Assembly (NCBI RefSeq): GCF_007751715.1
Contig: NZ_CP036292.1
Coordinates: 5,959,339 to 6,023,338 of the forward strand
Origin: Rosistilla oblonga
GTDB lineage: Bacteria; Planctomycetota; Planctomycetia; Pirellulales; Pirellulaceae
Direction: 5' to 3'
Length of the DNA stretch: 64,000 nt
Made by a program: the position numbers and the translations under genes
In this document: piece after piece, positions 1 through 64,000 of the stretch
Numbering within the stretch: position 1 is the stretch's first letter
Layout: the number at the start of each line of letters is the position of its first letter
Notes under the pieces: generated by a model
Told to the model about the DNA's origin: nothing
Databases searched by the model: none
What the model saw: only the letters and a program-made list of their open reading frames with translations

Positions 1-29
1 TGGAGACGGGCTCGCAAAGAGCCTTCGCG

Positions 30-695
30 CTAGATCAAGTTCGTCTTGCGATGCTGCACCGCGGGCTCGACCGGCGGGTCGCAATCGGTCAGCTTCAGGA
101 ACTGTGACGAGACCACATCATAGGCAAACACCTGTCCCGTCTCGATTTTGTAGACCCAACCATGCAGATGAAGATCTCCCTTGGCAAGCCGCGCGGCGAC
201 CGATGGGAGGGTCCGCAGGTTCTCCAACTGAACGAGAACGTTCTCCTCGACAGTCGCGCTCAACAACCGGTCCCCTTCCAATTCGCTGTAGTTCTCTTTC
301 ATGATCCGCCGCGTTGAGTCAGCGTTCGACAACCAAGCTGCAACGGCAGGCATTTCGACTAGCTGATCCGGATCGAGTATGCCCTTCATCGCACCGCAAT
401 GGGAATGGCCACAGATGATAATATCTTTCACACCCAGCCCGGCAACCGCGAACTCGATCGTTGCCGCTTCGCCCCCGCCAGCACCGTGCGGTGGCACGAT
501 ATTCCCTGCGTTTCGCAAGATGAACAGATCGCCCGGCGGAGTCCGCGTCAACAGTGTCGGATCGATCCGCGAATCGGAACAGGTGATGAACAGGGTATCG
601 GGAGACTGCCCCTTTGCCAGCTGTTCAAACAATCCCTGCAACGGCACGAAGCTCTCGCGTTGAAATTGATGGATTCCTTTGATTAACTTCTGCAC
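30..695 (-). CDS. beta-class carbonic anhydrase
   Basis: Predicted 221-residue cytoplasmic enzyme that interconverts CO2 and bicarbonate. The beta-class signature is complete: CSDSR at residues 39-43 supplies the zinc ligand Cys39 and the Asp41/Arg43 dyad, and HSHCGAMK supplies His97 and Cys100. The conserved RNAGN segment follows at about 61-65. Length is normal for the family. It is a single gene: the group II intron lies upstream and no partner is visible downstream within the window. Start is the ATG at 695. The family assignment is secure; whether it serves carbon supply, pH control or cyanate metabolism cannot be told from context. Confidence 0.93.
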
Positions 696-918
696 GCTCG
701 ACCTCGATTCAAAACTGGCAATTTAACTTGGGGATTAACACGAATCTGATCGTCCGTGAACCTCCAGTTTTTACGCCACAGGACGCCAAGGCAAGAGCCC
801 CAGACGCTGCCAGCACGCATTCCGCCAAATGAATTCAAAATCGGGTCGCCAGCGATCTGCTGACATTAAATCGAGTAGGGTGAGCCAGCGGAGCGACCGC
901 TGACTCAGCCCTCTCACA

Positions 919-948
919 GAACCGTACGTACGGGTCCGTATACGGCTC
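919..948 (-). ncRNA. group II intron domain V
   Basis: This 30-nt hairpin pairs GAGCCGTA with TACGGTTC around an internal bulge. It carries the AGC catalytic triad typical of classes other than IIC. It lies 14 nt downstream of the reverse transcriptase stop, as expected for the catalytic core. Confidence 0.75.
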
Positions 949-961
949 CTGTTTTACTTGC

Positions 962-2230
962 CTAGGTTAATCCAGGAAGGCCTCCAGTCTCCAATTCGGT
1001 CAAGTCAAACAGGCCAAGTTCCGCCAGGAAGCCATTGCTGATGGCCATACTGGCGTAAGAACTACGCGACGTACGCCACGCGGTCATTCGCATCTTCTGG
1101 AGGTCACCACGTACGCCGACCTGCCGCAAGCGGCGAATCAGACGCGTCGGTTTCTTCCACAACGCGAGTTGCTTGGCCCGTAATCGTCGCCGAATCCATC
1201 TAGCCAACTCGCGATACAGACCTTTGCAGTTCGCCATCCGGAAGTAGCTGCCCCAGCCGCGAAGCACCGGATTCAGGTCAGCAATGACCTTCTCCAAGTT
1301 CACCGGGCTGTTCTTGCGAGTGATCACTTTGACCTTCGCCTTGAAGGCCGCGACTTTCTCGGCAGCAATGCGGGTGTGCATGCTGCCGATCACGACGCCC
1401 AAGAACTTCACACCCTCACAGGCTGAAGTCAGGTGCGTCTTATCGCGATTGACGGTCAACTTCAAATCACCTTCCAGAATCTCCACTGCAACGCTCATCG
1501 CATGAGCCGCCGATCGCTTGCTCCGACACAGGATCAGAATGTCATCGGCATACCGAACGATTCGGTAACCACGACGCATCATCTCCTGGTCGAAAGCATC
1601 CAGGTAAATATTGGCGATCAGGGGACTGACAACACCGCCTTGCGGGCTGCCCAGCTCCGTCGCCTCCCAGACACCTTCGTTCATCACTCCACTGGTCAAA
1701 AACATTTTGATCAGATTCAAAATGCTGCCATCGGTCACCCGACGACGGATCGACGAGAGAATCAAGCCGTGATCCAACCGGTCAAAGCATTTCGAGAGAT
1801 CCATATCGACGACTTGGTCGAGACCATATCGCCGGATGAACATCGTTGCTTTGGCGACTGCCTGTTGGCAACTGCGGCCCGGTCGGTAACCGTAGCTTGA
1901 TGGATGAAAGTCAGGATCAAAGATCGGCTGCAGGATGTCCAGCAACGCTTGCTGGACGACTCGGTCGCGAACTGTTGGGATGCCAAGATGCCGCTGGCCG
2001 CCTTCCGGTTTCGGAATCGAAACTCGGCGGACCGCACTGGGCCGGTAAGTCTTGCTCCGCAGTTCGCTCACCAACCGCGTCAGCTCCCCCAGTAAATCAG
2101 CTTCAAACGCATCGATCGCTTGCCCGTCGATGCCAGGTGCACCCTTGGCACGTCGGACTTTCTCGAACGCGCGAGCCAAAGCTCGGCGATCAAGCAGTCG
2201 GTCGTAGAGGCTGTAGTAGGTTCGCTTCAT
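962..2230 (-). CDS. ltrA: group II intron reverse transcriptase/maturase
   Basis: About 422 residues. It should reverse-transcribe the intron RNA and help splicing (maturase). Visible motifs are the RT0/RT1 region with KGAPGIDG, the fingers motif with RHLGIPTVRDRVVQQAL, SSYGYRPGRS, the SPQGGVVSPLIANIYLD motif, and the catalytic RYADD. A maturase (group II intron-specific) domain follows with LNPVLRGWGSYFR. No C-terminal HNH endonuclease motif is seen, so mobility probably uses nicked or single-stranded targets. The frame is open to 2341, but the ATG at 2230 (MKRTYYSLYD) matches family N-termini better; no clear Shine-Dalgarno sequence is present. It lies inside the intron. Confidence 0.9.
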   Translation of the reverse strand: MKRTYYSLYDRLLDRRALARAFEKVRRAKGAPGIDGQAIDAFEADLLGELTRLVSELRSKTYRPSAVRRVSIPKPEGGQRHLGIPTVRDRVVQQALLDILQPIFDPDFHPSSYGYRPGRSCQQAVAKATMFIRRYGLDQVVDMDLSKCFDRLDHGLILSSIRRRVTDGSILNLIKMFLTSGVMNEGVWEATELGSPQGGVVSPLIANIYLDAFDQEMMRRGYRIVRYADDILILCRSKRSAAHAMSVAVEILEGDLKLTVNRDKTHLTSACEGVKFLGVVIGSMHTRIAAEKVAAFKAKVKVITRKNSPVNLEKVIADLNPVLRGWGSYFRMANCKGLYRELARWIRRRLRAKQLALWKKPTRLIRRLRQVGVRGDLQKMRMTAWRTSRSSYASMAISNGFLAELGLFDLTELETGGLPGLT

Positions 2231-3055
2231 GACTGTCGGTCGGTGGTCTTTCGTTGGGTCGAGCGCTTTCTGTCGAATCGGTTGGCAGTGTGGCGGTTGG
2301 CTTCGAGCGGACGCCTCGTGTGCTATTCCGGTAAAGGACAATCGCGAGGCGTCGAGTTTGCTGAGTTACTTCCACGCCGACGGACGAATCGAGCAGCTTA
2401 GCAGTTCCCCGCATCGCCACTGTGGACCGTTCCCCGAGACCTTCGATCTTCTCGGATTGTGTCGGCTGCCGATTGCTCGTTTTCGGTGTTCTCTCCAATC
2501 ACAAATAAAACTTCCCCCCTTCGCATCCAGTGATGACCTTTTGACTCATCTCTGTCCGGCGTGACTCGCTTCTCGGTTACCGCCGATGCTTTGCACGTCG
2601 TCGCCACGGTTTTGTCCTCCAGACTGTTACCAGCTTTCACGGGCCGCGACTTATTCACTACTACGGGTTCATCTGACTCCTGACACCACATCGATCGCTT
2701 CTTGTGTTTCCACTTGAAGCGACCTTACCGGCTTCTCACGCTTCGCCTTTGGGGGAGCTAACGCGGCCACGGATAATGTCAGGTCTCCCCAGTTACTGCA
2801 CTGGCTCCCTGACGATGATGACGTCCCCAAACACTTCCGGCGGCTGTTCATGTATCGGGCATCGCGACTTTTTGCACGCTCGCCCCCGCCGGCAGCCGAA
2901 TCGGGTTCGCTTTCGCTACGTTCCATCGTCCTCCTATCGCTTCCTTCAGACCCGCAGTCACCGGCGGAACCCTTGCGAATCGAATTCAATTCCCCATGAA
3001 CAGGGCTTGGTCGGTGACAAGCACCGACTGGGTTTGCCAGCTTCGCTGGGCAAAC

Positions 3056-3089
3056 AAAAAGGTCGCCCAAGCATTCGCCTGGGCGACCA
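3056..3089 (-). terminator. rho-independent terminator of the Cys-rich gene
   Basis: On the minus strand GGTCGCCC and GGGCGACC form a long, nearly perfect stem (3089-3062) followed by TTTTT. It sits 30 nt beyond the stop of the small Cys-rich gene, and the intron lies shortly after it. Confidence 0.85.
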
Positions 3090-3119
3090 AAACCATGCAA
3101 AGATGGCTAGACGCAGATG

Positions 3120-3329
3120 CTATTTAGTGCAGCAAGTTGCATTGCACTGATCGCTGCATTGGCAGGGACCGCCGACATCGCACGCACACTGATTTTCATC
3201 GCAAGCACACGACTCGCACGTGCATGATTCGCCACAGCAGACGCAAGGCGCTGCCGCTGAGGATTGAGCGAACGGGGCGACGGCGATTCCACCGACCAAA
3301 GCGAGACCGACAAACATAAGCTTAAACAT
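3120..3329 (-). CDS. small secreted Cys-rich (metallothionein-like) protein
   Basis: A 69-residue protein with a cleavable-looking signal peptide (MFKLMFVGLALVGG..., about residues 1-26). The mature domain is a dense series of Cys pairs (CVCCGES, CTCESCACDE, CQCSDQC, CCTK) with about 14 cysteines in 43 residues. This composition suggests metal or copper binding outside the cytoplasm, but it does not match a classical cytoplasmic metallothionein that I can name. Start chosen at the ATG at 3329, preceded by GGAG about 10 nt upstream; an upstream ATG in frame at 3407 would destroy the signal peptide. It probably forms an operon with the Cys-rich gene just upstream. Confidence 0.75.
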   Translation of the reverse strand: MFKLMFVGLALVGGIAVAPFAQSSAAAPCVCCGESCTCESCACDENQCACDVGGPCQCSDQCNATCCTK

Positions 3330-3388
3330 AGGTAATACTCCAAACTGAAATGTTGTTATCAAAAACAGACTAACTTCAGCGTGGAGGC

Positions 3389-3805
3389 CTATTTCCGCCA
3401 AACACACAACGTCGCTTGCCGCCGGTTATGACACCAGGGTAGCGGAGCAGAAGAGTGATCGAGTGCAGCGAGAGACGCATGCGGCGGCACAGTCGGAACA
3501 AAGACCGCCCAGGCGACAGGCGGAAGTTCAACCGAAGCGTTTGCTTCGCTTGGCACCGCGGGTTCGCTGGCCAATGGGGCAGAGAGGTCGCAACATGAAT
3601 TGCAGCCTTCGCCCTGCGTGCTGTCGCAGCAAGTACGCCCTGCGGTCGCAGGCCGCTCGCAGCAACAAGAACCGAGATCGGACTGAGGTGCACAGCATTC
3701 ACCGGGCGACTGCTCAACCGCGCAACGGCAGCTGGAGATCCCAGGAACTGGAATCGCTATCGCGAGGCAAATGATTGCCACGAAGAGAGGGCGAAGTGCG
3801 ATCAT
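3389..3805 (-). CDS. secreted Cys-rich protein of unknown function
   Basis: 138 residues with an N-terminal hydrophobic signal (MIALRPLFVAIICLAIAIP). The central region from about residue 27 to 75 is rich in CC and CCC clusters (GECCAPQ, GSCCCERP, RTCCDS, NSCCDLS). The C-terminal half is low in Cys and Pro/Ala-rich. It lies 59 bp upstream of the metallothionein-like gene on the same strand, and the pair may bind metals in the periplasm. I do not recognise a named family. No clear ribosome binding site precedes the ATG, so the start is less certain. Confidence 0.6.
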   Translation of the reverse strand: MIALRPLFVAIICLAIAIPVPGISSCRCAVEQSPGECCAPQSDLGSCCCERPATAGRTCCDSTQGEGCNSCCDLSAPLASEPAVPSEANASVELPPVAWAVFVPTVPPHASLAALDHSSAPLPWCHNRRQATLCVWRK

Positions 3806-3927
3806 GCTTCAATGGTACGACCAGTCGAGACAAAATTCAACTCTTTCGCATCGCACCCCTGTGCCGATGCGAGCGCCAGTTGGCAGCTGAATGCTGAAAT
3901 ACCATCTTCTCCGCAGCCAGTCCACGG

Positions 3928-5742
3928 CTATTTTTGCGAAGCGTTCTGCTTCTGAAGGAAAGCTTCGGCGCGATCCAACCAAGCCTGAATCTGAAGGTCT
4001 GCAGGAAACCGCTCGACGGCACCGCGTGCCAACACAACTGCGGCTTCAAATTCTTCGGTCTGCCCCAACAAATGGATCAACCGCCCCGTAACGTCCGCAT
4101 CCCAAGGATTGATTTTCAGATACTCGCGTCCGTATCGAATTCCAGCACGCAACGAATTCGATTCGTGAGCGAGCATAAACAACGTCTTCAGCGCCAATTC
4201 ATCCTGTGGCCGACGCTGAAGGACATACTCCAGCTTCTCCTGGGCTCGTCTGCTGTCGCGAGTCAAATGATACAAACTGCCGGCATGCAAATACATTGAA
4301 AGGTCGTCGGGATGCTTGGCGAGATGCGCCTCGATCTTTGGCGTAAGCAACAACGCGCTGTGCTGATCGTGCTCTGCGATGCAATGCTTTGCCGCGATCT
4401 CCAGCAGCGCCCGATCGATCGTTTCGCTGGGCAACCGCAACGCCGCATCGTCAAATGCCTGCAGAAAATCGGTTGTACCGGCCGACTCATCGGCAACCGG
4501 CGGCTGGTCGTAGTTCCTTAACACGCGATGGTCGGTCGTGGAGGTGTGCGCGACGTCGGACGACAAGGCTTTGGGCATATGGCACTGCATGCACGAATCC
4601 TCCTTGCTGACCGCTAGCCGTTCAGCCGGCGGCATGCTGCACTGAACCGACGCATCGTTATGACAAGCGATACACTGCTGGCGATAAAAGGAGACAGCCT
4701 CAGCTCCGGTTGGCGAAAAATGCGGATCGTGGCACGACGTACATTGCATCTGCGGCGTGCTCTTTTGAAAACAGGCACTCGAACGCATCTGCTCTACCTG
4801 CGAAACCGCGTTCTGGCTGTCGTGACGTCCCGAGACGGGCTCGACAAAACAAACCCAAGTCTCTTCCAAGTTGTCGCCCGGGCGAAAGTCATAGGCGGTC
4901 TTCCCCTCGCGTAAAACGCGATCCGCCGCGACCAAGTGGCACTGGTTGCAGATGCTCGCCTGTTTCGCCGGCTCCAGTTTCGAGATGGCAAGGATCGGGT
5001 CGCTACTCTGATCCCCCTCGGCTCGCTTTCCGTTGTGCCAATCGACATGGTCAGCCGCTGCGCCGTGGCAGTTTTCACATCCGATAGCAAACTCCGAAAA
5101 CATCGGCTGCTGAAATCGGTTCGCAGCATCTTCGATCGGACTGGGACGCCCGAAATGACACGCCACACAAGCCCCCGAAACGCGGCGATCGAAGTGTCGG
5201 TTGTTCTGATGGTATCCCGGAGACAAGTCCCAGCGACCAGCCTGCGAATACCAAGTTATCGGAGACTGAAAGAGCATATCGTTTTTCGCGATCAAATAAG
5301 ACCTGCCCCGCTCCCCCGAACCAACGTAAAAATCGACAGGGAATGACTGAGTGTACTGAACCTCGCTTTCCGTCGGCGATTGCTCCTGATGGATCATCTC
5401 TCCGTCGGCAGATCGCTCTACGCGATAACCGAACCCCAACTCAGAAAACTCACTCTTTGCCGGATCAAAATCTTCGATCACGCGCATCGATGCGTCGGCA
5501 AGCCCAGCAGAATTCGCCATCGGATGAGCACTATACCGCTCGGCAATCTCTTGATGACACGCAGCGCAACTGGCACTCCCCGCATACCGCGGCGGCTCCA
5601 CATCGGCAACCTCAGCCGACACCTGGTTCGCAGGTGGACCGGACTCCAGCGACTGTGCATCGCAACCAAGGGATAGCGTCAAAGCGACACCGGCAGCAAT
5701 CCATCCGAACAGCGACCGGGAAACAACGGGAGCTCCATTCAT
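3928..5742 (-). CDS. multihaem c-type cytochrome lipoprotein with TPR tail
   Basis: 604 residues. The N-terminus is a lipoprotein signal with lipobox LSLGC (Cys27). Seven CXXCH haem-binding motifs are visible in order: CAACH, CVACH, CENCH, CNQCH, CTSCH, CIACH and CMQCH, spread over about residues 58-400. This resembles cytochrome c554/c'-type multihaem proteins. The last 150 residues look like TPR repeats (HAGSLYHLTRDSRRAQEKLEYVLQ and following). It should be a membrane-anchored electron-transfer protein outside the cytoplasm. The ATG at 5742 lies 12 bp after the stop of the UnbV/FG-GAP gene, so the two are probably cotranscribed. Substrate is unknown. Confidence 0.88.
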   Translation of the reverse strand: MNGAPVVSRSLFGWIAAGVALTLSLGCDAQSLESGPPANQVSAEVADVEPPRYAGSASCAACHQEIAERYSAHPMANSAGLADASMRVIEDFDPAKSEFSELGFGYRVERSADGEMIHQEQSPTESEVQYTQSFPVDFYVGSGERGRSYLIAKNDMLFQSPITWYSQAGRWDLSPGYHQNNRHFDRRVSGACVACHFGRPSPIEDAANRFQQPMFSEFAIGCENCHGAAADHVDWHNGKRAEGDQSSDPILAISKLEPAKQASICNQCHLVAADRVLREGKTAYDFRPGDNLEETWVCFVEPVSGRHDSQNAVSQVEQMRSSACFQKSTPQMQCTSCHDPHFSPTGAEAVSFYRQQCIACHNDASVQCSMPPAERLAVSKEDSCMQCHMPKALSSDVAHTSTTDHRVLRNYDQPPVADESAGTTDFLQAFDDAALRLPSETIDRALLEIAAKHCIAEHDQHSALLLTPKIEAHLAKHPDDLSMYLHAGSLYHLTRDSRRAQEKLEYVLQRRPQDELALKTLFMLAHESNSLRAGIRYGREYLKINPWDADVTGRLIHLLGQTEEFEAAVVLARGAVERFPADLQIQAWLDRAEAFLQKQNASQK

Positions 5743-5754
5743 GCGTTCAAATGC

Positions 5755-7518
5755 CTATGGTGTCCTGTCGGTGGTGTGCACAGCCAATTCAGCGGGCTGG
5801 CGAATCGTAACCTGTCGGTTCGGTTCTACAACAACTTGCGTCGATTGATCCGACCACGGCCAATGGACAGTCAGCTCGCACGGCTCGCTCCAATCTCCGA
5901 GCCCAAAGAATAGACGAGATTCGTGCGACGTGCAGTAACTGGAACCCGACACCAGTTGACGCGCGACCTGCCGATCTCCAAACCGCGCCACGACGCGTGC
6001 CCCCAGCCCACGGCGATTGGCTGCCGATCCAATCAGATCGACCGACAACCAATTCCCCGCTTCGCTGCGGTTGCTGAACAGCGAAACGTTGTCCAACTGG
6101 TTCGCCATCAAAAGGTCGGGTAAACCATCGCGATCGACATCGCCCACCGCCAACGCTCGCCCAAGGCGTGGCACTGAGAGACAGGGAATGTTTCCGCCGG
6201 TCTCATGCCATCGCTTGCCATCGAACGAAAACAGCTGAGGCACCATCTTCCCCGCCGCCCCAAAATTAACGTGCCCATTGGCAACAAACAGATCCATCGA
6301 TCCATCGCAATCGAAGTCCTGCATGCTACATCCAAAACCAAGCAGGCTGAGCGTCGGACGATGCAATCCCTGCCGGTTCGTAACGTCGCGAAAACCGTTC
6401 CCCAGACTGGCATACATCGTGTTGGAATCGGCAGAGAAGTGAGTCACATAGAGGTCGGGCGCACCGTCGTTGTCATAATCTTCACATGCAATTCCCATGC
6501 TCGCTTGATTCAACCCCGCACCACTCATGGCGCATCCCATCGCAATCCCCTGCTCGCGGAAGCCTCCCTCAGCATTGGCGAGAAACAGCAGATTTGGCAT
6601 CACGTCGTTTGCGACATAGATATCCAGACGGCTGTCGAGATTCATATCCGCGATAACCACTCCCAACGACTTGCTGTTCTCAGCCTCCAGCCCCCAATCC
6701 ACCAAGCGATCGCGAAACCGACCATCTCCCAGATTTTCGAAGCAAGCGTTCTCAACGGCGCTCAAGTCGCTCGGGTTGCAGATCGCGGGCTTCCCCGACT
6801 TGGAATAACAAGGAAAGGGCGAGCGGACGTCGTAGTCCAAATAATTGCAGACGTAGAGATCCAGATCCCCGTCACCATCCAAATCGCCCCATGCCGCCGA
6901 CGTGCTCCAACACGTTTCCCCCGTCCCCGATTCCTCGGTGATATCGCGAAACGTACCATCCCCTTGATTCTGCAAGAGGATGTTTTCGTCGATGTTGGTG
7001 ACGTAGATGTCTTCAAATCCATCCCCATCAAAGTCGGCGATGGCGACGCCGTGCCCATAGCCGTGATGCTTAATGTCAGCAGCGAGAGTCACGTCGGAGA
7101 AGCGCGTAGTGGCGGATGTCGAGGCATTTCGGAACAGCCGATCGCCCGCCTCCGGCTCCAACAAGTCGCCTCCCTGCACCAGAAAGATATCCTGTTGACC
7201 ATCGCGGTCGTAGTCGATCCACCCCGCGCCGCCGCCGGTCGCTTCGGGCATCAAGAAATCACCCCGCGCCCCGGTGTCAAAGACAAACTGCAGCCCGCTC
7301 GCCAAAGCAATATCGGCAAACGCTATCGACTGTTTCGCTACCTGCGGCTTGGGCGGCTTCCTCTCAGGGCGGTCGCTTGCCGTGGGCTCCCGATCAACAA
7401 CAACCGGCTCCGCAACAACAGCTTCCCGCTCGGGCGAATCCACCTCGCGAGGACTGGTATCGCAGCCCAACAGCAACCCGAACCAGATCCCGAAAACCCA
7501 TGAGCTTCGAATCGACAT
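5755..7518 (-). CDS. CRTAC1-like FG-GAP/ASPIC-UnbV lipoprotein
   Basis: 587 residues. Lipoprotein signal with lipobox LLLGC (Cys19), then a seven-bladed-type repeat region with many Asp-rich FG-GAP/VCBS calcium-binding loops (DYDRDGQQDIFLVQ, DFDGDGFEDIYVTN, DLDGDGDLDLYVCN, DYDNDGAPDLYVTH, DRDGLPDLLMAN). An ASPIC/UnbV domain occupies the last ~90 residues (NRRGLGARVVARFGD ... HWPWSDQSTQVV). It is expected on the cell surface or in the periplasm. It is the first gene of a probable two-gene unit with the seven-haem cytochrome downstream. The biochemical role of such proteins is not established. Confidence 0.9.
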   Translation of the reverse strand: MSIRSSWVFGIWFGLLLGCDTSPREVDSPEREAVVAEPVVVDREPTASDRPERKPPKPQVAKQSIAFADIALASGLQFVFDTGARGDFLMPEATGGGAGWIDYDRDGQQDIFLVQGGDLLEPEAGDRLFRNASTSATTRFSDVTLAADIKHHGYGHGVAIADFDGDGFEDIYVTNIDENILLQNQGDGTFRDITEESGTGETCWSTSAAWGDLDGDGDLDLYVCNYLDYDVRSPFPCYSKSGKPAICNPSDLSAVENACFENLGDGRFRDRLVDWGLEAENSKSLGVVIADMNLDSRLDIYVANDVMPNLLFLANAEGGFREQGIAMGCAMSGAGLNQASMGIACEDYDNDGAPDLYVTHFSADSNTMYASLGNGFRDVTNRQGLHRPTLSLLGFGCSMQDFDCDGSMDLFVANGHVNFGAAGKMVPQLFSFDGKRWHETGGNIPCLSVPRLGRALAVGDVDRDGLPDLLMANQLDNVSLFSNRSEAGNWLSVDLIGSAANRRGLGARVVARFGDRQVARQLVSGSSYCTSHESRLFFGLGDWSEPCELTVHWPWSDQSTQVVVEPNRQVTIRQPAELAVHTTDRTP

Positions 7519-7670
7519 GCCTTATCAACATACCTATGGCGGTGCATCGAATAAATTCGCGGCAGCGGTCGCGCCGCGGAAGATAAGCACAAAAACTATC
7601 TCGGCGCAAAGCATTGGGGTGCAGTGCACCCCAATGTATCTTCATCTACCGATTTCAGTTTTCAGAAACG

Positions 7671-8723
7671 CTACGGAAGTTGGACCGATTCACCACCACT
7701 CATCGTAGCCATTCCCATCTGCACGAGAACGTCGACCGTCTCGCCGACGAATCGCACCGATCCGTCCCCCATCACCGCCTGAGCACCGCCGGGATGCGTA
7801 CTGCTCCAACTGTTGCAGCGACCATCCTCATAGCCGTTGCCGCCGGGAATGGTTTCGGGTCCCGTGTTCATGGTCTTGATCAGCGAATCAGCCGCAGTGA
7901 ACGGAAAGAACCAACTCGCTTGCTTGTTGATCATGTTCGGCTTGGCCTTGCTGCTCGCCCAACTGTGGTTTTCAAAGACGGCAATCGTATTGGACATTCC
8001 GTCGACGAAATCGGCATCGTCACAACCTGCGTTGCGATACCAAAACGGCCCCTTCAAACGTTGCAGCCGACCGGCATCCCCCTGCCAACCAAACTCACGT
8101 CCGCTTTCGACCCATTCATCACCGGCAACGATTCCCGCCAGGCTCGTGTCACCACAATCTTTCCAACCCGACCAGATAAAGCCCATGTTGCCGACGTAAT
8201 CGGTTCGCGTCGTGTTGAAAGAAGCGCGAGCATTTCCGTTGACCAACACGTCTTGGGTATCGCGAGCGGCACCTCCTTGGAAGTGTTCGGGCTGCGGATT
8301 GCTGGGGCACAGGTAGCCAGGAATGACGGTATCGCGAACGATTCGCGCTGGCGCATTGTCCAGCGAACCATGCCACGCCGACGCTCCCATCACGGTCTCA
8401 AAGTCCAATTGCTCGTACAGCGGCCCCTGCTCGATGAACGGCAGGATCCCCGTCATCCACGACACACAGGTAAACTGGTTTGATGGAGCAACGCTGGCCT
8501 TGGTAAGGTCTCGCTGCAGAGGAAGATGGCGGTAGGTGTCGAGGTAATTGTGGATCGCAAGCCCCAATTGCTTACAGTTGTTTCCACACTGCATGCGGCG
8601 AGCCGCCTCGCGGGCCGCTTGCACAGCGGGTAACAACAACCCAACCAAAATTCCGATAATCGCAATCACGACCAATAATTCCACGAGCGTAAAACCCGTG
8701 CGACGGACACTTCTTCTAAACAT
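7671..8723 (-). CDS. DUF1559 prepilin-like protein
   Basis: About 350 residues. The N-terminus is a type IV prepilin/pseudopilin signal (RTGFTLVELLVVIAIIGIL) with cleavage after Gly, followed by the DUF1559 landmark LLPAVQAAREAARRMQC. The C-terminus carries the usual H-X9-DG motif (ST HPGGAQAVMGDGSVRFV). Such proteins are greatly expanded in planctomycetes and are thought to be surface or pseudopilus-associated; their role is not known. Start is the ATG at 8723, with GGGAG about 9 nt upstream; the frame is open upstream to 8783. A small lipoprotein gene lies just upstream, a pairing repeated near 49-50 kb. Confidence 0.9.
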   Translation of the reverse strand: MFRRSVRRTGFTLVELLVVIAIIGILVGLLLPAVQAAREAARRMQCGNNCKQLGLAIHNYLDTYRHLPLQRDLTKASVAPSNQFTCVSWMTGILPFIEQGPLYEQLDFETVMGASAWHGSLDNAPARIVRDTVIPGYLCPSNPQPEHFQGGAARDTQDVLVNGNARASFNTTRTDYVGNMGFIWSGWKDCGDTSLAGIVAGDEWVESGREFGWQGDAGRLQRLKGPFWYRNAGCDDADFVDGMSNTIAVFENHSWASSKAKPNMINKQASWFFPFTAADSLIKTMNTGPETIPGGNGYEDGRCNSWSSTHPGGAQAVMGDGSVRFVGETVDVLVQMGMATMSGGESVQLP

Positions 8724-8873
8724 TTCTGAATCTCCCGATACGAACCTGAGATAAAAAACAACAGCGACGCGGCTTCGATACATATTGAAACAGCTCGGGA
8801 AATGAAACCGACCGAACTGTGAAGTGATATAGATCCGATGCCAGCAAACGAAATAACTTTCGCTTGCCTAGCC

Positions 8874-9290
8874 TCACTTGGTTTTTACGTCGATCGTGAC
8901 GACGCTGTCGCCATCTCCCACCTCGACCGTTGTCAGTTCAGCCGAGTTTGGGTTCGAATACTGTGGTGGAAACTGGACTTCGACCGGTGCTTTGTTCGAG
9001 CTGTAGTCGACTTCGGCGCGAGGAGCACTTAACAAGACCTTGTACGTGCCTGTCGGCGCCCCCTGGTATCCCCCGGCTGCCACAATCTCAAACGCGCCTT
9101 GATCGTCGGTCACTCCAGTCAGCCCCATCGCAGCGGAGCCTTCACTAACCAAAGTGACCCCGATACCTGCGGTGGGCGTCCCATCGACAGTAATCGTCCC
9201 CGTTACGGGGTGCACTGGCACGCCCCCGCCACCACAACCGAGTACGGTCGCGGCAAAACCAACCCACAGCAACATGCGAACTTTTAGCAT
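8874..9290 (-). CDS. small lipoprotein with transthyretin-like fold
   Basis: 138 residues with lipobox VLGC (Cys19) followed by a Gly run. The rest resembles a carboxypeptidase-regulatory-like (transthyretin-type) beta-sandwich: GTITVDGTPTAGIGVTLV, then GVTDDQGAFEIVA and GTYKVLLSAP. It would sit lipid-anchored outside the cytoplasm. It is 150 bp upstream of the DUF1559 gene on the same strand and is probably part of one unit. Function unknown. Confidence 0.8.
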   Translation of the reverse strand: MLKVRMLLWVGFAATVLGCGGGGVPVHPVTGTITVDGTPTAGIGVTLVSEGSAAMGLTGVTDDQGAFEIVAAGGYQGAPTGTYKVLLSAPRAEVDYSSNKAPVEVQFPPQYSNPNSAELTTVEVGDGDSVVTIDVKTK

Positions 9291-9445
9291 TACTGGCCCT
9301 CGATAGAGTCAAACACCGATCAATCTGGAAATGAACAAGACCACCCTACCTTAAGGGAACTCCACCGCAAAAGCCAGGTGTCCCTCACACGGAAAGGGGA
9401 ACTACTTCCACCGTCCGGCCACCGTTCCGGCGCGAACCGCACCCG

Positions 9446-10693
9446 TCACGCCCCGCCAGCCCCACGCCGAAACGCTCTTTCGGCCACAGAATCCCCACAT
9501 TTCCTGGCATACTCACCGAGTTTTTCAGCATTCACGGTGGACAACTGGCTTGCAGAGGGCAGCTCTTTCAGCGTCCGTTCCAGCTCCTTCCCCTCCGCCG
9601 CCAGTTCCGCATTGGCCGCCGCACCATCGACTCCTAACGCCCGCTGAAGCGTTGCCATTTCGTTCCTAGCTCTCCAATCGAGAGGATGGATCGACAGCGA
9701 CTTCCGATAGCTTGATAGACTGGTTTCGAGATCGCCGGACATATCCTGCAACCAGCCGAGATAACGCCAATATCGGTAATCGCCCTGCAACTCAGGCTGC
9801 CACCGCGACAGCGCCTCGCGGACCTGCTCAACCTCTCCCCGTTCCATCGCGTGATCGATCCAAAACGACAGCAATTCGATATTGTTGGGGTAACGCTCCT
9901 GCATTCGACGTGCGATGTCGAGTGTTCCATATTCCGGGACCTGCGAATCGAGCATCCTCAACACGCGGTTCGACTCGTTACCGCTAGCCCTCGCCAAATA
10001 GATGGCATAAGCAACTTCCAGCGGCTCGCGGCCGGGCGTCGCTGCCCGCCATCCGGCAACACGAAACAGCCCGTCGGAGAAGTTGAGCGCTGACATCGTC
10101 GTCAGATAAACGCCCGCCTCGACCGGTTGCGCACCACGCTCGATGGCCTGCCGAATGACCGCCTGCAGTTTTGCTTTCTGTAGCGTCATGCTGTACAGAA
10201 AAATCAAACGCTGATACGCCTGCTCGTTCCGAGGATCGATCGCCAAGATCGCCCAGAACAGACGCTCGGCGCGATCGATATCCTCAAGATGATCGATCGC
10301 AACATCACCGGCGACCGCTAGCGAGGGAACCAGATATGCATTGCTAACGGGCAACTGTTCGACAGCGTCGACAAATCCAACCCAGTCTTCGAGCGATTTT
10401 TTTGCCGTCGCCAGATGCATGATCGCCTGATCATTAAAGGGCTGCAGCGCAACCCATCGTTCCGCTGCCCGCTGAAGCTCTTGCCAGCTACCCGCCTGCT
10501 CGGCAAGCCGGCACGCACGGCGAAGGTCGCTGAGCTCCGCGGCGCGGCGGTACTGCATCACACCCCACCCAGCAAACAGAACGAAAACAGTAGCAACCGT
10601 TGCGACCAGCCATCGACGACGGCTCGCCGTTGGTGGCACCGCCGACAACTCCGCTTCAACCCGCTTCTCCTTCTTACGCGTACGCAAATGCAA
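9446..10693 (-). CDS. membrane-anchored TPR protein
   Basis: 415 residues. A short basic cytoplasmic tail is followed by one transmembrane helix at about 29-46 and then a long all-helical region with degenerate tetratricopeptide repeats, e.g. QAYQRLIFLYSMTLQKAKLQ, RYWRYLGWLQDMSGDLETSL and LDWRARNEMATLQRALG. It probably acts as a periplasm-facing scaffold. It lies upstream of the lipoprotein/DUF1559 pair on the same strand, 155 bp away, so it may belong to the same transcript. The start ATG at 10693 is accepted because nothing shorter keeps the basic N-terminus. No enzymatic motif is visible. Confidence 0.75.
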   Translation of the reverse strand: MHLRTRKKEKRVEAELSAVPPTASRRRWLVATVATVFVLFAGWGVMQYRRAAELSDLRRACRLAEQAGSWQELQRAAERWVALQPFNDQAIMHLATAKKSLEDWVGFVDAVEQLPVSNAYLVPSLAVAGDVAIDHLEDIDRAERLFWAILAIDPRNEQAYQRLIFLYSMTLQKAKLQAVIRQAIERGAQPVEAGVYLTTMSALNFSDGLFRVAGWRAATPGREPLEVAYAIYLARASGNESNRVLRMLDSQVPEYGTLDIARRMQERYPNNIELLSFWIDHAMERGEVEQVREALSRWQPELQGDYRYWRYLGWLQDMSGDLETSLSSYRKSLSIHPLDWRARNEMATLQRALGVDGAAANAELAAEGKELERTLKELPSASQLSTVNAEKLGEYARKCGDSVAERAFRRGAGGA

Positions 10694-11376
10694 CCTCTCT
10701 CGTCCCGCTGCGCCACTTCAAGTTTCACCCCGGGAGGCGATACCGCGTCCCGCGACGAACAACTCAATGCGACCGTTAAACCGCAACCAAGGGAACTATC
10801 CCTCGCCCACATCATATACAAGCGGAATACCGCCGTGAGCAAGCAGCACCTTCACTTCAGCCATTCACAGCCAACAGTACCGCCATCACGCCCCGGCACA
10901 TCCTCCGGTTATCACCGCGAGTAAAAGAGTTTGCTCCAACGACTCAGTGCGCCGCGTGCGGGAAGCTAGCTTGACTCTGCGGCTTGGATGCCCGTCGAAT
11001 TCCGGTCTGTCGCACGACGCCAGTTGCCCAGCTCGCGAGACAAAAAAAGACGCAGCCCACCGCGCCGCGCGGACGCATCATGAAGGTCGACCGCAAGCCA
11101 GCGCGACAACTGCGACTCCGCACTGCCGTCGCAGGGCGAGCCAGCAGCGCCGCGGTGGGGAAAACCACGTCTTGCGCGAGGGAACAAAATGGCGCAACAG
11201 CAGACAAAATCGGGCTCATCAAAGCAACACATTCAAGGTTGTGAACCTTTGAAACGATAAGAATGTCAAAGTTCGAGGGAGAAAGGCTGAAATATAGTTC
11301 CAAAACAGGCCAAATTCGCCTTGCCCTCGATTGCAAGATCGGTAAACTCTCGTCTTCTTAGCGTGGAGTTTATCCA
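10694..11376. other. gene-free region upstream of the tRNA-tuf cluster
   Basis: No ORF here has a recognisable motif or a convincing start. The stretch separates the divergent minus-strand TPR gene from the plus-strand tRNA-tuf cluster and should hold both promoters. A G+C-rich open frame on the minus strand (about 10944-11336) has Arg/Ala-rich composition unlike a real protein. Confidence 0.5.
11321..11348 (+). promoter_or_regulatory. candidate promoter of the tRNA-tuf cluster
   Basis: TTGCCC and TAAACT are separated by 16 nt and end 28 nt before the first tRNA. The match to a sigma-70 promoter is moderate, and planctomycete promoters are poorly defined. Confidence 0.35.
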
Positions 11377-11449
11377 GCCAGCGTAGCTCAGTTGGCAGAG
11401 CAGCGGTTTTGTAAACCGCCGGTCGTGGGTTCGAATCCCTCCGCTGGCT
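11377..11449 (+). tRNA. tRNA-Thr (TGT)
   Basis: Complete cloverleaf. The acceptor GCCAGCG pairs with CGCTGGC, the D-arm is TAGCTCAGTTGGCAGAGC, and the anticodon loop TTTGTAA gives TGT. The T-arm carries GGTTCGAATCC, and the discriminator is T with no encoded CCA. First of four tRNAs before tuf. Confidence 0.96.
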
Positions 11450-11533
11450 CTTCGACGACCTGGTTGAAGCGACGAATTGCTAAGAAAAGGTTGAATGTCC
11501 GAGTGCATTCAGCCGACCCAAACAGAATTGTTT

Positions 11534-11615
11534 GGGGGGTTGCCCGAGTGGTTAAAGGGGGCGGACTGTAAATCCGCTAGCTTTGCTTACACAGGTTCGA
11601 ATCCTGTACCCCCCA
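11534..11615 (+). tRNA. tRNA-Tyr (GTA)
   Basis: Class II tRNA of 82 nt. The acceptor GGGGGGT pairs with ACCCCCC, the anticodon loop CTGTAAA gives GTA, and a long variable arm (TAGCTTTGCTTA) precedes the T-arm AGGTTCGAATCCT. The discriminator is A and CCA is not encoded. Confidence 0.96.
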
Positions 11616-11738
11616 TAGGCTAGCGTGCCGCACATGCGTAACATAACGCAAATGTGCGCCGACAGCCTTCGACGAATGTCGCTGCACATGTACCGCAACT
11701 GGGCCATGGCAGCCGAAAAGTGGTGACGGAAGAGGTTT

Positions 11739-11809
11739 GCGGGTGTAGCTCAATGGTAGAGCCACAGCCTTCCAAGCTGAAGACGAGGGTTCGATTCCCT
11801 TCACCCGCT
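11739..11809 (+). tRNA. tRNA-Gly (TCC)
   Basis: 71-nt cloverleaf. The acceptor GCGGGTG pairs with CACCCGC, and the anticodon loop TTCCAAG gives TCC. The T-arm is GGGTTCGATTCCC. CCA is not encoded. Confidence 0.95.
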
Positions 11810-11819
11810 TTCGCCATCA

Positions 11820-11891
<72 letters not shown>

Positions 11892-12027
11892 CTTTGCGAA
11901 TTTTAAAATGTATCGTTTCTGGCGGTTGACCCGAGTGTCGGGTGCAGCCAAGCGGTTGCTGGCGATTCGACGTTGTGTCGGCCATCAACTGGACTAACAC
12001 ATAGAATCTTGTAGGTGAAATAAAGCG

Positions 12028-13224
<1,197 letters not shown>

Positions 13225-13285
13225 TTCAGCAAGTCGCAATCACAAAGCCAACTGGTTGACGTGTGAGCGATAAATGAAGATCATG

Positions 13286-13332
13286 CTAAGTGGCAATGCG
13301 ATGCCAAACCATCGCCGTTGCCACTTAGTTTT
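13286..13332 (+). terminator. terminator after tuf
   Basis: An 11-bp outer stem (CTAAGTGGCAA with TTGCCACTTAG) encloses a second stem GCGATG/CATCGC and is followed by TTTT. It lies about 60 nt after the tuf stop, so tuf is probably terminated before tRNA-Trp and secE. Confidence 0.8.
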
Positions 13333-13369
13333 ATGTGGACCGCTTTTCGAAGCCTCGGTCTGCATTGCT

Positions 13370-13443
13370 AGGGGAGTAGCTCAATTGGTTAGAGCACTGG
13401 TTTCCAAAACCAGGGGTTGCGAGTTCGAGTCCCGCCTCCCCTG
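13370..13443 (+). tRNA. tRNA-Trp (CCA)
   Basis: 74-nt cloverleaf. The acceptor AGGGGAG pairs with CTCCCCT, and the anticodon loop TTCCAAA gives CCA. The T-arm is GAGTTCGAGTC and the discriminator is G. Its place between tuf and secE is shared with many bacteria. Confidence 0.96.
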
Positions 13444-13632
13444 CTAGCATATGCTTTAAAGGTAATTGACTGCAATCGCGACCGGCCCCGTGCCGCAAAC
13501 GCGACGACTCGCAGCGACCTTGGATGCAAGTTTTCGAACTTGACCTGTCCATTGAATGGTAGCGCGGTGGCAGTTGTGGTCACAGCCGAAAAAGAAATAC
13601 ATTGAAACACGATTCGTCGGGAGTTCGCCCGG

Positions 13633-14079
13633 ATGTCCACGGAAGTAGCCGGAAATTCAACAGCCCCCTTGTTGCCTGAACTGTTCAAAGGTCAGGTTTA
13701 CAAGCGGAACCAAGGGCGTCTGGTCCGCCAGATGACCTGCTTGGCGTTTTGGGTGATCGTCGCCCTAGGCTGCAAAAGCCTTTACGATTCCCTGCAAGGC
13801 TTCTTCGACGAAAGCTCGGCGGCCCTCGAATTGGCGATCCCAGCGATCACCTGCTTGGTCGGCTTCTGGATCTCGTTCCGCTTGGTCAACTGGCCTCGCT
13901 TTGCCGACTTCCTGATCGCTGTCGAAGCGGAGATGAACAAGGTCTCATGGCCCAGCAAGGCCGAATTGATCCGCGCTTCGATCGTCGTGATCTTCACGAT
14001 CTTTTTCCTAGCGATGTCGCTGTTTACATTCGACATCATCTGGCGGGCAATTTTCGAGTTTATCGGCGTTGCCGCTTAA
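13633..14079 (+). CDS. secE: preprotein translocase subunit SecE
   Basis: 148 residues. Small essential subunit that clamps SecY in the inner membrane. Three hydrophobic segments are seen (about 35-52, 72-92 and 118-143). The conserved SecE signature EAEMNKVSWPSKAELIRASIVV precedes the last helix. The three-helix layout is like the E. coli protein rather than the short one-helix type. Start ATG at 13633 has GGGAG about 10 nt upstream. It lies upstream of nusG in the standard order. Confidence 0.93.
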   Translation: MSTEVAGNSTAPLLPELFKGQVYKRNQGRLVRQMTCLAFWVIVALGCKSLYDSLQGFFDESSAALELAIPAITCLVGFWISFRLVNWPRFADFLIAVEAEMNKVSWPSKAELIRASIVVIFTIFFLAMSLFTFDIIWRAIFEFIGVAA

Positions 14080-14100
14080 CGAAATTGCAAACATAGATAG

Positions 14101-14126
14101 AGCCCCAGGCGCAACAGCCTGAGGCT
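14101..14126 (+). promoter_or_regulatory. hairpin between secE and nusG
   Basis: AGCCCCAGGC and GCCTGAGGCT form a stem with one mismatch around GCAACA, just upstream of the nusG start. There is no T-run, so it may be an mRNA processing or attenuation element rather than a terminator. Confidence 0.4.
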
Positions 14127-14147
14127 ATTAAGAAAGGCTGAACTGCG

Positions 14148-14963
14148 GTGGACGGCGAAGACAAACGCGAACAGGACGAACAACTTGAGGCTGCTGCGGC
14201 ATCCGAGCAGGCAGAGGATTCGTCCGACGCGGCGGAAAAGTCCGACGTCAGCGTAACCGAAGAACTCGCATCGGGCGAAGCTATCGGCGGTTCGAAAGCT
14301 GCCGCCCCTCGCGAAGAAGAAGCTGTCGATCCCATTCTCGAAGACGAATTCGAGGCTCCCACGCGGCGGATCAAAAAGCCCGAGGTCGACGTCGAAGACG
14401 AGATTCTCGATCCCGATGAAGCGCCCAAAGAGTGGTACATCCTAAAGGTTGCGTTCAACCGCGAAGAAACCGTTCGCGACGCGATCATCAAACAGATCAA
14501 CATGTCGGGCATGGAAGGCTATTTCGGCGAAGTCTTGGTGCCAACCGAAGACATCGTTGAATTCAACCGCAGCGGCAAACGCAAGATCGTCAAACGGAAG
14601 CTCTATCCGGGCTACCTGATGATCTACATGCACGTCAACGACGACACCTGGTTCCTGATTCGCGACACCACCGGCGTCAGCGACTTCACAGGAACCGCTG
14701 GCAAGCCAGCTCCGATGGATCCCGCAGAAGTCGAACGCGTGATCACATCGAATGAAGACGGTGAAGATGGCGAGAAGCAGCTCAAGACGTCGATACCGTT
14801 TAAAGTCGGCGAGCGAGTTCGCGTCAAGGAAGGTAACTTCCAAAATCAGGAAGGCGAAGTTGAGAAATTGGATGAGGCGAACGGTCGCATCTCAGTTAAT
14901 ATCAATATTTTTGGCCGATCCGTGCCAGTAGAGCTTGACCATTGGCAGGTCGAACCGCTCTAG
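14148..14963 (+). CDS. nusG: transcription antitermination factor NusG with acidic N-terminal extension
   Basis: 271 residues, about 90 more than E. coli NusG. It binds RNA polymerase and couples it to Rho or the ribosome. The NGN domain starts near residue 95 with KEWYILKVAFNREETV and includes KRKLYPGYLMIYM. The KOW domain follows (FKVGERVRVKEGNFQNQEGEVE) and the protein ends in HWQVEPL. Residues 1-94 are highly acidic and Ala/Ser-rich, probably disordered. The start is GTG at 14148. Position between secE and rplK is canonical. Confidence 0.94.
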   Translation: MDGEDKREQDEQLEAAAASEQAEDSSDAAEKSDVSVTEELASGEAIGGSKAAAPREEEAVDPILEDEFEAPTRRIKKPEVDVEDEILDPDEAPKEWYILKVAFNREETVRDAIIKQINMSGMEGYFGEVLVPTEDIVEFNRSGKRKIVKRKLYPGYLMIYMHVNDDTWFLIRDTTGVSDFTGTAGKPAPMDPAEVERVITSNEDGEDGEKQLKTSIPFKVGERVRVKEGNFQNQEGEVEKLDEANGRISVNINIFGRSVPVELDHWQVEPL

Positions 14964-14983
14964 TATTCGCTCGCTGATTTGTG

Positions 14984-15034
14984 TACGCCGCCAACCGGAG
15001 CGTTCGAGCTCCGTGTTAGACCCCAGGCGGCGTA
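14984..15034 (+). promoter_or_regulatory. structured leader upstream of rplK
   Basis: TACGCCGCC (14984-14992) pairs with GGCGGCGTA (15026-15034) and encloses an inner stem CGGAGC/GCTCCG. It lies in the 170-nt gap before rplK. In many bacteria L1 represses this operon through a leader structure; whether this is the L1 site is not shown. Confidence 0.45.
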
Positions 15035-15135
15035 GGTCAGATCCCCAAGAAAGACATTCCTGGCGGCAGGTTGAAGTCGGTGACGTAAACCGAGTACAGC
15101 CGCGATGGACCGCCTCGAGAAAGTAGACATTAAAG

Positions 15136-15561
15136 ATGGCAAAGCAACTTGTTGGCCAGGCTAAGTTCCAAGTGCCTGGTGGACAAGCGACTCCCGCACC
15201 TCCCGTGGGTACGTCGCTTGGTAAGTTTGGTGTAAACCTTGGGCAGTTCGTTCAAGCGTTTAATGATCGCACCAAGGAGTACGCAGGTACCCCGATCCCC
15301 GTGATCGTTTCTGTATACAACGATCGCAGCTTCGACTTTGTCACAAAGAGCCCGCCCGCGGCCTCTTTGCTGAAACAGACAGCTGGAATCGCTAAAGGTT
15401 CTGGTGTGCCTCATAAAGACAAGGTCGCATCCGTCTCTCGCGCTCAATGCCAAGAGATCGCCGAAAAGAAGATGGCCGATCTCAACGCACGCGATATCGA
15501 ACATGCGATCCGCATGATCGAAGGGACTGCGCGAAGCATGGGAATCGACGTCGTAGGTTAA
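15136..15561 (+). CDS. rplK: 50S ribosomal protein L11
   Basis: 141 residues, the normal length. Binds 23S rRNA at the GTPase-associated centre. The N-terminal domain has the conserved [13 protein letters not shown] segment, modified from the usual PVGPALGQ form. The rRNA-binding C-terminal domain has [14 protein letters not shown] and [19 protein letters not shown]. It starts the L11-L1 pair. Confidence 0.97.
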
Positions 15562-15679
15562 GTCGCGACATTGTGACCCCGGCATTCTGCTTTGCGGTGT
15601 TCCGCGAAGTGCCGATTGCCAGCGGTCGCGAATCTTTCACGCGACCATGAACCATGGACACTCAAGGAATAAACCAAAT

Positions 15680-16357
15680 ATGCCACAGCAATCAAAACGT
15701 TATCGTGCGATGGCCGCCAAAGCGTCGGCGGAACCAAAGCCACTCAGCGAGGCTGTTGTCTCGCTGAAGGAATTCAATACAACGAAGTTCGACCAAACCG
15801 TCGAAATTCACATGCGGCTCGGAATCGACCCGAACCAAGCCGATCAGATCATCCGCGGTAGCTTGGTCCTGCCTCACGGCATCGGCCGAACTCAACGCGT
15901 CGTCGTGTTCGCAAAAGGCGAAGCGGCTGAAGCTGCCAAAGCAGCTGGTGCCGATGAAGTTGGCCAAGAGGATTTGGCTAAGCGAATTAAAGATGGTTGG
16001 ACCGACTTCGACGTCTGCATCGCGACTCCTGACATGATGGGTGTCGTGGGACCTCTGGGCCGTGTCCTGGGTCCTCGCGGTTTGATGCCTGCACCACGTG
16101 CCGGAACCGTCACTCCCGATGCTGGCAAGGTAGTCGCTGAATACAAAGCGGGTAAAGTCGAGTTCCGCAACGACAAGGGTGGCAACGTCCACGCGGTTGT
16201 TGGCAAGTTGAGCTTCGACGCCGAAAAGCTGTCCGAAAACATTCAGGCGTTCATCGATCTGGTTGTGGGAATGAAGCCACAATCGGTCAAAGGGACCTAT
16301 CTGAAAGGTATTGCGATCGCCGCCACGATGAGCCCTAGCGTTCGCGTCGCTGGTTAG
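15680..16357 (+). CDS. rplA: 50S ribosomal protein L1
   Basis: 225 residues. Forms the L1 stalk and usually autoregulates the L11-L1 operon. Recognisable segments are [56 protein letters not shown] and [16 protein letters not shown]. Start chosen at ATG 15680 (MPQQSKRY) with AAGGA upstream; an in-frame ATG at 15647 lacks homologous sequence. Confidence 0.97.
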
Positions 16358-16479
16358 TCCGCAATCGACACACGATTGGTCTTCCAGAGCGTAGGGCTTT
16401 GGATGCGTCAAATATAAAATTCGCAATCCGGCTTGCGACGCCGCTTCGGTGGTGTTCAGGCTGCAAGTGAGACAGAAAT

Positions 16480-17004
16480 ATGAGTAAGTTCGTCAAAGAA
16501 TTAGTAACTCGCGACATCAAGAATCGTCTTGATGGTGTCGAGGACGCAGTGATCGTAAGTACGGTTGGGATGGACGCCAACACGACGTGCGAGCTTCGCG
16601 CGGAACTGAGGCAGAAAGAGATCACCATGTTGGTGGTTAAAAACTCCTTGGCGCGAAAAGCAACCGAAGGAACAACGCTTAGTCCGATGTTCGAAGGTGC
16701 CGGCGGTTCGCTGGCGGTCTGCTTCGGTGGCAGCGACTTCATCTCGCTCGTGAAGGAAGTTGTCCGTCTGGACAAGGACAGCGAGAAGTTCGGAAAGTTC
16801 GTTGCCGCTGGCGGCGTGATGGACGGCGAAGCGTTGGACCCCGATGGGCTCAAAGCAGTCAGCAAGTGGCCGAGTCGCGAAGAGCAGATCTCGATGCTGG
16901 TTGGCCAGATCCTCGGCCCAGGTGCAAACCTGTCCGCCGCTTTGCTTGGCCCTGGCAAGACGCTCAACGGCCAAATCAAGAAGATTTCCGAAGAGGAAGA
17001 GTAG
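16480..17004 (+). CDS. rplJ: 50S ribosomal protein L10
   Basis: 174 residues. Anchors the L7/L12 stalk dimers to the ribosome. The N-terminal rRNA-binding domain includes LRAELRQKEITMLVVKNSLARKA, and the C-terminal helix that binds L7/L12 follows. A 122-nt leader precedes it; in other bacteria L10 binds its own leader, but I could not assign that structure here. Confidence 0.96.
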   Translation: MSKFVKELVTRDIKNRLDGVEDAVIVSTVGMDANTTCELRAELRQKEITMLVVKNSLARKATEGTTLSPMFEGAGGSLAVCFGGSDFISLVKEVVRLDKDSEKFGKFVAAGGVMDGEALDPDGLKAVSKWPSREEQISMLVGQILGPGANLSAALLGPGKTLNGQIKKISEEEE

Positions 17005-17231
17005 TCGTATTGCGACGGCCTCCGACGAGGCTTTCGCGGTTTGGTCCGGGATGCCATCAACGCGATCCCGCAGGAAAGTAACCCAGCCACCCACCGGGTG
17101 TCTGTTTTAAATAACCCTTACGTTGTGTACCTCACCCGTCGCGAGGCGGTGTTGTGGGAGGTTGAAAAGGCGGGCATTTGATGGTGCTCGTCTCACAATT
17201 CATCCGCCTTTTTGAATAGGAAAGAATACCC

Positions 17232-17639
17232 ATGTCGGAAGACACCGCAGTAGCTGAAGTCAGCGCCGAAACTAAAGAAATGGGCGATAAGATCGCTCAA
17301 CTGACCCTCAAGCAAGCCAAAGAATTGAGCGATTACCTGAAGGACGAGCATGGCATCGAGCCAGCTTCCGGTGGTGGCGCTGTCATGATGGCTGCTCCAA
17401 CCGACGGTCCTGCTGCTGAAGCAGAAAAGACTGAATTCGACGTCGTTCTGACCGGATTTGGCGACAAGAAGTTGAACGTCGTTAAGGTTGTTAAGAACCT
17501 GACCGGCGCTTCGCTGATGGACGCCAAGAAGATGGTCGAGAGCTGCCCTGCAACTCTGAAAGAAGCCGTCTCGAAGGAAGATGCCGAGAAGGTCAAGGCA
17601 GAAGTCGAAGAAGCTGGCGGAAGCGTCGAACTGAAATAG
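17232..17639 (+). CDS. rplL: 50S ribosomal protein L7/L12
   Basis: 135 residues. Stalk protein that recruits translation factors. It has an N-terminal dimerisation helix (LTLKQAKELSDYLKDE), an Ala/Gly-rich hinge, and the C-terminal factor-binding domain (EFDVVLTGFGDKKLNVVKVV ... LTGASLMDAKKMVE). Preceded by a 227-nt gap after rplJ and followed at 17708 by a strong terminator instead of rpoB. Confidence 0.97.
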   Translation: MSEDTAVAEVSAETKEMGDKIAQLTLKQAKELSDYLKDEHGIEPASGGGAVMMAAPTDGPAAEAEKTEFDVVLTGFGDKKLNVVKVVKNLTGASLMDAKKMVESCPATLKEAVSKEDAEKVKAEVEEAGGSVELK

Positions 17640-17707
17640 TTCGCCCATCCAGCGTCGTCACAATCGCGGTTCGCCGCGATCGTCCGACCGACATTTAATA
17701 TAGAAGA

Positions 17708-17744
17708 GGGTGTGTTCCAGCGAATCTGGAACGCACCCTTTTTT
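17708..17744 (+). terminator. terminator after rplL
   Basis: A 13-bp stem (GGGTGTGTTCCAG with CTGGAACGCACCC, one G-T pair) around CGAAT is followed by TTTTTT. It closes the secE-rplL transcript. Confidence 0.92.
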
Positions 17745-17848
17745 CGTTTGATGAGTTTCGCTTCGGCGCTCTCCACATTGGCACCGATTCGACTCAGTTC
17801 CCCGAGTTGAATCCGTCACCCGGCGCGAGCCGTCCACCTCGGTGTAGT

Positions 17849-18110
17849 GATCGATTCTCCTAGCGTCCAACTGGCTATGTAGCCGCGGATGCGGCGGCCG
17901 CATAAAGCCGCGGCGCCAGCCGCCCGCTTCGGTGGGGGGATCGATTCTCCTAGCGCCCAGCTCGCAGTATAGCCGCGGAGCCGGCGGCCGCACAAAGCCT
18001 GCGGCGCCAGCCGTCCGCTTCGTTGGGGGGGATCGATTCTCCTAGCGCCCAGCTGGCAGTATAGCCGCAGAGGCGGCGGCCGCATAAAGCCTGCGGCGCG
18101 AGCCGCAGGA
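17849..18110. repeat. three tandem ~91-bp repeat units
   Basis: Three imperfect units start with GATCGATTCTCCTAGCG at 17849, 17939 and 18031. Each continues with AGCCGCGGA...GCGGCGGCCGCA and AAGCC(TGC)GGCGC segments that can fold into GC-rich hairpins. No protein is likely; frames through it give repetitive Arg/Ala sequence. It lies between two convergent transcription units (rplL and the poly-gamma-glutamate operon). Confidence 0.8.
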
Positions 18111-18139
18111 ACTTTCGAAGCATCATCCGGCTGCATCCC

Positions 18140-19357
18140 CTACACCATCCATTCCACCTGCTTTGGCAGAGCGTTGGTCGATGCATTGGGACGGCGGACC
18201 AAGCGTCGCAGCTTGAGTACCGTCCGCAGGTACCAACGTGGGAAGACGGTAACCGACATCCAAACCCAAGTCATGCAGATCAATGCCGCTGCCAATGGGC
18301 GACGGTACGTCATATGGCTGAAGAGCGAGCCCTGGCCGACGCGCGGCATCTCTGCCGGTGCGATCGCCAATCCGTAGGACTCCGCGATCTGTTTCGCATC
18401 GACGACGTTTACAATCGGGACGCCTTGGGTGAGCATTCGCGAGGCGACACAGTCGGGGACCTCTTGATCGCTTGGAGTCGATCGATGCACGCCAGCGCTG
18501 AAACAGGCGTTGCCAGCGGTTCCGCCGATCGAAGCCGATCCGCCACCAACATTGATGTAGGCGGCATACGGTTGCTCGGAGCCAGCGTTTTGATAGATCT
18601 CCATCCGCTGCCCCACCGAATCTTCGATGTCGGCGACGTTCAGCACGGGGACGCCGTTGCGGGTCGCAGCCAATTCCAGCATCTCACGCGTTGGTTCGGT
18701 CATCCCGGCCGCGCGGTCGAACAGGCCTCCCAACGAAGCGCTCTGCGCGGCGAAGGACTCTGGAAAAATCCCGGCATCGCGGAGCTGGCGTTCCATGTCG
18801 ACCCACATCATGTCGGGGGAGTTTGCGCCGTATTGGCTCGCTGCCACCGACAGTACGATTGTCGGCTTCAGCTGCAGCGTTTCGGCGGCGGCATAGACCG
18901 CGATGTTCAGCGCCGGCCAAGATCCGCTCGCTCCGATCGCGATCGAATCCCCTGGCTCGACGCCCGCCTGCTCCAACCAACGGACGACCACTGCCGCGAG
19001 GTTCGGGTTAATCGAGGTCTGCTTCGATTCCAAAGAACCGAGCTTGCTGGTGACCATCGACATCGATGGGCCGATCAGGTGGGATCCGCTGGGGTCCAGT
19101 TTGGGTAATGCGCGATGCCCCTGAGCGATCCGCAGATCTTTGATGTGGCGGAGCGCTTCGTCCGCCTTTTCGGCAGCGGCTGTCAATTGAGGCGACGGGG
19201 CGGCAACTTGCTGAGGCCACCATTCGACGGCGAACAAACCGGCCAACGAGGCGAGCATGCCGGCCCACAGCCATCGCCGCGAGATCTTCTTGGGACGCCA
19301 ATACATCACCTGGAACGGTTGCGCAGGATTCATTTTGAGGAACGATTGCCGATTCAT
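18140..19357 (-). CDS. poly-gamma-glutamate system protein (PgsW-type)
   Basis: 405 residues. N-terminal transmembrane helix at about 30-46 (RRWLWAGMLASLAGLFAVEW), a large extracytoplasmic domain with ADEALRHIKDLRIAQGHR and IGPSMSMVTSKLGSLESKQT, a glycine-rich INVGGGSASIGGTAGN segment, and a second hydrophobic helix near 355-375. This matches the poly-gamma-glutamate system protein found next to PgsB/PgsC in planctomycetes and some others. Its ATG overlaps the pgsC stop by 4 bp (ATGA), so it is translationally coupled. Last gene of the operon; its exact role in polymer synthesis or export is not established. Confidence 0.8.
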   Translation of the reverse strand: MNRQSFLKMNPAQPFQVMYWRPKKISRRWLWAGMLASLAGLFAVEWWPQQVAAPSPQLTAAAEKADEALRHIKDLRIAQGHRALPKLDPSGSHLIGPSMSMVTSKLGSLESKQTSINPNLAAVVVRWLEQAGVEPGDSIAIGASGSWPALNIAVYAAAETLQLKPTIVLSVAASQYGANSPDMMWVDMERQLRDAGIFPESFAAQSASLGGLFDRAAGMTEPTREMLELAATRNGVPVLNVADIEDSVGQRMEIYQNAGSEQPYAAYINVGGGSASIGGTAGNACFSAGVHRSTPSDQEVPDCVASRMLTQGVPIVNVVDAKQIAESYGLAIAPAEMPRVGQGSLFSHMTYRRPLAAALICMTWVWMSVTVFPRWYLRTVLKLRRLVRRPNASTNALPKQVEWMV

Positions 19358-19818
19358 GAGAAGTTCTCCACGCCGATGGTGATCAAGGTCAAACGAACCA
19401 ACACCGCCGCCGACATCATCGGGGACAGCGTTTCAATAAAGCCTTGGCGTTCAAACCACAGCGCGATCAGGCCGGGAATGATGAAACCGATCATCACCAC
19501 GGGGTTCATCGCATCTTCGGCCGGCACCCCAGCCAAACTGTTCGCCAGCAGACGGAACATCGTCCCGACAACAAATCCAAACAGCATCGTCAACACGACG
19601 CGTCGGCGGCCGTACAAGATCACCCACCGGGAGACTTGGCGAATGATTCCCCAGGTCACAAGCGCCGCGACGATCGTCATCACCACAGCGATCGGATGAT
19701 GCATCGACAGCGCGATGTATCCCGGCACGATCATCCCGCCGACACTTAAACCGAAGACCTCGGTCACCACCAGACTGACGACCAGACCGATAGCAATTGC
19801 AAGCAAAGTGGCATCCAT
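19354..19818 (-). CDS. pgsC: poly-gamma-glutamate biosynthesis protein PgsC/CapC
   Basis: 154 residues with four or five hydrophobic helices. The N-terminus TEVFGLSVGGMIVPGYIAL is the hallmark of CapC/PgsC, which forms the membrane part of the poly-gamma-glutamate synthase with PgsB. Its ATG overlaps the pgsB stop codon (TAATG) and its own stop overlaps the next gene, so all three are coupled. Confidence 0.9.
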   Translation of the reverse strand: MDATLLAIAIGLVVSLVVTEVFGLSVGGMIVPGYIALSMHHPIAVVMTIVAALVTWGIIRQVSRWVILYGRRRVVLTMLFGFVVGTMFRLLANSLAGVPAEDAMNPVVMIGFIIPGLIALWFERQGFIETLSPMMSAAVLVRLTLITIGVENFS

Positions 19819-21050
19819 TACACGGCCTCCTGCAACTGGGGTTCACGGGTTTCGCAGCTGCCCGAATCCTGGGCGTGTTGAAAATAGTTCAGCAGATCCA
19901 TTCCGGGCCCGGCAATGTTTCCCATCCCCATGACCATCGAGCTACGCCCCGATTGGCCCTGCATCAATTCGACGATCCGCGCGGCAGGTTGATGCTCCGC
20001 ACAGGTCAATCGATCTCTGGAGAGTCCCTTCTGAATCGCTCGGCGAGCAAACGTCTCGGTCCCCGTTCCCGAAAGAATGTAGTGGTCGGCGGGGCGCCAA
20101 CGGACACAGGCATCGGCCAGTTGCAGCGATCGGTCGATCCGATCCTCGCGGCAATTGAACAATGCGATCCGCCGTTCGACCTTTTCGTAGCGGTCGACCA
20201 AGGTGTTCCAGCTGTTCCCGGTCGATTCGGGATCGTTCGCCGCAAATCCGTTGACGAAGACCATCTCCCGCTCGGGATCGGCGATCCGGTACAGTCGCAT
20301 TACTCCAGGATCGGCGTCGGCGGCCCACATCCCTTGCAGCGCTGTCTGCCGGTCGACTCCCAGATCGCTGCAGATCCGCAGCGCGAGAGCCAGGTTGTCG
20401 GGATGTTCGATATGAGAAAACCCGGCCAGTTCGTCCCAAGTGACCTCGGCGACGCTGTCGTCCAGAATCGAAACCATCTTCGATCCGCGATCCTTCGCCG
20501 CGTCGGCGATCACGTCGCGCGGCATCTGCCGCTGTTCGGCGGTATACATCGTTCCGCCGACAGGAACCGTCCCCGCCAGGGCGCGAGCGACGCCGCGAAC
20601 ATCGGGCCCCATCACATCCAAGTGATCGGCGCGGGCGTTGGTGATCACGCCGTGAGTCGATTGGATCAACTGCAATTCACACAGCGATTGCAGCTGAGGT
20701 TGCAGCGCCATGCACTCGACGACAAGCGCCTCGGCTCCCAATCGAGCGGCCGCGCGGACGACCCGTCGCTGTTCGATCACGTTGGCTCGGGAGGGACGAA
20801 AGACCGATGCCTCGCTGCCGTCGGGGAAGATCATCCGCGGCACGGTACCGGTTGTCTTGGCACACGTGCGAATCCCGCCAGCTCGCAAACCGGCGGCAAT
20901 TAAGCGCGTAACACTCGACTTCCCACGCGTCCCATTAACATGAATCCGTACCGGGATCTTATGAAGGTTGTGGTTGTGCCACCAAGATTCGGCGATACCC
21001 GCAGCAGACAACGCGAGCGCACCACCAGCCATTACCAGAGTGCCGTCCAT
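19818..21050 (-). CDS. pgsB: poly-gamma-glutamate synthase PgsB/CapB
   Basis: About 410 residues. Mur-ligase-like amide ligase that adds glutamate to the gamma-carboxyl of the growing chain using ATP. An N-terminal membrane segment is followed by the P-loop HVNGTRGKSSVTRLIAAG, then TGTVPRMIFPDG, ALVVECMALQPQLQ and ITNARADHLDVMGP, all typical of CapB. Start chosen at ATG 21050 because AAAGGAGAG lies about 7 nt upstream; an upstream in-frame ATG at 21074 has no ribosome binding site. First gene of the pgsB-pgsC-pgsW operon. No pgsA/capA or capD-like gene is in the window. Confidence 0.93.
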   Translation of the reverse strand: MDGTLVMAGGALALSAAGIAESWWHNHNLHKIPVRIHVNGTRGKSSVTRLIAAGLRAGGIRTCAKTTGTVPRMIFPDGSEASVFRPSRANVIEQRRVVRAAARLGAEALVVECMALQPQLQSLCELQLIQSTHGVITNARADHLDVMGPDVRGVARALAGTVPVGGTMYTAEQRQMPRDVIADAAKDRGSKMVSILDDSVAEVTWDELAGFSHIEHPDNLALALRICSDLGVDRQTALQGMWAADADPGVMRLYRIADPEREMVFVNGFAANDPESTGNSWNTLVDRYEKVERRIALFNCREDRIDRSLQLADACVRWRPADHYILSGTGTETFARRAIQKGLSRDRLTCAEHQPAARIVELMQGQSGRSSMVMGMGNIAGPGMDLLNYFQHAQDSGSCETREPQLQEAV

Positions 21051-21387
21051 GGCCTCTCCTTTGCATCGAAGCAATTGAGTTAGAAAAGATAAGCAGAAAA
21101 GTTTTTACATCTCCGGTGGCGAACCGCTTCGTCTCCGCAACGCCGATGTAAAAATGTCGGTTCGAGCGGTAAACGTTACAAACCCAGTACAGGTCTGACT
21201 ACCAACCCGTCTGATTCCCTAGGCTTTGCAGTCCCGAGAATCGTTGGGAAACAAGCACCAAGCTGATTTGTAAATTTTTCAAATCGGCTTGGACATTCCC
21301 CAACCGCCATCTGGAAAGAGAACAGTTGCAACCTGCGTGCCAAACGCAAAATGAAATCAGTGACCAACAAGCGAGCGTCCGCTTCTT

Positions 21388-21459
21388 AGGCCGGAGGCCG
21401 ACACATGCGGGCGATGCAGGTGTCGCTCCAACCAGAAGTGCGGTGCCCGCCTCTACAAC
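21388..21459. repeat. direct repeat, copy 1
   Basis: Begins AGGCCGGAGGCCGACACA and continues GCGGGCGAT.CAGGTGTCG.TCCAACCAGA. It is repeated with about 80-85% identity by eye at 21855-21925. Confidence 0.75.
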
Positions 21460-21854
21460 GGCGAAAGGGACAGGAACATTCCTCACAGACCTGGCGTGGG
21501 CCGAAGGTCCAGCAATTTGCATAGCCCAGCCTGCAGGGCTGGGTCTCAGCCGACGTCGCCCGGTTTCATTTCACAACGGGCGAAGGGGCAACGCCCCGGG
21601 GTAGGTGGTGCCAATTGACCGGGCCTACAGCCCAACCATGTCAACCATCGCCGCTAGACCCCAGGCCGATGGCCTGGGCTAGGCAAATGGTCGAGCCTGC
21701 GGCCCTGACTCGGATGAATGCGATGGGCAACGGTCTGCGACGAACGAAAGACATCTCACTAGATTGGCAAGCGTTCGGTCGCGACAACTCAAAATGACTT
21801 ACGTATAACTGCCGGACGTGCAAGCCTCCGGTCCACGGCAGCCCCCCAAAACAA

Positions 21855-21925
21855 AGGCCGGAGGCCGACACACGCGGGCGATGGAGGTGTCGATCCAACC
21901 AGAGGTGTGTTGTCCGTCTCTTAGA
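21855..21925. repeat. direct repeat, copy 2
   Basis: Second copy of the AGGCCGGAGGCCGACACA element, in the same orientation as copy 1 and 467 bp away. Its 3' end diverges into a hairpin-like GCCGCCGACG...CGTCGGCGGC region. Confidence 0.75.
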
Positions 21926-21989
21926 GAGACATCAGCCGCCGACGTTTTGTCGGCGGCAACTGAATCGGGCTGATGCAAATCGAAGCGCG

Positions 21990-23282
21990 TCAGCTTTGCA
22001 GCAGCTTCGCGATCGGTTCCCCGCGGTCGGTGATCGGGACCGGGCGGTCGCCGGCGTACAGATTCTTCGTCCAATCGATTCCGACGGCGGCGCAAATCGT
22101 GGCGAAGAAGTCGGGGACGCCGACCGGGTCGGAGACGATCTTCTTGGACAGTTCATCCGTCTCGCCCCAGGCGCCTCGATGCGCCAGCCCGCCGCCGGCC
22201 AAGACGCACGTAAACGCACGCCCTTGGTGGCCGCGACCGCCACCGCTATCAAACTCCGGCGGCCGGCCAAATTCGCTGGTGATCACGATCAACGTTTTAT
22301 CGAGCAGCTTCTTTTGTTCCAGGTCCAGGATCAACGTCGATACGGCGGTATCCATCTCTTGAATCAGTTTGTGCTGCTGCAGGATGCCCGCATTGTGCAC
22401 GTCCCAGCCGGCGCCGTTTAAGAAATTCAGGTTGTGAGAGACTTCGATAAACCGGACGCCTCGTTCAACCAGTCGGCGGCTGAGCAGACACCGCTGCCCA
22501 AACTCGCCACCATAACGCTGACGCAGATCGTCCGGTTCGTTATCGAGATCGAAGACGCGAGTGAACTCCGGCCCGCTCAGCTTCAAGCTCTGTTGGATCG
22601 CTGCGTCGTAATCGGCCAGTTGCTGCTGTGCCGCCGCCGCACCGTTTTGTTGCAGCGTCGCCAAAAAGCGTTCGCGTCGCGATTGGCGATCCGGCGTGAT
22701 CCCATCGGGGCGACTGAGTCCCGCCGGGCCGCGGCTGGTGTCGGTCAGATAGAGATAGCTGTCGCGAGCTCCCAAGAAACCGGGACCTCGCGTGACGTTG
22801 GGATAACCGATCAGAACGTACGGCGGAGCGATGTCGTTGGCCGCACCGCGCTCGTGAGCGACGATCGATCCGATCGAAGGATAGGAGATCGTACCGCTGA
22901 TCGGCCGGCCGGTGTGCATCCGGTTGGTCGCGGCAGCATGTTCGTCGATCATTTCATGGTGCACACTGCGGACCGCCGTCACGCGATCCATCAACGGAGC
23001 CATCTGCGACAAGTGCTCGCAGACCTGCACGTCGGGAACGGCGGTATCGATCGCATCGTAATAGGCGCCCGCTTTTCGGTTGGCCGGATCCCCTTTGCGT
23101 TTCGGATCGAACGTGTCGATCTGCCCCATGCCGCCGCCCAGCCAGATCGAGATCACATGCTCGGCTTGGCCCATCATCGACGGGAGGGCGGATTCGGCGG
23201 AGGCCGATCGTGGCAGGGCGATTCCGCCTGCGGCCAGCGCACCTGCACTCAACAGGTCGCGGCGAGTGATAGATGATTTCAT
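21990..23282 (-). CDS. DUF1501 secreted protein (sulfatase-like fold)
   Basis: About 430 residues. The N-terminus is a Tat signal ([20 protein letters not shown] ending ASA). Typical DUF1501 segments follow: [58 protein letters not shown] and [11 protein letters not shown] with [17 protein letters not shown]. The family is related to alkaline phosphatase/sulfatase-fold proteins, but its substrate is unknown. Start ATG 23282 with GGAG upstream; an in-frame ATG at 23318 would bury the Tat signal. It lies 13 bp downstream of the DUF1549/1553 gene, the usual planctomycete pairing. Confidence 0.92.
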
Positions 23283-23295
23283 AAGAGTTTCTCCG

Positions 23296-26200
23296 TTACG
23301 GAATCCAAACAAATTCACGGTGGTTTACCAGGCTCCAGACGATGTCCTCATAGACCTCTCGCCAATCTGCTTGCAGCCGGGGGTCGGGAATTGGGCCCGC
23401 GTTTGCGCGGCGTTCCATTTCAACTTGAATTTCATTTGCCTTCGGACGCAGATGGTTAAACCACGTCACCTGTTGCAGTCGCGGTGGCGGCTCGGGCATC
23501 ACGATCTCGTCGTCCGGGACGATCCGCGCGTCGAAGCCATCGGCCAACGCCAAGGTGAACGCTTGGCGTTCGGCATCGGTTGGCGTGCGACATAAAAATC
23601 GCAGGAACAACGTCTCGACAAGCTGGTCGGGGGAATCGACATCGAGCGCCAGTTCCGCCAAATCGCTTTTATAAGCGGCCCGCGTTAGGTTCATCGAAAG
23701 CGTGCCGTTGGCGAGGATGCCAGGCTGCAAGACGTTGGGATCGGTCTCGCGGTCGACGATCGGCATCTGCCGAGCTCCCGTCCAACCGAAGGCTTCCAAC
23801 ACGTCGACGACAGCCCGCGCCTTGGGGAGCGACAAACTAGGTCGATCGCGTTCATTCTTTAGATCGCCAAACATCCATGCACGGCTCGGGCTGCCCAGCG
23901 TTTGCCGGCTGCCCAACGCGGCGCGGCCGTCGTGCACGAAGGTCAACGGCTCGACATCGATCTCCCGTCCGGTCGCTTGATGCAGCGAATCGACCACTTG
24001 TTCCGCAGTCAATCGACGTCGCTCGGTCGCATTAAAAAATCGCAACTCAGCCGACGCGGCCAGGTTCTTCCCCGTCGCGGCACGTTGGTAAGTGTCCGAC
24101 GTCGCGATCAACCGTACGATGTGACGGGTGTCGTAACCACTGGCGACCAGCTCGCGAGCGAGCCACTGCAGCAGACCGGGATGGCTCGCGATGCTCCCCT
24201 CCCAATCGTGGACCGGTTCGACCAAGCCCGCACCGATCAATTGCTTCCAGATCCGATTGACGATCACTTCGGCGAACCGCGTGTTTTGCGGCGTGGTGAT
24301 CAGAGCGGCCAGTCGTTCCCGCGTATCGGACGGCTTCATCATCAACGCATCGATCTCGGGACCATCAGCGGCGCCGGTCGCCGCGGCGAAAGGCCACTCG
24401 GCGGTGACAGGTTCGTCCGGCTTCAGCGTCACTTGGATCAGCGAGACGCGATCTTTTTGGCTTTCAAAAAACGCATCCGGCACGCGACTGGTCTTCGGCA
24501 CAGTGACCGATTTCCGCCCCATCATCGCCGCCAGCGAATAGAGATCGCGTTGCGAAGTGCTGTGGTAGGGAGAATCGTGACAGCGGGCGCATTGCAGTTC
24601 GATCCCCAGGAAGGCCGATGCGATGATGTGCCCTTTGGCCGCCATCGGAGCATCGTTTTCGGCGGCGATGCCGAACCCGGCACTTCCCCCTTCGGCAGCT
24701 CCGCCTCGCAGCATCAACAGCTCGGTCACCATCCGATCCAGCGGCTTGTCGTCTCGCAACGCTTCGTACACAAACCAACGAAACGGTCCGGTGCTGTTGA
24801 GCGATGCGTTCAGCAGCGACGGGTTTTCGGCGAGCGCGTCGAGCCAGAAACTCATCCAATGGTCAGCGTATCGCGGATCGTCCAGCAAGCCATCGATCAG
24901 TCGCGTTCGCTTGTCGGGATGCGAATCGGCGAGAAACGCCTGGGCTTCGGCGAACGTCGGCGGAACGCCCACGGTATCGAGATAGATCCGCCGAAGAAAC
25001 GCTTGGTCGTCGACGACCGCCGCCAGTGCAACGTCGGCGTCAGCCAGCGGCGGCGCGGGCCAAACCGCTCCGTCTCGCACCCATTGCTCCAGTAGTTCGA
25101 TCTGTGGTTCGGAGAGTCCATCGTCGGTCGGCGGCATCGCGCCGCTGCGAATTTGCGAAATCAATTCGCTGGCATCGAGATCGCCCGGCACCACCGCGGG
25201 GATCTCCGATTCGCCCGCCTTCAACGCCGCTTCGCGCGAGTTCAGCTTCAGATCCCCTTTGCTCTTCTCGCCGTGACATCGGAAGCACTGCTCCCGCAAC
25301 AGCGGCAAAACTTTGCCATGAAAATGTTCGGCTTGCTTCGGATCGGTGTCCGCTGATGCAGCGACGGCGCCAGCGATCTTTGCCGCGACAAACCTGTCGA
25401 TCGGATTTTGATCGTCGGCAGCCTGCGCCGCGACATCCACGTCGGCAGGATTTTCAGCCGCCCATTGCCGCGCGATTTCGTGACGCCGATCCCAATACGG
25501 ATCTTGAGACGCTGCAGCGGCACGCCGCCGCTGGTCGTCCAGTTGAACGAGTTGTTGTTCGATTCGATCGATCGCTGGCACAACGGCTGCGTCGGTCAGA
25601 GGCAATCGTGTGTCGCCGGCACCCAGCAGGTCGTACCGCTTGCCGTCGGGAGAGAGCATCGCAACGCAGATCTCTCCCGTTTCGGTCCGGCGGCCAGGAC
25701 CGCCGACAACCAGTTCCAAGACGACGCGGCAGCGACGCGTTTCGCTGTCCCCTGCGGTCTCGATCGTCGCTTCGCCAACGACCTCCTGCTGGCGGTAACC
25801 TGGCAGTCGATGTCCGGGCAGCGGCGGCTGAGTCAGCGGCTGCATCGGTTCTTCGCCATCGGGCGGACGTCCCGTCGACGATTTCGTCTTGGCTACCAAT
25901 TGGCCGTCAACCCACAATCGCGCTTGCTCGCGAACCCGCATCAAAAACCGATGCGTTCCCGCTGGCAATTCGACGTCGGCGGCCATCCGCAACAACAGCG
26001 GCGCCTTCCAGCTGGACCGGATGCCCCAGCTGTCGTACTCCATCGGAAGCCGCGACAACAGGAATTCGTCTCCCGCCCATCGCATCGATTCGGCCGGCCA
26101 TTCCTCACCTTCATACAGCCACCGCTCTCGCGACGGCAAGCCGCCCGAAATTTGGAACATCACGCGTCCCTCGGGAAGGTCTTGCAACTGCGGCATGACT

Positions 26201-27063
26201 TCGGGTTGCAGTCGGGCGATGCGAGCTTCACCGACGCGGCGGAAGCGAGCCGCCATCACTTTTTCGTCCAACACTTCGCGATGGACCGCAACCGCATCGA
26301 TCAGTCCTTTGAAACCGCTGCCGATGCGGATCTCATCGTCGTCGACCACCGGCGCCAACTTGGTCGCTCCGCCCATGTCCCAGGTCCCCGTCGTCGGTTC
26401 CCCGTTGATGTAGCCGCGGATCGAACTCGGATCGCCGAAACGATAGGAGATCGCGATGTGATACCAACCGGTGTTCGTGCGGAAACTCTGCTTCGACGTC
26501 CAACGATGCCAATGCCGATCGCCGCTGCCTAACTTCGACGCGAACAGGAAATTGACTTTCGCTTCGCTTCCCTTCCCGGCCAAACGCAACGCCCAGTTCT
26601 GGTTGTCGCGAGCGAATTTCGGAGAACCGGTCCGTCCCTTGCCTATCACCACGTGCGGCGAACCCGTAATCCCGCCGATCGGGCTGACCCAAGCTTCCAG
26701 CGTGATCGCGTCGCCGTTGGTGAAGTCGAACTCGCTGTCGGCTCCCGAGTCGGGAATGCTGAAATAGCCGCCGTCGAAACGGACCGCGGTGTTGCTGGCG
26801 TCCAAATCGGGGAACTCCGGCGGCCGCGGGCCGGCCTGGTCGCGTTGGAGATTGCCGTTGGCTTTCATCGGCGTCGCTTCTTCGCTGCCAAAGTCCCAGC
26901 GTGCGACCGGCGGAGAATCACCGGGCGACCGGCTGGCGGTTGCGACAACAATCGAAATAACGGCAAGCAGGGTGGGGAGGAATCGGTGCATTGGGGAATG
27001 AACTCCGAGCTGGCATGCACTGCCAGCAGGTCGGTTGAGCAAAGGAATGAGGTGGGAAATCAT
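23296..27063 (-). CDS. large secreted protein: LamG, PSCyt1, DUF1549 and DUF1553 domains
   Basis: About 1,255 residues. A signal peptide ([17 protein letters not shown]) is followed by a LamG/concanavalin-like domain (roughly 60-270). A PSCyt1 domain has the haem motif CFRCH at about residue 593. Then come DUF1549 (from about 680; [20 protein letters not shown]) and DUF1553 (about 925-1250; [22 protein letters not shown]). It is thought to act outside the cytoplasm, possibly in polysaccharide use. The ATG at 27063 overlaps the FecR gene stop (ATGA) and is preceded by AGGAGAG, so coupling is strong. A second ATG at 26991 begins a shorter signal peptide and is a possible alternative. Confidence 0.92.
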
Positions 27064-28784
27064 GGTGTCTCTCCTGAGGCAGCCGCCATCGCTGGCAGGC
27101 CGCCAATAAATACGGGATCGACGTGGTGGCGGTCGTCCATCGCATCTTGAATGAACAGGCCGTCGACGCGCTGGCCATCGGCGTAGCCCAAATCGGAAAG
27201 GTCGATGCCGACGGCTAAGCCGCGGAATTTGAGCACCTTGCCGTTGGGGAAGCACTCCTGCGTCTGCAGGTCCGCAATCGAATCGACCGGCTGGGCGAAC
27301 TGATGAATGTAGAAGGCGGTCAGATCCCGCGCGTTGGGCGACTCCATCGTCAGGTCGTAGACGCGGATCGAATGCGATCGCAGTCCTTCGCGGAAGCGAA
27401 GCGGGCTGACGTGAAAGGCATCGCCATCGGGCGGGTTGGAAAACGTTTGAAGATCGAAGAACACGACGTCGGGTCCGGGACCGTTTTCGACTGGGCTGGC
27501 GAACTTGATCGCCATTCCAGGCGTGGCGGAGGGGCCGCTCAATACGGGGTCGCTCGTCAACGGTTCGCGGCTTCCGCCGGGATTGATCGCGCCGGTGACA
27601 AGGCTGCGATCGGAAGAGGTGACGATCCGTCCGTCGGGAAGCGTCTGGCCCGTGCTAACAAAAAGGGGCCCCGGTTCGGTCGCTTTAAACGACGCAACGC
27701 GAATCGGAATCAGGTCTTCCACGGGAACGGTCACGACGCGGCCACCGCGCTGCAGCGTGACGCCGGTCAGATTTTCTGCGCCTCCATCTTCGGCGGCTGT
27801 CGTTGTTTCGTAAGCGATGATGCGATCGGGCAGTCGACTGCGATAGCGGCTGGCATCAAACGGAATCGCACGGCCGGCAAAAGCTTGGCCGCGGCTGAAT
27901 TTTTGAGCGTCGCCGTCGGTCATGCGAATCGTCGGATCGCGATCGGGCATCGGTTCGTCCTCGCCACCGATGTCGTAGATGTCCGCCGCTCCTTCGATCA
28001 CTTGCACCTCGGTCTCGCTCGTCTCCGAAACGTTCACCGAGAACCGCGTGCCACGATCGACCACACGCGTGGCGGGCGTCTCGACGCGAAAGCCTTCGGC
28101 GCCGTCGGGGGCGTGGACCGAACAACTCCCCACATCCAAGGCGAGGCATTCGTCGGACATCACGCGAAAGACCGCCGGGCCCTCCAGGATCGCCGACGCG
28201 CCGGCCGGGAAGGCAACTTCGATCATGCCGCTCATCAGCACATAATCCCGTTCGCCAGCAAGCACTGCTCCCACGGGAGGGGACAGTTCGCCGAAGAACT
28301 TCGCATTGGAATTGCTCGCCAAACGAACATCCGCTGCCGCCGTCGCGCCGCCAATGGGCTGGGGCGTGGTGTCGTGAGCGATCTGCGGTTGAGTTGGATT
28401 TCCGAAGTAAAACGCTGCCACAGCGGCCAGCATGATGGCGGCGGCGATTCCGAACGCGGCAGCTTTCGTACGAAACGCGTTTCCCTTCGGCAGCGTGGCA
28501 GGCGTCGACGCATCGGGTTCCATGTTGGACATCACGCGACGGACGAAGGCATCCTGATTGTCGGGCAGTCGCGACATCGCTTCGCGGACAAACTGATCTT
28601 GTCGCGACTTGGATTCGTCGACCGCCAACGCTAACAAACGATGCGTCTGAAACATGTCAGCCGCCAACGTCACGCGCTGCGGATCTTCCGCCATCAGTTG
28701 GCGCAGCTCGGCCAGACCTTGCTCGTCGAGTTCTCCCTCGAGATAGTCGGTCCAGAGCTGGGCAAAACGATCGAAAGCGTTCAT
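27060..28784 (-). CDS. FecR-domain anti-sigma/regulatory protein
   Basis: About 574 residues. A cytoplasmic N-terminal region (about 1-100) resembles an anti-sigma domain with LWTDYLEGELDEQGLAELRQLM. A transmembrane helix at about 108-130 is followed by a FecR domain (about 180-275) with RVVDRGTRFSVNVSE and EVQVIEGAADIYD, then a ~250-residue extracytoplasmic C-terminal domain. The ATG at 28784 has GGAGGT 6 nt upstream and overlaps the sigma-factor stop (ATGA). It probably senses an outside signal and controls the sigma factor encoded just upstream. Confidence 0.88.
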   Translation of the reverse strand: MNAFDRFAQLWTDYLEGELDEQGLAELRQLMAEDPQRVTLAADMFQTHRLLALAVDESKSRQDQFVREAMSRLPDNQDAFVRRVMSNMEPDASTPATLPKGNAFRTKAAAFGIAAAIMLAAVAAFYFGNPTQPQIAHDTTPQPIGGATAAADVRLASNSNAKFFGELSPPVGAVLAGERDYVLMSGMIEVAFPAGASAILEGPAVFRVMSDECLALDVGSCSVHAPDGAEGFRVETPATRVVDRGTRFSVNVSETSETEVQVIEGAADIYDIGGEDEPMPDRDPTIRMTDGDAQKFSRGQAFAGRAIPFDASRYRSRLPDRIIAYETTTAAEDGGAENLTGVTLQRGGRVVTVPVEDLIPIRVASFKATEPGPLFVSTGQTLPDGRIVTSSDRSLVTGAINPGGSREPLTSDPVLSGPSATPGMAIKFASPVENGPGPDVVFFDLQTFSNPPDGDAFHVSPLRFREGLRSHSIRVYDLTMESPNARDLTAFYIHQFAQPVDSIADLQTQECFPNGKVLKFRGLAVGIDLSDLGYADGQRVDGLFIQDAMDDRHHVDPVFIGGLPAMAAASGETP

Positions 28785-29377
28785 TGCAGACCTCCATCGG
28801 CCCGCGCCAGTCGCGTTTCGACGCATTGTTGAAGCGCCTGGCGAGCCTTCCATAATTGTTTTTTGACTGCGGCGACCGAACGGCCGCAGCGGGCAGCCAT
28901 CTCCTCGAGCGGGATTTCTTCTTCGTACCGCCAGTCGACGAAACGGCGGAGCGGTTCGCTCAGCGCATCCAGGCAAAGGTGCAAGCTATCCAAACGCGTG
29001 TCCCAGCGCTGGGGAGCTTCCTCGCTGCGGCGGTCCAATTCGCGTTGCAGCAGATCGGGCCCGTAACGCGAATGGTAATCGGCGATCCGCCGCAGCCGAG
29101 TGGTTTCGGTGCGAAGCTGGAATCGGGCGATCGTGAACAGCCAGGCGGCGAATTGCGTGCCGGGTTGGTAATCGGACAGCCGGCAATAGGCGGCGACAAA
29201 CGTTCGCTGGGCCACTTCGTCGACATCGATACCGGGGGGCACGTGGCCAGCCAACCAACTGCGCAGCGGCTTCTCAAACCGGCGAATCACGGTTTCGAAA
29301 GCAGCCTTGTCGCCATCGCGGGTGCGGCGAATCGCGTCTTCAAGGTGGGCGTCGTTGGAGGGGGTGGGATCGCTCAT
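28781..29377 (-). CDS. ECF-type sigma-70 factor (Rhodopirellula/Verrucomicrobium family)
   Basis: 198 residues. Region 2 is visible as RRFEKPLRSWLAGHVPPGIDVDEVAQRTFV and QFAAWLFTIARFQ. Region 4 is LRRFVDWRYEEEIPLEEMAARCGRSVAAVKKQLWKARQAL. It directs RNA polymerase to a specific regulon. It is the first gene of an operon with FecR, DUF1549/1553 and DUF1501 genes, and its stop codon overlaps the FecR start. This argues for sigma/anti-sigma control of the downstream surface proteins. Confidence 0.93.
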   Translation of the reverse strand: MSDPTPSNDAHLEDAIRRTRDGDKAAFETVIRRFEKPLRSWLAGHVPPGIDVDEVAQRTFVAAYCRLSDYQPGTQFAAWLFTIARFQLRTETTRLRRIADYHSRYGPDLLQRELDRRSEEAPQRWDTRLDSLHLCLDALSEPLRRFVDWRYEEEIPLEEMAARCGRSVAAVKKQLWKARQALQQCVETRLARADGGLQ

Positions 29378-29766
29378 CAGTAGATTATGGCAGCACCGGC
29401 GGTGAGGTTACCCGTGACGCCCGTTTTTTGGGAAAATTAGTCACCGCGATGTCGGATTGCACGTTTTACACGCCGCGGGCAAGCTCGAATTGCGCTGCGG
29501 AAAGGGGCGATCAGTGCCCGTAGGGGGAACGCAAAACAAGTGAGCAGCGAGTCCCCCCCGCGACGGACTTCGGATCTGGCGGGGCGCACCGCGTTTGCAA
29601 TTTAGTCTGGTATGGATGCCGCAGACGCTTCAGCCGAGGTGACGCCGGTGCAAGCTCGCCGCGAGCGCCCACCCCTTTGACGTCTACACTTGCTGCAGGA
29701 TAATTCGATTCGAGAATCGCGCACCGGTTGCGTTGGTTCGGTCGTGGGGCACATTTTACGAGAGCC
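29378..29766. other. intergenic stretch, no gene seen
   Basis: Divergent promoter region between the sigma-factor gene and the J-domain-like gene. The part around 29570-29690 has the composition of a decayed interspersed repeat, but only one copy is in the window. Confidence 0.4.
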
Positions 29767-30438
29767 ATGTTCGATTCGCTGCAGACTTGGTTTGGCATTC
29801 CGCCGCAGGAACAGCCAGCCAATCACTACCGCTTGCTGGGCATCGAGCTGTTCGAATCCAGCGTCGAGACGATCGATGCTGGGTTCGAACAGCGGATGAC
29901 GTATCTGCATGGCTGTTCGACGGGAGAGCACGCCGAACAAGCCGAAAAGTTGATGAACGAGGTCTCCGCGGCTCGGCTGATCCTGCTGAATCCTGAGAAG
30001 AAGGCGAGCTACGACGCTTCGTTGCGGCGATCGTTGGCCGCTCCCGTCGTCGCGGTCGCGGCGGCACCAGTCGTTCCCGCAGCCCCCGCGGCTCCAATCT
30101 CTCCTCCAGCCCGACCTGCACCGCCGCGTCAGGCTCGGCCGACGCTGGCTCCACCGGTCCGTCCGTCGGCCCCTCAAAATCCCTTTGGTTCGCTCAGCCC
30201 TCGTTCTGCCACGGACGCCAAGAACTTTGCGATCCGGACGCCCGAGAGCGACTCGCGCGACGCGGAGACGCCGAAGTCGAACCGCAACGCTCAGAACTGG
30301 ATCATCGTCGGCTTTTCGGTGCTAGTCAGCTGCCTGCTGCTGGGGCTGGTCGCGTTGATTCTCGCCCTGGTCAATCCCTATGTCCCACCTAGCCCGGGGC
30401 AAAGCCAACCGAGCGCCGTCCGCAATTCAGCTCCTTGA
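29767..30438 (+). CDS. degenerate J-domain membrane protein
   Basis: 223 residues. Residues about 16-85 resemble a DnaJ domain (NHYRLLGIELFE ... AEKLMNEVSAARLILLNPEK and KASYDASL). The HPD tripeptide that activates Hsp70 is replaced by HGC. A long Pro/Ala-rich linker follows (about 88-175), and a single transmembrane helix lies near the C-terminus (WIIVGFSVLVSCLLLGLVAL). Start ATG 29767 is preferred over an upstream ATG at 29728, which adds a non-homologous Arg-rich stretch. It stands about 3 kb from an Hsp70-like gene on the same strand. Function unknown. Confidence 0.72.
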   Translation: MFDSLQTWFGIPPQEQPANHYRLLGIELFESSVETIDAGFEQRMTYLHGCSTGEHAEQAEKLMNEVSAARLILLNPEKKASYDASLRRSLAAPVVAVAAAPVVPAAPAAPISPPARPAPPRQARPTLAPPVRPSAPQNPFGSLSPRSATDAKNFAIRTPESDSRDAETPKSNRNAQNWIIVGFSVLVSCLLLGLVALILALVNPYVPPSPGQSQPSAVRNSAP

Positions 30439-30455
30439 TCAGACCAGCGCGAGCA

Positions 30456-30500
30456 CGTAGAGGAAGTCGTCAAGACTTTCGTTCCACCGCCCACAGGGCC
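30456..30500. repeat. half copy of the hairpin repeat A
   Basis: CGTAGAGGAAGTCGTCAAGACTTTCGTTCCAC matches the left arm of the two full hairpin repeats at 32261 and 32618. The right arm is absent. Confidence 0.7.
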
Positions 30501-30676
30501 GACCGTTCGCACGGATTGCCAGGTCTCGATACACTATGATTCGGTTGAGAACCACGTGGGTAGATCCGGTGGCCCGATGGCGACTAACGCTAATCTCTTG
30601 TCGCACCTGCACGTGAATCAAAACGTGTAACTCAATCTTCCATCCGCACCAAAAATCAAACCCGAAACCGAATTAG

Positions 30677-32173
30677 ATGAAACAAACCAAATCAGTCATT
30701 CCCCACGGGACTCTGGCCCGCCGACTCGTCGCCGTCGCGCTGACGACCACACTTTTCGTCGGTTGCAATAAAAAGGGCGACACCATTTCGTCGGCAGAGG
30801 AGGCTGACAAGAAAGCTGGCATTGCCGCCCCCGGCATCGAGGAAACCAAAGCGATCGCCGAGGAGGGCTTCATCTACGGACTGCCAATCGTGATGAACTA
30901 TGCGGTGATGAACGAATTCAGCGTCGACAAGAACTCGGGGCAGTTCAAGGCCCCGTTTAATGTCCTCAATAGCGAAGCCCGAGTCGCCACTTATAAGGAT
31001 ACGGCGGTAGTCACCCCCAACAGCGATACACCGTATTCCTTCCTGTGGCTCGACCTGCGCAGCGAGCCGATGGTGATCTCGGTTCCGGCCGTGGAGAAGG
31101 ACCGCTACTACTCGGTGCAGTTGATCGATGGCAATACTTATAACTACGGCTACATCGGCAGCCGTTCCACGGGAACCGAGGCGGGTAAATACCTGGCTGT
31201 TGGGCCCGACTGGAAAGGCGACAAGCCGGCGGGCATCGACAAGGTCTTCCACTCCAGCACGCCGTTTGGTGTAACGCTTTTCCGCACCCAACTGTTCAAT
31301 CCTGCCGATATGCCCAACGTGGTGAAGGTTCAGGCCGGCTTCAAGGTGCAACCACTGTCCGCCTTCCTGAATCAACCAGCGCCCCCTGCCGCACCGGAAA
31401 TCGATTTCATCCCGGCGACCACCAAGGGGATTAAGAAGAATTTCTACGAATATCTCGACGCCGCGCTCGCGACCGTGCCGGAGACACCGGAAAACAAGCC
31501 GGTTCGCGAAAAGCTGGCCAGCATTGGTATCGGACCGGGCAAGTCGTTCGAATTCAAGGATCTCTCCGACGAACACAAGGCGGCCGTGCTGCTGGGGATG
31601 AAAGAGGGCGACGACAAGGTGAAGGCGTTCATCGCTGGAGCAGGCAAGGATCAGAATGGCTGGCAGGTGGGAGGGGTCTCTGGTGGAGATCATGCCTACT
31701 ACAACAGCGACTGGCTCAAGCGTGCTGCGACGGCAAGCGCAGGGCTCTACGCAAATGACGCCGCCGAAGCCACCTACCCGTTGACCCGCAAAGACGCCGA
31801 TGGTGAAGAGCTGGATACCAGCAAGCACAACTACACGCTTACATTCGACGAGGGCAAACTGCCACCAGTAAATGCCTTCTGGTCGGTGACGATGTATGAC
31901 GGCAAGAGTCAATTGCTGATCGAGAATCCGATCGATCGCTATCTCATCAATTCGCCGATGTTGCCGGACATGAAGAAGAACGATGATGGCTCGGTGACAA
32001 TCTACATCCAGAAGGAGAGCCCTGGCGCCGACAAGGAATCCAACTGGCTGCCCGCTCCCAACGACACCGCCTACCTCGTGATGCGGCTCTATTGGCCTAA
32101 AACCGAGGCTCCTTCCATCCTGCCGCCGGGCGAAGGCACTTGGCAACCGCCGGGAATCGTCAAGACGAACTAG
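30677..32173 (+). CDS. DUF1254/DUF1214 lipoprotein
   Basis: 498 residues. Lipoprotein signal with lipobox FVGC (Cys30). The N-terminal part is DUF1254 (AEEGFIYGLPIVMNYAVMNEF, ATYKDTAVVTPNSDTPYSF, RYYSVQLIDGNTYNYGYIGS). The C-terminal part is DUF1214 (NAFWSVTMYDGKSQLLIENP, RYLINSP and WLPAPNDTAYLVMRLYWP). Family members occur in many bacteria and lack a firm function. The gene stands alone with a good terminator at 32200 and repeats on both sides, which would suit an accessory gene. Confidence 0.88.
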   Translation: MKQTKSVIPHGTLARRLVAVALTTTLFVGCNKKGDTISSAEEADKKAGIAAPGIEETKAIAEEGFIYGLPIVMNYAVMNEFSVDKNSGQFKAPFNVLNSEARVATYKDTAVVTPNSDTPYSFLWLDLRSEPMVISVPAVEKDRYYSVQLIDGNTYNYGYIGSRSTGTEAGKYLAVGPDWKGDKPAGIDKVFHSSTPFGVTLFRTQLFNPADMPNVVKVQAGFKVQPLSAFLNQPAPPAAPEIDFIPATTKGIKKNFYEYLDAALATVPETPENKPVREKLASIGIGPGKSFEFKDLSDEHKAAVLLGMKEGDDKVKAFIAGAGKDQNGWQVGGVSGGDHAYYNSDWLKRAATASAGLYANDAAEATYPLTRKDADGEELDTSKHNYTLTFDEGKLPPVNAFWSVTMYDGKSQLLIENPIDRYLINSPMLPDMKKNDDGSVTIYIQKESPGADKESNWLPAPNDTAYLVMRLYWPKTEAPSILPPGEGTWQPPGIVKTN

Positions 32174-32199
32174 TTCTTTTCGATTCGACGACACGCGAT

Positions 32200-32235
32200 C
32201 GAGCCGCTCCCCTACCGGAGCGGCTCGCGTTTTTT
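32200..32235 (+). terminator. terminator after the DUF1254 gene
   Basis: CGAGCCGCTCC and GGAGCGGCTCG form an 11-bp perfect stem around CCTACC, followed by CGTTTTTT. Confidence 0.92.
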
Positions 32236-32260
32236 ACCGCTCGACCGTAAATCACTCTGG

Positions 32261-32331
32261 CGTAGCGGAAGTCGTCAAGACTTTCGTTCCACAGCCCAGC
32301 ATTCACGAAACTCTTGACGAGTTCCGCTACG
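32261..32331. repeat. hairpin repeat A, full copy
   Basis: A ~71-bp inverted repeat. The left arm GTAGCGGAAGTCGTCAAGA and right arm TCTTGACGAGTTCCGCTAC are nearly complementary, with a ~24-nt loop between. Non-autonomous REP/MITE-like. Confidence 0.85.
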
Positions 32332-32347
32332 GGAGCCGCGCACCTGT

Positions 32348-32438
32348 CGGGGCTGAGCCAATAAATGAAGCCCGTTCGGGACAGGCATGAAGCGCATTTT
32401 CGTTTAACCGCGGTGGCAACGCCCCGCGCGTCCATAGC
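32348..32438. repeat. repeat B, copy 1
   Basis: A ~91-bp element beginning CGGGGCTGAGCC and ending AACGCCCCGCGCGTCCATAG. It is repeated at 32496-32588 with roughly 80% identity by eye. Confidence 0.8.
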
Positions 32439-32495
32439 CATGCCTTCCCGCAGCGTTTGAGTCCTTTAGACCTAACCGAAGCGATCGCCCCCAAC

Positions 32496-32588
32496 CGGGG
32501 CTGAGCCGATAGTCGAAGCCCGATCGGCACAGGCTTGAAGAGCATTCTCGTTTAACCGCGGCGGCAACGCCCCGCGCGTCCATAGCTA
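32496..32588. repeat. repeat B, copy 2
   Basis: Second copy of the element at 32348, in the same orientation, separated by 57 bp of unrelated sequence. Confidence 0.8.
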
Positions 32589-32617
32589 GGCGCACGCATG
32601 ACGCCGTTCCTCCTTGG

Positions 32618-32687
32618 CGTAGCGGAAGTCGTCAAGACTTCGTTCCCCAGCCCCGGCATTCCGAAACTCTCGACGAGTTCCGCTACG
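32618..32687. repeat. hairpin repeat A, second full copy
   Basis: Left arm GTAGCGGAAGTCGTCAAGA and right arm TCTCGACGAGTTCCGCTAC, in the same orientation as the copy at 32261. It flanks the two B elements on the other side. Confidence 0.85.
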
Positions 32688-32875
32688 TGGTTCAGTGAAC
32701 GATTTCGGGCACGTCAAACCGGGACGGAGAATGGATCTTCGATCGCGGGGTTCCTCTTGTTACAATAGGGCTCCAGCGGGGATTTTGCGTCGACCAGATT
32801 GACGCCTCGGGCAAACTTCAACAACGGAAACGGGCTCTTTCGGCGTTCGTTTCACTTCTTTCGAGCAGCACCTAC

Positions 32876-34426
32876 TTGAACCAAAAAGCAGACAATATCG
32901 TCGGCATCGACCTGGGAACCACTTTCAGCGTCGTCGCGCATCTCGACGCTGCGGGGATTCCGCGGACGGTGACCAATGCCGAGGGAGACCTGACGACGCC
33001 CAGCGTGGTGATGTTTGAAGAGAACGAATTTGTCGTCGGCAAAGAGGCGGCCAAGGCGGCGGCGTTGTTTCCCGACAAGGTGGCGGAGTTCGCCAAGCGG
33101 GAGATGGGCAAACCGATGTTCTCCAAATCGTTTGGCGGCCAATCGTTTCCGCCGGAGGTGATCCAGTCGCTGATCCTGGAGAAGTTGAAACGCGACGCGG
33201 CCGACAAAATTGGCCCGATCACCAAAGCGGTGATCACGGTGCCGGCCTACTTCAACGAACCCAAACGCCGCGCCACTCAAGACGCCGGTCGACTGGCGGG
33301 GCTCGAAGTCTTGGCGGTGATCAACGAACCAACCGCTGCGGCGATCGCCTACGGTGTCTCCGAAGGCTTCTTAAATGCTCAAGGCGAATCGCAGCGAGCT
33401 GAAACGATCCTGGTCTACGATCTCGGCGGCGGCACGTTCGACGTGTCGGTGATGCGAATCGATGGTCAGCACTACGAAGTGATCGCCACCGATGGCAACG
33501 TGATGCTGGGAGGCGCCGATTGGGATCGCTGTTTGGCAAAACATCTGGTCGATCGATTCGCCGACGAACATCTGATCGATCCCTGCCAAGATCCCAATGC
33601 GATGGCGCGGTTCATGCGCGAAGCCGAAGAGGCCAAGCGGACGTTAAGCGCTCGGTCGCAGGCCAACGTGTTGATCGAATTCGCCGGCGCGGTGATGCGA
33701 ACAACGGTTACGCGGGCGGAGTTCGATGAACTGACAGCCCATCTGTTGGAACGGACGCGGTTCACCGTCAACAAAGTCATCAAAGAAGCGGGGCTCGGGT
33801 GGGACGAGGTCACGCGGGTGCTGCTGGTTGGCGGTTCGACGCGGATGCCGCAGGTCGGCCAGATGTTGAAGCAGCAGAGCGGCCGGGCGGCCGATCGATC
33901 GCTTTCGGCCGACGAAGCGGTTGCTCACGGAGCGGCTCTGTACGGCAAGATCTTGCAATCGCGGCAAGCTGGCCAGCCCGAATCGATCCAGGTGACGAAC
34001 GTTAATTCGCACGCACTGGGCGTATTGGGAATCGAAAAAGCGACCGGCCAACCTCGCAATCGCGTGATGATTCCCCGCAACTCACCTCTCCCTTCATCGC
34101 ACACAGCTCAATTTGAAACGCACAAATCGGGTCAGCCCAACGTGGCGGTCCAGGTGGTGGAAGGAGGCGACAGCAGCGGCCAGAATTCCACGATGATCGG
34201 CAAGTGTGTCGTCCACGATCTGCCGCCGGGCCTGCCCGCCGGAACGCCGGTCTGGGTGAAGTTCCAATACGACGCCGACGGGATGTTAGGCGTCGCCGCC
34301 AGCCTGCCGAGCGTTGGCATCACCGCGAGGTTGCAGATTCAACGCCAGAGCGGACTGACCGACAGCGCGTTGACCGATTGGAACGACAAGATGAAAGAGA
34401 TCTACAGCGCCCTCGATTTGGACTGA
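32876..34426 (+). CDS. Hsp70-family protein (DnaK paralogue)
   Basis: 516 residues, shorter than DnaK (about 640). The ATPase domain is complete: GIDLGTTFSVVAHLD near residue 10, a phosphate-binding VYDLGGGTFDVSVMRID, and VLLVGGSTRMPQVGQML. The substrate-binding beta domain follows, but the C-terminal helical lid is missing. The frame opens with TTG at 32876, six residues before the first ATPase strand; no ATG would retain that strand and no clear Shine-Dalgarno sequence is seen. The next gene, an FHA-like protein, starts 7 bp downstream. Probably a specialised chaperone. Confidence 0.92.
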   Translation: MNQKADNIVGIDLGTTFSVVAHLDAAGIPRTVTNAEGDLTTPSVVMFEENEFVVGKEAAKAAALFPDKVAEFAKREMGKPMFSKSFGGQSFPPEVIQSLILEKLKRDAADKIGPITKAVITVPAYFNEPKRRATQDAGRLAGLEVLAVINEPTAAAIAYGVSEGFLNAQGESQRAETILVYDLGGGTFDVSVMRIDGQHYEVIATDGNVMLGGADWDRCLAKHLVDRFADEHLIDPCQDPNAMARFMREAEEAKRTLSARSQANVLIEFAGAVMRTTVTRAEFDELTAHLLERTRFTVNKVIKEAGLGWDEVTRVLLVGGSTRMPQVGQMLKQQSGRAADRSLSADEAVAHGAALYGKILQSRQAGQPESIQVTNVNSHALGVLGIEKATGQPRNRVMIPRNSPLPSSHTAQFETHKSGQPNVAVQVVEGGDSSGQNSTMIGKCVVHDLPPGLPAGTPVWVKFQYDADGMLGVAASLPSVGITARLQIQRQSGLTDSALTDWNDKMKEIYSALDLD

Positions 34427-34433
34427 TGCGATC

Positions 34434-35210
34434 GTGGCTGTGGAACTCTCACTCGACAACGGCCAATGCCAAGTCTTCGCGAAAAACGAAGTCACCGTCG
34501 GTTGCGCCAGCCGATGCGACTTCGTCATTCCGCCGCTCGATGGAATCAACGACACGCACGCGGTGATCCGCCGCGTCGCCAACCGTTGGATGATCCAAAG
34601 CAGTGGCCCGTGGCAGCTGTTCCCCGCCGAAACCCCACCCGACACGCGGCACTGGATCGAATCTGCGACCGCGATCGATCTAGCCCAGCGCGGCCCAACG
34701 CTACACTTCCGCATCGATCCGACAGCCGTTGTGGCCGCCGATCGGCAACCGATCTCCGCTGCCCAACCTCCCAAACCAACTCCGCTCCAAGCTCCACCAC
34801 AACCGATCGCAACATCGCAGCCTGTGCCGGTGCGTCCCAGCCAGCGGCCGACAGCACCGGCTGAATTCGACGACCGCGGATCGCCGCATCCCGATCAACA
34901 TGGTCGCCCCTTCAACGATCCGGCAGAAGGATCACGCTCGGGGCATGCCTCCGCAATTCCGCGGCTCGGCCGCGCCGACACATTGCGTCGCCGGCGCTCC
35001 CTCGGGTTCATGGGCTTTGTCGCTGAAGCGATCAAGGTCGTCCTGGGCGCCGCCGTTGGGCTCTCTTGCAGCTACTACATTATGTGTCGCTTCCTGCCCG
35101 ACTCTGCGCTGCTGCAGTTAATCGCTGCCGAACTGCCGGCAAACCTGCAGCCGGAGGTGATTCGGGGAGAGCAAATCGGCGGCGAACAAAACAGCGATCC
35201 GCCGCAGTGA
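34434..35210 (+). CDS. FHA-like domain protein with C-terminal membrane helix
   Basis: 258 residues. The N-terminal ~95 residues resemble an FHA fold (CQVFAKNEVTVGCASRCDFVIP, NDTHAVIRRVANRWMIQ), with a C/H-containing variation of the usual R-G-S-H pattern. A Pro/Gln-rich linker follows, and a hydrophobic helix lies near 205-222 (VVLGAAVGLSCSYYIMC). GTG start at 34434, 7 bp after the Hsp70 stop, implying an operon. It may bind phosphothreonine, but the key residues are not all clear. Confidence 0.65.
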   Translation: MAVELSLDNGQCQVFAKNEVTVGCASRCDFVIPPLDGINDTHAVIRRVANRWMIQSSGPWQLFPAETPPDTRHWIESATAIDLAQRGPTLHFRIDPTAVVAADRQPISAAQPPKPTPLQAPPQPIATSQPVPVRPSQRPTAPAEFDDRGSPHPDQHGRPFNDPAEGSRSGHASAIPRLGRADTLRRRRSLGFMGFVAEAIKVVLGAAVGLSCSYYIMCRFLPDSALLQLIAAELPANLQPEVIRGEQIGGEQNSDPPQ

Positions 35211-35296
35211 TCTTGTGTTATGATATCGGCTCCCCGGCTGCGACCTGCACGCCTCACCAACCTGATAAAATTCCAGTTATTGGAGAACCCTCCCCG

Positions 35297-36061
35297 ATGG
35301 TCCGAACTCTCGTCTCCCTCCTGATCGCAGGTGTCATGATGACGCAGTCCTTCGCTGTCGAAGGCAAACAGTATTTCGAAATCCGCCAATACAAACTGAA
35401 AGAGAACGCCGACCCAACGCTGTTGGATGCCTATCTCTCCGACGCCCTGCTGCCGGCGCTAAACCGAATGGGCATCGAGCCGGTTGGATTGTTCAAGACC
35501 GATTCGAGCGAAGAGCAGGAATCGCGGTTCGTCCTGATCCCGCTGGACGACGCCGGTCAAGTTGCCGAGATCCCAGCCAAGCTGGCGGCCGACAAAGCTT
35601 ATGCCGAAGCGGCGACCGAATACAATCAGATCCCACCATCGACACCGATCCTCGATCGCGTCCGCAGCGAGTTATTGATCGCGTTCGACGTGCTTCCCCG
35701 CTTGAATCAGCCCGAGCTGAGCAAAAACAAAGAGCAGCGGATCTTCGAACTGCGAACCTACGAAAGCGCCACCGAACACCGCGGCGATCTGAAAGTGGAG
35801 ATGTTCAATTCGGGTGAGGTTCCGATTTTCTTGGACTGCGGAATCCAACCGATCTTCTTCGGTCAAGCGATCGTTGGCGACAAGATCCCCAACCTGACCT
35901 ATATGACTGTCTATCCAAATCAGGAAGCCAAAGACGAAGGTTGGAAGAAGTTCCGCGTCCATCCCGATTGGAAAGTCCTGAGCAAGAAGGAACGTTATGC
36001 CAACACGGTTAGCACGATCCACAAATGGAACCTGTTGCCGCTGCCCGCAAGCCAGCTGTAA
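35297..36061 (+). CDS. exported NIPSNAP-family protein
   Basis: 254 residues with a signal peptide (MVRTLVSLLIAGVMMTQSFAVEG). Two NIPSNAP-like ferredoxin-fold repeats follow: YFEIRQYKLKENADPTLLDAYL and RIFELRTYESATEHRGDLKVEMF, ending WKKFRVHPDWKVLSKKERYA. The role of the family in bacteria is unclear. Start ATG 35297 with GGAG upstream; the frame is open further upstream, but that would lose the signal peptide. Confidence 0.85.
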   Translation: MVRTLVSLLIAGVMMTQSFAVEGKQYFEIRQYKLKENADPTLLDAYLSDALLPALNRMGIEPVGLFKTDSSEEQESRFVLIPLDDAGQVAEIPAKLAADKAYAEAATEYNQIPPSTPILDRVRSELLIAFDVLPRLNQPELSKNKEQRIFELRTYESATEHRGDLKVEMFNSGEVPIFLDCGIQPIFFGQAIVGDKIPNLTYMTVYPNQEAKDEGWKKFRVHPDWKVLSKKERYANTVSTIHKWNLLPLPASQL

Positions 36062-36067
36062 CATCCG

Positions 36068-37420
36068 ATGAACGCAGCGGAATCCCAGCCGCTGCAACGT
36101 CTCGCGAAGGCCGATGCCATGCATCTGCCCGGAGGACGGTTTACGCTGGGATTGCCCGATGCGAGTCGCCACGCCGCGGCCGTCGGGATCGGTAATTCCA
36201 TCTGTTGGATTCCCGACAGCGTCCGCTGGCGGCGCCCGCTCTACGCGGTCGTCAGTTCTCGGATCGGCCGCCATCTGCATCGTCGATGCGATTGGTTTGC
36301 GTTGTTGCGACAAGCGATCGCCGCGACGCAGCAGGATGGGGCAACGCTGTTGATCAGCGAAGGAACTGCCGCAGCCCCTTGGGTTGGGCGGGCTGCCCAA
36401 CGTTTCGCGTGCCCCGCGATCACGATCTGCGTGAGCCCCGACAACGAAGACTTCGACCGCTGGCTCGGCCGGATTCAAAAGCATCCGCCAGCCGATCGGA
36501 TCGCGATCTCGCCTCCCATCGCTCCATCGACCACGCTCGCCGACGCCCCTCGCCGCGATGCTGTGGCGATCTTTCTCGCCGATCGAGTCTATGCGCCGTT
36601 GGTCTCCCGCGGCGGCAATATCGATCGCCTGTTGGATCGACGCCTCAACGATCGACGCTGGAATCCTGCAAGCGTTTGGATTGCGATCGATCCCAAAAAT
36701 CGTGGCGTCCCGTCGCACATCGATCGCGGCGCCGTCGGCTGGATGATCTCCGCAAGAAATGATCCGGTAGCTGTCACGCCGGGCGAAGTGCCACGAGAAG
36801 GGGACCTCTCACTCGGTGAACTGTTATCGCAGCGAGGCGAATCGGATGCTGCCGACCGCTGGCCCTATCTGGTCCACTGCACGCGAGAGCGGGATGGGGC
36901 GTGGCCCGATCAAAGCGAAGTCGACTTTCACGACGAACTGCTCTCGGGCGACTGCAACTGCGAATCGGGACCGCTGGCGACGCTGCGGCGGATCTTGCAG
37001 ACCGGGCGGCTGTTAGCGACTGATCGACTGACGCGCGGCAGCCAGCCGGTCGTCTGCCTTTCGGCTCGCCCGCTAGCCGATCTACTGGGCGGCCGCGTTT
37101 TCCGGTCCCATCTGGGACGCTGGGACTACGAACCGTATGGGATCGCGATCCACCGCAGCCTACTGGAAACGCAGGGCGGCCGGCCGGCGATTTACGGCGA
37201 CGCGGACGACTTCGACGCGCTGCCACCAGCCGATCGAACCTATTTCCAAGATCGTGGCACCACCCACGACTGGCGACTGGAAAAGGAATGGCGAATCGCA
37301 GCGGATATCGATCTGACGACGATTGCCAGCCACGAAGCGTTTGTCTTTGTCCGCTCGGTTAGCGATCTACCGCCGATCGCTCGCTACTGCCGATGGCCGA
37401 TTGTCGTCGTTGGCGTATAA
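36068..37420 (+). CDS. unrecognised two-domain protein (SLOG-like / AbiGi-DUF2971-like)
   Basis: 450 residues, no signal peptide. The N-terminal half (about 35-185) alternates strands and helices. A segment ALLRQAIAATQQDGATLLIS EGTAAAPWVGRAAQRFACP resembles Rossmann/SLOG nucleotide-binding folds of the DprA type. The C-terminal half (about 300-440) has VVCLSARPLADL, WDYEPYGIAIHR, RPAIYGDADDFDALPPADR and WRLEKEWRI, a pattern I associate with AbiGi/DUF2971-like proteins of abortive infection systems. Neither match is certain. It begins 6 bp after the NIPSNAP gene and is 63 bp before nadA. Function unknown. Confidence 0.55.
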   Translation: MNAAESQPLQRLAKADAMHLPGGRFTLGLPDASRHAAAVGIGNSICWIPDSVRWRRPLYAVVSSRIGRHLHRRCDWFALLRQAIAATQQDGATLLISEGTAAAPWVGRAAQRFACPAITICVSPDNEDFDRWLGRIQKHPPADRIAISPPIAPSTTLADAPRRDAVAIFLADRVYAPLVSRGGNIDRLLDRRLNDRRWNPASVWIAIDPKNRGVPSHIDRGAVGWMISARNDPVAVTPGEVPREGDLSLGELLSQRGESDAADRWPYLVHCTRERDGAWPDQSEVDFHDELLSGDCNCESGPLATLRRILQTGRLLATDRLTRGSQPVVCLSARPLADLLGGRVFRSHLGRWDYEPYGIAIHRSLLETQGGRPAIYGDADDFDALPPADRTYFQDRGTTHDWRLEKEWRIAADIDLTTIASHEAFVFVRSVSDLPPIARYCRWPIVVVGV

Positions 37421-37483
37421 TGCCATTTGAATCGCATGCCAACTCGCCGAACGGTTGGCTCAACATAAATAAGGGTGTATCTC

Positions 37484-38623
37484 GTGTCTGTATCGATCCA
37501 ACCTTCGGAGGCATTGCCGCTGAAGCCCTACAAATCGCTCTCCAACACCGAACTGTCCCAACGCATCCAAACGGTGCGTCAGCAATTGGGCGATTCGCTG
37601 CTGATTCTGGGGCATCACTATCAGCAGGACGAAGTGATCGAGCACAGCGATCTGCGTGGGGACAGTTATCAGTTGAGCCAGATGGCAGCCGAGAGCGCCG
37701 CTTGCAAGACGATCGTTTTTTGTGGTGTCCACTTCATGGCGGAAACCGCCGACATCTTGGCTAACCGCCCCGAGAAGCTGGAACAGCGCGACGGCCAACG
37801 CGTCAGCGTGATCCTGCCCGACATGGCGGCTGGTTGTTCGATGGCCGACATGGCGGCGATCGATCAAGTCGAAAACGCTTGGGCCGACATGGGCGAAGTG
37901 ATCGACACCAAATCGGTGATCCCGGTCACCTACATCAACAGTGCGGCCAGCCTGAAAGCGTTTTGCGGAAAACATGGCGGCATCGTCTGCACCAGCAGCA
38001 ACGCGCGGGCGGTCCTGGAATGGGCGTTTGAGCGCGGCCAACGCGTCTTCTTCTTCCCCGATCAACATCTCGGCCGCAACACCGCCCTGACGATGGACAT
38101 CACCAACGACCAGATGCCTGTCTGGGATCCGTACGAAGATGAACTTGGCGGCAACGACGAACAAGCGATCCGCGACAGTAAAGTGATCCTGTGGAAGGGG
38201 CACTGCAGCGTGCACCAAATGTTCCGCCCCGAACATGTCGACGCGTTCCGCAAGAACCACCCCGGCATCAAGATCTTGGTCCACCCCGAGTGCCCGCAAG
38301 ACGTCAACGACCTAGCCGATGTTTCGGGCAGCACCGGCAAGATCATCAACACAGTCAAAGAGAGCCCGGCGGGAACCAAGTGGGCGATCGGAACCGAATT
38401 GCATCTGGTGAACCGATTGAAGCAGGAACATCCCGAACAGGAGATCCATTTCCTGTCGCCAGTGATCTGCATGTGCGCAACGATGTACCGCATCGATCTG
38501 GCTCACCTGTGCTGGTGCTTGGAAAATCTGGTCGCCAAAGAAAACGTCAACGTGATCGAAGTCGATGAAGAGACCTCGCGATGGTCGCTGGTCGCACTGG
38601 AACGCATGCTTGCGGTGAAATAA
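37484..38623 (+). CDS. nadA: quinolinate synthase NadA
   Basis: 379 residues. Condenses iminoaspartate with dihydroxyacetone phosphate to quinolinate in de novo NAD synthesis, using a [4Fe-4S] cluster. LILGHHYQQDEVIEHSD and GDSYQLSQMAAES are the N-terminal signatures. The three cluster cysteines fall in FCGVHFMAETADIL, HPECPQDVNDLAD and SPVICMCATMYR. The GTG at 37484 (with AAGGG 9 nt upstream) is preferred; an upstream GTG at 37475 is possible. nnrE follows 3 bp later, so synthesis and repair of NAD are in one operon. No nadB or nadC lies nearby. Confidence 0.95.
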   Translation: MSVSIQPSEALPLKPYKSLSNTELSQRIQTVRQQLGDSLLILGHHYQQDEVIEHSDLRGDSYQLSQMAAESAACKTIVFCGVHFMAETADILANRPEKLEQRDGQRVSVILPDMAAGCSMADMAAIDQVENAWADMGEVIDTKSVIPVTYINSAASLKAFCGKHGGIVCTSSNARAVLEWAFERGQRVFFFPDQHLGRNTALTMDITNDQMPVWDPYEDELGGNDEQAIRDSKVILWKGHCSVHQMFRPEHVDAFRKNHPGIKILVHPECPQDVNDLADVSGSTGKIINTVKESPAGTKWAIGTELHLVNRLKQEHPEQEIHFLSPVICMCATMYRIDLAHLCWCLENLVAKENVNVIEVDEETSRWSLVALERMLAVK

Positions 38624-38626
38624 CCC

Positions 38627-39319
38627 ATGACTCAACCGATGAATCCGACCACGCCCTTGTCGCGGGAACAGGTTCGAGCGATCGACGAGATCGCGATCGG
38701 GGAATTTTCGATGCCAGGCATCTGCCTGATGGAGAACGCCGGCCGAGGCGCGGCCGAACAGATCGCTGCTTTTACAGCCGCCACGGAGATTGCGATCCTG
38801 TGCGGCGGCGGGAACAACGGCGGCGATGGGTTTGTGATCGCCCGCCATCTGCAGCTGATGGGACGCAAGCCCCACATCTTTCTGCTGGCCGATCCCGCTC
38901 GGCTCTCCGGCGACGCCCTGACCAATTGGCAGATCGCGATGGCCAGCAAACTGCCTTGCGAAGTCGTCGACGAACACTCGCTGCCGAGCCTACAGCGGAA
39001 ACTGGCCGAAGCATCGTGTATCGTCGACGCGATGTTAGGGACCGGAGCCAGCGGAGACCCTCGCGGCACGATCGCCAACGCGATTCGAAATGCCAACGCA
39101 ACCACGGCGGTACGCGTGGCGATCGATCTTCCCAGCGGACTCGATTGCGACACCGGCAGCCCCGGCGATCCCTGCTTTCGCGCCGACCTGACCTGCACGT
39201 TTGTCGCCGAGAAGATTGGCTTTGCCGCCGCCGGGGCAAGCGAGTTCACCGGCGCGGTCCGCGTCGTTTCGATCGGCGCACCGGCGGAACTGCTGCGTCG
39301 CTACACGGTCGACGATTAG
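38627..39319 (+). CDS. nnrE: NAD(P)H-hydrate epimerase
   Basis: 230 residues, the YjeF N-terminal domain alone (no ADP-dependent dehydratase domain attached). It repairs damaged R-NAD(P)HX to the S form. The signature AILCGGGNNGGDGFVIARHL is clear, with MENAGRGAAEQI and AIDLPSGLDCDTG. It follows nadA by 3 bp and its end overlaps the end of the convergent minus-strand aldolase-family gene by 4 bp. Confidence 0.92.
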   Translation: MTQPMNPTTPLSREQVRAIDEIAIGEFSMPGICLMENAGRGAAEQIAAFTAATEIAILCGGGNNGGDGFVIARHLQLMGRKPHIFLLADPARLSGDALTNWQIAMASKLPCEVVDEHSLPSLQRKLAEASCIVDAMLGTGASGDPRGTIANAIRNANATTAVRVAIDLPSGLDCDTGSPGDPCFRADLTCTFVAEKIGFAAAGASEFTGAVRVVSIGAPAELLRRYTVDD

Positions 39320-40251
39320 ACCGACGCCAAGCCCCAGGTGGCCAATTGCGCCAGGACGCTTTCGGTCGCCTTCCACTGCTCGTTGGTCGGCGGAGCGAAG
39401 AGTTCCGTCGTATGATGCTCGCAGATCCCCAGCAAACCGAGCGACATCTTCAGCCCAAGGATCACCGAGCCGATCGTTTCCGGCTGACCGTACAGCCGCC
39501 CCAACACATCGGCTTGCTTTTGCAGACGGTGCAGCGCGACGGCATCCTCGTCGATTGCGGCCTGATAGATGCTGCGGAACAGCGACGGGCAAACGTTCGC
39601 GCCACCGTTGACGCCCCCGGTCCCGCCCGCCGCGATCGCTTCGGCCAGCAAATGTTCGGGGCCAACCAAACGGCACCACTCCGGCCGCCGCGCGATCGCG
39701 AGGTCGCAGTACTGGCGGAACAGCTGCATGTCGCCGCCGCTATCTTTGAAACCCGCGATGTTCGGCTCGTCGGCCAGCCGTTGCAACGTGCGGATCGAAA
39801 TCGTTTGATGGACGCAGGACGGCATGTTGTAGACGACCAACGGGAGCGGGCTGCGCCGGGCCAGTCGCACCAGATGCCCCGCTTGATGTTCTTCTGCCGA
39901 CGCAAAGTAATAGGGAAGCGTCGATACGATCGCCGACGCACCGCAATCGGCGGCGTGTTCGGCCAGCCCGACGGAATCTTCCAGCGAGGGGCTGCTGACG
40001 CCAACCAAGACGGGGACGCGGTCGTCGACTTGCGAACAGGCCCGTTCGATCAATTCGCATTGCAATTTGAAAGGCAACGCGGGCCCTTCGCCGCAGGTTC
40101 CCAGCAGGAACACGCCCGACACGCTGCCGGAGATCAGGTGTTCGAGCAAGTTGTCGAGCCCCTGGTGGTGCAAGCTGTCGGGAGCCGTCAGCGGGGTCAC
40201 CAGCGGTGGCACGATGCCGCTCAAAGGGGCAGGGAAACGGGACGTCTTCAT
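39316..40251 (-). CDS. dihydrodipicolinate synthase/N-acetylneuraminate lyase family protein
   Basis: 311 residues, a class I aldolase TIM barrel. The Schiff-base lysine lies in IAGFKDSGGD, the active-site tyrosine in PLVVYNMPS, and the phosphate or carboxylate loop is LLGTCGEGPAL. The motif GTCGE instead of GTTGE and the absence of a lysine-biosynthesis neighbour make this a paralogue of unknown substrate, not clearly DapA. Start ATG 40251 has GGAGTG upstream; an in-frame ATG at 40347 adds an Arg/Cys-rich stretch. Confidence 0.85.
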   Translation of the reverse strand: MKTSRFPAPLSGIVPPLVTPLTAPDSLHHQGLDNLLEHLISGSVSGVFLLGTCGEGPALPFKLQCELIERACSQVDDRVPVLVGVSSPSLEDSVGLAEHAADCGASAIVSTLPYYFASAEEHQAGHLVRLARRSPLPLVVYNMPSCVHQTISIRTLQRLADEPNIAGFKDSGGDMQLFRQYCDLAIARRPEWCRLVGPEHLLAEAIAAGGTGGVNGGANVCPSLFRSIYQAAIDEDAVALHRLQKQADVLGRLYGQPETIGSVILGLKMSLGLLGICEHHTTELFAPPTNEQWKATESVLAQLATWGLASV

Positions 40252-40646
40252 GCAATGCACTCCGCGAGAACAAACAACCTGAGGGGCCGAGGCTGGCTTC
40301 GTTCGCAGAGCTACGAAAAATCGCCGCCGCCAACAGCACGTCGCCACCTCAACGCGGTTTGGATGCCGAAAGTATATTCGTTTGTCGGGGGCAAATGAAC
40401 GTTTGCGTCGCCAAATTCACTGGCTTTCCCAAGCACCGGGCGTGGTCGTTTGCGGTGGGCAAATTTTTTCGAACACGCAGCTTCGCATCCCTCCGCTGGT
40501 CCGCAAATCGTGGTCGCGCGGCGGCGGGGTTCGAGGGAGCGGCGATTCGCGGGGGATGATCTGGTTCTGGGGAGCAATTTGAGGCACAATAGCCGTTCCG
40601 GCCGTTGGACGCAGTGACGTTCAGGGCGTCCCGATCAGGAACCACA
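40252..40646. other. divergent intergenic region, no gene seen
   Basis: This stretch between the aldolase-family gene and the membrane protein gene should contain both promoters. No recognisable RNA, repeat or motif was found. Confidence 0.4.
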
Positions 40647-41300
40647 ATGTCCAGTTCTCGCAGCGAAAACAAACCCTCCGCGATCCATCCAGGCCCCGGC
40701 GATCGCGTCGTGGAAGTCGATGGGCAAACGGTCTACTTGCGAAAACCGGCGTTGGCAGCCGTCCTGGCGTGGTTGATCCCCGGTGCGGGGCATCTGTACC
40801 AGGGCCGCACGCGGAAGGGCTGGATGTTCATGATCTGCATCCTGGTCACCTACTTCTTCGGCTTTGCGATCGGCGGCGGACACGTCGTCTACGCTTCCTG
40901 GATCAATGGCGACAAGCGATGGCACTACCTGTGTCAGCTGCCAGTTGGTCTGGTCGCGTTTCCGGCGTTGATCGAAGGGAACAATATGCGAAAGCATACG
41001 GTTCGCGGAGTCACGACTGCCGACTGGAAGCCCTATTTTGGCGAACTGATGTCGCCGCCGCGGCGTCCGCTACAGGAGAACGATGCGGACGATTTGGCCA
41101 GCTGGTATGCCCAACGGGGCGCCGGATACGAGATGGGAACTTGGTACACGATGATCGCCGGGCTGTTAAACGTGCTGGTGATCTTCGACGCTTTCGCCGG
41201 TCCGCTGGCGATCCCGATCAGCGGCAAGTCGGAGCGTTCGCCCAAAGACGAAAAAGAGGGTGACGAGAGCGAAGCGAAGAGCCAGGAGGGAGCTGCCTGA
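40647..41300 (+). CDS. planctomycete membrane protein, DUF6677-like
   Basis: 217 residues. Several hydrophobic helices (LAAVLAWLIPGAGHLYQGR, GWMFMICILVTYFFGFAIGG, YLCQLPVGLVAFPALIEG, MIAGLLNVLVIFDAFAGPL) with a charged C-terminal tail. The first helix with GAGHLYQGRTRKG resembles TM2/DUF6677-type proteins. Start ATG 40647; an in-frame ATG at 40605 has no support. Its stop overlaps the ATG of the next gene. Confidence 0.7.
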   Translation: MSSSRSENKPSAIHPGPGDRVVEVDGQTVYLRKPALAAVLAWLIPGAGHLYQGRTRKGWMFMICILVTYFFGFAIGGGHVVYASWINGDKRWHYLCQLPVGLVAFPALIEGNNMRKHTVRGVTTADWKPYFGELMSPPRRPLQENDADDLASWYAQRGAGYEMGTWYTMIAGLLNVLVIFDAFAGPLAIPISGKSERSPKDEKEGDESEAKSQEGAA

Positions 41301-41491
41301 TGTTGCCGATGACCCCCGTCTACATGCTCTACTTCATCCCGCTGCTGATCTCGATCAGTTTCGTCTACGCGGGCACGCGGCACGAAGATCCCAAACAGAT
41401 CTTGGTCCAAGCTTGGCACACAGCCTACTGGATCCTGGCCTTCATGGGGCTGATCTTCGCGTTGCTGTGGGTCGTCGGCTGGTTTCTCTAA
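41300..41491 (+). CDS. small two-helix membrane protein
   Basis: 63 residues with two transmembrane helices (YMLYFIPLLISISFVYAG and WILAFMGLIFALLWVVGWFL). The ATG overlaps the stop of the upstream membrane protein gene (TGATG), so the two are translated together. No known family. Confidence 0.7.
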   Translation: MLPMTPVYMLYFIPLLISISFVYAGTRHEDPKQILVQAWHTAYWILAFMGLIFALLWVVGWFL

Positions 41492-41801
41492 CCGCCGCGT
41501 CTGCGACGCCGAACGCAGAGCCTGAAAGTCGCTAGCAACTGCCCTCGCCAGAGGCAAACAATCAGCCTGCGCCGCCTGAATATGAAGATTGCATAAAGAG
41601 ACGATGAGTTCTCCGTTAGGAACGCTTGTCCCTCGATTCTCCTGCCCATACCTTTCCCAAGGTGATGCATTTTGCGTTGGCATCGCCGTGGGAAATCGGT
41701 CGCAGATCGATCAAGCCGAGGTGTGTCAAAAGCTTCGCGCACGTCGCCCCTTGGATCGCACCGGATCTTCGTGGACATCATCTCTTTCAGGCAAATCGGC
41801 A
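41492..41801. other. intergenic stretch, no gene seen
   Basis: Holds the promoter and leader of the DUF1559 gene that follows. Frames through it do not look like protein. Confidence 0.4.
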
Positions 41802-42902
41802 ATGAAACGTCGCGGTTTCACGATCATCGAAATGTTGGTGACGCTCACGATCATTGGGGTCTTGGCCAGTCTGTTGCTGCCGGCGACCAACATGGCTCGC
41901 GAAGCGGCTCGGCAAACCCAATGCGCGAACAATCTGCGGCAGATGGGAACCGCGTTGCTCGCTCGCGCTGAACAGGATAAGGGTCGGCTGTGCAGCGGTT
42001 CGTTCGATTGGGCAAACGACGGCGCGGTCACCGACATCGGCTGGGTTGCCGATCTGGTCCGCGACGGCATCGCGCCAAGTGAATTCCGCTGTGCTTCAAA
42101 TCCTTCGCAGATCAGCGCCGCCTACCGCGATCTGATCGAGATGCCGGTTGCCGATGCCGGCAACGAAGCCTGTACGCCGCGGTTGGGCAAAGCTCCCGTG
42201 ACGCAGATCGACGGCACGATCGCGAAAAACTATGCGTTGACAATCGTCGATGAAAACCTTGCAGCGTCGGGCGCCGATCGGATCGCGGTGCTGACACGCG
42301 ACGTCTACGATCGCGGCTTCAACACCAACTATGCCGCTTCTTGGTTCCTGGTTCGCGGCGGCGTCCGGTTGGACGACAGCGGCAACTTGGATCCCGCCGA
42401 CGCCGGTTGCAGCACCGACATCGATCATCCCAACGTCACGACGGGACCACTGACAACGAAACAGATTGCCTCCGCTCGCGCCCCCAGCTACACGATCCCG
42501 CTGCTGTGCGATGCCAAATCCAACGAAGCGCTGACAACAGACTTCGGCGACCGGCTTGGTGGCGAACCGATGACTCGCACCATGGTCGGCGGTGCGATCA
42601 CGATCTCCGGACTGGCAACGCCCTCGTTTGCCGCGGGGACAGCTCGCGCCGGCGCCTCGGGTTGGTGGAATGTTTGGAACAAGGAAACGCTGCAAGATTA
42701 CCGCGGCATGTTCCCGCTGCACCGCGGCATCTGCAACGTCGTGATGGCCGACGGTTCAGTCAAACAACTGTTCGATGAAAACGAAGATGGCTTCATCAAC
42801 AACGGCTTCCCACAGAACAGCGATTTCCAAAGCGACGTGATCGAAGCCGCTCCGCTGCAACTGGTCAGCACCTACACGCTGACCACCGGCGACAGCGATT
42901 GA
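41802..42902 (+). CDS. DUF1559-like prepilin-type protein
   Basis: 366 residues. Type IV prepilin-like N-terminus ([20 protein letters not shown]) followed by [26 protein letters not shown]. The C-terminus keeps the landmark [23 protein letters not shown]. The sequence between differs from the two canonical DUF1559 members in the window. Start ATG 41802 directly precedes the signal; the frame is open upstream to 41589. Confidence 0.85.
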
Positions 42903-43031
42903 GCCCAAGTCAAAGCCGCGGTTTTGACCCGCGGTCGGTCGTCGAACTTTCGACAGCCCGCCTGGATCTGGTGTAGAATCGTCGACCGACGAACGCCTCT
43001 ACCTACCTAGATCCTGCCGAAAGACTCCGCC

Positions 43032-44477
43032 ATGCTTCGCCTCTCTCTTTGGCTGGCAGCGCCGCTGCTGCTCCTCTCCAGCTCACTCCTCGCCGCGCCG
43101 AAGCCGAACATCCTGCTGATCGTCTCGGACGACCAAGGCTACAACGATCTGGGCAGCCTGGGGAACGGGATCATCACGCCGGCCTTGGATCGACTGGCTG
43201 CCGAAGGGACACGGCTGACAAACTTCTACGTTTCCTGGCCCGCTTGCACACCGTCGCGGGCGAGCCTGTTGACCGGTCGGTATCCGCAGCGGAACGGGAT
43301 CTACGACATGATCCGCAACGAGGCTCCCGATTACGGCAAACTGTATACGCCCGAAGAATATGACGTCACGTTCGAACGTATCGGCGGGATGGATCTCCAC
43401 GAAGTCATCCTGCCGGCAGCCCTGAAGCCAGCCGGTTACAAAAGCGGGATCTACGGCAAGTGGGACCTCGGGACGCTGAAGCGGTTCCTGCCGACCTCCC
43501 GCGGCTTCGACGATTTCTACGGCTTCGTCAACACCGGAGTCGATTACTTCACGCACCGGCGGTACGGCGTCCCCAGCATGTACCGCAATCTGGAGCCGAC
43601 GGTCGAAGACGAGGGCACGTATTGCACCTATCTGTTCGAGCGTGAGGCGCTCCGTTTCATCGACCAGCACGCCGGAGAGTCTCCGTTTTTCCTGTACGTA
43701 CCGTTTAACGCACCGCACAATTCTTCGGCTCTCGAACCGGAGATCCGTTCGACGGTTCAAGCTCCGCAGAAATACAAGGATCTCTATCCCGCAGTCGATC
43801 CCGAAACGCAGATCAATAAGAAGTATCGCTACGATGCGCCGGCGACCGTGACGACACGAGCCGCACGGCAACGGGACTATCGAGCCGCCGTCACGTGCAT
43901 GGACGACGCGATCGGCAAGATGCTCGACAGCCTCGAACAAAAGCAACAACTCGACAATACGATCGTGATCTTCTTTTCCGACAACGGTGGCAGTGGCGGC
44001 GCGGACAATGCACCGCTCCGCGGCCGCAAGGGACAGACTTGGGAGGGCGGAATCCGCGTCCCCTGCATCGTTCGCTGGCCCGATGGCGGCGTGAAACCGA
44101 TGCAGGTGAACGACGCCTTTTTAACCAGCTTGGAACTTCTGCCCAGTCTCGCCGCGGCAGCAGGCATCGCCCCGCCGGAAGATGTCGTTTTGGACGGCTT
44201 CGATTGGTGGCCGACGCTGCGGGGCGAGCAGCCTTCGCCGCGGAAGGAGATGTTCTGGAAGCGACGCGATATGATCGGCGCTCGCGTCGGCAAATGGAAA
44301 TGGGTCGACATGAGCGGCAAAGCGGGCGGATTGTACGATCTCGAAGCCGATCCGGGTGAGCGAAACAACCTCGCCCAGTCGCATCCCGAAGTCTTAAAGC
44401 ACGTCCAGTCGCGGTATGCGAACTGGATCGCCGAGATGGAAGCTGCCGAACCGCGCGGACCGTTTCGCGATTTCTAA
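43032..44477 (+). CDS. secreted type I sulfatase
   Basis: 481 residues with a signal peptide (MLRLSLWLAAPLLLLSSSLLA). The formylglycine-generating motif is CTPSRASLLTGR (Cys72). Metal ligands are in LLIVSDDQGYNDLG and FFSDNGGSGGADN, and the catalytic lysine in GRKGQTWEGGIRVP. In most family members GKWHLG follows; here it reads GKWDLG, a substitution of the histidine that contacts the formylglycine. It should desulfate a polysaccharide or other sulfate ester outside the cytoplasm; substrate unknown. Confidence 0.9.
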   Translation: MLRLSLWLAAPLLLLSSSLLAAPKPNILLIVSDDQGYNDLGSLGNGIITPALDRLAAEGTRLTNFYVSWPACTPSRASLLTGRYPQRNGIYDMIRNEAPDYGKLYTPEEYDVTFERIGGMDLHEVILPAALKPAGYKSGIYGKWDLGTLKRFLPTSRGFDDFYGFVNTGVDYFTHRRYGVPSMYRNLEPTVEDEGTYCTYLFEREALRFIDQHAGESPFFLYVPFNAPHNSSALEPEIRSTVQAPQKYKDLYPAVDPETQINKKYRYDAPATVTTRAARQRDYRAAVTCMDDAIGKMLDSLEQKQQLDNTIVIFFSDNGGSGGADNAPLRGRKGQTWEGGIRVPCIVRWPDGGVKPMQVNDAFLTSLELLPSLAAAAGIAPPEDVVLDGFDWWPTLRGEQPSPRKEMFWKRRDMIGARVGKWKWVDMSGKAGGLYDLEADPGERNNLAQSHPEVLKHVQSRYANWIAEMEAAEPRGPFRDF

Positions 44478-44507
44478 ACGGATTGCCCGCCGCAGACCGC
44501 GGTGCGA

Positions 44508-45731
44508 CTAAACGCCCGCGTCAAACGGAACGGGAACCAACAAGGCGTGCTGCTGGACCCAAGTCGCCAGCCCGTCCCAGCTGGTGAAGGCCGACAGGAA
44601 GACGATTCCCAGATAGCCGAAGATGACCGGCAAGCATAACAATCGCAAGCTGATCCGCAGCAACAGGTGCCACCGCGTCGCACCGGGCTGTCGGCGTTGA
44701 CCTCGCCCCACCGCCAATCCGGTCATCAACCGAGCGGGTAACATAAAGGCGACCATCAGGATGCATGGCAACCATACAACCTCTTGTTGTGTCGCTTCGA
44801 TCTTCAGCAGATACAGCGGCACGGCAAACAGTAGCGTCGACGTCAGGCCCAGCCAATAGAAGATCGGAGACGCGGCGAACCCCGCCCGGATCGGTGCCAC
44901 TTCGAACATCGCTCGCCAGCGGTTCTCGGCGGCGAAGCGAGCTTGCAGGAAGGGGAGGTACAGCAGCACGATCGCCATCAAAATGAGACCGACGGCGCCG
45001 ACGATCGCCGCCAGTCCGGTCTGGCCATCGCGCGTGGTGCCGATCAGAATCGCCGCGGGAGGCAACAGCCACAGCACCGTCGCCAGCATGCCACGCGTTC
45101 CCAGCCAAAACAATTTGCCAAGCTGCATCGAGGCGACAAACTCCCACAATCGATCGCGGGCTTCGACCCAAGTCGCCGGACGCCAGACCTGCTTGAGAAA
45201 CTGGATCGGCCGCGGCCAGAAATAGCTTCGGAAACGACCGCCGCGAAACCAGACCCAACCGATGTGCGCCGCGATCGCAAAGACCAACAGCGTGCCGACG
45301 ACCTGCAGCACTCCCGCCGCGTTGCCCGCCGGATCGACTAATCGAGCGGCTTCCGCCCACGTGGCGACCGCGCGGATCGGCAGACTCATGACCAAGATCG
45401 CAACGATCGCCGTCCCAATTCGACCGGCTTGATCCAACAGGAACAATCCGTCGCGAAGCCGCCCGCTGCGAGCGACTCGGCCGCTAACTTCCAACAAATA
45501 CCCGAGCGCGACCAATTGAAAAACCGGGATCGCGGCGAGGACCGCCAACAGCACGACAAGGCTGGCCGTCTGAAAAGGACGGACGATGATCCACTTTCGC
45601 GCTCCCGCAGCGACCGATCTCCAACGCCCCGCCGGCCGATCTGACTGCAAATCCCGGCCGATGGCGTCCTCGGGAATGTCGATCACCGCCGTGGGTGCCG
45701 CGTCGGATACCAGTTCCGCATCGATCGTCAT
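44508..45731 (-). CDS. polytopic membrane protein, DUF4013-like
   Basis: About 407 residues with six or more hydrophobic segments, e.g. ASLVVLLAVLAAIPVFQLVA, AGVLQVVGTLLVFAIAAHIG, LAAIVGAVGLILMAIVLLYL and LRLLCLPVIFGYLGIVFLSA. A region QARFAAENRWRAMFEVAPIR resembles the loop seen in DUF4013-type proteins. No enzymatic motif. Start ATG 45731 with AGGA upstream. It converges with the sulfatase gene, 30 bp apart. Confidence 0.7.
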   Translation of the reverse strand: MTIDAELVSDAAPTAVIDIPEDAIGRDLQSDRPAGRWRSVAAGARKWIIVRPFQTASLVVLLAVLAAIPVFQLVALGYLLEVSGRVARSGRLRDGLFLLDQAGRIGTAIVAILVMSLPIRAVATWAEAARLVDPAGNAAGVLQVVGTLLVFAIAAHIGWVWFRGGRFRSYFWPRPIQFLKQVWRPATWVEARDRLWEFVASMQLGKLFWLGTRGMLATVLWLLPPAAILIGTTRDGQTGLAAIVGAVGLILMAIVLLYLPFLQARFAAENRWRAMFEVAPIRAGFAASPIFYWLGLTSTLLFAVPLYLLKIEATQQEVVWLPCILMVAFMLPARLMTGLAVGRGQRRQPGATRWHLLLRISLRLLCLPVIFGYLGIVFLSAFTSWDGLATWVQQHALLVPVPFDAGV

Positions 45732-46296
45732 GACAAAGGGTCCTGGTCTCAAGTAAGTGCGGGTGTTTGCATCGCTTCGCCCTTGGCAAATCAAGCTTTC
45801 AAACGAGAGCGGCAGAGGAAGCGGTAACGCAACGCGTAAGCGGGGAATTCACGCGGCGACTCGCTCACGCGCCGGGTTACCAATCATTCCTAAACACAAT
45901 CGGTGACTCGCCCTTTCGCGTTGCCGACGCAGCTTGCATTTTGGCGGATCAAAGAGTGGGAAGCTACAAGTGAAACGGGGGGAGTGATACATCGATGCAG
46001 CGTTCGAATTTGCGCATGCAGTGGGCGCCGCCATCGCACTACCACTTGTCTGGTTCGTTGCGGGAGCCGTGATATTGGACCGCGGGGCTTGAATCGGCAC
46101 AAAAAAATGAGAAACGACGGTCGGGAAGCGGCCTGATCCGGGCGAATCAGGCCGATCCGAGCCACTCTTTTGGAATAATCCAAAAACTTCGCTCAGTTTA
46201 CCTAATCCGCACCACGATCGAATGACGATCGATTGGGCAGGGGGATTTTTGGTGCAGCATTGCGCCCCGTCTCTCTCGAATTGCTAGCTGGCTGAG
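45732..46296. other. intergenic stretch, no gene seen
   Basis: About 565 bp between a minus-strand and a plus-strand gene. It is less G+C-rich than the neighbouring genes in places (GGGGGATTTTTGGTGC). No repeat, tRNA or convincing ORF was recognised; it should carry the divergent promoters. Confidence 0.4.
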
Positions 46297-46686
46297 ATGT
46301 TCCCAAAACCACAGCTCTCGGTTTTCCTGATCCTCGCGATCTTATCCGTCGCCAGCGGATGTCACTGTTTCCCTAGCGTTCGCTACCGCAATCCGCACGC
46401 TGCGGATTACGAGACCGCCTGCACTTGCGGCCGCGGCGATTGCCTGGAGTGCCGGGACCGCGAAGAGAAGACCAAGAAGGTCCCATGGCCGCTGTTCCAT
46501 AGCGTTCCGACGCGGCCTGTCTTTGAAGGCAACCCCGCGACGCAGATGGTTCCGTACTGCGAACCGCAGAACGAAGTCGTGCTACCGCCGCTCCGGCCCG
46601 TCCCTCCGCCTGGGGCCGTGGAAACGCTCGCCCCCCCTCTAGAAATGCAGGAGGAAACCCCGCCAGGCACAAACTACTCAGTCTAG
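46297..46686 (+). CDS. small Cys-rich lipoprotein
   Basis: 129 residues. Lipobox VASGC (Cys22) followed by HCFPSVRYRNPHAADYET, then a Cys cluster ACTCGRGDCLECRDRE and a Pro-rich tail ending PPGTNYSV. It could bind a metal or form disulfides outside the cytoplasm. No named family recognised. Confidence 0.6.
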   Translation: MFPKPQLSVFLILAILSVASGCHCFPSVRYRNPHAADYETACTCGRGDCLECRDREEKTKKVPWPLFHSVPTRPVFEGNPATQMVPYCEPQNEVVLPPLRPVPPPGAVETLAPPLEMQEETPPGTNYSV

Positions 46687-46886
46687 CCAAGCGGCCAGGT
46701 CCCCCCAGTCGAATACGTAAGCCTGTTAAACCTTGCGGCTCGACTTATGCAGGCGTCAAGCTGCTGCCAACGATGTTCCGATGCTAAGGCTCGTAAGAGT
46801 TATAATAGGGAACATGTTGAACCTCACCCCGCAGGTTTCGGTGCGTTCTCACTAGCATGCCCTATCAAGGTATCGCGTAGGGACCT

Positions 46887-48281
46887 ATGAAACTGCGACC
46901 CGCTTCTATGACAACACTTCTACGTAGCAGTGTCATCTGCCTGACAACGTTTTGCACGCTGTTGGCACACACTGCCCAGACGGCTTTCGGCTCAAATCGC
47001 GATACGCCGGTTGTCCGGGTCGTTCGCGAAGCGTCTCCATCGGTGGTAAACATCCACGGTCACAAGACCGTGCGTGCCGGTGGCTTGCCTGGCCAAGGCC
47101 AATCGTTCCAACAGGTCAACGGCATGGGAACGGGAGTCGTGATCGATTCCCGCGGTTACGTCGTCACCAATTTTCATGTCGTTCAAGACGTCAACGACAT
47201 CCGCGTCACATTAGCTGACGGACGCCCCGCAGTCGCTCGCGTGATCGCTCACGACCTTCGCACCGACCTGGCAGTCTTAAAGATCGACGCTCGCGAACCG
47301 CTGCCGGTGATTCGCATCGGCACCTCCGAAGACCTCTGGGTCGGCGAGACGGTGATCGCGATCGGCAACGCGTTTGGATATGAACATACAGTGACCCAGG
47401 GAATCGTCAGCGCGCTGCATCGCGATGTCCCGGTCAACGAAGAACAGAGCTATACCGATTTGATCCAGACCAGTGCAGAGATCAACCCGGGCAACTCCGG
47501 CGGTCCGCTGCTGAACCTCGACGGCCAGATGATCGGCATCAATGTCGCCGTCCGCGTCGGAGCTCAAGGGATCGCATTTACGATTCCCGTCGACCAAGTC
47601 TTGGACATCGTGTCGGGTTTGATTCAGCAGAAGACAGTCAACCAGATCTCTCACGGGATCCGCGGCGTCACAAAATGGAAAGACGACGAATCGATCTTCG
47701 AAGTCACCAGCGTCGCCAGCGGCAGCTCCGCCGAGAAAGAGGGTGTTGGCAAGGGTGACCGCATCCTGCAGGTCAACGGACATACAGTTCGCAACCACAT
47801 GGATTTCGAATTCTCGATGTTGGAACTGACCTCGCGGGATTCGATCGAATTCGAAGTCGCCGACTCCAAGGGAGACGTGACCTTGGTTTCGTTGCAATCG
47901 CGACCTCAGACTCGCACGACCGACGCCATCTCTTCGCCCGTCGCTCAGCGAATCTGGACCAGCTTCGGCATCCAGGGCGAACCGGTCGCAGAAGCGACGA
48001 TGCAAGACCTGAACCGCCGCATGGAAACCGCCTACGGTGCGGGATTGAAGATCACTTCGGTCCGCCCGGGCAGCCAAGCCGATCGTCAGGGAATGCAATC
48101 GGGAGACGTCCTGTTGGGAATCCGCAACTGGCAGACCTCCAACCTGAACGATCTCGATTACATCTTGCGAAGCGACGAATTTCGCAGTGGCAGCCAGTCG
48201 CAATTCTTCATCATCCGATCCAACAAGACGATGATCGGATATCTGCAGGTAGCTCAAGCCAGCCGACGGACCACGCGGTAA
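46887..48281 (+). CDS. HtrA/DegP-like serine protease with two PDZ domains
   Basis: 464 residues with a signal peptide. Trypsin-like domain with catalytic His97 (VVTNFHVV), Asp127 (LRTDLAVLKID) and Ser204 (INPGNSGGPLLN). Two PDZ domains follow (about 260-340 with GSSAEKEGVGKGDRILQVNG, and 370-455 with RPGSQADRQGMQSGDVLLGI). It should degrade or refold misfolded exported proteins. The ATG at 46887 opens the signal peptide directly. Confidence 0.93.
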   Translation: MKLRPASMTTLLRSSVICLTTFCTLLAHTAQTAFGSNRDTPVVRVVREASPSVVNIHGHKTVRAGGLPGQGQSFQQVNGMGTGVVIDSRGYVVTNFHVVQDVNDIRVTLADGRPAVARVIAHDLRTDLAVLKIDAREPLPVIRIGTSEDLWVGETVIAIGNAFGYEHTVTQGIVSALHRDVPVNEEQSYTDLIQTSAEINPGNSGGPLLNLDGQMIGINVAVRVGAQGIAFTIPVDQVLDIVSGLIQQKTVNQISHGIRGVTKWKDDESIFEVTSVASGSSAEKEGVGKGDRILQVNGHTVRNHMDFEFSMLELTSRDSIEFEVADSKGDVTLVSLQSRPQTRTTDAISSPVAQRIWTSFGIQGEPVAEATMQDLNRRMETAYGAGLKITSVRPGSQADRQGMQSGDVLLGIRNWQTSNLNDLDYILRSDEFRSGSQSQFFIIRSNKTMIGYLQVAQASRRTTR

Positions 48282-48429
48282 ACTTCCAGAGACCGCACAG
48301 ATTCCCGGCTTGAACCCATCCGCACTGGCGAAGATACTATGTTTTCGCAAGTGCGGCGGCCTTCATCGAAGGCAGGGTTTTCGGCCTCCAGGGGCTCGAT
48401 CCTCGCCGCGCTGCAGATTGGCGAATTAA

Positions 48430-48503
48430 GGGGCGGTAGCTCAGTCGGTTAGAGCAGGGCACTCATAATGCCTTGGTCGCGGGTTCAAGTCCTGCCCGCC
48501 CTA
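48430..48503 (+). tRNA. tRNA with CAT anticodon, probably tRNA-Ile2
   Basis: 74-nt cloverleaf. The acceptor GGGGCGG pairs with CCGCCCT (one G-T), and the anticodon loop is CTCATAA. The segment ACTCATAAT and TTGGTCGC.GGTTCAAGTC is the pattern of tRNA-Ile (CAU read as lysidine) rather than elongator tRNA-Met. tRNA-Met remains an alternative. CCA not encoded. Confidence 0.85.
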
Positions 48504-48863
48504 CTTCGCTTTCTCGGCAATAGTGCCTATTTCTAAAGCACCCGATCGCTGGCCAGCGAACACTTACCGGGCTTGTGCACATTGCTACCGCGCAACTGCC
48601 AAAAAGTTTTGCTTCCGTTCGCCGAATCCTTACGGCGTCGAATCAAACATCGATCGGCAGGGTGGATTCAATCCGCCCCAGTGCAACGCGCTCCGCACCG
48701 ACTCGGCCTGTCGCACGGCAGGCAATCTTTTCGATTCGACGAGCGATTGGCACTCAGGTTGCAAGAGGGAATTCTGCGAGGTTCTATCGAGCCCGCACAT
48801 CCTACCTGCCTTGGATCTCCTTCCAGACCCCCCCTCCTACCAACTTTTTTGGACCCTCTCCCC
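48504..48863. other. leader region of the DUF1559 gene, no gene seen
   Basis: No protein-like frame of its own; the DUF1559 frame is open through part of it but without homologous sequence before the ATG at 48864. Confidence 0.4.
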
Positions 48864-49871
48864 ATGAAGCCTAAGTCCCTCCGATCGGGATTCACCCTGG
48901 TCGAATTGTTAGTCGTCATCGCCATCATCGGTATCTTGGTCGGGCTGTTGCTTCCCGCAGTCCAGGCGGCGCGCGAAGCGGCGCGGCGGATGTCGTGTTC
49001 GAACAACATGAAACAGATCGGTTTGGCGCTACACAACTACCACGACGTTCACAGAACGTTTCCTGTCGGCGCGTTTTACAACAAACACGGCAGTAATTGG
49101 CGGGCCTTGATCCTGCCGTTCATCGAAGAAACCGCAGCTCACGATCAGATCAACTTCGAAACCGGAGGCTTCTGGGCGCACGACGTGGCGACGCAATCCA
49201 ACAACCCCATTTTCAGTTCGTTGCGGATCGCTGGCTATGTCTGCCCATCGAGTCCCCACGGGGTGACGAATATTGGCGACATCCCGCTTTCCCAACATGC
49301 TTCGACGGGAAATACCAGCATGGTCATGGACTACGTTGGCGTCTCGGGAGCGACTCCCGACCTGAACGGCCGGACCTCCGCCTGTACCGCCGACAATATC
49401 GTCAGCGGAGGAACGTACTGTAACAACGGAATGATGACGGTCTACTTCAACAAGCGATTCCGCGATTGCACCGATGGCACATCGAACACGCTGATCATCG
49501 GTGAACAATCGGGGAACGTAAATGGTAAAGAGGCCAGTGCGAATCCATTGGGCGGCTGGCACGGCTGGGTCAACAACTCCGGCGAACAGATGCTGGAAAA
49601 CATGAGTCTTTCATCGTTCTCCAGCTTGGCCGCTTATGCGGGTGGAATCACCACGGTTCGTTATTCGCCCAACGCGTTCTGGAAATCGGGGGCTCCATCG
49701 AGCGCCAGCAGCCAGTACGAAGTGAACACCATTCTGAACTCGTTTCACCCCGGCGGGATCCACGGTTTGCTGACCGATGGCGCGGTTCGATTTGTCTCCG
49801 AGACGGTCGAACTCGACACGATGATCAAGCTGAGCATTCGCGACGATGGCCAGGTGCTGGGCGAGTTCTAA
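48864..49871 (+). CDS. DUF1559 prepilin-like protein
   Basis: 335 residues. Classic N-terminus RSGFTLVELLVVIAIIGILV with LLPAVQAAREAARRMSCSNN, and C-terminal SFHPGGIHGLLTDGAVRFVSE. Start ATG 48864. A small lipoprotein gene lies 118 bp downstream, mirroring the pair at 7.7-9.3 kb. Confidence 0.92.
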   Translation: MKPKSLRSGFTLVELLVVIAIIGILVGLLLPAVQAAREAARRMSCSNNMKQIGLALHNYHDVHRTFPVGAFYNKHGSNWRALILPFIEETAAHDQINFETGGFWAHDVATQSNNPIFSSLRIAGYVCPSSPHGVTNIGDIPLSQHASTGNTSMVMDYVGVSGATPDLNGRTSACTADNIVSGGTYCNNGMMTVYFNKRFRDCTDGTSNTLIIGEQSGNVNGKEASANPLGGWHGWVNNSGEQMLENMSLSSFSSLAAYAGGITTVRYSPNAFWKSGAPSSASSQYEVNTILNSFHPGGIHGLLTDGAVRFVSETVELDTMIKLSIRDDGQVLGEF

Positions 49872-49988
49872 TACCCTCGCCGCTTCGATCGCCCGCTATC
49901 CGAACCAAAGTGTTCTGCGCTTCCGCTCGCATTTCCACAGTGCGAGCGGACCTTACACCCATCGCCTCCAAAATCCCTCCCGCTCCCA

Positions 49989-50429
49989 ATGCATTCAACT
50001 TTCACATCTCGCAGCACCGACACGCGTCATTTCATACTTTCGCTTCTCACGACATTCAGCCTTGTCGTTTCGATCGGTTGCGATCACGAACCGGACTACC
50101 TGCATCCTGGAGCCCCGGTTTCGATCACGATCCTATCGTCCGGCACTCCGGTCGCTGGAGGACAGCTCAACCTTTCGGGACAGGGAGGTGGCGCGGCGTT
50201 GGACGCCCAGGGGCTCGCAAATCTTGAGCATGTTCCGTACGGGACCTACAAGGTGGTCCTGCTTGCTCCCGAACCAGATCCGGTCCCGCCGGAACCTGGT
50301 ACCGCGGCAGCTTCCGCCGCCGCAGAGGTCTCGTTCCCGAAAGAGCTTGGCAGCGAAGCGACGACGCCATTGAGCATCACCGTTGCGGAAGGAACCGAGA
50401 ACACGTTCACGCTGGACATCGCAGAGTAG
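49989..50429 (+). CDS. small lipoprotein with transthyretin-like fold
   Basis: 146 residues. Lipobox SIGC (Cys31) followed by DHEPDYLHPGAPVSITILSS, then GTPVAGGQLNLSGQGGGAAL, LANLEHVPYGTYKVVLLAPE and a C-terminal beta region. Same plan as the lipoprotein at 8.9 kb, with a Pro/Ala/Glu-rich insert. It follows a DUF1559 gene on the same strand. Confidence 0.75.
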   Translation: MHSTFTSRSTDTRHFILSLLTTFSLVVSIGCDHEPDYLHPGAPVSITILSSGTPVAGGQLNLSGQGGGAALDAQGLANLEHVPYGTYKVVLLAPEPDPVPPEPGTAAASAAAEVSFPKELGSEATTPLSITVAEGTENTFTLDIAE

Positions 50430-50764
50430 AGCGGTCCGGTGCCAAGCGGTGCTTGAAGCTTTAGAGTTCAGCCGGAGCGCACTCGCGCGACGGCTGATCT
50501 TTTAACTAGGAACTCTGATCAGCCCACGCGAAGCGTTTCTGGGCAGGTTGCGAATGCCGCAGATGCCGAAGATAATGGGTTGGCAAGAGGCAACCACCTC
50601 TCCGCCGGCAATCGTTGCTGCGGCGTGCCGATCGTGGCAGCATGGCGTTCCTTGTTTTTCGCTCGCGTTGGATAAGGCTCGCTGATTCGCTAGCCCTCCC
50701 GGAGCCTGGTGGATGCCAAGTCGACTTGCGGACATATTTCGCGGATGATTTGGGAACCCTATCG
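50430..50764. other. intergenic stretch, no gene seen
   Basis: The TerB-like frame is open through part of it from 50615, but that part lacks family sequence. No repeat or RNA recognised. Confidence 0.4.
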
Positions 50765-51121
50765 ATGGATCGCATCGCTTATTTGAAAAACCTTGTCGTG
50801 ATGGCGATCGCCGATGGCGCATTGGCTGAACACGAACTGTCGCTGCTGAGCCAACGCTGCGCGGAACTCGGATTCGAAGAGCAGGAATTGTGTGATGCGG
50901 TTTCGTACGCTCTCGGGGATGACGCTCAGTTGGAACTGCCGACCGACCCGGCGGATCAGGAAGCTGTCTTGAGCGATCTGATTCGGATGATGGCTGCCGA
51001 CGGGCAGATGTCCGAATCCGAGAAGCGTTTGTTTGCGTTGGCTGCGGCAAGGATGGACTTTTCAGGCGAGAAGCTCGAACGCCTGATCGACCGCGTCGTC
51101 CGCACGAACCACTCCGCCTGA
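50765..51121 (+). CDS. TerB-like helical protein
   Basis: 118 residues. All-helical with the TerB pattern of acidic DG turns: VVMAIADGALAEHELSLL and RMMAADGQMSESEKRLFALA. The tellurite-resistance name is historical; the cellular role is unknown. Start ATG 50765. The YggS gene begins 19 bp later, so the two probably form an operon. Confidence 0.75.
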   Translation: MDRIAYLKNLVVMAIADGALAEHELSLLSQRCAELGFEEQELCDAVSYALGDDAQLELPTDPADQEAVLSDLIRMMAADGQMSESEKRLFALAAARMDFSGEKLERLIDRVVRTNHSA

Positions 51122-51139
51122 AGCCGGATTCCAAGCAAC

Positions 51140-51853
51140 GTGACAGACCAGGTAAGCGATAGCGTTCAAGCCAAAATCGACGCGAACTGGCGATCGGTTA
51201 GCGAGCAGGTTGCCGACGCTTGCCGAGCGGTTGGGCGCAGCCCCGACGAAGTAACGATCGTGGGAGTCACGAAATACGTCGACGTGCCGCTGACCCAGGC
51301 TCTGCTGCGCGCCGGATGCCGCGACCTGGGAGAAAATCGCCCGCAAGTCCTTTGGCAAAAAGCCGAAGCGATGTCCGATCCAACGATCCGCTGGCACTTG
51401 ATCGGCCACCTGCAGCGAAACAAATCGCGGCGGACGATACCGTTGGTCCATCGGCTGCACTCGATCGACACGCTTCGCTTGGCCGAGACGGTCGCACAGC
51501 AGAGTGGCGAAGCCGGCCAAACGACCTCCTGCCTGCTGGAAGTCAACGTCTCGGGAGACGAGCAGAAGCACGGTTTTCGCCCGGCGGAGATCGAAAAGAT
51601 CGTCCCCGATTTGATCGCGCTCCCCAACCTGAAGATCCTCGGCTTGATGGGAATGGCCTCTTTCGACCAACCCAATCACGATCCCGCCATCGATTTTGCA
51701 GCGCTCCGCGAGTTGCGAGACCGCCTGACCGTCACAACCGGACTTCCGCTACCAGAACTTTCGATGGGGATGAGCGGCGATTTCCAGGCGGCGATCGCCG
51801 AGGGATCGACTTGCGTACGGATCGGAACGCGGCTGTTCGAAGGGGCTCGCTAG
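51140..51853 (+). CDS. pyridoxal phosphate homeostasis protein (YggS/PLPBP)
   Basis: 237 residues. The PLP lysine is Lys45 in VTIVGVTKYVDV. Other signatures are LGENRPQVLWQKAE, WHLIGHLQRNKSR, LEVNVSGDEQKHGF, MGMASF and LSMGMSGDFQAAIAEGSTCVRIGTRLF. It buffers PLP and affects amino-acid metabolism. GTG start at 51140. Confidence 0.93.
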   Translation: MTDQVSDSVQAKIDANWRSVSEQVADACRAVGRSPDEVTIVGVTKYVDVPLTQALLRAGCRDLGENRPQVLWQKAEAMSDPTIRWHLIGHLQRNKSRRTIPLVHRLHSIDTLRLAETVAQQSGEAGQTTSCLLEVNVSGDEQKHGFRPAEIEKIVPDLIALPNLKILGLMGMASFDQPNHDPAIDFAALRELRDRLTVTTGLPLPELSMGMSGDFQAAIAEGSTCVRIGTRLFEGAR

Positions 51854-52116
51854 AGTCCGCCCCGAGAAATCGCAGTTTTTTGCGGTCTTAAATCACGCGG
51901 CCGGGGTTTCACTGGTAATCTTCGCGGTTTCCTCAATGATGCGCCTCGTGTTGCGTCGCCGTGCGGCAAGATTTCAAGTTCGTTGCTACCGCCGGAACCT
52001 CCGCGGTTTATACTTACTCTTGAAGGGGCGCGGTATCTTTGCGGTTCGCGCCGCCTCTTGAATCGATCCCACCTTTCCGTTTGGCTGGCGACCTTTGTCA
52101 GCGGAGACTCTCCCCT

Positions 52117-53940
52117 ATGAAGCCCCTCGTACAACCTGCCAAAAACCGCCGCGGCGGGATGCTCACCTACCTCTCGATTTTGATCGTGTTGGCCGCTGTG
52201 GCGGGCGGCGCTTATTGGTACTTCAAAATTCGGCCCGCTAAGAGCGTCACCACCGGCGAATTGATCACCGATGTTGTCCGCCGCGGTGCGTTTGACCACA
52301 TCGTGCTCGAACAGGGCGAGATCGAGAGCAGCAAGAACATCGAACTCGAATGCGAAGTCGAGAGTCGCGGTGGTGGCGGCACGGCGATCCTATGGGTAAT
52401 CGACGAAGGAGCTCGCGTGAAAGCGGGCGACAAGCTGGTCGAACTCGATTCGTCGCAGCTGGAACAGGACCTCAAAACGCAGCGGATCGTGCTGCTTGGG
52501 GCCGAAGCGAATGTGACCAATGCGGCGGCACTGCTGAAACAGGCAGAGATCTCGCGGCAAGAGTACCTCGAGGGAACGTTTAAGACCGAAGAGAAAGCGA
52601 TCCTCAGCGAATTAGCCGTCGCCGAACAGGAGCTCCGCAAAGCGCAATTGGCACTCGCTAGCACCCAGCGACTGGTTGCCAAAGGGCTGGTCAAATCGCT
52701 GCAAATGGAAGCCGATCAGTTCGCCGTCGCCAATACGAAAAACCAACTGGAAGCCGCTCAGGGCCGGCTGAAGGTTTTGCAGGAACTGACCAAACAGAAG
52801 TTCCTGGTTCAATATGACAGCGACATCGAATCGGCTCGCGCGGTCCTCGAAGCCAACAAGAGCACGCTCAGTGAAGAGCAGGACAAATACGCCGAGATGG
52901 AAGACCAGATCAAAGCCTGCGTGATCTATGCCCCCAGCGACGGCGTCGTGGTTCACGCCAACCGCTTCAGCAGCCGCGGTGGCAACGCGGAGTTCGTCGT
53001 CGAAGCGGGAGCGACAGTTCGCGAGCGTCAAGCGATCATCCGCTTGCCCGATCCGACGCAGATGCAGGTCAAAGCCAAGATCAATGAATCCCGGATCGCC
53101 TTGGTTTCCGAAGGCATGCCGTGCAAGATCAGCGTCTCGTCGCTCAATGGCGTCGAGCTGTTGGGTCAGGTGACGAAGGTCAACCGCTACGCCGAACCGA
53201 GCAGCTTTTTCACGTCGTCGATCAAGGAATACGCCTGTTCGATCGCGATCATCGATCCGCCCGAAAGCATCCGAACCGGGATGACCGCCGAGGTGCAGAT
53301 CTTTGTCCAACAGAAACCCGACGCGCTGCAGATCCCGATCCAAGGCGTTTACGAGCACAGCCAACAAACGTTTGCGTTGGTCCGCAGCCCCGAGGGCAAA
53401 TTCGAAACTCGGAAGATCGAAGTCGACGCGACCAACGATAAACTGGCTGCGATCGCATCGGGATTGGAAGAAGGGGACGAGATCGTCCTGAACCTGCGTC
53501 AGCACTTACACTTGTTAGACGATCTGCCATCGGGATCGACCGATACCAACACCGGATTGGCTGGCTTGATCGAAGGCAAGACCGGCGTCTCGGTCACCAA
53601 TGGTGCTCCGCCCAGCACGCCTCAACCTGTCGATGGCCCCAGCCCCGCGCGAGCCTCCGCTCCGCCCGGCCGCGAAGGTCCTCGTGGTCCCGGCGGCCCT
53701 GGTGGTCCCGGTGCGGGAGGCCCACCTTCGCCGGCGGCGATCGTGAAACGGATCTTCGACGAATCGGACACCGACAAAGACGGTTCGCTTTCGGAAGCGG
53801 AGATCGCCAAGATGGAAGACCGCCGTCAATCGATGGCTAAAGCGGCCGACGCCGACAGCGACGGCAAAGTCACCCGGGCCGAATTGACCAGCGCGATGGC
53901 TGCTCGCTTCGCCGAATCCAACAACGGCGCGGGGCGATAA
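52117..53940 (+). CDS. MacA-like membrane fusion protein with C-terminal EF-hands
   Basis: 607 residues. N-terminal transmembrane anchor (17-37), biotinyl-lipoyl and beta-barrel segments, and a long coiled coil (about 150-270). The barrel/PLD region is well formed (CVIYAPSDGVVVHANRF, VRERQAIIRLPDPTQMQVKAKINES). A Gly/Pro-rich linker ends in two EF-hand loops near 548-595 (DTDKDGSLSEAE and DADSDGKVTRAE), which is unusual for this family. It should link the inner-membrane transporter to the outer membrane. Start ATG 52117 with GGAG upstream. First gene of the exporter operon. Confidence 0.88.
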   Translation: MKPLVQPAKNRRGGMLTYLSILIVLAAVAGGAYWYFKIRPAKSVTTGELITDVVRRGAFDHIVLEQGEIESSKNIELECEVESRGGGGTAILWVIDEGARVKAGDKLVELDSSQLEQDLKTQRIVLLGAEANVTNAAALLKQAEISRQEYLEGTFKTEEKAILSELAVAEQELRKAQLALASTQRLVAKGLVKSLQMEADQFAVANTKNQLEAAQGRLKVLQELTKQKFLVQYDSDIESARAVLEANKSTLSEEQDKYAEMEDQIKACVIYAPSDGVVVHANRFSSRGGNAEFVVEAGATVRERQAIIRLPDPTQMQVKAKINESRIALVSEGMPCKISVSSLNGVELLGQVTKVNRYAEPSSFFTSSIKEYACSIAIIDPPESIRTGMTAEVQIFVQQKPDALQIPIQGVYEHSQQTFALVRSPEGKFETRKIEVDATNDKLAAIASGLEEGDEIVLNLRQHLHLLDDLPSGSTDTNTGLAGLIEGKTGVSVTNGAPPSTPQPVDGPSPARASAPPGREGPRGPGGPGGPGAGGPPSPAAIVKRIFDESDTDKDGSLSEAEIAKMEDRRQSMAKAADADSDGKVTRAELTSAMAARFAESNNGAGR

Positions 53941-53944
53941 TCCG

Positions 53945-54697
53945 ATGGTCCGACTGGCGACTTCCATTCGCGAGCTGAAAAAGGAATACGTGCTCAAAAG
54001 CGAAACCGTCCGCGCGTTGCGTGGCGTTTCGTTCGACGTGCCCGAGGGTGACTACGTCGCCATCATGGGCCCGTCGGGCAGCGGCAAAAGCACGCTCCTG
54101 AACATGCTCGGCTGCCTCGACAAACCCTCCAGCGGGCAACTGCTGTTGGGCGACGACGACATCTCGCGAATGACCGACGACAAACTTGCCGAGGTTCGCA
54201 GCCGACGGATCGGATTTGTCTTCCAATCGTACAACCTGATCCAGCAGTTAACCGTCGTCGAAAACATCCAAGTGCCGCTCTATTACCAGGGGCGGTTGGG
54301 CCCCAAGGAGCGGCAGCGATGCGTCGAACTGGCCGGGCTTGTTGGATTGCGCGATCGCTTGGACCACCGCCCCACCCAGTTGTCCGGTGGTCAACAGCAA
54401 CGCGTAGCGATCGCACGCTCGCTGGTCAACGATCCGTATTTCATCCTGGCCGATGAACCGACTGGAAACCTCGATTCGCGGACGACCGCCGAGATCCTGG
54501 CGATGTTCGATCAGTTGAACAACGAGGGGCGGACGATCATCCTGGTCACGCACGAAGACGACGTGGCCGAACGGGCTCGCCGCGTCGTTCGCTTGAAGGA
54601 TGGGCTGCTCTGCAGCGATGTCCAGAACAGCGAAGAGAACCGCGAGAAAGCTCGCCAGGCTTCGCTGGCTGCCGCCGAAGCGGTCCGCGACGAATAA
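53945..54697 (+). CDS. ABC transporter ATP-binding protein (MacB-like)
   Basis: 250 residues. Walker A GPSGSGKST (42-50), Q-loop FVFQSYNLIQ, signature LSGGQQQR, and Walker B LADEPTGNLDS are complete. This is the FtsE/LolD/MacB-type ATPase that drives a mechanotransmission exporter. It starts 4 bp after the adaptor gene and is followed by the permease gene. Confidence 0.95.
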   Translation: MVRLATSIRELKKEYVLKSETVRALRGVSFDVPEGDYVAIMGPSGSGKSTLLNMLGCLDKPSSGQLLLGDDDISRMTDDKLAEVRSRRIGFVFQSYNLIQQLTVVENIQVPLYYQGRLGPKERQRCVELAGLVGLRDRLDHRPTQLSGGQQQRVAIARSLVNDPYFILADEPTGNLDSRTTAEILAMFDQLNNEGRTIILVTHEDDVAERARRVVRLKDGLLCSDVQNSEENREKARQASLAAAEAVRDE

Positions 54698-54771
54698 GTG
54701 CTCCCGGCGGCGACTGTCCCTGCCGATTCACAACACGAAGCATTGCCAACACCGACGAAACCTGAACATCT

Positions 54772-56115
54772 ATGTTGCTTCTGAGAACCTTCCGATTGGG
54801 CGTCAAAAGTTTGATGCTGCACCCGCTCCGCAGCGGTCTGACGATGCTTGGCATCTTGATCGGCGTGGCGGTTGTGATCGCGTTGACGGCGATCAGCAAC
54901 GGCGCCAGTCGCGTGGTCCAGGAGCAGATCGAGAGCCTTGGTGCCGACACGATTATCGTCCGCACGGTCAAACCGCCAAGCGACGTCTTCGCCGGCCGCA
55001 GCGCGGTCCCCTACGGCCTGTCGCGCGATGAACTGGATCTGTTGATCGCCACCGTGCCGACGATTCGCAGCGCTCTGCCGATTCGCGAAATCAAACGCCA
55101 ATTCATGTATCGGGACCGGTCGATCGATGGCCGCCTAGTCGGCTGCACCCCCGAATATGCCGACGTCACGAAACTGGAACTGCAACCGGGGCCCGAGGGA
55201 GCTTCGGGGCAATTCATCACCGATCTGAACAACCTCAAACGCGATAGCGTCTGTGTGCTGGCAGCCAAGGTGGCGGAAAAGCTGTTCCCGTTTGAAAACC
55301 CGATCGGCAAGCGGATCTATCTCCCCGAGCACACCGATTTCTATCGCGTCGTCGGCGTGCTGAAGCATCGCACCGCATCGGCGGCGATCGGCGGCTCGCT
55401 CGATTCGCAAGACTTCTCCAGCGACGTCTACATCCCGCTGAAGACGCTCGAACAACGGATCGGCGATACGATCGTGACCCGCGGCAGCGGCAGCTTCTCG
55501 ATGGATATCGTCGAACTCAACCAGATCACGCTGAAGATCGACAAGGTCAGCAACGTCCGGACGACCGCTGCATTTATCGAGGATCTGTTGGGGCCGCGTC
55601 ATACGGCCCTGAACGACATCTCGGTCGTCTTCCCCTTGGAACTGCTGGAACAAGCCGAGAACATGCGGCTGATGTTTATCGGCATCGGCGTTCTGATCGC
55701 CTTCATCTCGCTGTTCGTCGGCGGCATCGGCATCATGAACATCATGTTGGCGAGCGTCACCGAGCGGACTCGGGAGATCGGGATTCGCCGCGCCCTGGGA
55801 GCCAAACGGGCCGATATCGTCTGGCAATTTCTCGTCGAAACGATCGTGCTCAGCTTCGTCGGCTCGCTGCTCGGAATTGTCCTGGGGCTGCTGAGTCCCT
55901 GGATGTACGACGGCATGCGGCTGTTGGCGACCGAGTTCATCCCCGAGAAGCTCGCAGCGCTTCCCGAGGCGATCCGCGAGGCGAGGCCACAAATTGTCGA
56001 GCTTTCGATTCCGATCGCCGTTGTGATCGCGATGGGCGTCGGCATCCTCAGCGGGCTCTATCCGGCGATCCGCGCCGCTCGCATGAATCCGATCGAAGCG
56101 TTGCGCCACGAATAG
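54772..56115 (+). CDS. MacB-type ABC transporter permease (FtsX fold)
   Basis: 447 residues. First helix GLTMLGILIGVAVVIALTAI near the N-terminus, a large periplasmic domain, then three C-terminal helices (LMFIGIGVLIAFISLFVGGI, FLVETIVLSFVGSLLGIVLG, VVIAMGVGILSGLYPAIRAA) with the conserved ERTREIGIRRALGAK and AARMNPIEALRHE tails. Completes a tripartite MacAB-like exporter for a lipid, peptide or small molecule. Confidence 0.93.
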   Translation: MLLLRTFRLGVKSLMLHPLRSGLTMLGILIGVAVVIALTAISNGASRVVQEQIESLGADTIIVRTVKPPSDVFAGRSAVPYGLSRDELDLLIATVPTIRSALPIREIKRQFMYRDRSIDGRLVGCTPEYADVTKLELQPGPEGASGQFITDLNNLKRDSVCVLAAKVAEKLFPFENPIGKRIYLPEHTDFYRVVGVLKHRTASAAIGGSLDSQDFSSDVYIPLKTLEQRIGDTIVTRGSGSFSMDIVELNQITLKIDKVSNVRTTAAFIEDLLGPRHTALNDISVVFPLELLEQAENMRLMFIGIGVLIAFISLFVGGIGIMNIMLASVTERTREIGIRRALGAKRADIVWQFLVETIVLSFVGSLLGIVLGLLSPWMYDGMRLLATEFIPEKLAALPEAIREARPQIVELSIPIAVVIAMGVGILSGLYPAIRAARMNPIEALRHE

Positions 56116-56796
56116 ACCGCTCCGCCAACCTGCCTACTTAAAGATCTCCGCCGCGGTCGGCGCGTGAATTGCGACAGTTGCCCCCTCGGTACAATATCGA
56201 GACGAAAGGAAGCGTAGGCGGCCAAACTGGCAGAACGTTGGTGCAAATTGCGACAAACTGGTGTCAATTTGATACCACTGGACAGTTTTTACATAGCTTC
56301 CGAGCAGAAAACGAACAAGTTACAAAGCCCCAAAGGTGGGTAACCGAAGCGGGCTGAAAAATTTAAGTCCTTTGTTTTCAGACACTTAGTCGAATTTGGA
56401 CGCTAATTTGTGAACGCTTTTGCTCTGTTTGGCCTCTTATTTCCTAGTAAGGACCTATGACTCGAAGCGTCCTGTAATGTGTGACGTGCTTCACAGCGAA
56501 ACACGCGTACTCATGGTAGGATTCAATCTGCCAGGCGATTGCCCCAAGATTGATCGAGTTTGAACGATGTACGTTGACAACGAAGTTGTTGTTGCGAAAG
56601 CAGAATCTGAACAGAACTCAGTCGCTCTGCTTTTCGTAACATGACTCGACGGAAGGACAAGGAGTCCGGAAGTCGTTGTCCACGTTAACCCGCCTCGGGA
56701 AGAGGCGAATCCCGGGCCTAATTTTAGGCAGCAATGACGGAGCGACCCGCCGGGGTCGTAGGGATGCCGTCGCTGTCGGTATACGGGGAATGAGTG
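56116..56796. other. long leader of the sigma-factor gene
   Basis: No protein-like frame. Parts (about 56260-56470) are A+T-richer than the genes. Near the 3' end, CGCCTC/GAGGCG (56691-56707) and a second GC-rich stem CGACCC/GGGTCG form hairpins 60-100 nt before the start codon, which may influence sigma-factor expression. Confidence 0.4.
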
Positions 56797-58458
56797 ATGC
56801 ACGAAGACTATCGCGATCAAGCTGTCAAAGAACTGCGCGACCACCTGCGTTTTGCGCCTCGCAGCAAAAAGCTGGAGCAGACCGCGCGGGCTGAAAAGCT
56901 GTTATCGGAAATTGAAACGAACAAGGAGTATTCGTTTGACTACCTCTGCTTTCGCATCACCGATTACCGCCCCGAGCAACCCTCGCGTCGACTAGTTCAC
57001 GGCAAAGATGTCCGCCACGACCTGCGTCTGTTCGTCGAAGATGTCTCAGACGCCGCCGACGTTAACGCCGACGAAGCGTCCGAACCGGTTCACACCGTCG
57101 ACGATCTCAGCAAGATGTTTAACGTCTCGACCAAGACGATTAGCCGTTGGCGCGATCAGGGTCTGGTCAGTCGTCGATTTGTCTTCGAGGGTCGCAAACG
57201 CGTCGGCTTTCTGCACAGCAGCGTCGAGCACTTCGTGGCTCGGAACAAGGACCGCGTCAAACGCGGCGAGCGGTTCAGCCAACTGAGCGAAGACGAGAAG
57301 GGCGAGATGATCGAACGCGCACGTCAGATGGCGACGCGCGGCACCAGCCTGTCGGAAGTCACTCGCCGCCTATCGGCGCGAATGAGCCGCAGTGCTGAAA
57401 CGATCCGCTACACCCTGAAGAACTACGATGCCGAGAATCCTCAACTGGCGATCTTCCCGAACCATCGCGGTGCACTAACCGAAGATGACAAGCGGGCGAT
57501 CTTCCAATTGGCTCGTCGCGGCACCACGGTCCCTCAACTGTGCAAGCGATACGGTCGCACACGCAGCAGCATCCAACGAATCCTTGTCGACATGCGTGCC
57601 GCTCGGATCATGGAACTGCCGCTGGACTATATGTTCAACGAGGACTTCGAGAACGCCAAACTGGAACCCGAGATCTTGGGCGAGATGCCTGAACCGGAGA
57701 AGGCGCCGCGAAAGCTGCGTGTTCCCGCCGGGCTGCCCCCCTACCTCGCCAGCTTGTACGACGTGCCACTGTTGGATCGCGAGCAGGAATATTACCTGTT
57801 CCGCAAGATGAACTACCTCAAGCACAAAGCGAACAAGCTCCGCGAGCAACTGGTTCCGGGCAACGCCAAGGCGTCGCTGATGGACGAGATCGAAGCCCTT
57901 TACGAACAAGCGGTGCAGACCAAAAACAAGATCGTTCAATCGAACCTTCGACTCGTCGTTTCGATCGCGAAACGGCACGTTGGATCGACCGACGACTTCT
58001 TTGGTCTGGTCAGCGACGGCAATATGTCGTTGATCCGCGCCGTCGAGAAGTTCGATTACGCTCGTGGCAACAAGTTCAGCACGTACGCCAGCTGGTCGAT
58101 CATGAAGAACTTCGCCCGCACGATTCCGGACGAATTCAAGCACCGCGATCGCTTCCGCACCACCGGTGAGGAACCGTTCCTGGCCGCTCAAGATGAACGC
58201 AAAGATCCGATCGCCGAAGAATCGGCACATCAACGTCGCCAACGTCAGGTCAATCGAATCCTGAATCGCTTGGACGACCGCGAACAACGGATCATCAGCG
58301 CTCGCTTCGGCTTGGGACGTCGCAACGAACCGCAGACTTTGAAAGAGGTCGGCGAGGAGCTGGGCGTGACGAAGGAGCGGATTCGTCAGATCGAAGCCCG
58401 CGCGTTGTCGAAGCTACGCGAAGCGGCAAACGCTGAAAAGATCGAGATCGATATCTAA
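56797..58458 (+). CDS. sigma-70 factor with N-terminal helix-turn-helix array
   Basis: 553 residues. C-terminal half is a sigma-70 factor: region 2 at about 375-445 (SNLRLVVSIAKRHV, VSDGNMSLIRAVEKFDYARGNKFSTYASWSIMKNFART) and region 4 at about 485-545 (LDDREQRIISARFGL, TLKEVGEELGVTKERIRQIEARALSKLR). The N-terminal half is not that of ordinary RpoD. A MerR/excisionase-like HTH lies at 98-150 (HTVDDLSKMFNVSTKTISRW), and at 225-265 is another HTH-like block (LARRGTTVPQLCKRYGRTRSSIQRIL). ATG 56797 is preferred, with GGGGA upstream. Probably a group 2 or 3 sigma factor; a housekeeping role is not excluded. Confidence 0.9.
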   Translation: MHEDYRDQAVKELRDHLRFAPRSKKLEQTARAEKLLSEIETNKEYSFDYLCFRITDYRPEQPSRRLVHGKDVRHDLRLFVEDVSDAADVNADEASEPVHTVDDLSKMFNVSTKTISRWRDQGLVSRRFVFEGRKRVGFLHSSVEHFVARNKDRVKRGERFSQLSEDEKGEMIERARQMATRGTSLSEVTRRLSARMSRSAETIRYTLKNYDAENPQLAIFPNHRGALTEDDKRAIFQLARRGTTVPQLCKRYGRTRSSIQRILVDMRAARIMELPLDYMFNEDFENAKLEPEILGEMPEPEKAPRKLRVPAGLPPYLASLYDVPLLDREQEYYLFRKMNYLKHKANKLREQLVPGNAKASLMDEIEALYEQAVQTKNKIVQSNLRLVVSIAKRHVGSTDDFFGLVSDGNMSLIRAVEKFDYARGNKFSTYASWSIMKNFARTIPDEFKHRDRFRTTGEEPFLAAQDERKDPIAEESAHQRRQRQVNRILNRLDDREQRIISARFGLGRRNEPQTLKEVGEELGVTKERIRQIEARALSKLREAANAEKIEIDI

Positions 58459-58481
58459 GTCGCAGCCCTTTCTGCGACCGC

Positions 58482-58555
58482 CGACCTGCAGCTTGCAGGT
58501 CGCGATTGGCTCGGCCCCACGATCCAACGGCTGTTCTCAGCAGCAGCCGTTGGAT
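58482..58555 (+). terminator. two hairpins after the sigma-factor gene
   Basis: CGACCTGCA/TGCAGGTCG (58482-58502) and ATCCAACGGCTG/CAGCCGTTGGAT (58522-58555) are perfect stems. Neither has a T-run, so termination is possible but unproven. Confidence 0.45.
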
Positions 58556-58660
58556 AGCCGATCGCCCGGCAACTTTCTTCCGGTAAAGCGTTTCAGCTTT
58601 CTAGGCGAAGGATAGGGTGAGAAGTTCGAACCGGTACCGGGCGGGCTCCCGTCGCGGGCA

Positions 58661-59335
58661 CTACAGCAACAGGAAAACAAAGCCAGCGGTGGCGAGCCCT
58701 TGCAGCGTTGCCGCGTGCAGTTTGCACTCAAACGGACGCATCCGCGGCATCTCTTCGCAGCAACGGCAATCGCCAGCGGCACACTGCGTCGTGCAGGGCG
58801 GATCGGCAGCGATTTGATACGGCAGCGTCAGCGTGTTGGCGAAGAAATGGACGGCCGAAACGGCGGTCGTCGCGATACCGCAACCATTGCCGCAGCGTTC
58901 GAGATCGGGTTCTTCAAAGTACAAAGGATTGTGGCACGAGCAGATCGGGTATCGATTGGGAGGAGAAAGCGGGCCGAATTCGGCGGTGATCACCGTTTCG
59001 CCAGCTGGCAATTGGGCGGCGGCTCGGTTCTCGGGAGCTTTCGCTCCATCGTCAGCCGGTTCCAGACGGATCTGCCCCAACGGCTTCATCAGGCTCGCCA
59101 AACGATCGGCGACCGGATCTCGATCGACAGGGCTCGCAGCGGCAGAACCGCCCGACCGCAGTGACTTTCCTGGTTCGTCGGCATTGGCGGGAACCAAATC
59201 GATGGCTGCAACTTCAAACAGCCCAACCGCTTCAACTCGGTTGACGGGGTCGGCCGCCGCGAGCTCGGACAGACAGAACTGCGGGACGACATAGACGGCT
59301 AAAAGAGCTGCGATCGTGGGAATCTGGTTTCGCAT
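58661..59335 (-). CDS. secreted Cys-rich protein of unknown function
   Basis: About 224 residues. Signal peptide MRNQIPTIAALLAVYVVPQF, then a charged Pro/Ala region and a Cys-rich C-terminal third (RYPICSCHNPLYFEEPDLERCGNGCG, CTTQCAAGDCRCCEEMP). Start ATG 59335; the frame is open to 59407. A last hydrophobic stretch (LQGLATAGFVFLLL) may be a membrane anchor. No named family. Confidence 0.65.
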   Translation of the reverse strand: MRNQIPTIAALLAVYVVPQFCLSELAAADPVNRVEAVGLFEVAAIDLVPANADEPGKSLRSGGSAAASPVDRDPVADRLASLMKPLGQIRLEPADDGAKAPENRAAAQLPAGETVITAEFGPLSPPNRYPICSCHNPLYFEEPDLERCGNGCGIATTAVSAVHFFANTLTLPYQIAADPPCTTQCAAGDCRCCEEMPRMRPFECKLHAATLQGLATAGFVFLLL

Positions 59336-59651
59336 CGTCGTTACTCTAAAGTGGGGATAACCACCAAAACGGATCATCGAACGGAGTGTTGATGGACGGA
59401 CCTTCAAAGATCATCGGCAGCGACATCCGGCGTCGCTAGCGTTATTGCTACTGTCGATAGGCTCGACATAATCGGCAAACCCAAGCGGGCCCGCGGGTTA
59501 AGCGCCCCTGCGGGGGGGAAAGTTGCCTGTTTGTCCTGGGAAAACGCCCGGCCATTCGCGTGCGGCAACTACGATAAGCGGTTATTCTGAACGGTCCGGA
59601 TACCCGTGCGTTCGTTCAATTCAATGGCCGCTGAAGAGGTACAGGTCGTCG
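59336..59651. other. divergent intergenic region, no gene seen
   Basis: Between the Cys-rich protein gene and the giant surface protein; should hold both promoters. No repeat or RNA recognised. Confidence 0.4.
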
Positions 59652-62600
59652 ATGCGATTGTTACTAGTCCTGCAAAGGTTGTCCCAAGCGAACGCTTGGG
59701 CACGCCAGCTGTTGCGAGCGCGCCGTCCGCTGACCGCGCGGCCGCCGCTGCCGGTGCGGTTGCGTCGCGCAGCCCCCTTAACGGTGGGACGCCTCGAGAA
59801 ACGAATCGTCTTGGACGCCAGCGGTGTGCTGTCGGCGATGGGGGAATTGGTGATCACCAGCGATGCTGCCGCCGCCAACGAGACGGTGACGATCGACACC
59901 AATACCGATGGCGAACTGCAAATCACCGAGCTGGGCTCCCCGCTGGAGATTGTCGACGAACTGGGAGCACCAGTCACGTCGCTCGCGGGTGTCACTTCGA
60001 TCGATGTCTCTCTGGGCGAGGGACAGGATCTGTTGGTCGTCGATTTCAGCAACGCACCGCTCGCTTCGGCGATCCCAAACATCAGCTACCACGGCGGGGC
60101 GGCGAGCGATCCCAGCGGAGCGCCGACGGATCGCTTGAGCGTGATCGGCGGCGGAACTCAGTCGGCGATCTACGCACTCGACACCCTGCTGCCAGCCGAT
60201 GGTTCGCTGCAAGTCGGCGATCCGTCGCTGGCAACGACAACGATCGCTTTCGATGGCCTGCAACCGATCGAAATCACCGGCATGGCTTCGACGCTGCTGC
60301 AGACCAACGACGCCTCGGGCGGCTCATCGACAATCGAGATCTCGGGTGAGTTTGATCTTGTTGGCGGCGGGACCGATGCAGACCTGAACGTTCACGACGG
60401 CGCCGTCCTCTCGGGAACCGGAACCGTTCAAGCGGGTGACCTGACCGCCAACGTGAACCTTCAATCGGGCAGCACTCTGTCGCCAGGCAACAGCCCGGGG
60501 ATCTTGGCGGTCGCCGATTTGAACTTCGCCGACAACACAACCTTCGACGTCGAGATCGACGACCACGATTCCGCCGATCCGCTGACCACACCGACCGGCG
60601 GCGTCGCCGGGATCGATTACGATCAGATGCAGGTTCAAGGTTCGGTGACGGTTGGCACCGGTGTTGTGCTGGATCTCGAAGACTTGGGATCGACCGAAGC
60701 GAATCCTCGCGACGTCTATACGATCATCGACAACGATGGCTCCGATGCCATCGTCGGTCGGTTTGTCGACACGTCGAACGTCGTGTTGGAAAACGGCGAT
60801 ACGGTGACCGCCGCGGGAGGCCTTCAGTACCGCATCGACTACAACGGTGGCGACGGCAACGACGTTGTGTTGACCGGAATTCCAACGTCGCGGTCCGAGG
60901 TGTTTGTTTCCAACAGCTTCACTCAGACGCCGGGAACGTTGATAGCCGACGTCGACTTCAATACCGACGGCAACCAACCGGGGCTGTACGGAATCGATGC
61001 CTTCGGGACGCTTGCCGAAGCGATCGCAAACGTCGATTCGGGCGGAACGGTTTACGTCGACGCGGGGACGTTTGCCCATTCCGGAACACTGCTGATCGAT
61101 CGATCGGTGACGATCGAAGGCCAAGGCATGAACCAAACGGAGATCCGCAAAGCGGGGGCTCCGGTCGGCATCGATGACGAAGCGATCCGGATCACCGCCG
61201 ATAACGTCACGCTCCGCGGCATGCAGTTGGGATGGGTCGACTTTCTATCCAACGACGGTCAAGGCAACGTGGTTGTGACGCACGCTGACCACACGACGAT
61301 CGATCGAGTTCAATTTGGCGAAACGTTGGGTGGCGATCCTTCAAATGACGAAGGCTATCACAGCGCGATCGTCTTCGAAAACGCAGACGATCTGGTCGTC
61401 TCCGATTCCAACTTTGCTGCACGTTGGGCATCCGCCGCGATCCGCGACGGAAGTGGCGGCAGCGGCGAACGACTGCTGATCACGGGGAACCAATTCAGCG
61501 AAGACCATCTCCACGGCGGAGGCCCGATTTCGATCGGCAACTCGCCGGGAACACCCGGGGCGACGTTCAGCGGCACGATCGCGTTCAACTATTTCGCCAA
61601 CGGCATCGATCCCACCGACACTCCCATCGCGGGCGACCAGTACAGCACCGTCGCGATTGCCGATCGCGTCGTCGGCGTCGATGGCTTGACGATTTCGCAC
61701 AACACATTCTACTGGCACGACGCCAGCCTGCCCGCCGAAAGCGTTGGCGTCTCGATCGATCCGGCGCTCCCTGGCGCCGACCGGATTTCGATCCAAGACA
61801 ACATCTTCGACGGCTTTGCATCGGGCGACGCGGCGGCGGTCCAGAGCAGCGGCGTGATCACGCCGGTCGATGCGGTTGTGACCAACAACGTATTCTTCGG
61901 AAACGACATCGATTCGAACCAACCGCTGGACGCATCAAATCGGACGGGCGCGGATGCCGATCCGTTCTTTGGCGGAGAACAGGTCGGATTTGCCGGATCG
62001 ACGCTAGCCGACTTCTTCGCCCTGCGGTACGGTTCATCGGCAGCTTACCAATCGACTCAATTTCAAGCCGACATCGCGACCGCAACTCCACACATCGGAG
62101 CCAATCAAGGCGATCCCACGCCGGTTGGCACCGAAGACATATTGATCGCGGGAACCGACCAGAACGACTTTTTGTTGGTCACGTTCGATGGCGGCGGATC
62201 GGGAACGTTTGTATTGACAACCGGTATCGGCACGGCCATTGAAACCACGCTTGGCCCCGTCGTCTTCAGCGACATCACCTCGCTGACCTTCAACAGCTAC
62301 GGCGGTGACGACGTCTTGAAGATCGTTCAACCCGACGGCGGCAGCATTGACGTCAGCGGTGGGATCTTCTTTAACGCGGGTTCGCAAACGCTCGACGGCG
62401 ACGCTCTGATTCTCGAATCCGGACCGGCACAGACGACGATCGACAGCGTGCACTACTTCTTCGCAGACGAAGGAATCGCAGGGCATGTCGGTTCGATCGC
62501 GATCACCGACGCCAGCCACAACGGCGGACTCGGTGGTACGACCACGATCCACTACGACGGGCTGGAACCGATCTACGACAGTCTGAACGTCGACTATCGC

Positions 62601-64000
62601 AGCTTCACTTTCAACTCCACTGCAGCCATCGAAACGATCACGTTGTCCAGCCCCGGCGATTCGGCAGATCCGATGCTGCCGCCGCTAGACAATAAGATCG
62701 GTTCCGAATTCGGTGGCGTTCCGCTCAGCGAAGTTGTCCATTTCAACAACCCCAACGTCTCGATGACGATCAACGGTGGCGACGGCGACCAAACGATCAA
62801 CATCGATTCGCTGGATGCCGATTACCGCGCAGCGCTAACGATCAACGGCGACGATGGCGCCGCGGACGTCGTCAACTTCAATAGCTCGCTGGGCGCGTTG
62901 TTGCTGGGATCGGGAAGCGTCACTGGCACCCTAACGGTTACCGCCGAAACAATCGCCATCCACGACGGTGTCAGCATCGACACCAGCGGTGGCGACACCG
63001 ATGGCGATGTCGCATTCGACGCTATCGCGGGCATCACGATGCACGACACGTCGACGCTCGCCGTGGGAACTGCTGATGTTCGCATGAGCGCCCAAGGAGA
63101 CATTGCGATCAGCCGAATCGTGTCGGCGGAAACCGCCGCGATCACCACAACCGACGGGCGGATCGTCGACAATCGCAGCTCCGACGAAGCCGCCAACATT
63201 ACAGCGACATCGACCGCGCTGCGATCCGCAACGGGAATCGGCTCGGGAACCGCTGCCGACGACGCGGATCTCGATCTCGATGTTTCCAACCTCGCCGCTG
63301 TTACCAACGCGGGCGATATTCATCTTCAAAATGCCAAAGAGCTAACCGTCACGACAGTCGACGGATTGTCGGGGATTGCGATTATCGATCCCTTGAACAA
63401 CAACGCGTCAGGAACCATCACAATCCGCACCGCTGGGGCATTTCAAGTCGCGGTGGGCAATGGAATCCTCAACAGCGATGGCGGCGATATCACTCTGGCC
63501 GCCGAAGGAAATACGGTCGACAGCGACCTCTCTATCGCTGCCGCGGTTACCGCGTCGGGCGGTTCGGGAAACATTCACCTGCTGGCTGGCGATTCGATCG
63601 CGGTGGCGGCCGTTGCGGTTACAGCGACTCAGGCCGGCGCGATCCTGTTGAGTTCGGGGACCGATTTCAATAACGGCAGCCCGCAGGTCGGCAGCGTTGC
63701 GGGACAGATCGCATTGACCAACGCCGCCCGCGTACAGTCCGATGCCGGACACATCTCTCTGCTCTCCGCCGATTCGATCGGTTTGGGAATCGACGTCCAG
63801 GTGCAGACATCCGGCTCGGGAACGATCGATCTCTATTCGACCGGCGGCGCGATCGCGATGGATACGACCGCGATTCTGCAATCGACCGATGGCGACATTC
63901 GAGTTTCCGCTCACGGCGACTTCACGATCGGCGATATCGTTGCCTCGGCTGCCACTGTTTCACTGACCAGCGCCACAGGATCGATCCTCGACGCCGACGC
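59652..64000 (+). CDS. giant beta-solenoid surface protein, 5' part only
   Basis: At least 1,449 residues with no stop before the window edge. The N-terminus is basic and Leu-rich and ends in LEKRIVLDA (48-56), a LEPR-XLL-like motif that planctomycetes use on very large surface proteins. From about residue 60 come strand-rich repeats (ETVTIDTNTDGELQ, GTGTVQAGDLTANVNLQSG). A right-handed beta-helix region spans about 456-765 (GGTVYVDAGTFAHSGTLLID, NHTVTIEGQ-like turns, ISHNTFYW). Filamentous-haemagglutinin-like repeats follow to the window edge (NSDGGDITLAAEGN, GSGNIHLLAGDSIAV). Start ATG 59652; the frame is open upstream of it. Expected outside the cell as an adhesin or structural protein. 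C-terminus not seen. Confidence 0.82.
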   Translation, partial: MRLLLVLQRLSQANAWARQLLRARRPLTARPPLPVRLRRAAPLTVGRLEKRIVLDASGVLSAMGELVITSDAAAANETVTIDTNTDGELQITELGSPLEIVDELGAPVTSLAGVTSIDVSLGEGQDLLVVDFSNAPLASAIPNISYHGGAASDPSGAPTDRLSVIGGGTQSAIYALDTLLPADGSLQVGDPSLATTTIAFDGLQPIEITGMASTLLQTNDASGGSSTIEISGEFDLVGGGTDADLNVHDGAVLSGTGTVQAGDLTANVNLQSGSTLSPGNSPGILAVADLNFADNTTFDVEIDDHDSADPLTTPTGGVAGIDYDQMQVQGSVTVGTGVVLDLEDLGSTEANPRDVYTIIDNDGSDAIVGRFVDTSNVVLENGDTVTAAGGLQYRIDYNGGDGNDVVLTGIPTSRSEVFVSNSFTQTPGTLIADVDFNTDGNQPGLYGIDAFGTLAEAIANVDSGGTVYVDAGTFAHSGTLLIDRSVTIEGQGMNQTEIRKAGAPVGIDDEAIRITADNVTLRGMQLGWVDFLSNDGQGNVVVTHADHTTIDRVQFGETLGGDPSNDEGYHSAIVFENADDLVVSDSNFAARWASAAIRDGSGGSGERLLITGNQFSEDHLHGGGPISIGNSPGTPGATFSGTIAFNYFANGIDPTDTPIAGDQYSTVAIADRVVGVDGLTISHNTFYWHDASLPAESVGVSIDPALPGADRISIQDNIFDGFASGDAAAVQSSGVITPVDAVVTNNVFFGNDIDSNQPLDASNRTGADADPFFGGEQVGFAGSTLADFFALRYGSSAAYQSTQFQADIATATPHIGANQGDPTPVGTEDILIAGTDQNDFLLVTFDGGGSGTFVLTTGIGTAIETTLGPVVFSDITSLTFNSYGGDDVLKIVQPDGGSIDVSGGIFFNAGSQTLDGDALILESGPAQTTIDSVHYFFADEGIAGHVGSIAITDASHNGGLGGTTTIHYDGLEPIYDSLNVDYRSFTFNSTAAIETITLSSPGDSADPMLPPLDNKIGSEFGGVPLSEVVHFNNPNVSMTINGGDGDQTINIDSLDADYRAALTINGDDGAADVVNFNSSLGALLLGSGSVTGTLTVTAETIAIHDGVSIDTSGGDTDGDVAFDAIAGITMHDTSTLAVGTADVRMSAQGDIAISRIVSAETAAITTTDGRIVDNRSSDEAANITATSTALRSATGIGSGTAADDADLDLDVSNLAAVTNAGDIHLQNAKELTVTTVDGLSGIAIIDPLNNNASGTITIRTAGAFQVAVGNGILNSDGGDITLAAEGNTVDSDLSIAAAVTASGGSGNIHLLAGDSIAVAAVAVTATQAGAILLSSGTDFNNGSPQVGSVAGQIALTNAARVQSDAGHISLLSADSIGLGIDVQVQTSGSGTIDLYSTGGAIAMDTTAILQSTDGDIRVSAHGDFTIGDIVASAATVSLTSATGSILDAD

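Follow-up and report, generated by a model that had tools for sequence, protein, structure and literature searches.

A planctomycete sigma-70-family protein with a predicted helix-turn-helix array and no region 3

Main finding

The 64-kb window (the whole stretch of DNA that was analysed) encodes a 553-residue sigma-70-family protein, here called P0001, in which three helix-turn-helix (HTH) domains precede a sigma core that comprises regions 1.2, 2 and 4 and lacks region 3. We estimate a probability of about 60% that it is a planctomycete alternative sigma factor whose built-in DNA-binding array restricts or strengthens its promoter choice. Extra DNA recognition is normally left by sigma factors to separate activators. 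An earlier note on this DNA had proposed a sigma factor with added HTH modules at 56797-58458, which is borne out by Pfam matches above the cut-offs for regions 2 and 4 and for HTH families. The loss of region 3, the retention of region 1.2, a third HTH and the existence of array-less phage relatives did not feature in that note. The architecture of the gene and its product is as follows:

56797..58458, + strand: complete coding region of P0001, a sigma-70-family protein of 553 aa (ATG at 56797, stop codon at 58456-58458)
56818..57057, + strand: N-terminal helical domain, residues 8-87 (AlphaFold2 model; conserved in three relatives)
57088..57243, + strand: HTH1, residues 98-149, winged, MerR/BldC-like (Pfam MerR_1 and HTH_17; BldC chains; model)
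57289..57435, + strand: HTH2, residues 165-213, three-helix, homeodomain-like (AlphaFold2 model; profile matches under cut-off)
57481..57612, + strand: HTH3, residues 229-272, three-helix, homeodomain-like (Pfam HTH_23 and HTH_28; model)
57616..57732, + strand: block ahead of region 1.2, residues 274-312 (alignment; also in the phage proteins)
57733..57846, + strand: region 1.2 and the next helix, residues 313-350, with the signature FRKMNY at 335-340 (alignments)
57913..58149, + strand: region 2 (core binding, -10 reading, melting), residues 373-451 (Pfam, alignment)
58150..58227, + strand: short acidic linker replacing region 3, residues 452-477 (low model confidence at 445-469)
58228..58437, + strand: region 4 (-35 reading), residues 478-547 (Pfam, alignment)

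A sigma core without region 3

P0001 belongs to the sigma-70 family by the presence of both region 2 and region 4. In Pfam, Sigma70_r2 matches residues 379-437 (5.2e-14; 52.2 bits versus a cut-off of 24) and Sigma70_r4 matches residues 489-542 (7.7e-19; 67.4 bits versus 24.1). The NCBIfam superfamily model TIGR02937 scores 103.9 bits (cut-off 42.9); among the matches listed (25 of 58), no equivalog or other NCBIfam model reaches its own cut-off, and the RpoD equivalog models fall far below theirs. A phmmer search against the PDB, with E-values down to 6e-37, aligns residues 313-447 with regions 1.2 and 2 of SigA/HrdB and residues 478-547 with their region 4. In all features tested P0001 resembles a sigma-70-family factor, and sigma activity is predicted. 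A core profile search of the 64-kb window found no second sigma factor.

About 312 residues precede region 1.2, and in this part Pfam recognises none of the sigma regions, region 1.1 included. The sequence from residue 313 aligns with region 1.2 of RpoD and RpoS and also with the part of SigA/HrdB that precedes region 2. In the structure model, residues 315-322 form the first helix of region 1.2. The claim that some 300 residues replace region 1 thus holds for region 1.1, which is missing, but not for region 1.2, which is kept. Region 3 has no Pfam match in P0001 and appears as a gap in the alignments, at a place where residues are present in all 10 viral-contig comparison rows and in E. coli RpoD, RpoS, RpoH and FliA.

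RpoD recognises the upstream edge of the -10 element through Q437/T440 and W433/W434, and the -35 element through R584/R588. In region 2 of P0001, Q406, W434, Q437 and T440 of RpoD have become S406, S434, K437 and A440, and Y430 and W433 are retained. Most of these changes are shared by the 13 region-3-less rows of the alignment, which comprise the four cellular array-bearing proteins and nine of 16 phage proteins described below. Position 406 is S in 13/13 family rows (Q or E in 15/15 others), position 434 is S, A or V in 13/13 (W in 13/15 others) and position 437 is K or N in 13/13 (Q in 12/15 others), with Y430 and W433 retained throughout (13/13). In region 4, T525, K526, E527 and R530 of P0001 stand at T583, R584, E585 and R588 of RpoD; R584 is replaced by K in every family row (13/13), and E585 and R588 are retained in all 13.

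Structure model and the HTH array

A first AlphaFold2 run on four sequences yielded a mean pLDDT of 71.2, with region 2 under 50 and poorly placed. The second run, on 23 sequences (four planctomycete proteins, eight phage proteins and 11 other viral-contig sigma proteins), reached a mean pLDDT of 85.2; only residues 1-7 and 445-469 fall below 50 (segments of three or more), and at a pTM of 0.50 the placing of the domains relative to each other should not be taken as reliable. Structure prediction had been proposed in the earlier note as a check on the HTHs, and the model does contain them: three HTHs (98-149, 165-213 and 229-272) stand behind a helical domain of about 80 residues (8-87). They are followed by helices at 282-294, region 1.2 (315-350), region 2 (359-451), a disordered linker and region 4 (471-547). 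With the whole chain as query, Foldseek retrieves sigma factors from the PDB, at low TM-scores (0.14-0.22 on the query), and for the most part sigma factors among viral models.

HTH1 is a winged HTH with a MerR-type sequence, as judged from its score, its strand-helix-helix-strand-strand-helix topology in the model and its match to chain 6ama. MerR_1 scores 22.6 bits on residues 100-125 (curated cut-off 21.6), and HTH_17 scores 26.6 bits on residues 100-150, slightly under its cut-off of 27; in the three relatives MerR_1 also stays under the cut-off (19.6, 18.4 and 21.0 bits). The nearest solved chains in a profile search are 6ama (E 0.0041) and 6amk (E 0.0071), the latter of which we take to be BldC of Streptomyces. 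The MerR-like HTH that had been read from the sequence at the outset is therefore recovered. According to passages of PMC5859096, 6AMA is BldC, and Lys26 and Arg30 make its base contacts. With an ungapped alignment and the numbering shifted by 3 (the chain has 71 residues, the BldC protein 68), the probable counterparts in P0001 are K113 and R117, which are invariant in 4/4 planctomycete proteins.

HTH2 is defined by the model together with profile matches under cut-off, such as a weak one to HTH_Tnp_Tc3_1 (16.3 bits versus 21.1), and by its similarity to HTH3 in a pairwise profile comparison. For HTH3, both HTH_23 (34.6 bits versus a curated cut-off of 24.6; best stretch 227-263) and HTH_28 (33.3 bits versus 25; best stretch 232-268) score well. 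Weak profile matches link residues 226-269 to the PAI subdomain of Sleeping Beauty (E 0.11 and 0.12) and residues 178-264 to chain 2lvs (E 0.073). Chance matches are ruled out, since HTH_23, HTH_28 and MerR_1 exceed their curated Pfam cut-offs and the AlphaFold2 model shows the HTHs as well. The HTH blocks noticed earlier are thus real, but they number three instead of two. A fourth HTH at residues 36-92 was rejected at pairwise profile probabilities of just 0.05-0.27%, and residues 1-92 have no Pfam match better than E 0.07.

We also considered that HTH2 and HTH3 might be displaced copies of region 4. Sigma70_r4 does match the third HTH of one relative (L001; 26.6 bits versus a cut-off of 24.1), where HTH_38 scores far better (44.7), and its matches in the array of P0001 and the two other relatives are weak or missing. 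The pairwise profile probabilities (42% for HTH2 with region 4, 45% for HTH2 with HTH3 and 47% for HTH1 with HTH3) suggest no preference for region 4, and the idea was provisionally set aside.

Across the four planctomycete proteins, 9/13 positions are invariant in the predicted recognition segment of HTH1, 9/15 in the last helix of HTH2, likewise its predicted recognition segment, and 5/16 in the last helix of HTH3, which is the least conserved HTH overall (6/44). The corresponding numbers are 19/80 for the N-terminal domain, 42/79 for region 2 and 26/70 for region 4. All three HTHs are basic, with net charges of +5 (HTH1), +1 (HTH2) and +7 (HTH3).

Relatives in cells and gene neighbourhood

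A pattern scan of genomes, which finds close relatives only, matched 36 stretches. Three of these encode a relative, and all three lie in metagenome-assembled genomes (MAGs) of Planctomycetota. Over the full length, identity to P0001 is 69% for L002 (Planctomycetaceae), 63% for L001 (Planctomycetota) and 44% for L003 (Gemmataceae). The ATG at 56797 aligns with the starts of L001 and L002, which read MH-x-x-YR. The array and regions 1.2, 2 and 4 are present, and region 3 is absent, in 4/4 planctomycete proteins (three from MAGs).

The genes around the sigma gene follow a different order in the window, where a MacB-type transporter lies upstream, than in the relatives. In two of them a divergent gene stands upstream of the sigma gene (L002:5653-7089 and L003:5828-7192, both on the - strand; 23% identity, E 5e-13). 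It has no Pfam match and was found neither in the window nor in L001, a 4-kb contig, and on these grounds it was rejected as a candidate partner gene. A comparison of the four upstream regions brought up no conserved motif or common operator, just 11-14-base matches (E about 0.6).

Elsewhere in the window, 52039-53940 encodes a membrane-fusion protein of the HlyD type whose C-terminus carries an EF-hand pair (residues 569-620); an ABC ATPase and the MacB-type permease follow. An open reading frame on the + strand (59523-63998) has at least 1492 codons and runs off the end of the window. At 12028-17639, tuf, nusG, rplK, rplJ and rplL occur in their usual order, with a tRNA-Trp after tuf. After rplL there is no long + strand ORF fit for rpoB; the long ORF that comes next (18140-19357, - strand) has no Pfam match.

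Array-less relatives in phages

Two scans of IMG/VR, covering the best 80 of 158 and the best 80 of at least 491 relatives and sharing contigs, brought up region-3-less sigma proteins on viral contigs of 43.5 to 533 kb. At least 32 of the 160 loci carry at least 16 distinct proteins of this type, 10 of them (23 loci) with the strict motif F[RKQ]KMN[YF] and six further ones (nine loci) with variant motifs:

Phage proteins: L004, L007, L010-L012, L014, L015, L017, L018, L090, L091, L106, L108, L122, L129 and L132

These 16 proteins measure 303-341 residues from stop to stop and share with P0001 just the part from about residue 265 onward. They have the block that precedes region 1.2, a region 1.2 ending in F-[RK]-[KQ]-x-N and a distance of 94-108 residues from the region 2 motif to the region 4 motif, compared to 101 in P0001. 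Among the other distinct ORFs in the 160 loci, 85 have a gap of at least 125 residues and 23 have no region 4 motif; four ORFs with a gap of 66 and the WW pair of ordinary sigma factors were left uncounted, their gap being judged by eye to reflect a chance motif. The array itself was found in none of the viral or plasmid collections searched. A profile of the N-terminal part, run against six-frame translations of all 160 viral loci, gave no match with an E-value of 1 or lower, a pattern scan of the viral collection for the array returned 29 stretches with none confirmed, and in a search for array-bearing homologues none of 350 matching plasmid records and none of 56 matching phage records covers 80% of the query.

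In L004 the sigma gene is flanked by genes for two helicases, one DnaB-like and one of SNF2 type, with a primase gene nearby (Pfam). The fraction of neighbours matching PHROGs is 3/9 for L004, 2/3 for L011, 2/2 for L017 and 0/5 for L007, so the viral origin of L007 rests on the call of IMG/VR. The sigma protein in the L004 replication module (L004:5896-6867) has 46-47% identity to P0001 and is as close to it as the Gemmataceae relative. By eye, the stretch ahead of its region 1.2 resembles what is left of the last HTH3 helix; if so, the gene would have been captured from a host and have lost the array. Near the sigma genes of L011 and L017, phage proteins with WGR and PARP (ADP-ribosyltransferase) domains are encoded (L011:10865-12556 and L017:8585-10165).

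Classification and phylogeny

According to parts of PMC4598750, Groups 1-3 of the four-group scheme have or usually have region 3 (Group 3 sigma factors "usually" comprise regions 2, 3 and 4), and extracytoplasmic function (ECF) sigma factors (Group 4) are without the first helix of region 1.2. P0001 has no region 3, which Groups 1 and 2 possess, no region 1.1, which marks Group 1, and only two of the three regions usual in Group 3. It shares the absence of regions 1.1 and 3 with Group 4, but the first helix of region 1.2, missing there, is present (residues 313-350 align). With region 1.2 present and region 3 absent, P0001 fits no group, and its best reading is an alternative sigma factor that would fall outside Groups 1-4 by definition. 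No sigma factor with an HTH array was found in searches of open-licence papers.

The tree was calculated from regions 1.2, 2 and 4 (171 columns, 27 rows), leaving out E. coli RpoE. The 13 region-3-less rows fall on one side of a branch with 100/100 support, separate from the 14 rows with region 3, and the long branches of RpoH, FliA and L080 lie outside the region-3-less clade. The branch to the RpoD-like rows has a length of 1.28. The four cellular rows were not recovered as one clade, although a single clade is not rejected (p-AU 0.279).

Proposed mechanism and alternative explanations

In the main reading, that of a sigma factor with built-in DNA-binding modules, regions 1.2, 2 and 4 would bind core RNA polymerase. 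The promoter would consist of a usual -35 element and a -10 element differing from TATAAT at its upstream edge, the reading of position -12 being altered through the changed region 2.4 residues (W434, Q437 and T440). Region 3 reads the extended -10 element (in the relevant section of PMC4598750), and with this region missing P0001 would therefore not read it. The three tandem HTHs ahead of region 1.2 would bind an additional sequence adjacent to the promoter, and these contacts may restrict or strengthen promoter usage in place of those lost with region 3. One chain would then do the job of an activator and a sigma factor elsewhere. We infer sigma activity, DNA binding by the array, the position of its site, a regulon and a role other than housekeeping.

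A one-protein activator plus sigma factor had been suggested from the outset, with the array bound upstream of the core promoter. The predicted DNA-binding modules agree with the BldC match of HTH1 and the conserved recognition segments; as to the site, sigma geometry favours the front or discriminator side of the promoter over the upstream side. We think that contact at the discriminator or downstream side is likelier than upstream contact, although the linker of about 40 residues (273-312) would allow either. A more specific version, which we offer tentatively, has the HTHs occupy an operator, all three in a fixed head-to-tail order, so that they tether the holoenzyme and make up for the region 3 contacts. 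Promoter choice would then depend on a bipartite site of operator and modified promoter that one chain reads, and large planctomycete phages would carry the operator-independent core to turn the host RNA polymerase to their own promoters.

The array could instead be regulatory within the protein, folding back on regions 1.2/2 or 4 and keeping free sigma inactive, like region 1.1 in Group 1, until a signal, DNA or a partner releases it; DNA binding would then be secondary or lost. Such self-inhibition would suit an array that occupies the place of region 1.1, an N-terminal domain (8-87) without a known DNA-binding match and the lack of a recognised anti-sigma-like neighbour among the flanking genes scanned. 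Yet each HTH is basic, unlike region 1.1, which is acidic, and the recognition-helix segments, including both residues mapped to BldC contacts, are among the most conserved of the array, for which a pure inhibitor has no need. N-terminal extensions of planctomycete ECFs are discussed as regulatory in a section of a review (PMC8103513), which lends this explanation some further weight; on balance we consider it rather unlikely. The similarity of HTH1 to BldC and the conserved recognition segments lead us to prefer a sigma factor that brings along DNA-binding modules.

The core itself bears on two other explanations. In one, P0001 is an additional RpoD-like sigma with a housekeeping role in planctomycetes ('SigA_2'), and the array is an ornament specific to the lineage. 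This would explain why region 1.2 is retained and why the -35-reading helix resembles that of RpoD so closely. It appears improbable given the missing region 3, the -10 residues changed in 13/13 family rows, the branch of 1.28 from the RpoD-like rows and the scores of the RpoD equivalog models far below cut-off (among the 25 of 58 matches listed). An ECF sigma factor with an N-terminal extension would likewise lack region 3 and join region 2 to region 4 by a short linker, and parts of PMC8103513 describe both this arrangement for ECFs and such extensions in planctomycetes. We nevertheless hold this identity to be very improbable: P0001 has the first helix of region 1.2, which ECFs miss (as far as PMC4598750 covers them), and RpoD/SigA-type models and chains give much the better scores on its regions 2 and 4.

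An HTH array fused to a region-3-less sigma core would sit outside the four-group scheme, and such a family would directly test if region 3 is replaceable by tethered DNA contacts. Natural 'array-less' versions for comparison, with the core and the changed -10 residues, are available in the phage branch, which also suggests a route by which phages may redirect transcription in a little-studied phylum, the host being presumed.

Comparison with known systems

Similarity to the MZA defence system is confined to the sigma regions. MzaA is the best PADLOC match to P0001, on region 2 (376-446), and in NCBIfam the score is 150.3 bits versus a cut-off of 800 for a full-length match; with just this similarity and weak HTH matches in PADLOC, an identity as a defence system was rejected. 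The phage proteins share the core, the block ahead of region 1.2, the missing region 3 and the changed W434 and Q437, and they differ from P0001 by having no HTH array. HTH1 resembles the winged HTHs of BldC and MerR-like proteins in sequence and in the two residues mapped to base contacts, although BldC is a stand-alone protein of 68 residues, whereas HTH1 is one module of a sigma factor.

Like P0001, ECF sigma factors have no regions 1.1 and 3 and a short linker between regions 2 and 4. N-terminal extensions of planctomycete ECFs, as reported in part of PMC8103513, are comparable in that the extension may act as a built-in control; P0001 differs by its complete region 1.2, its RpoD-type regions 2 and 4 and an extension that is an HTH array. 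With the Group 1/2 sigma factors (RpoD, SigA, HrdB and RpoS), it has in common regions 1.2, 2 and 4 in the same order and recognisable core-binding, melting and -35-reading segments, but it is without regions 1.1 and 3, its -10 residues are changed and it carries the N-terminal HTH array.
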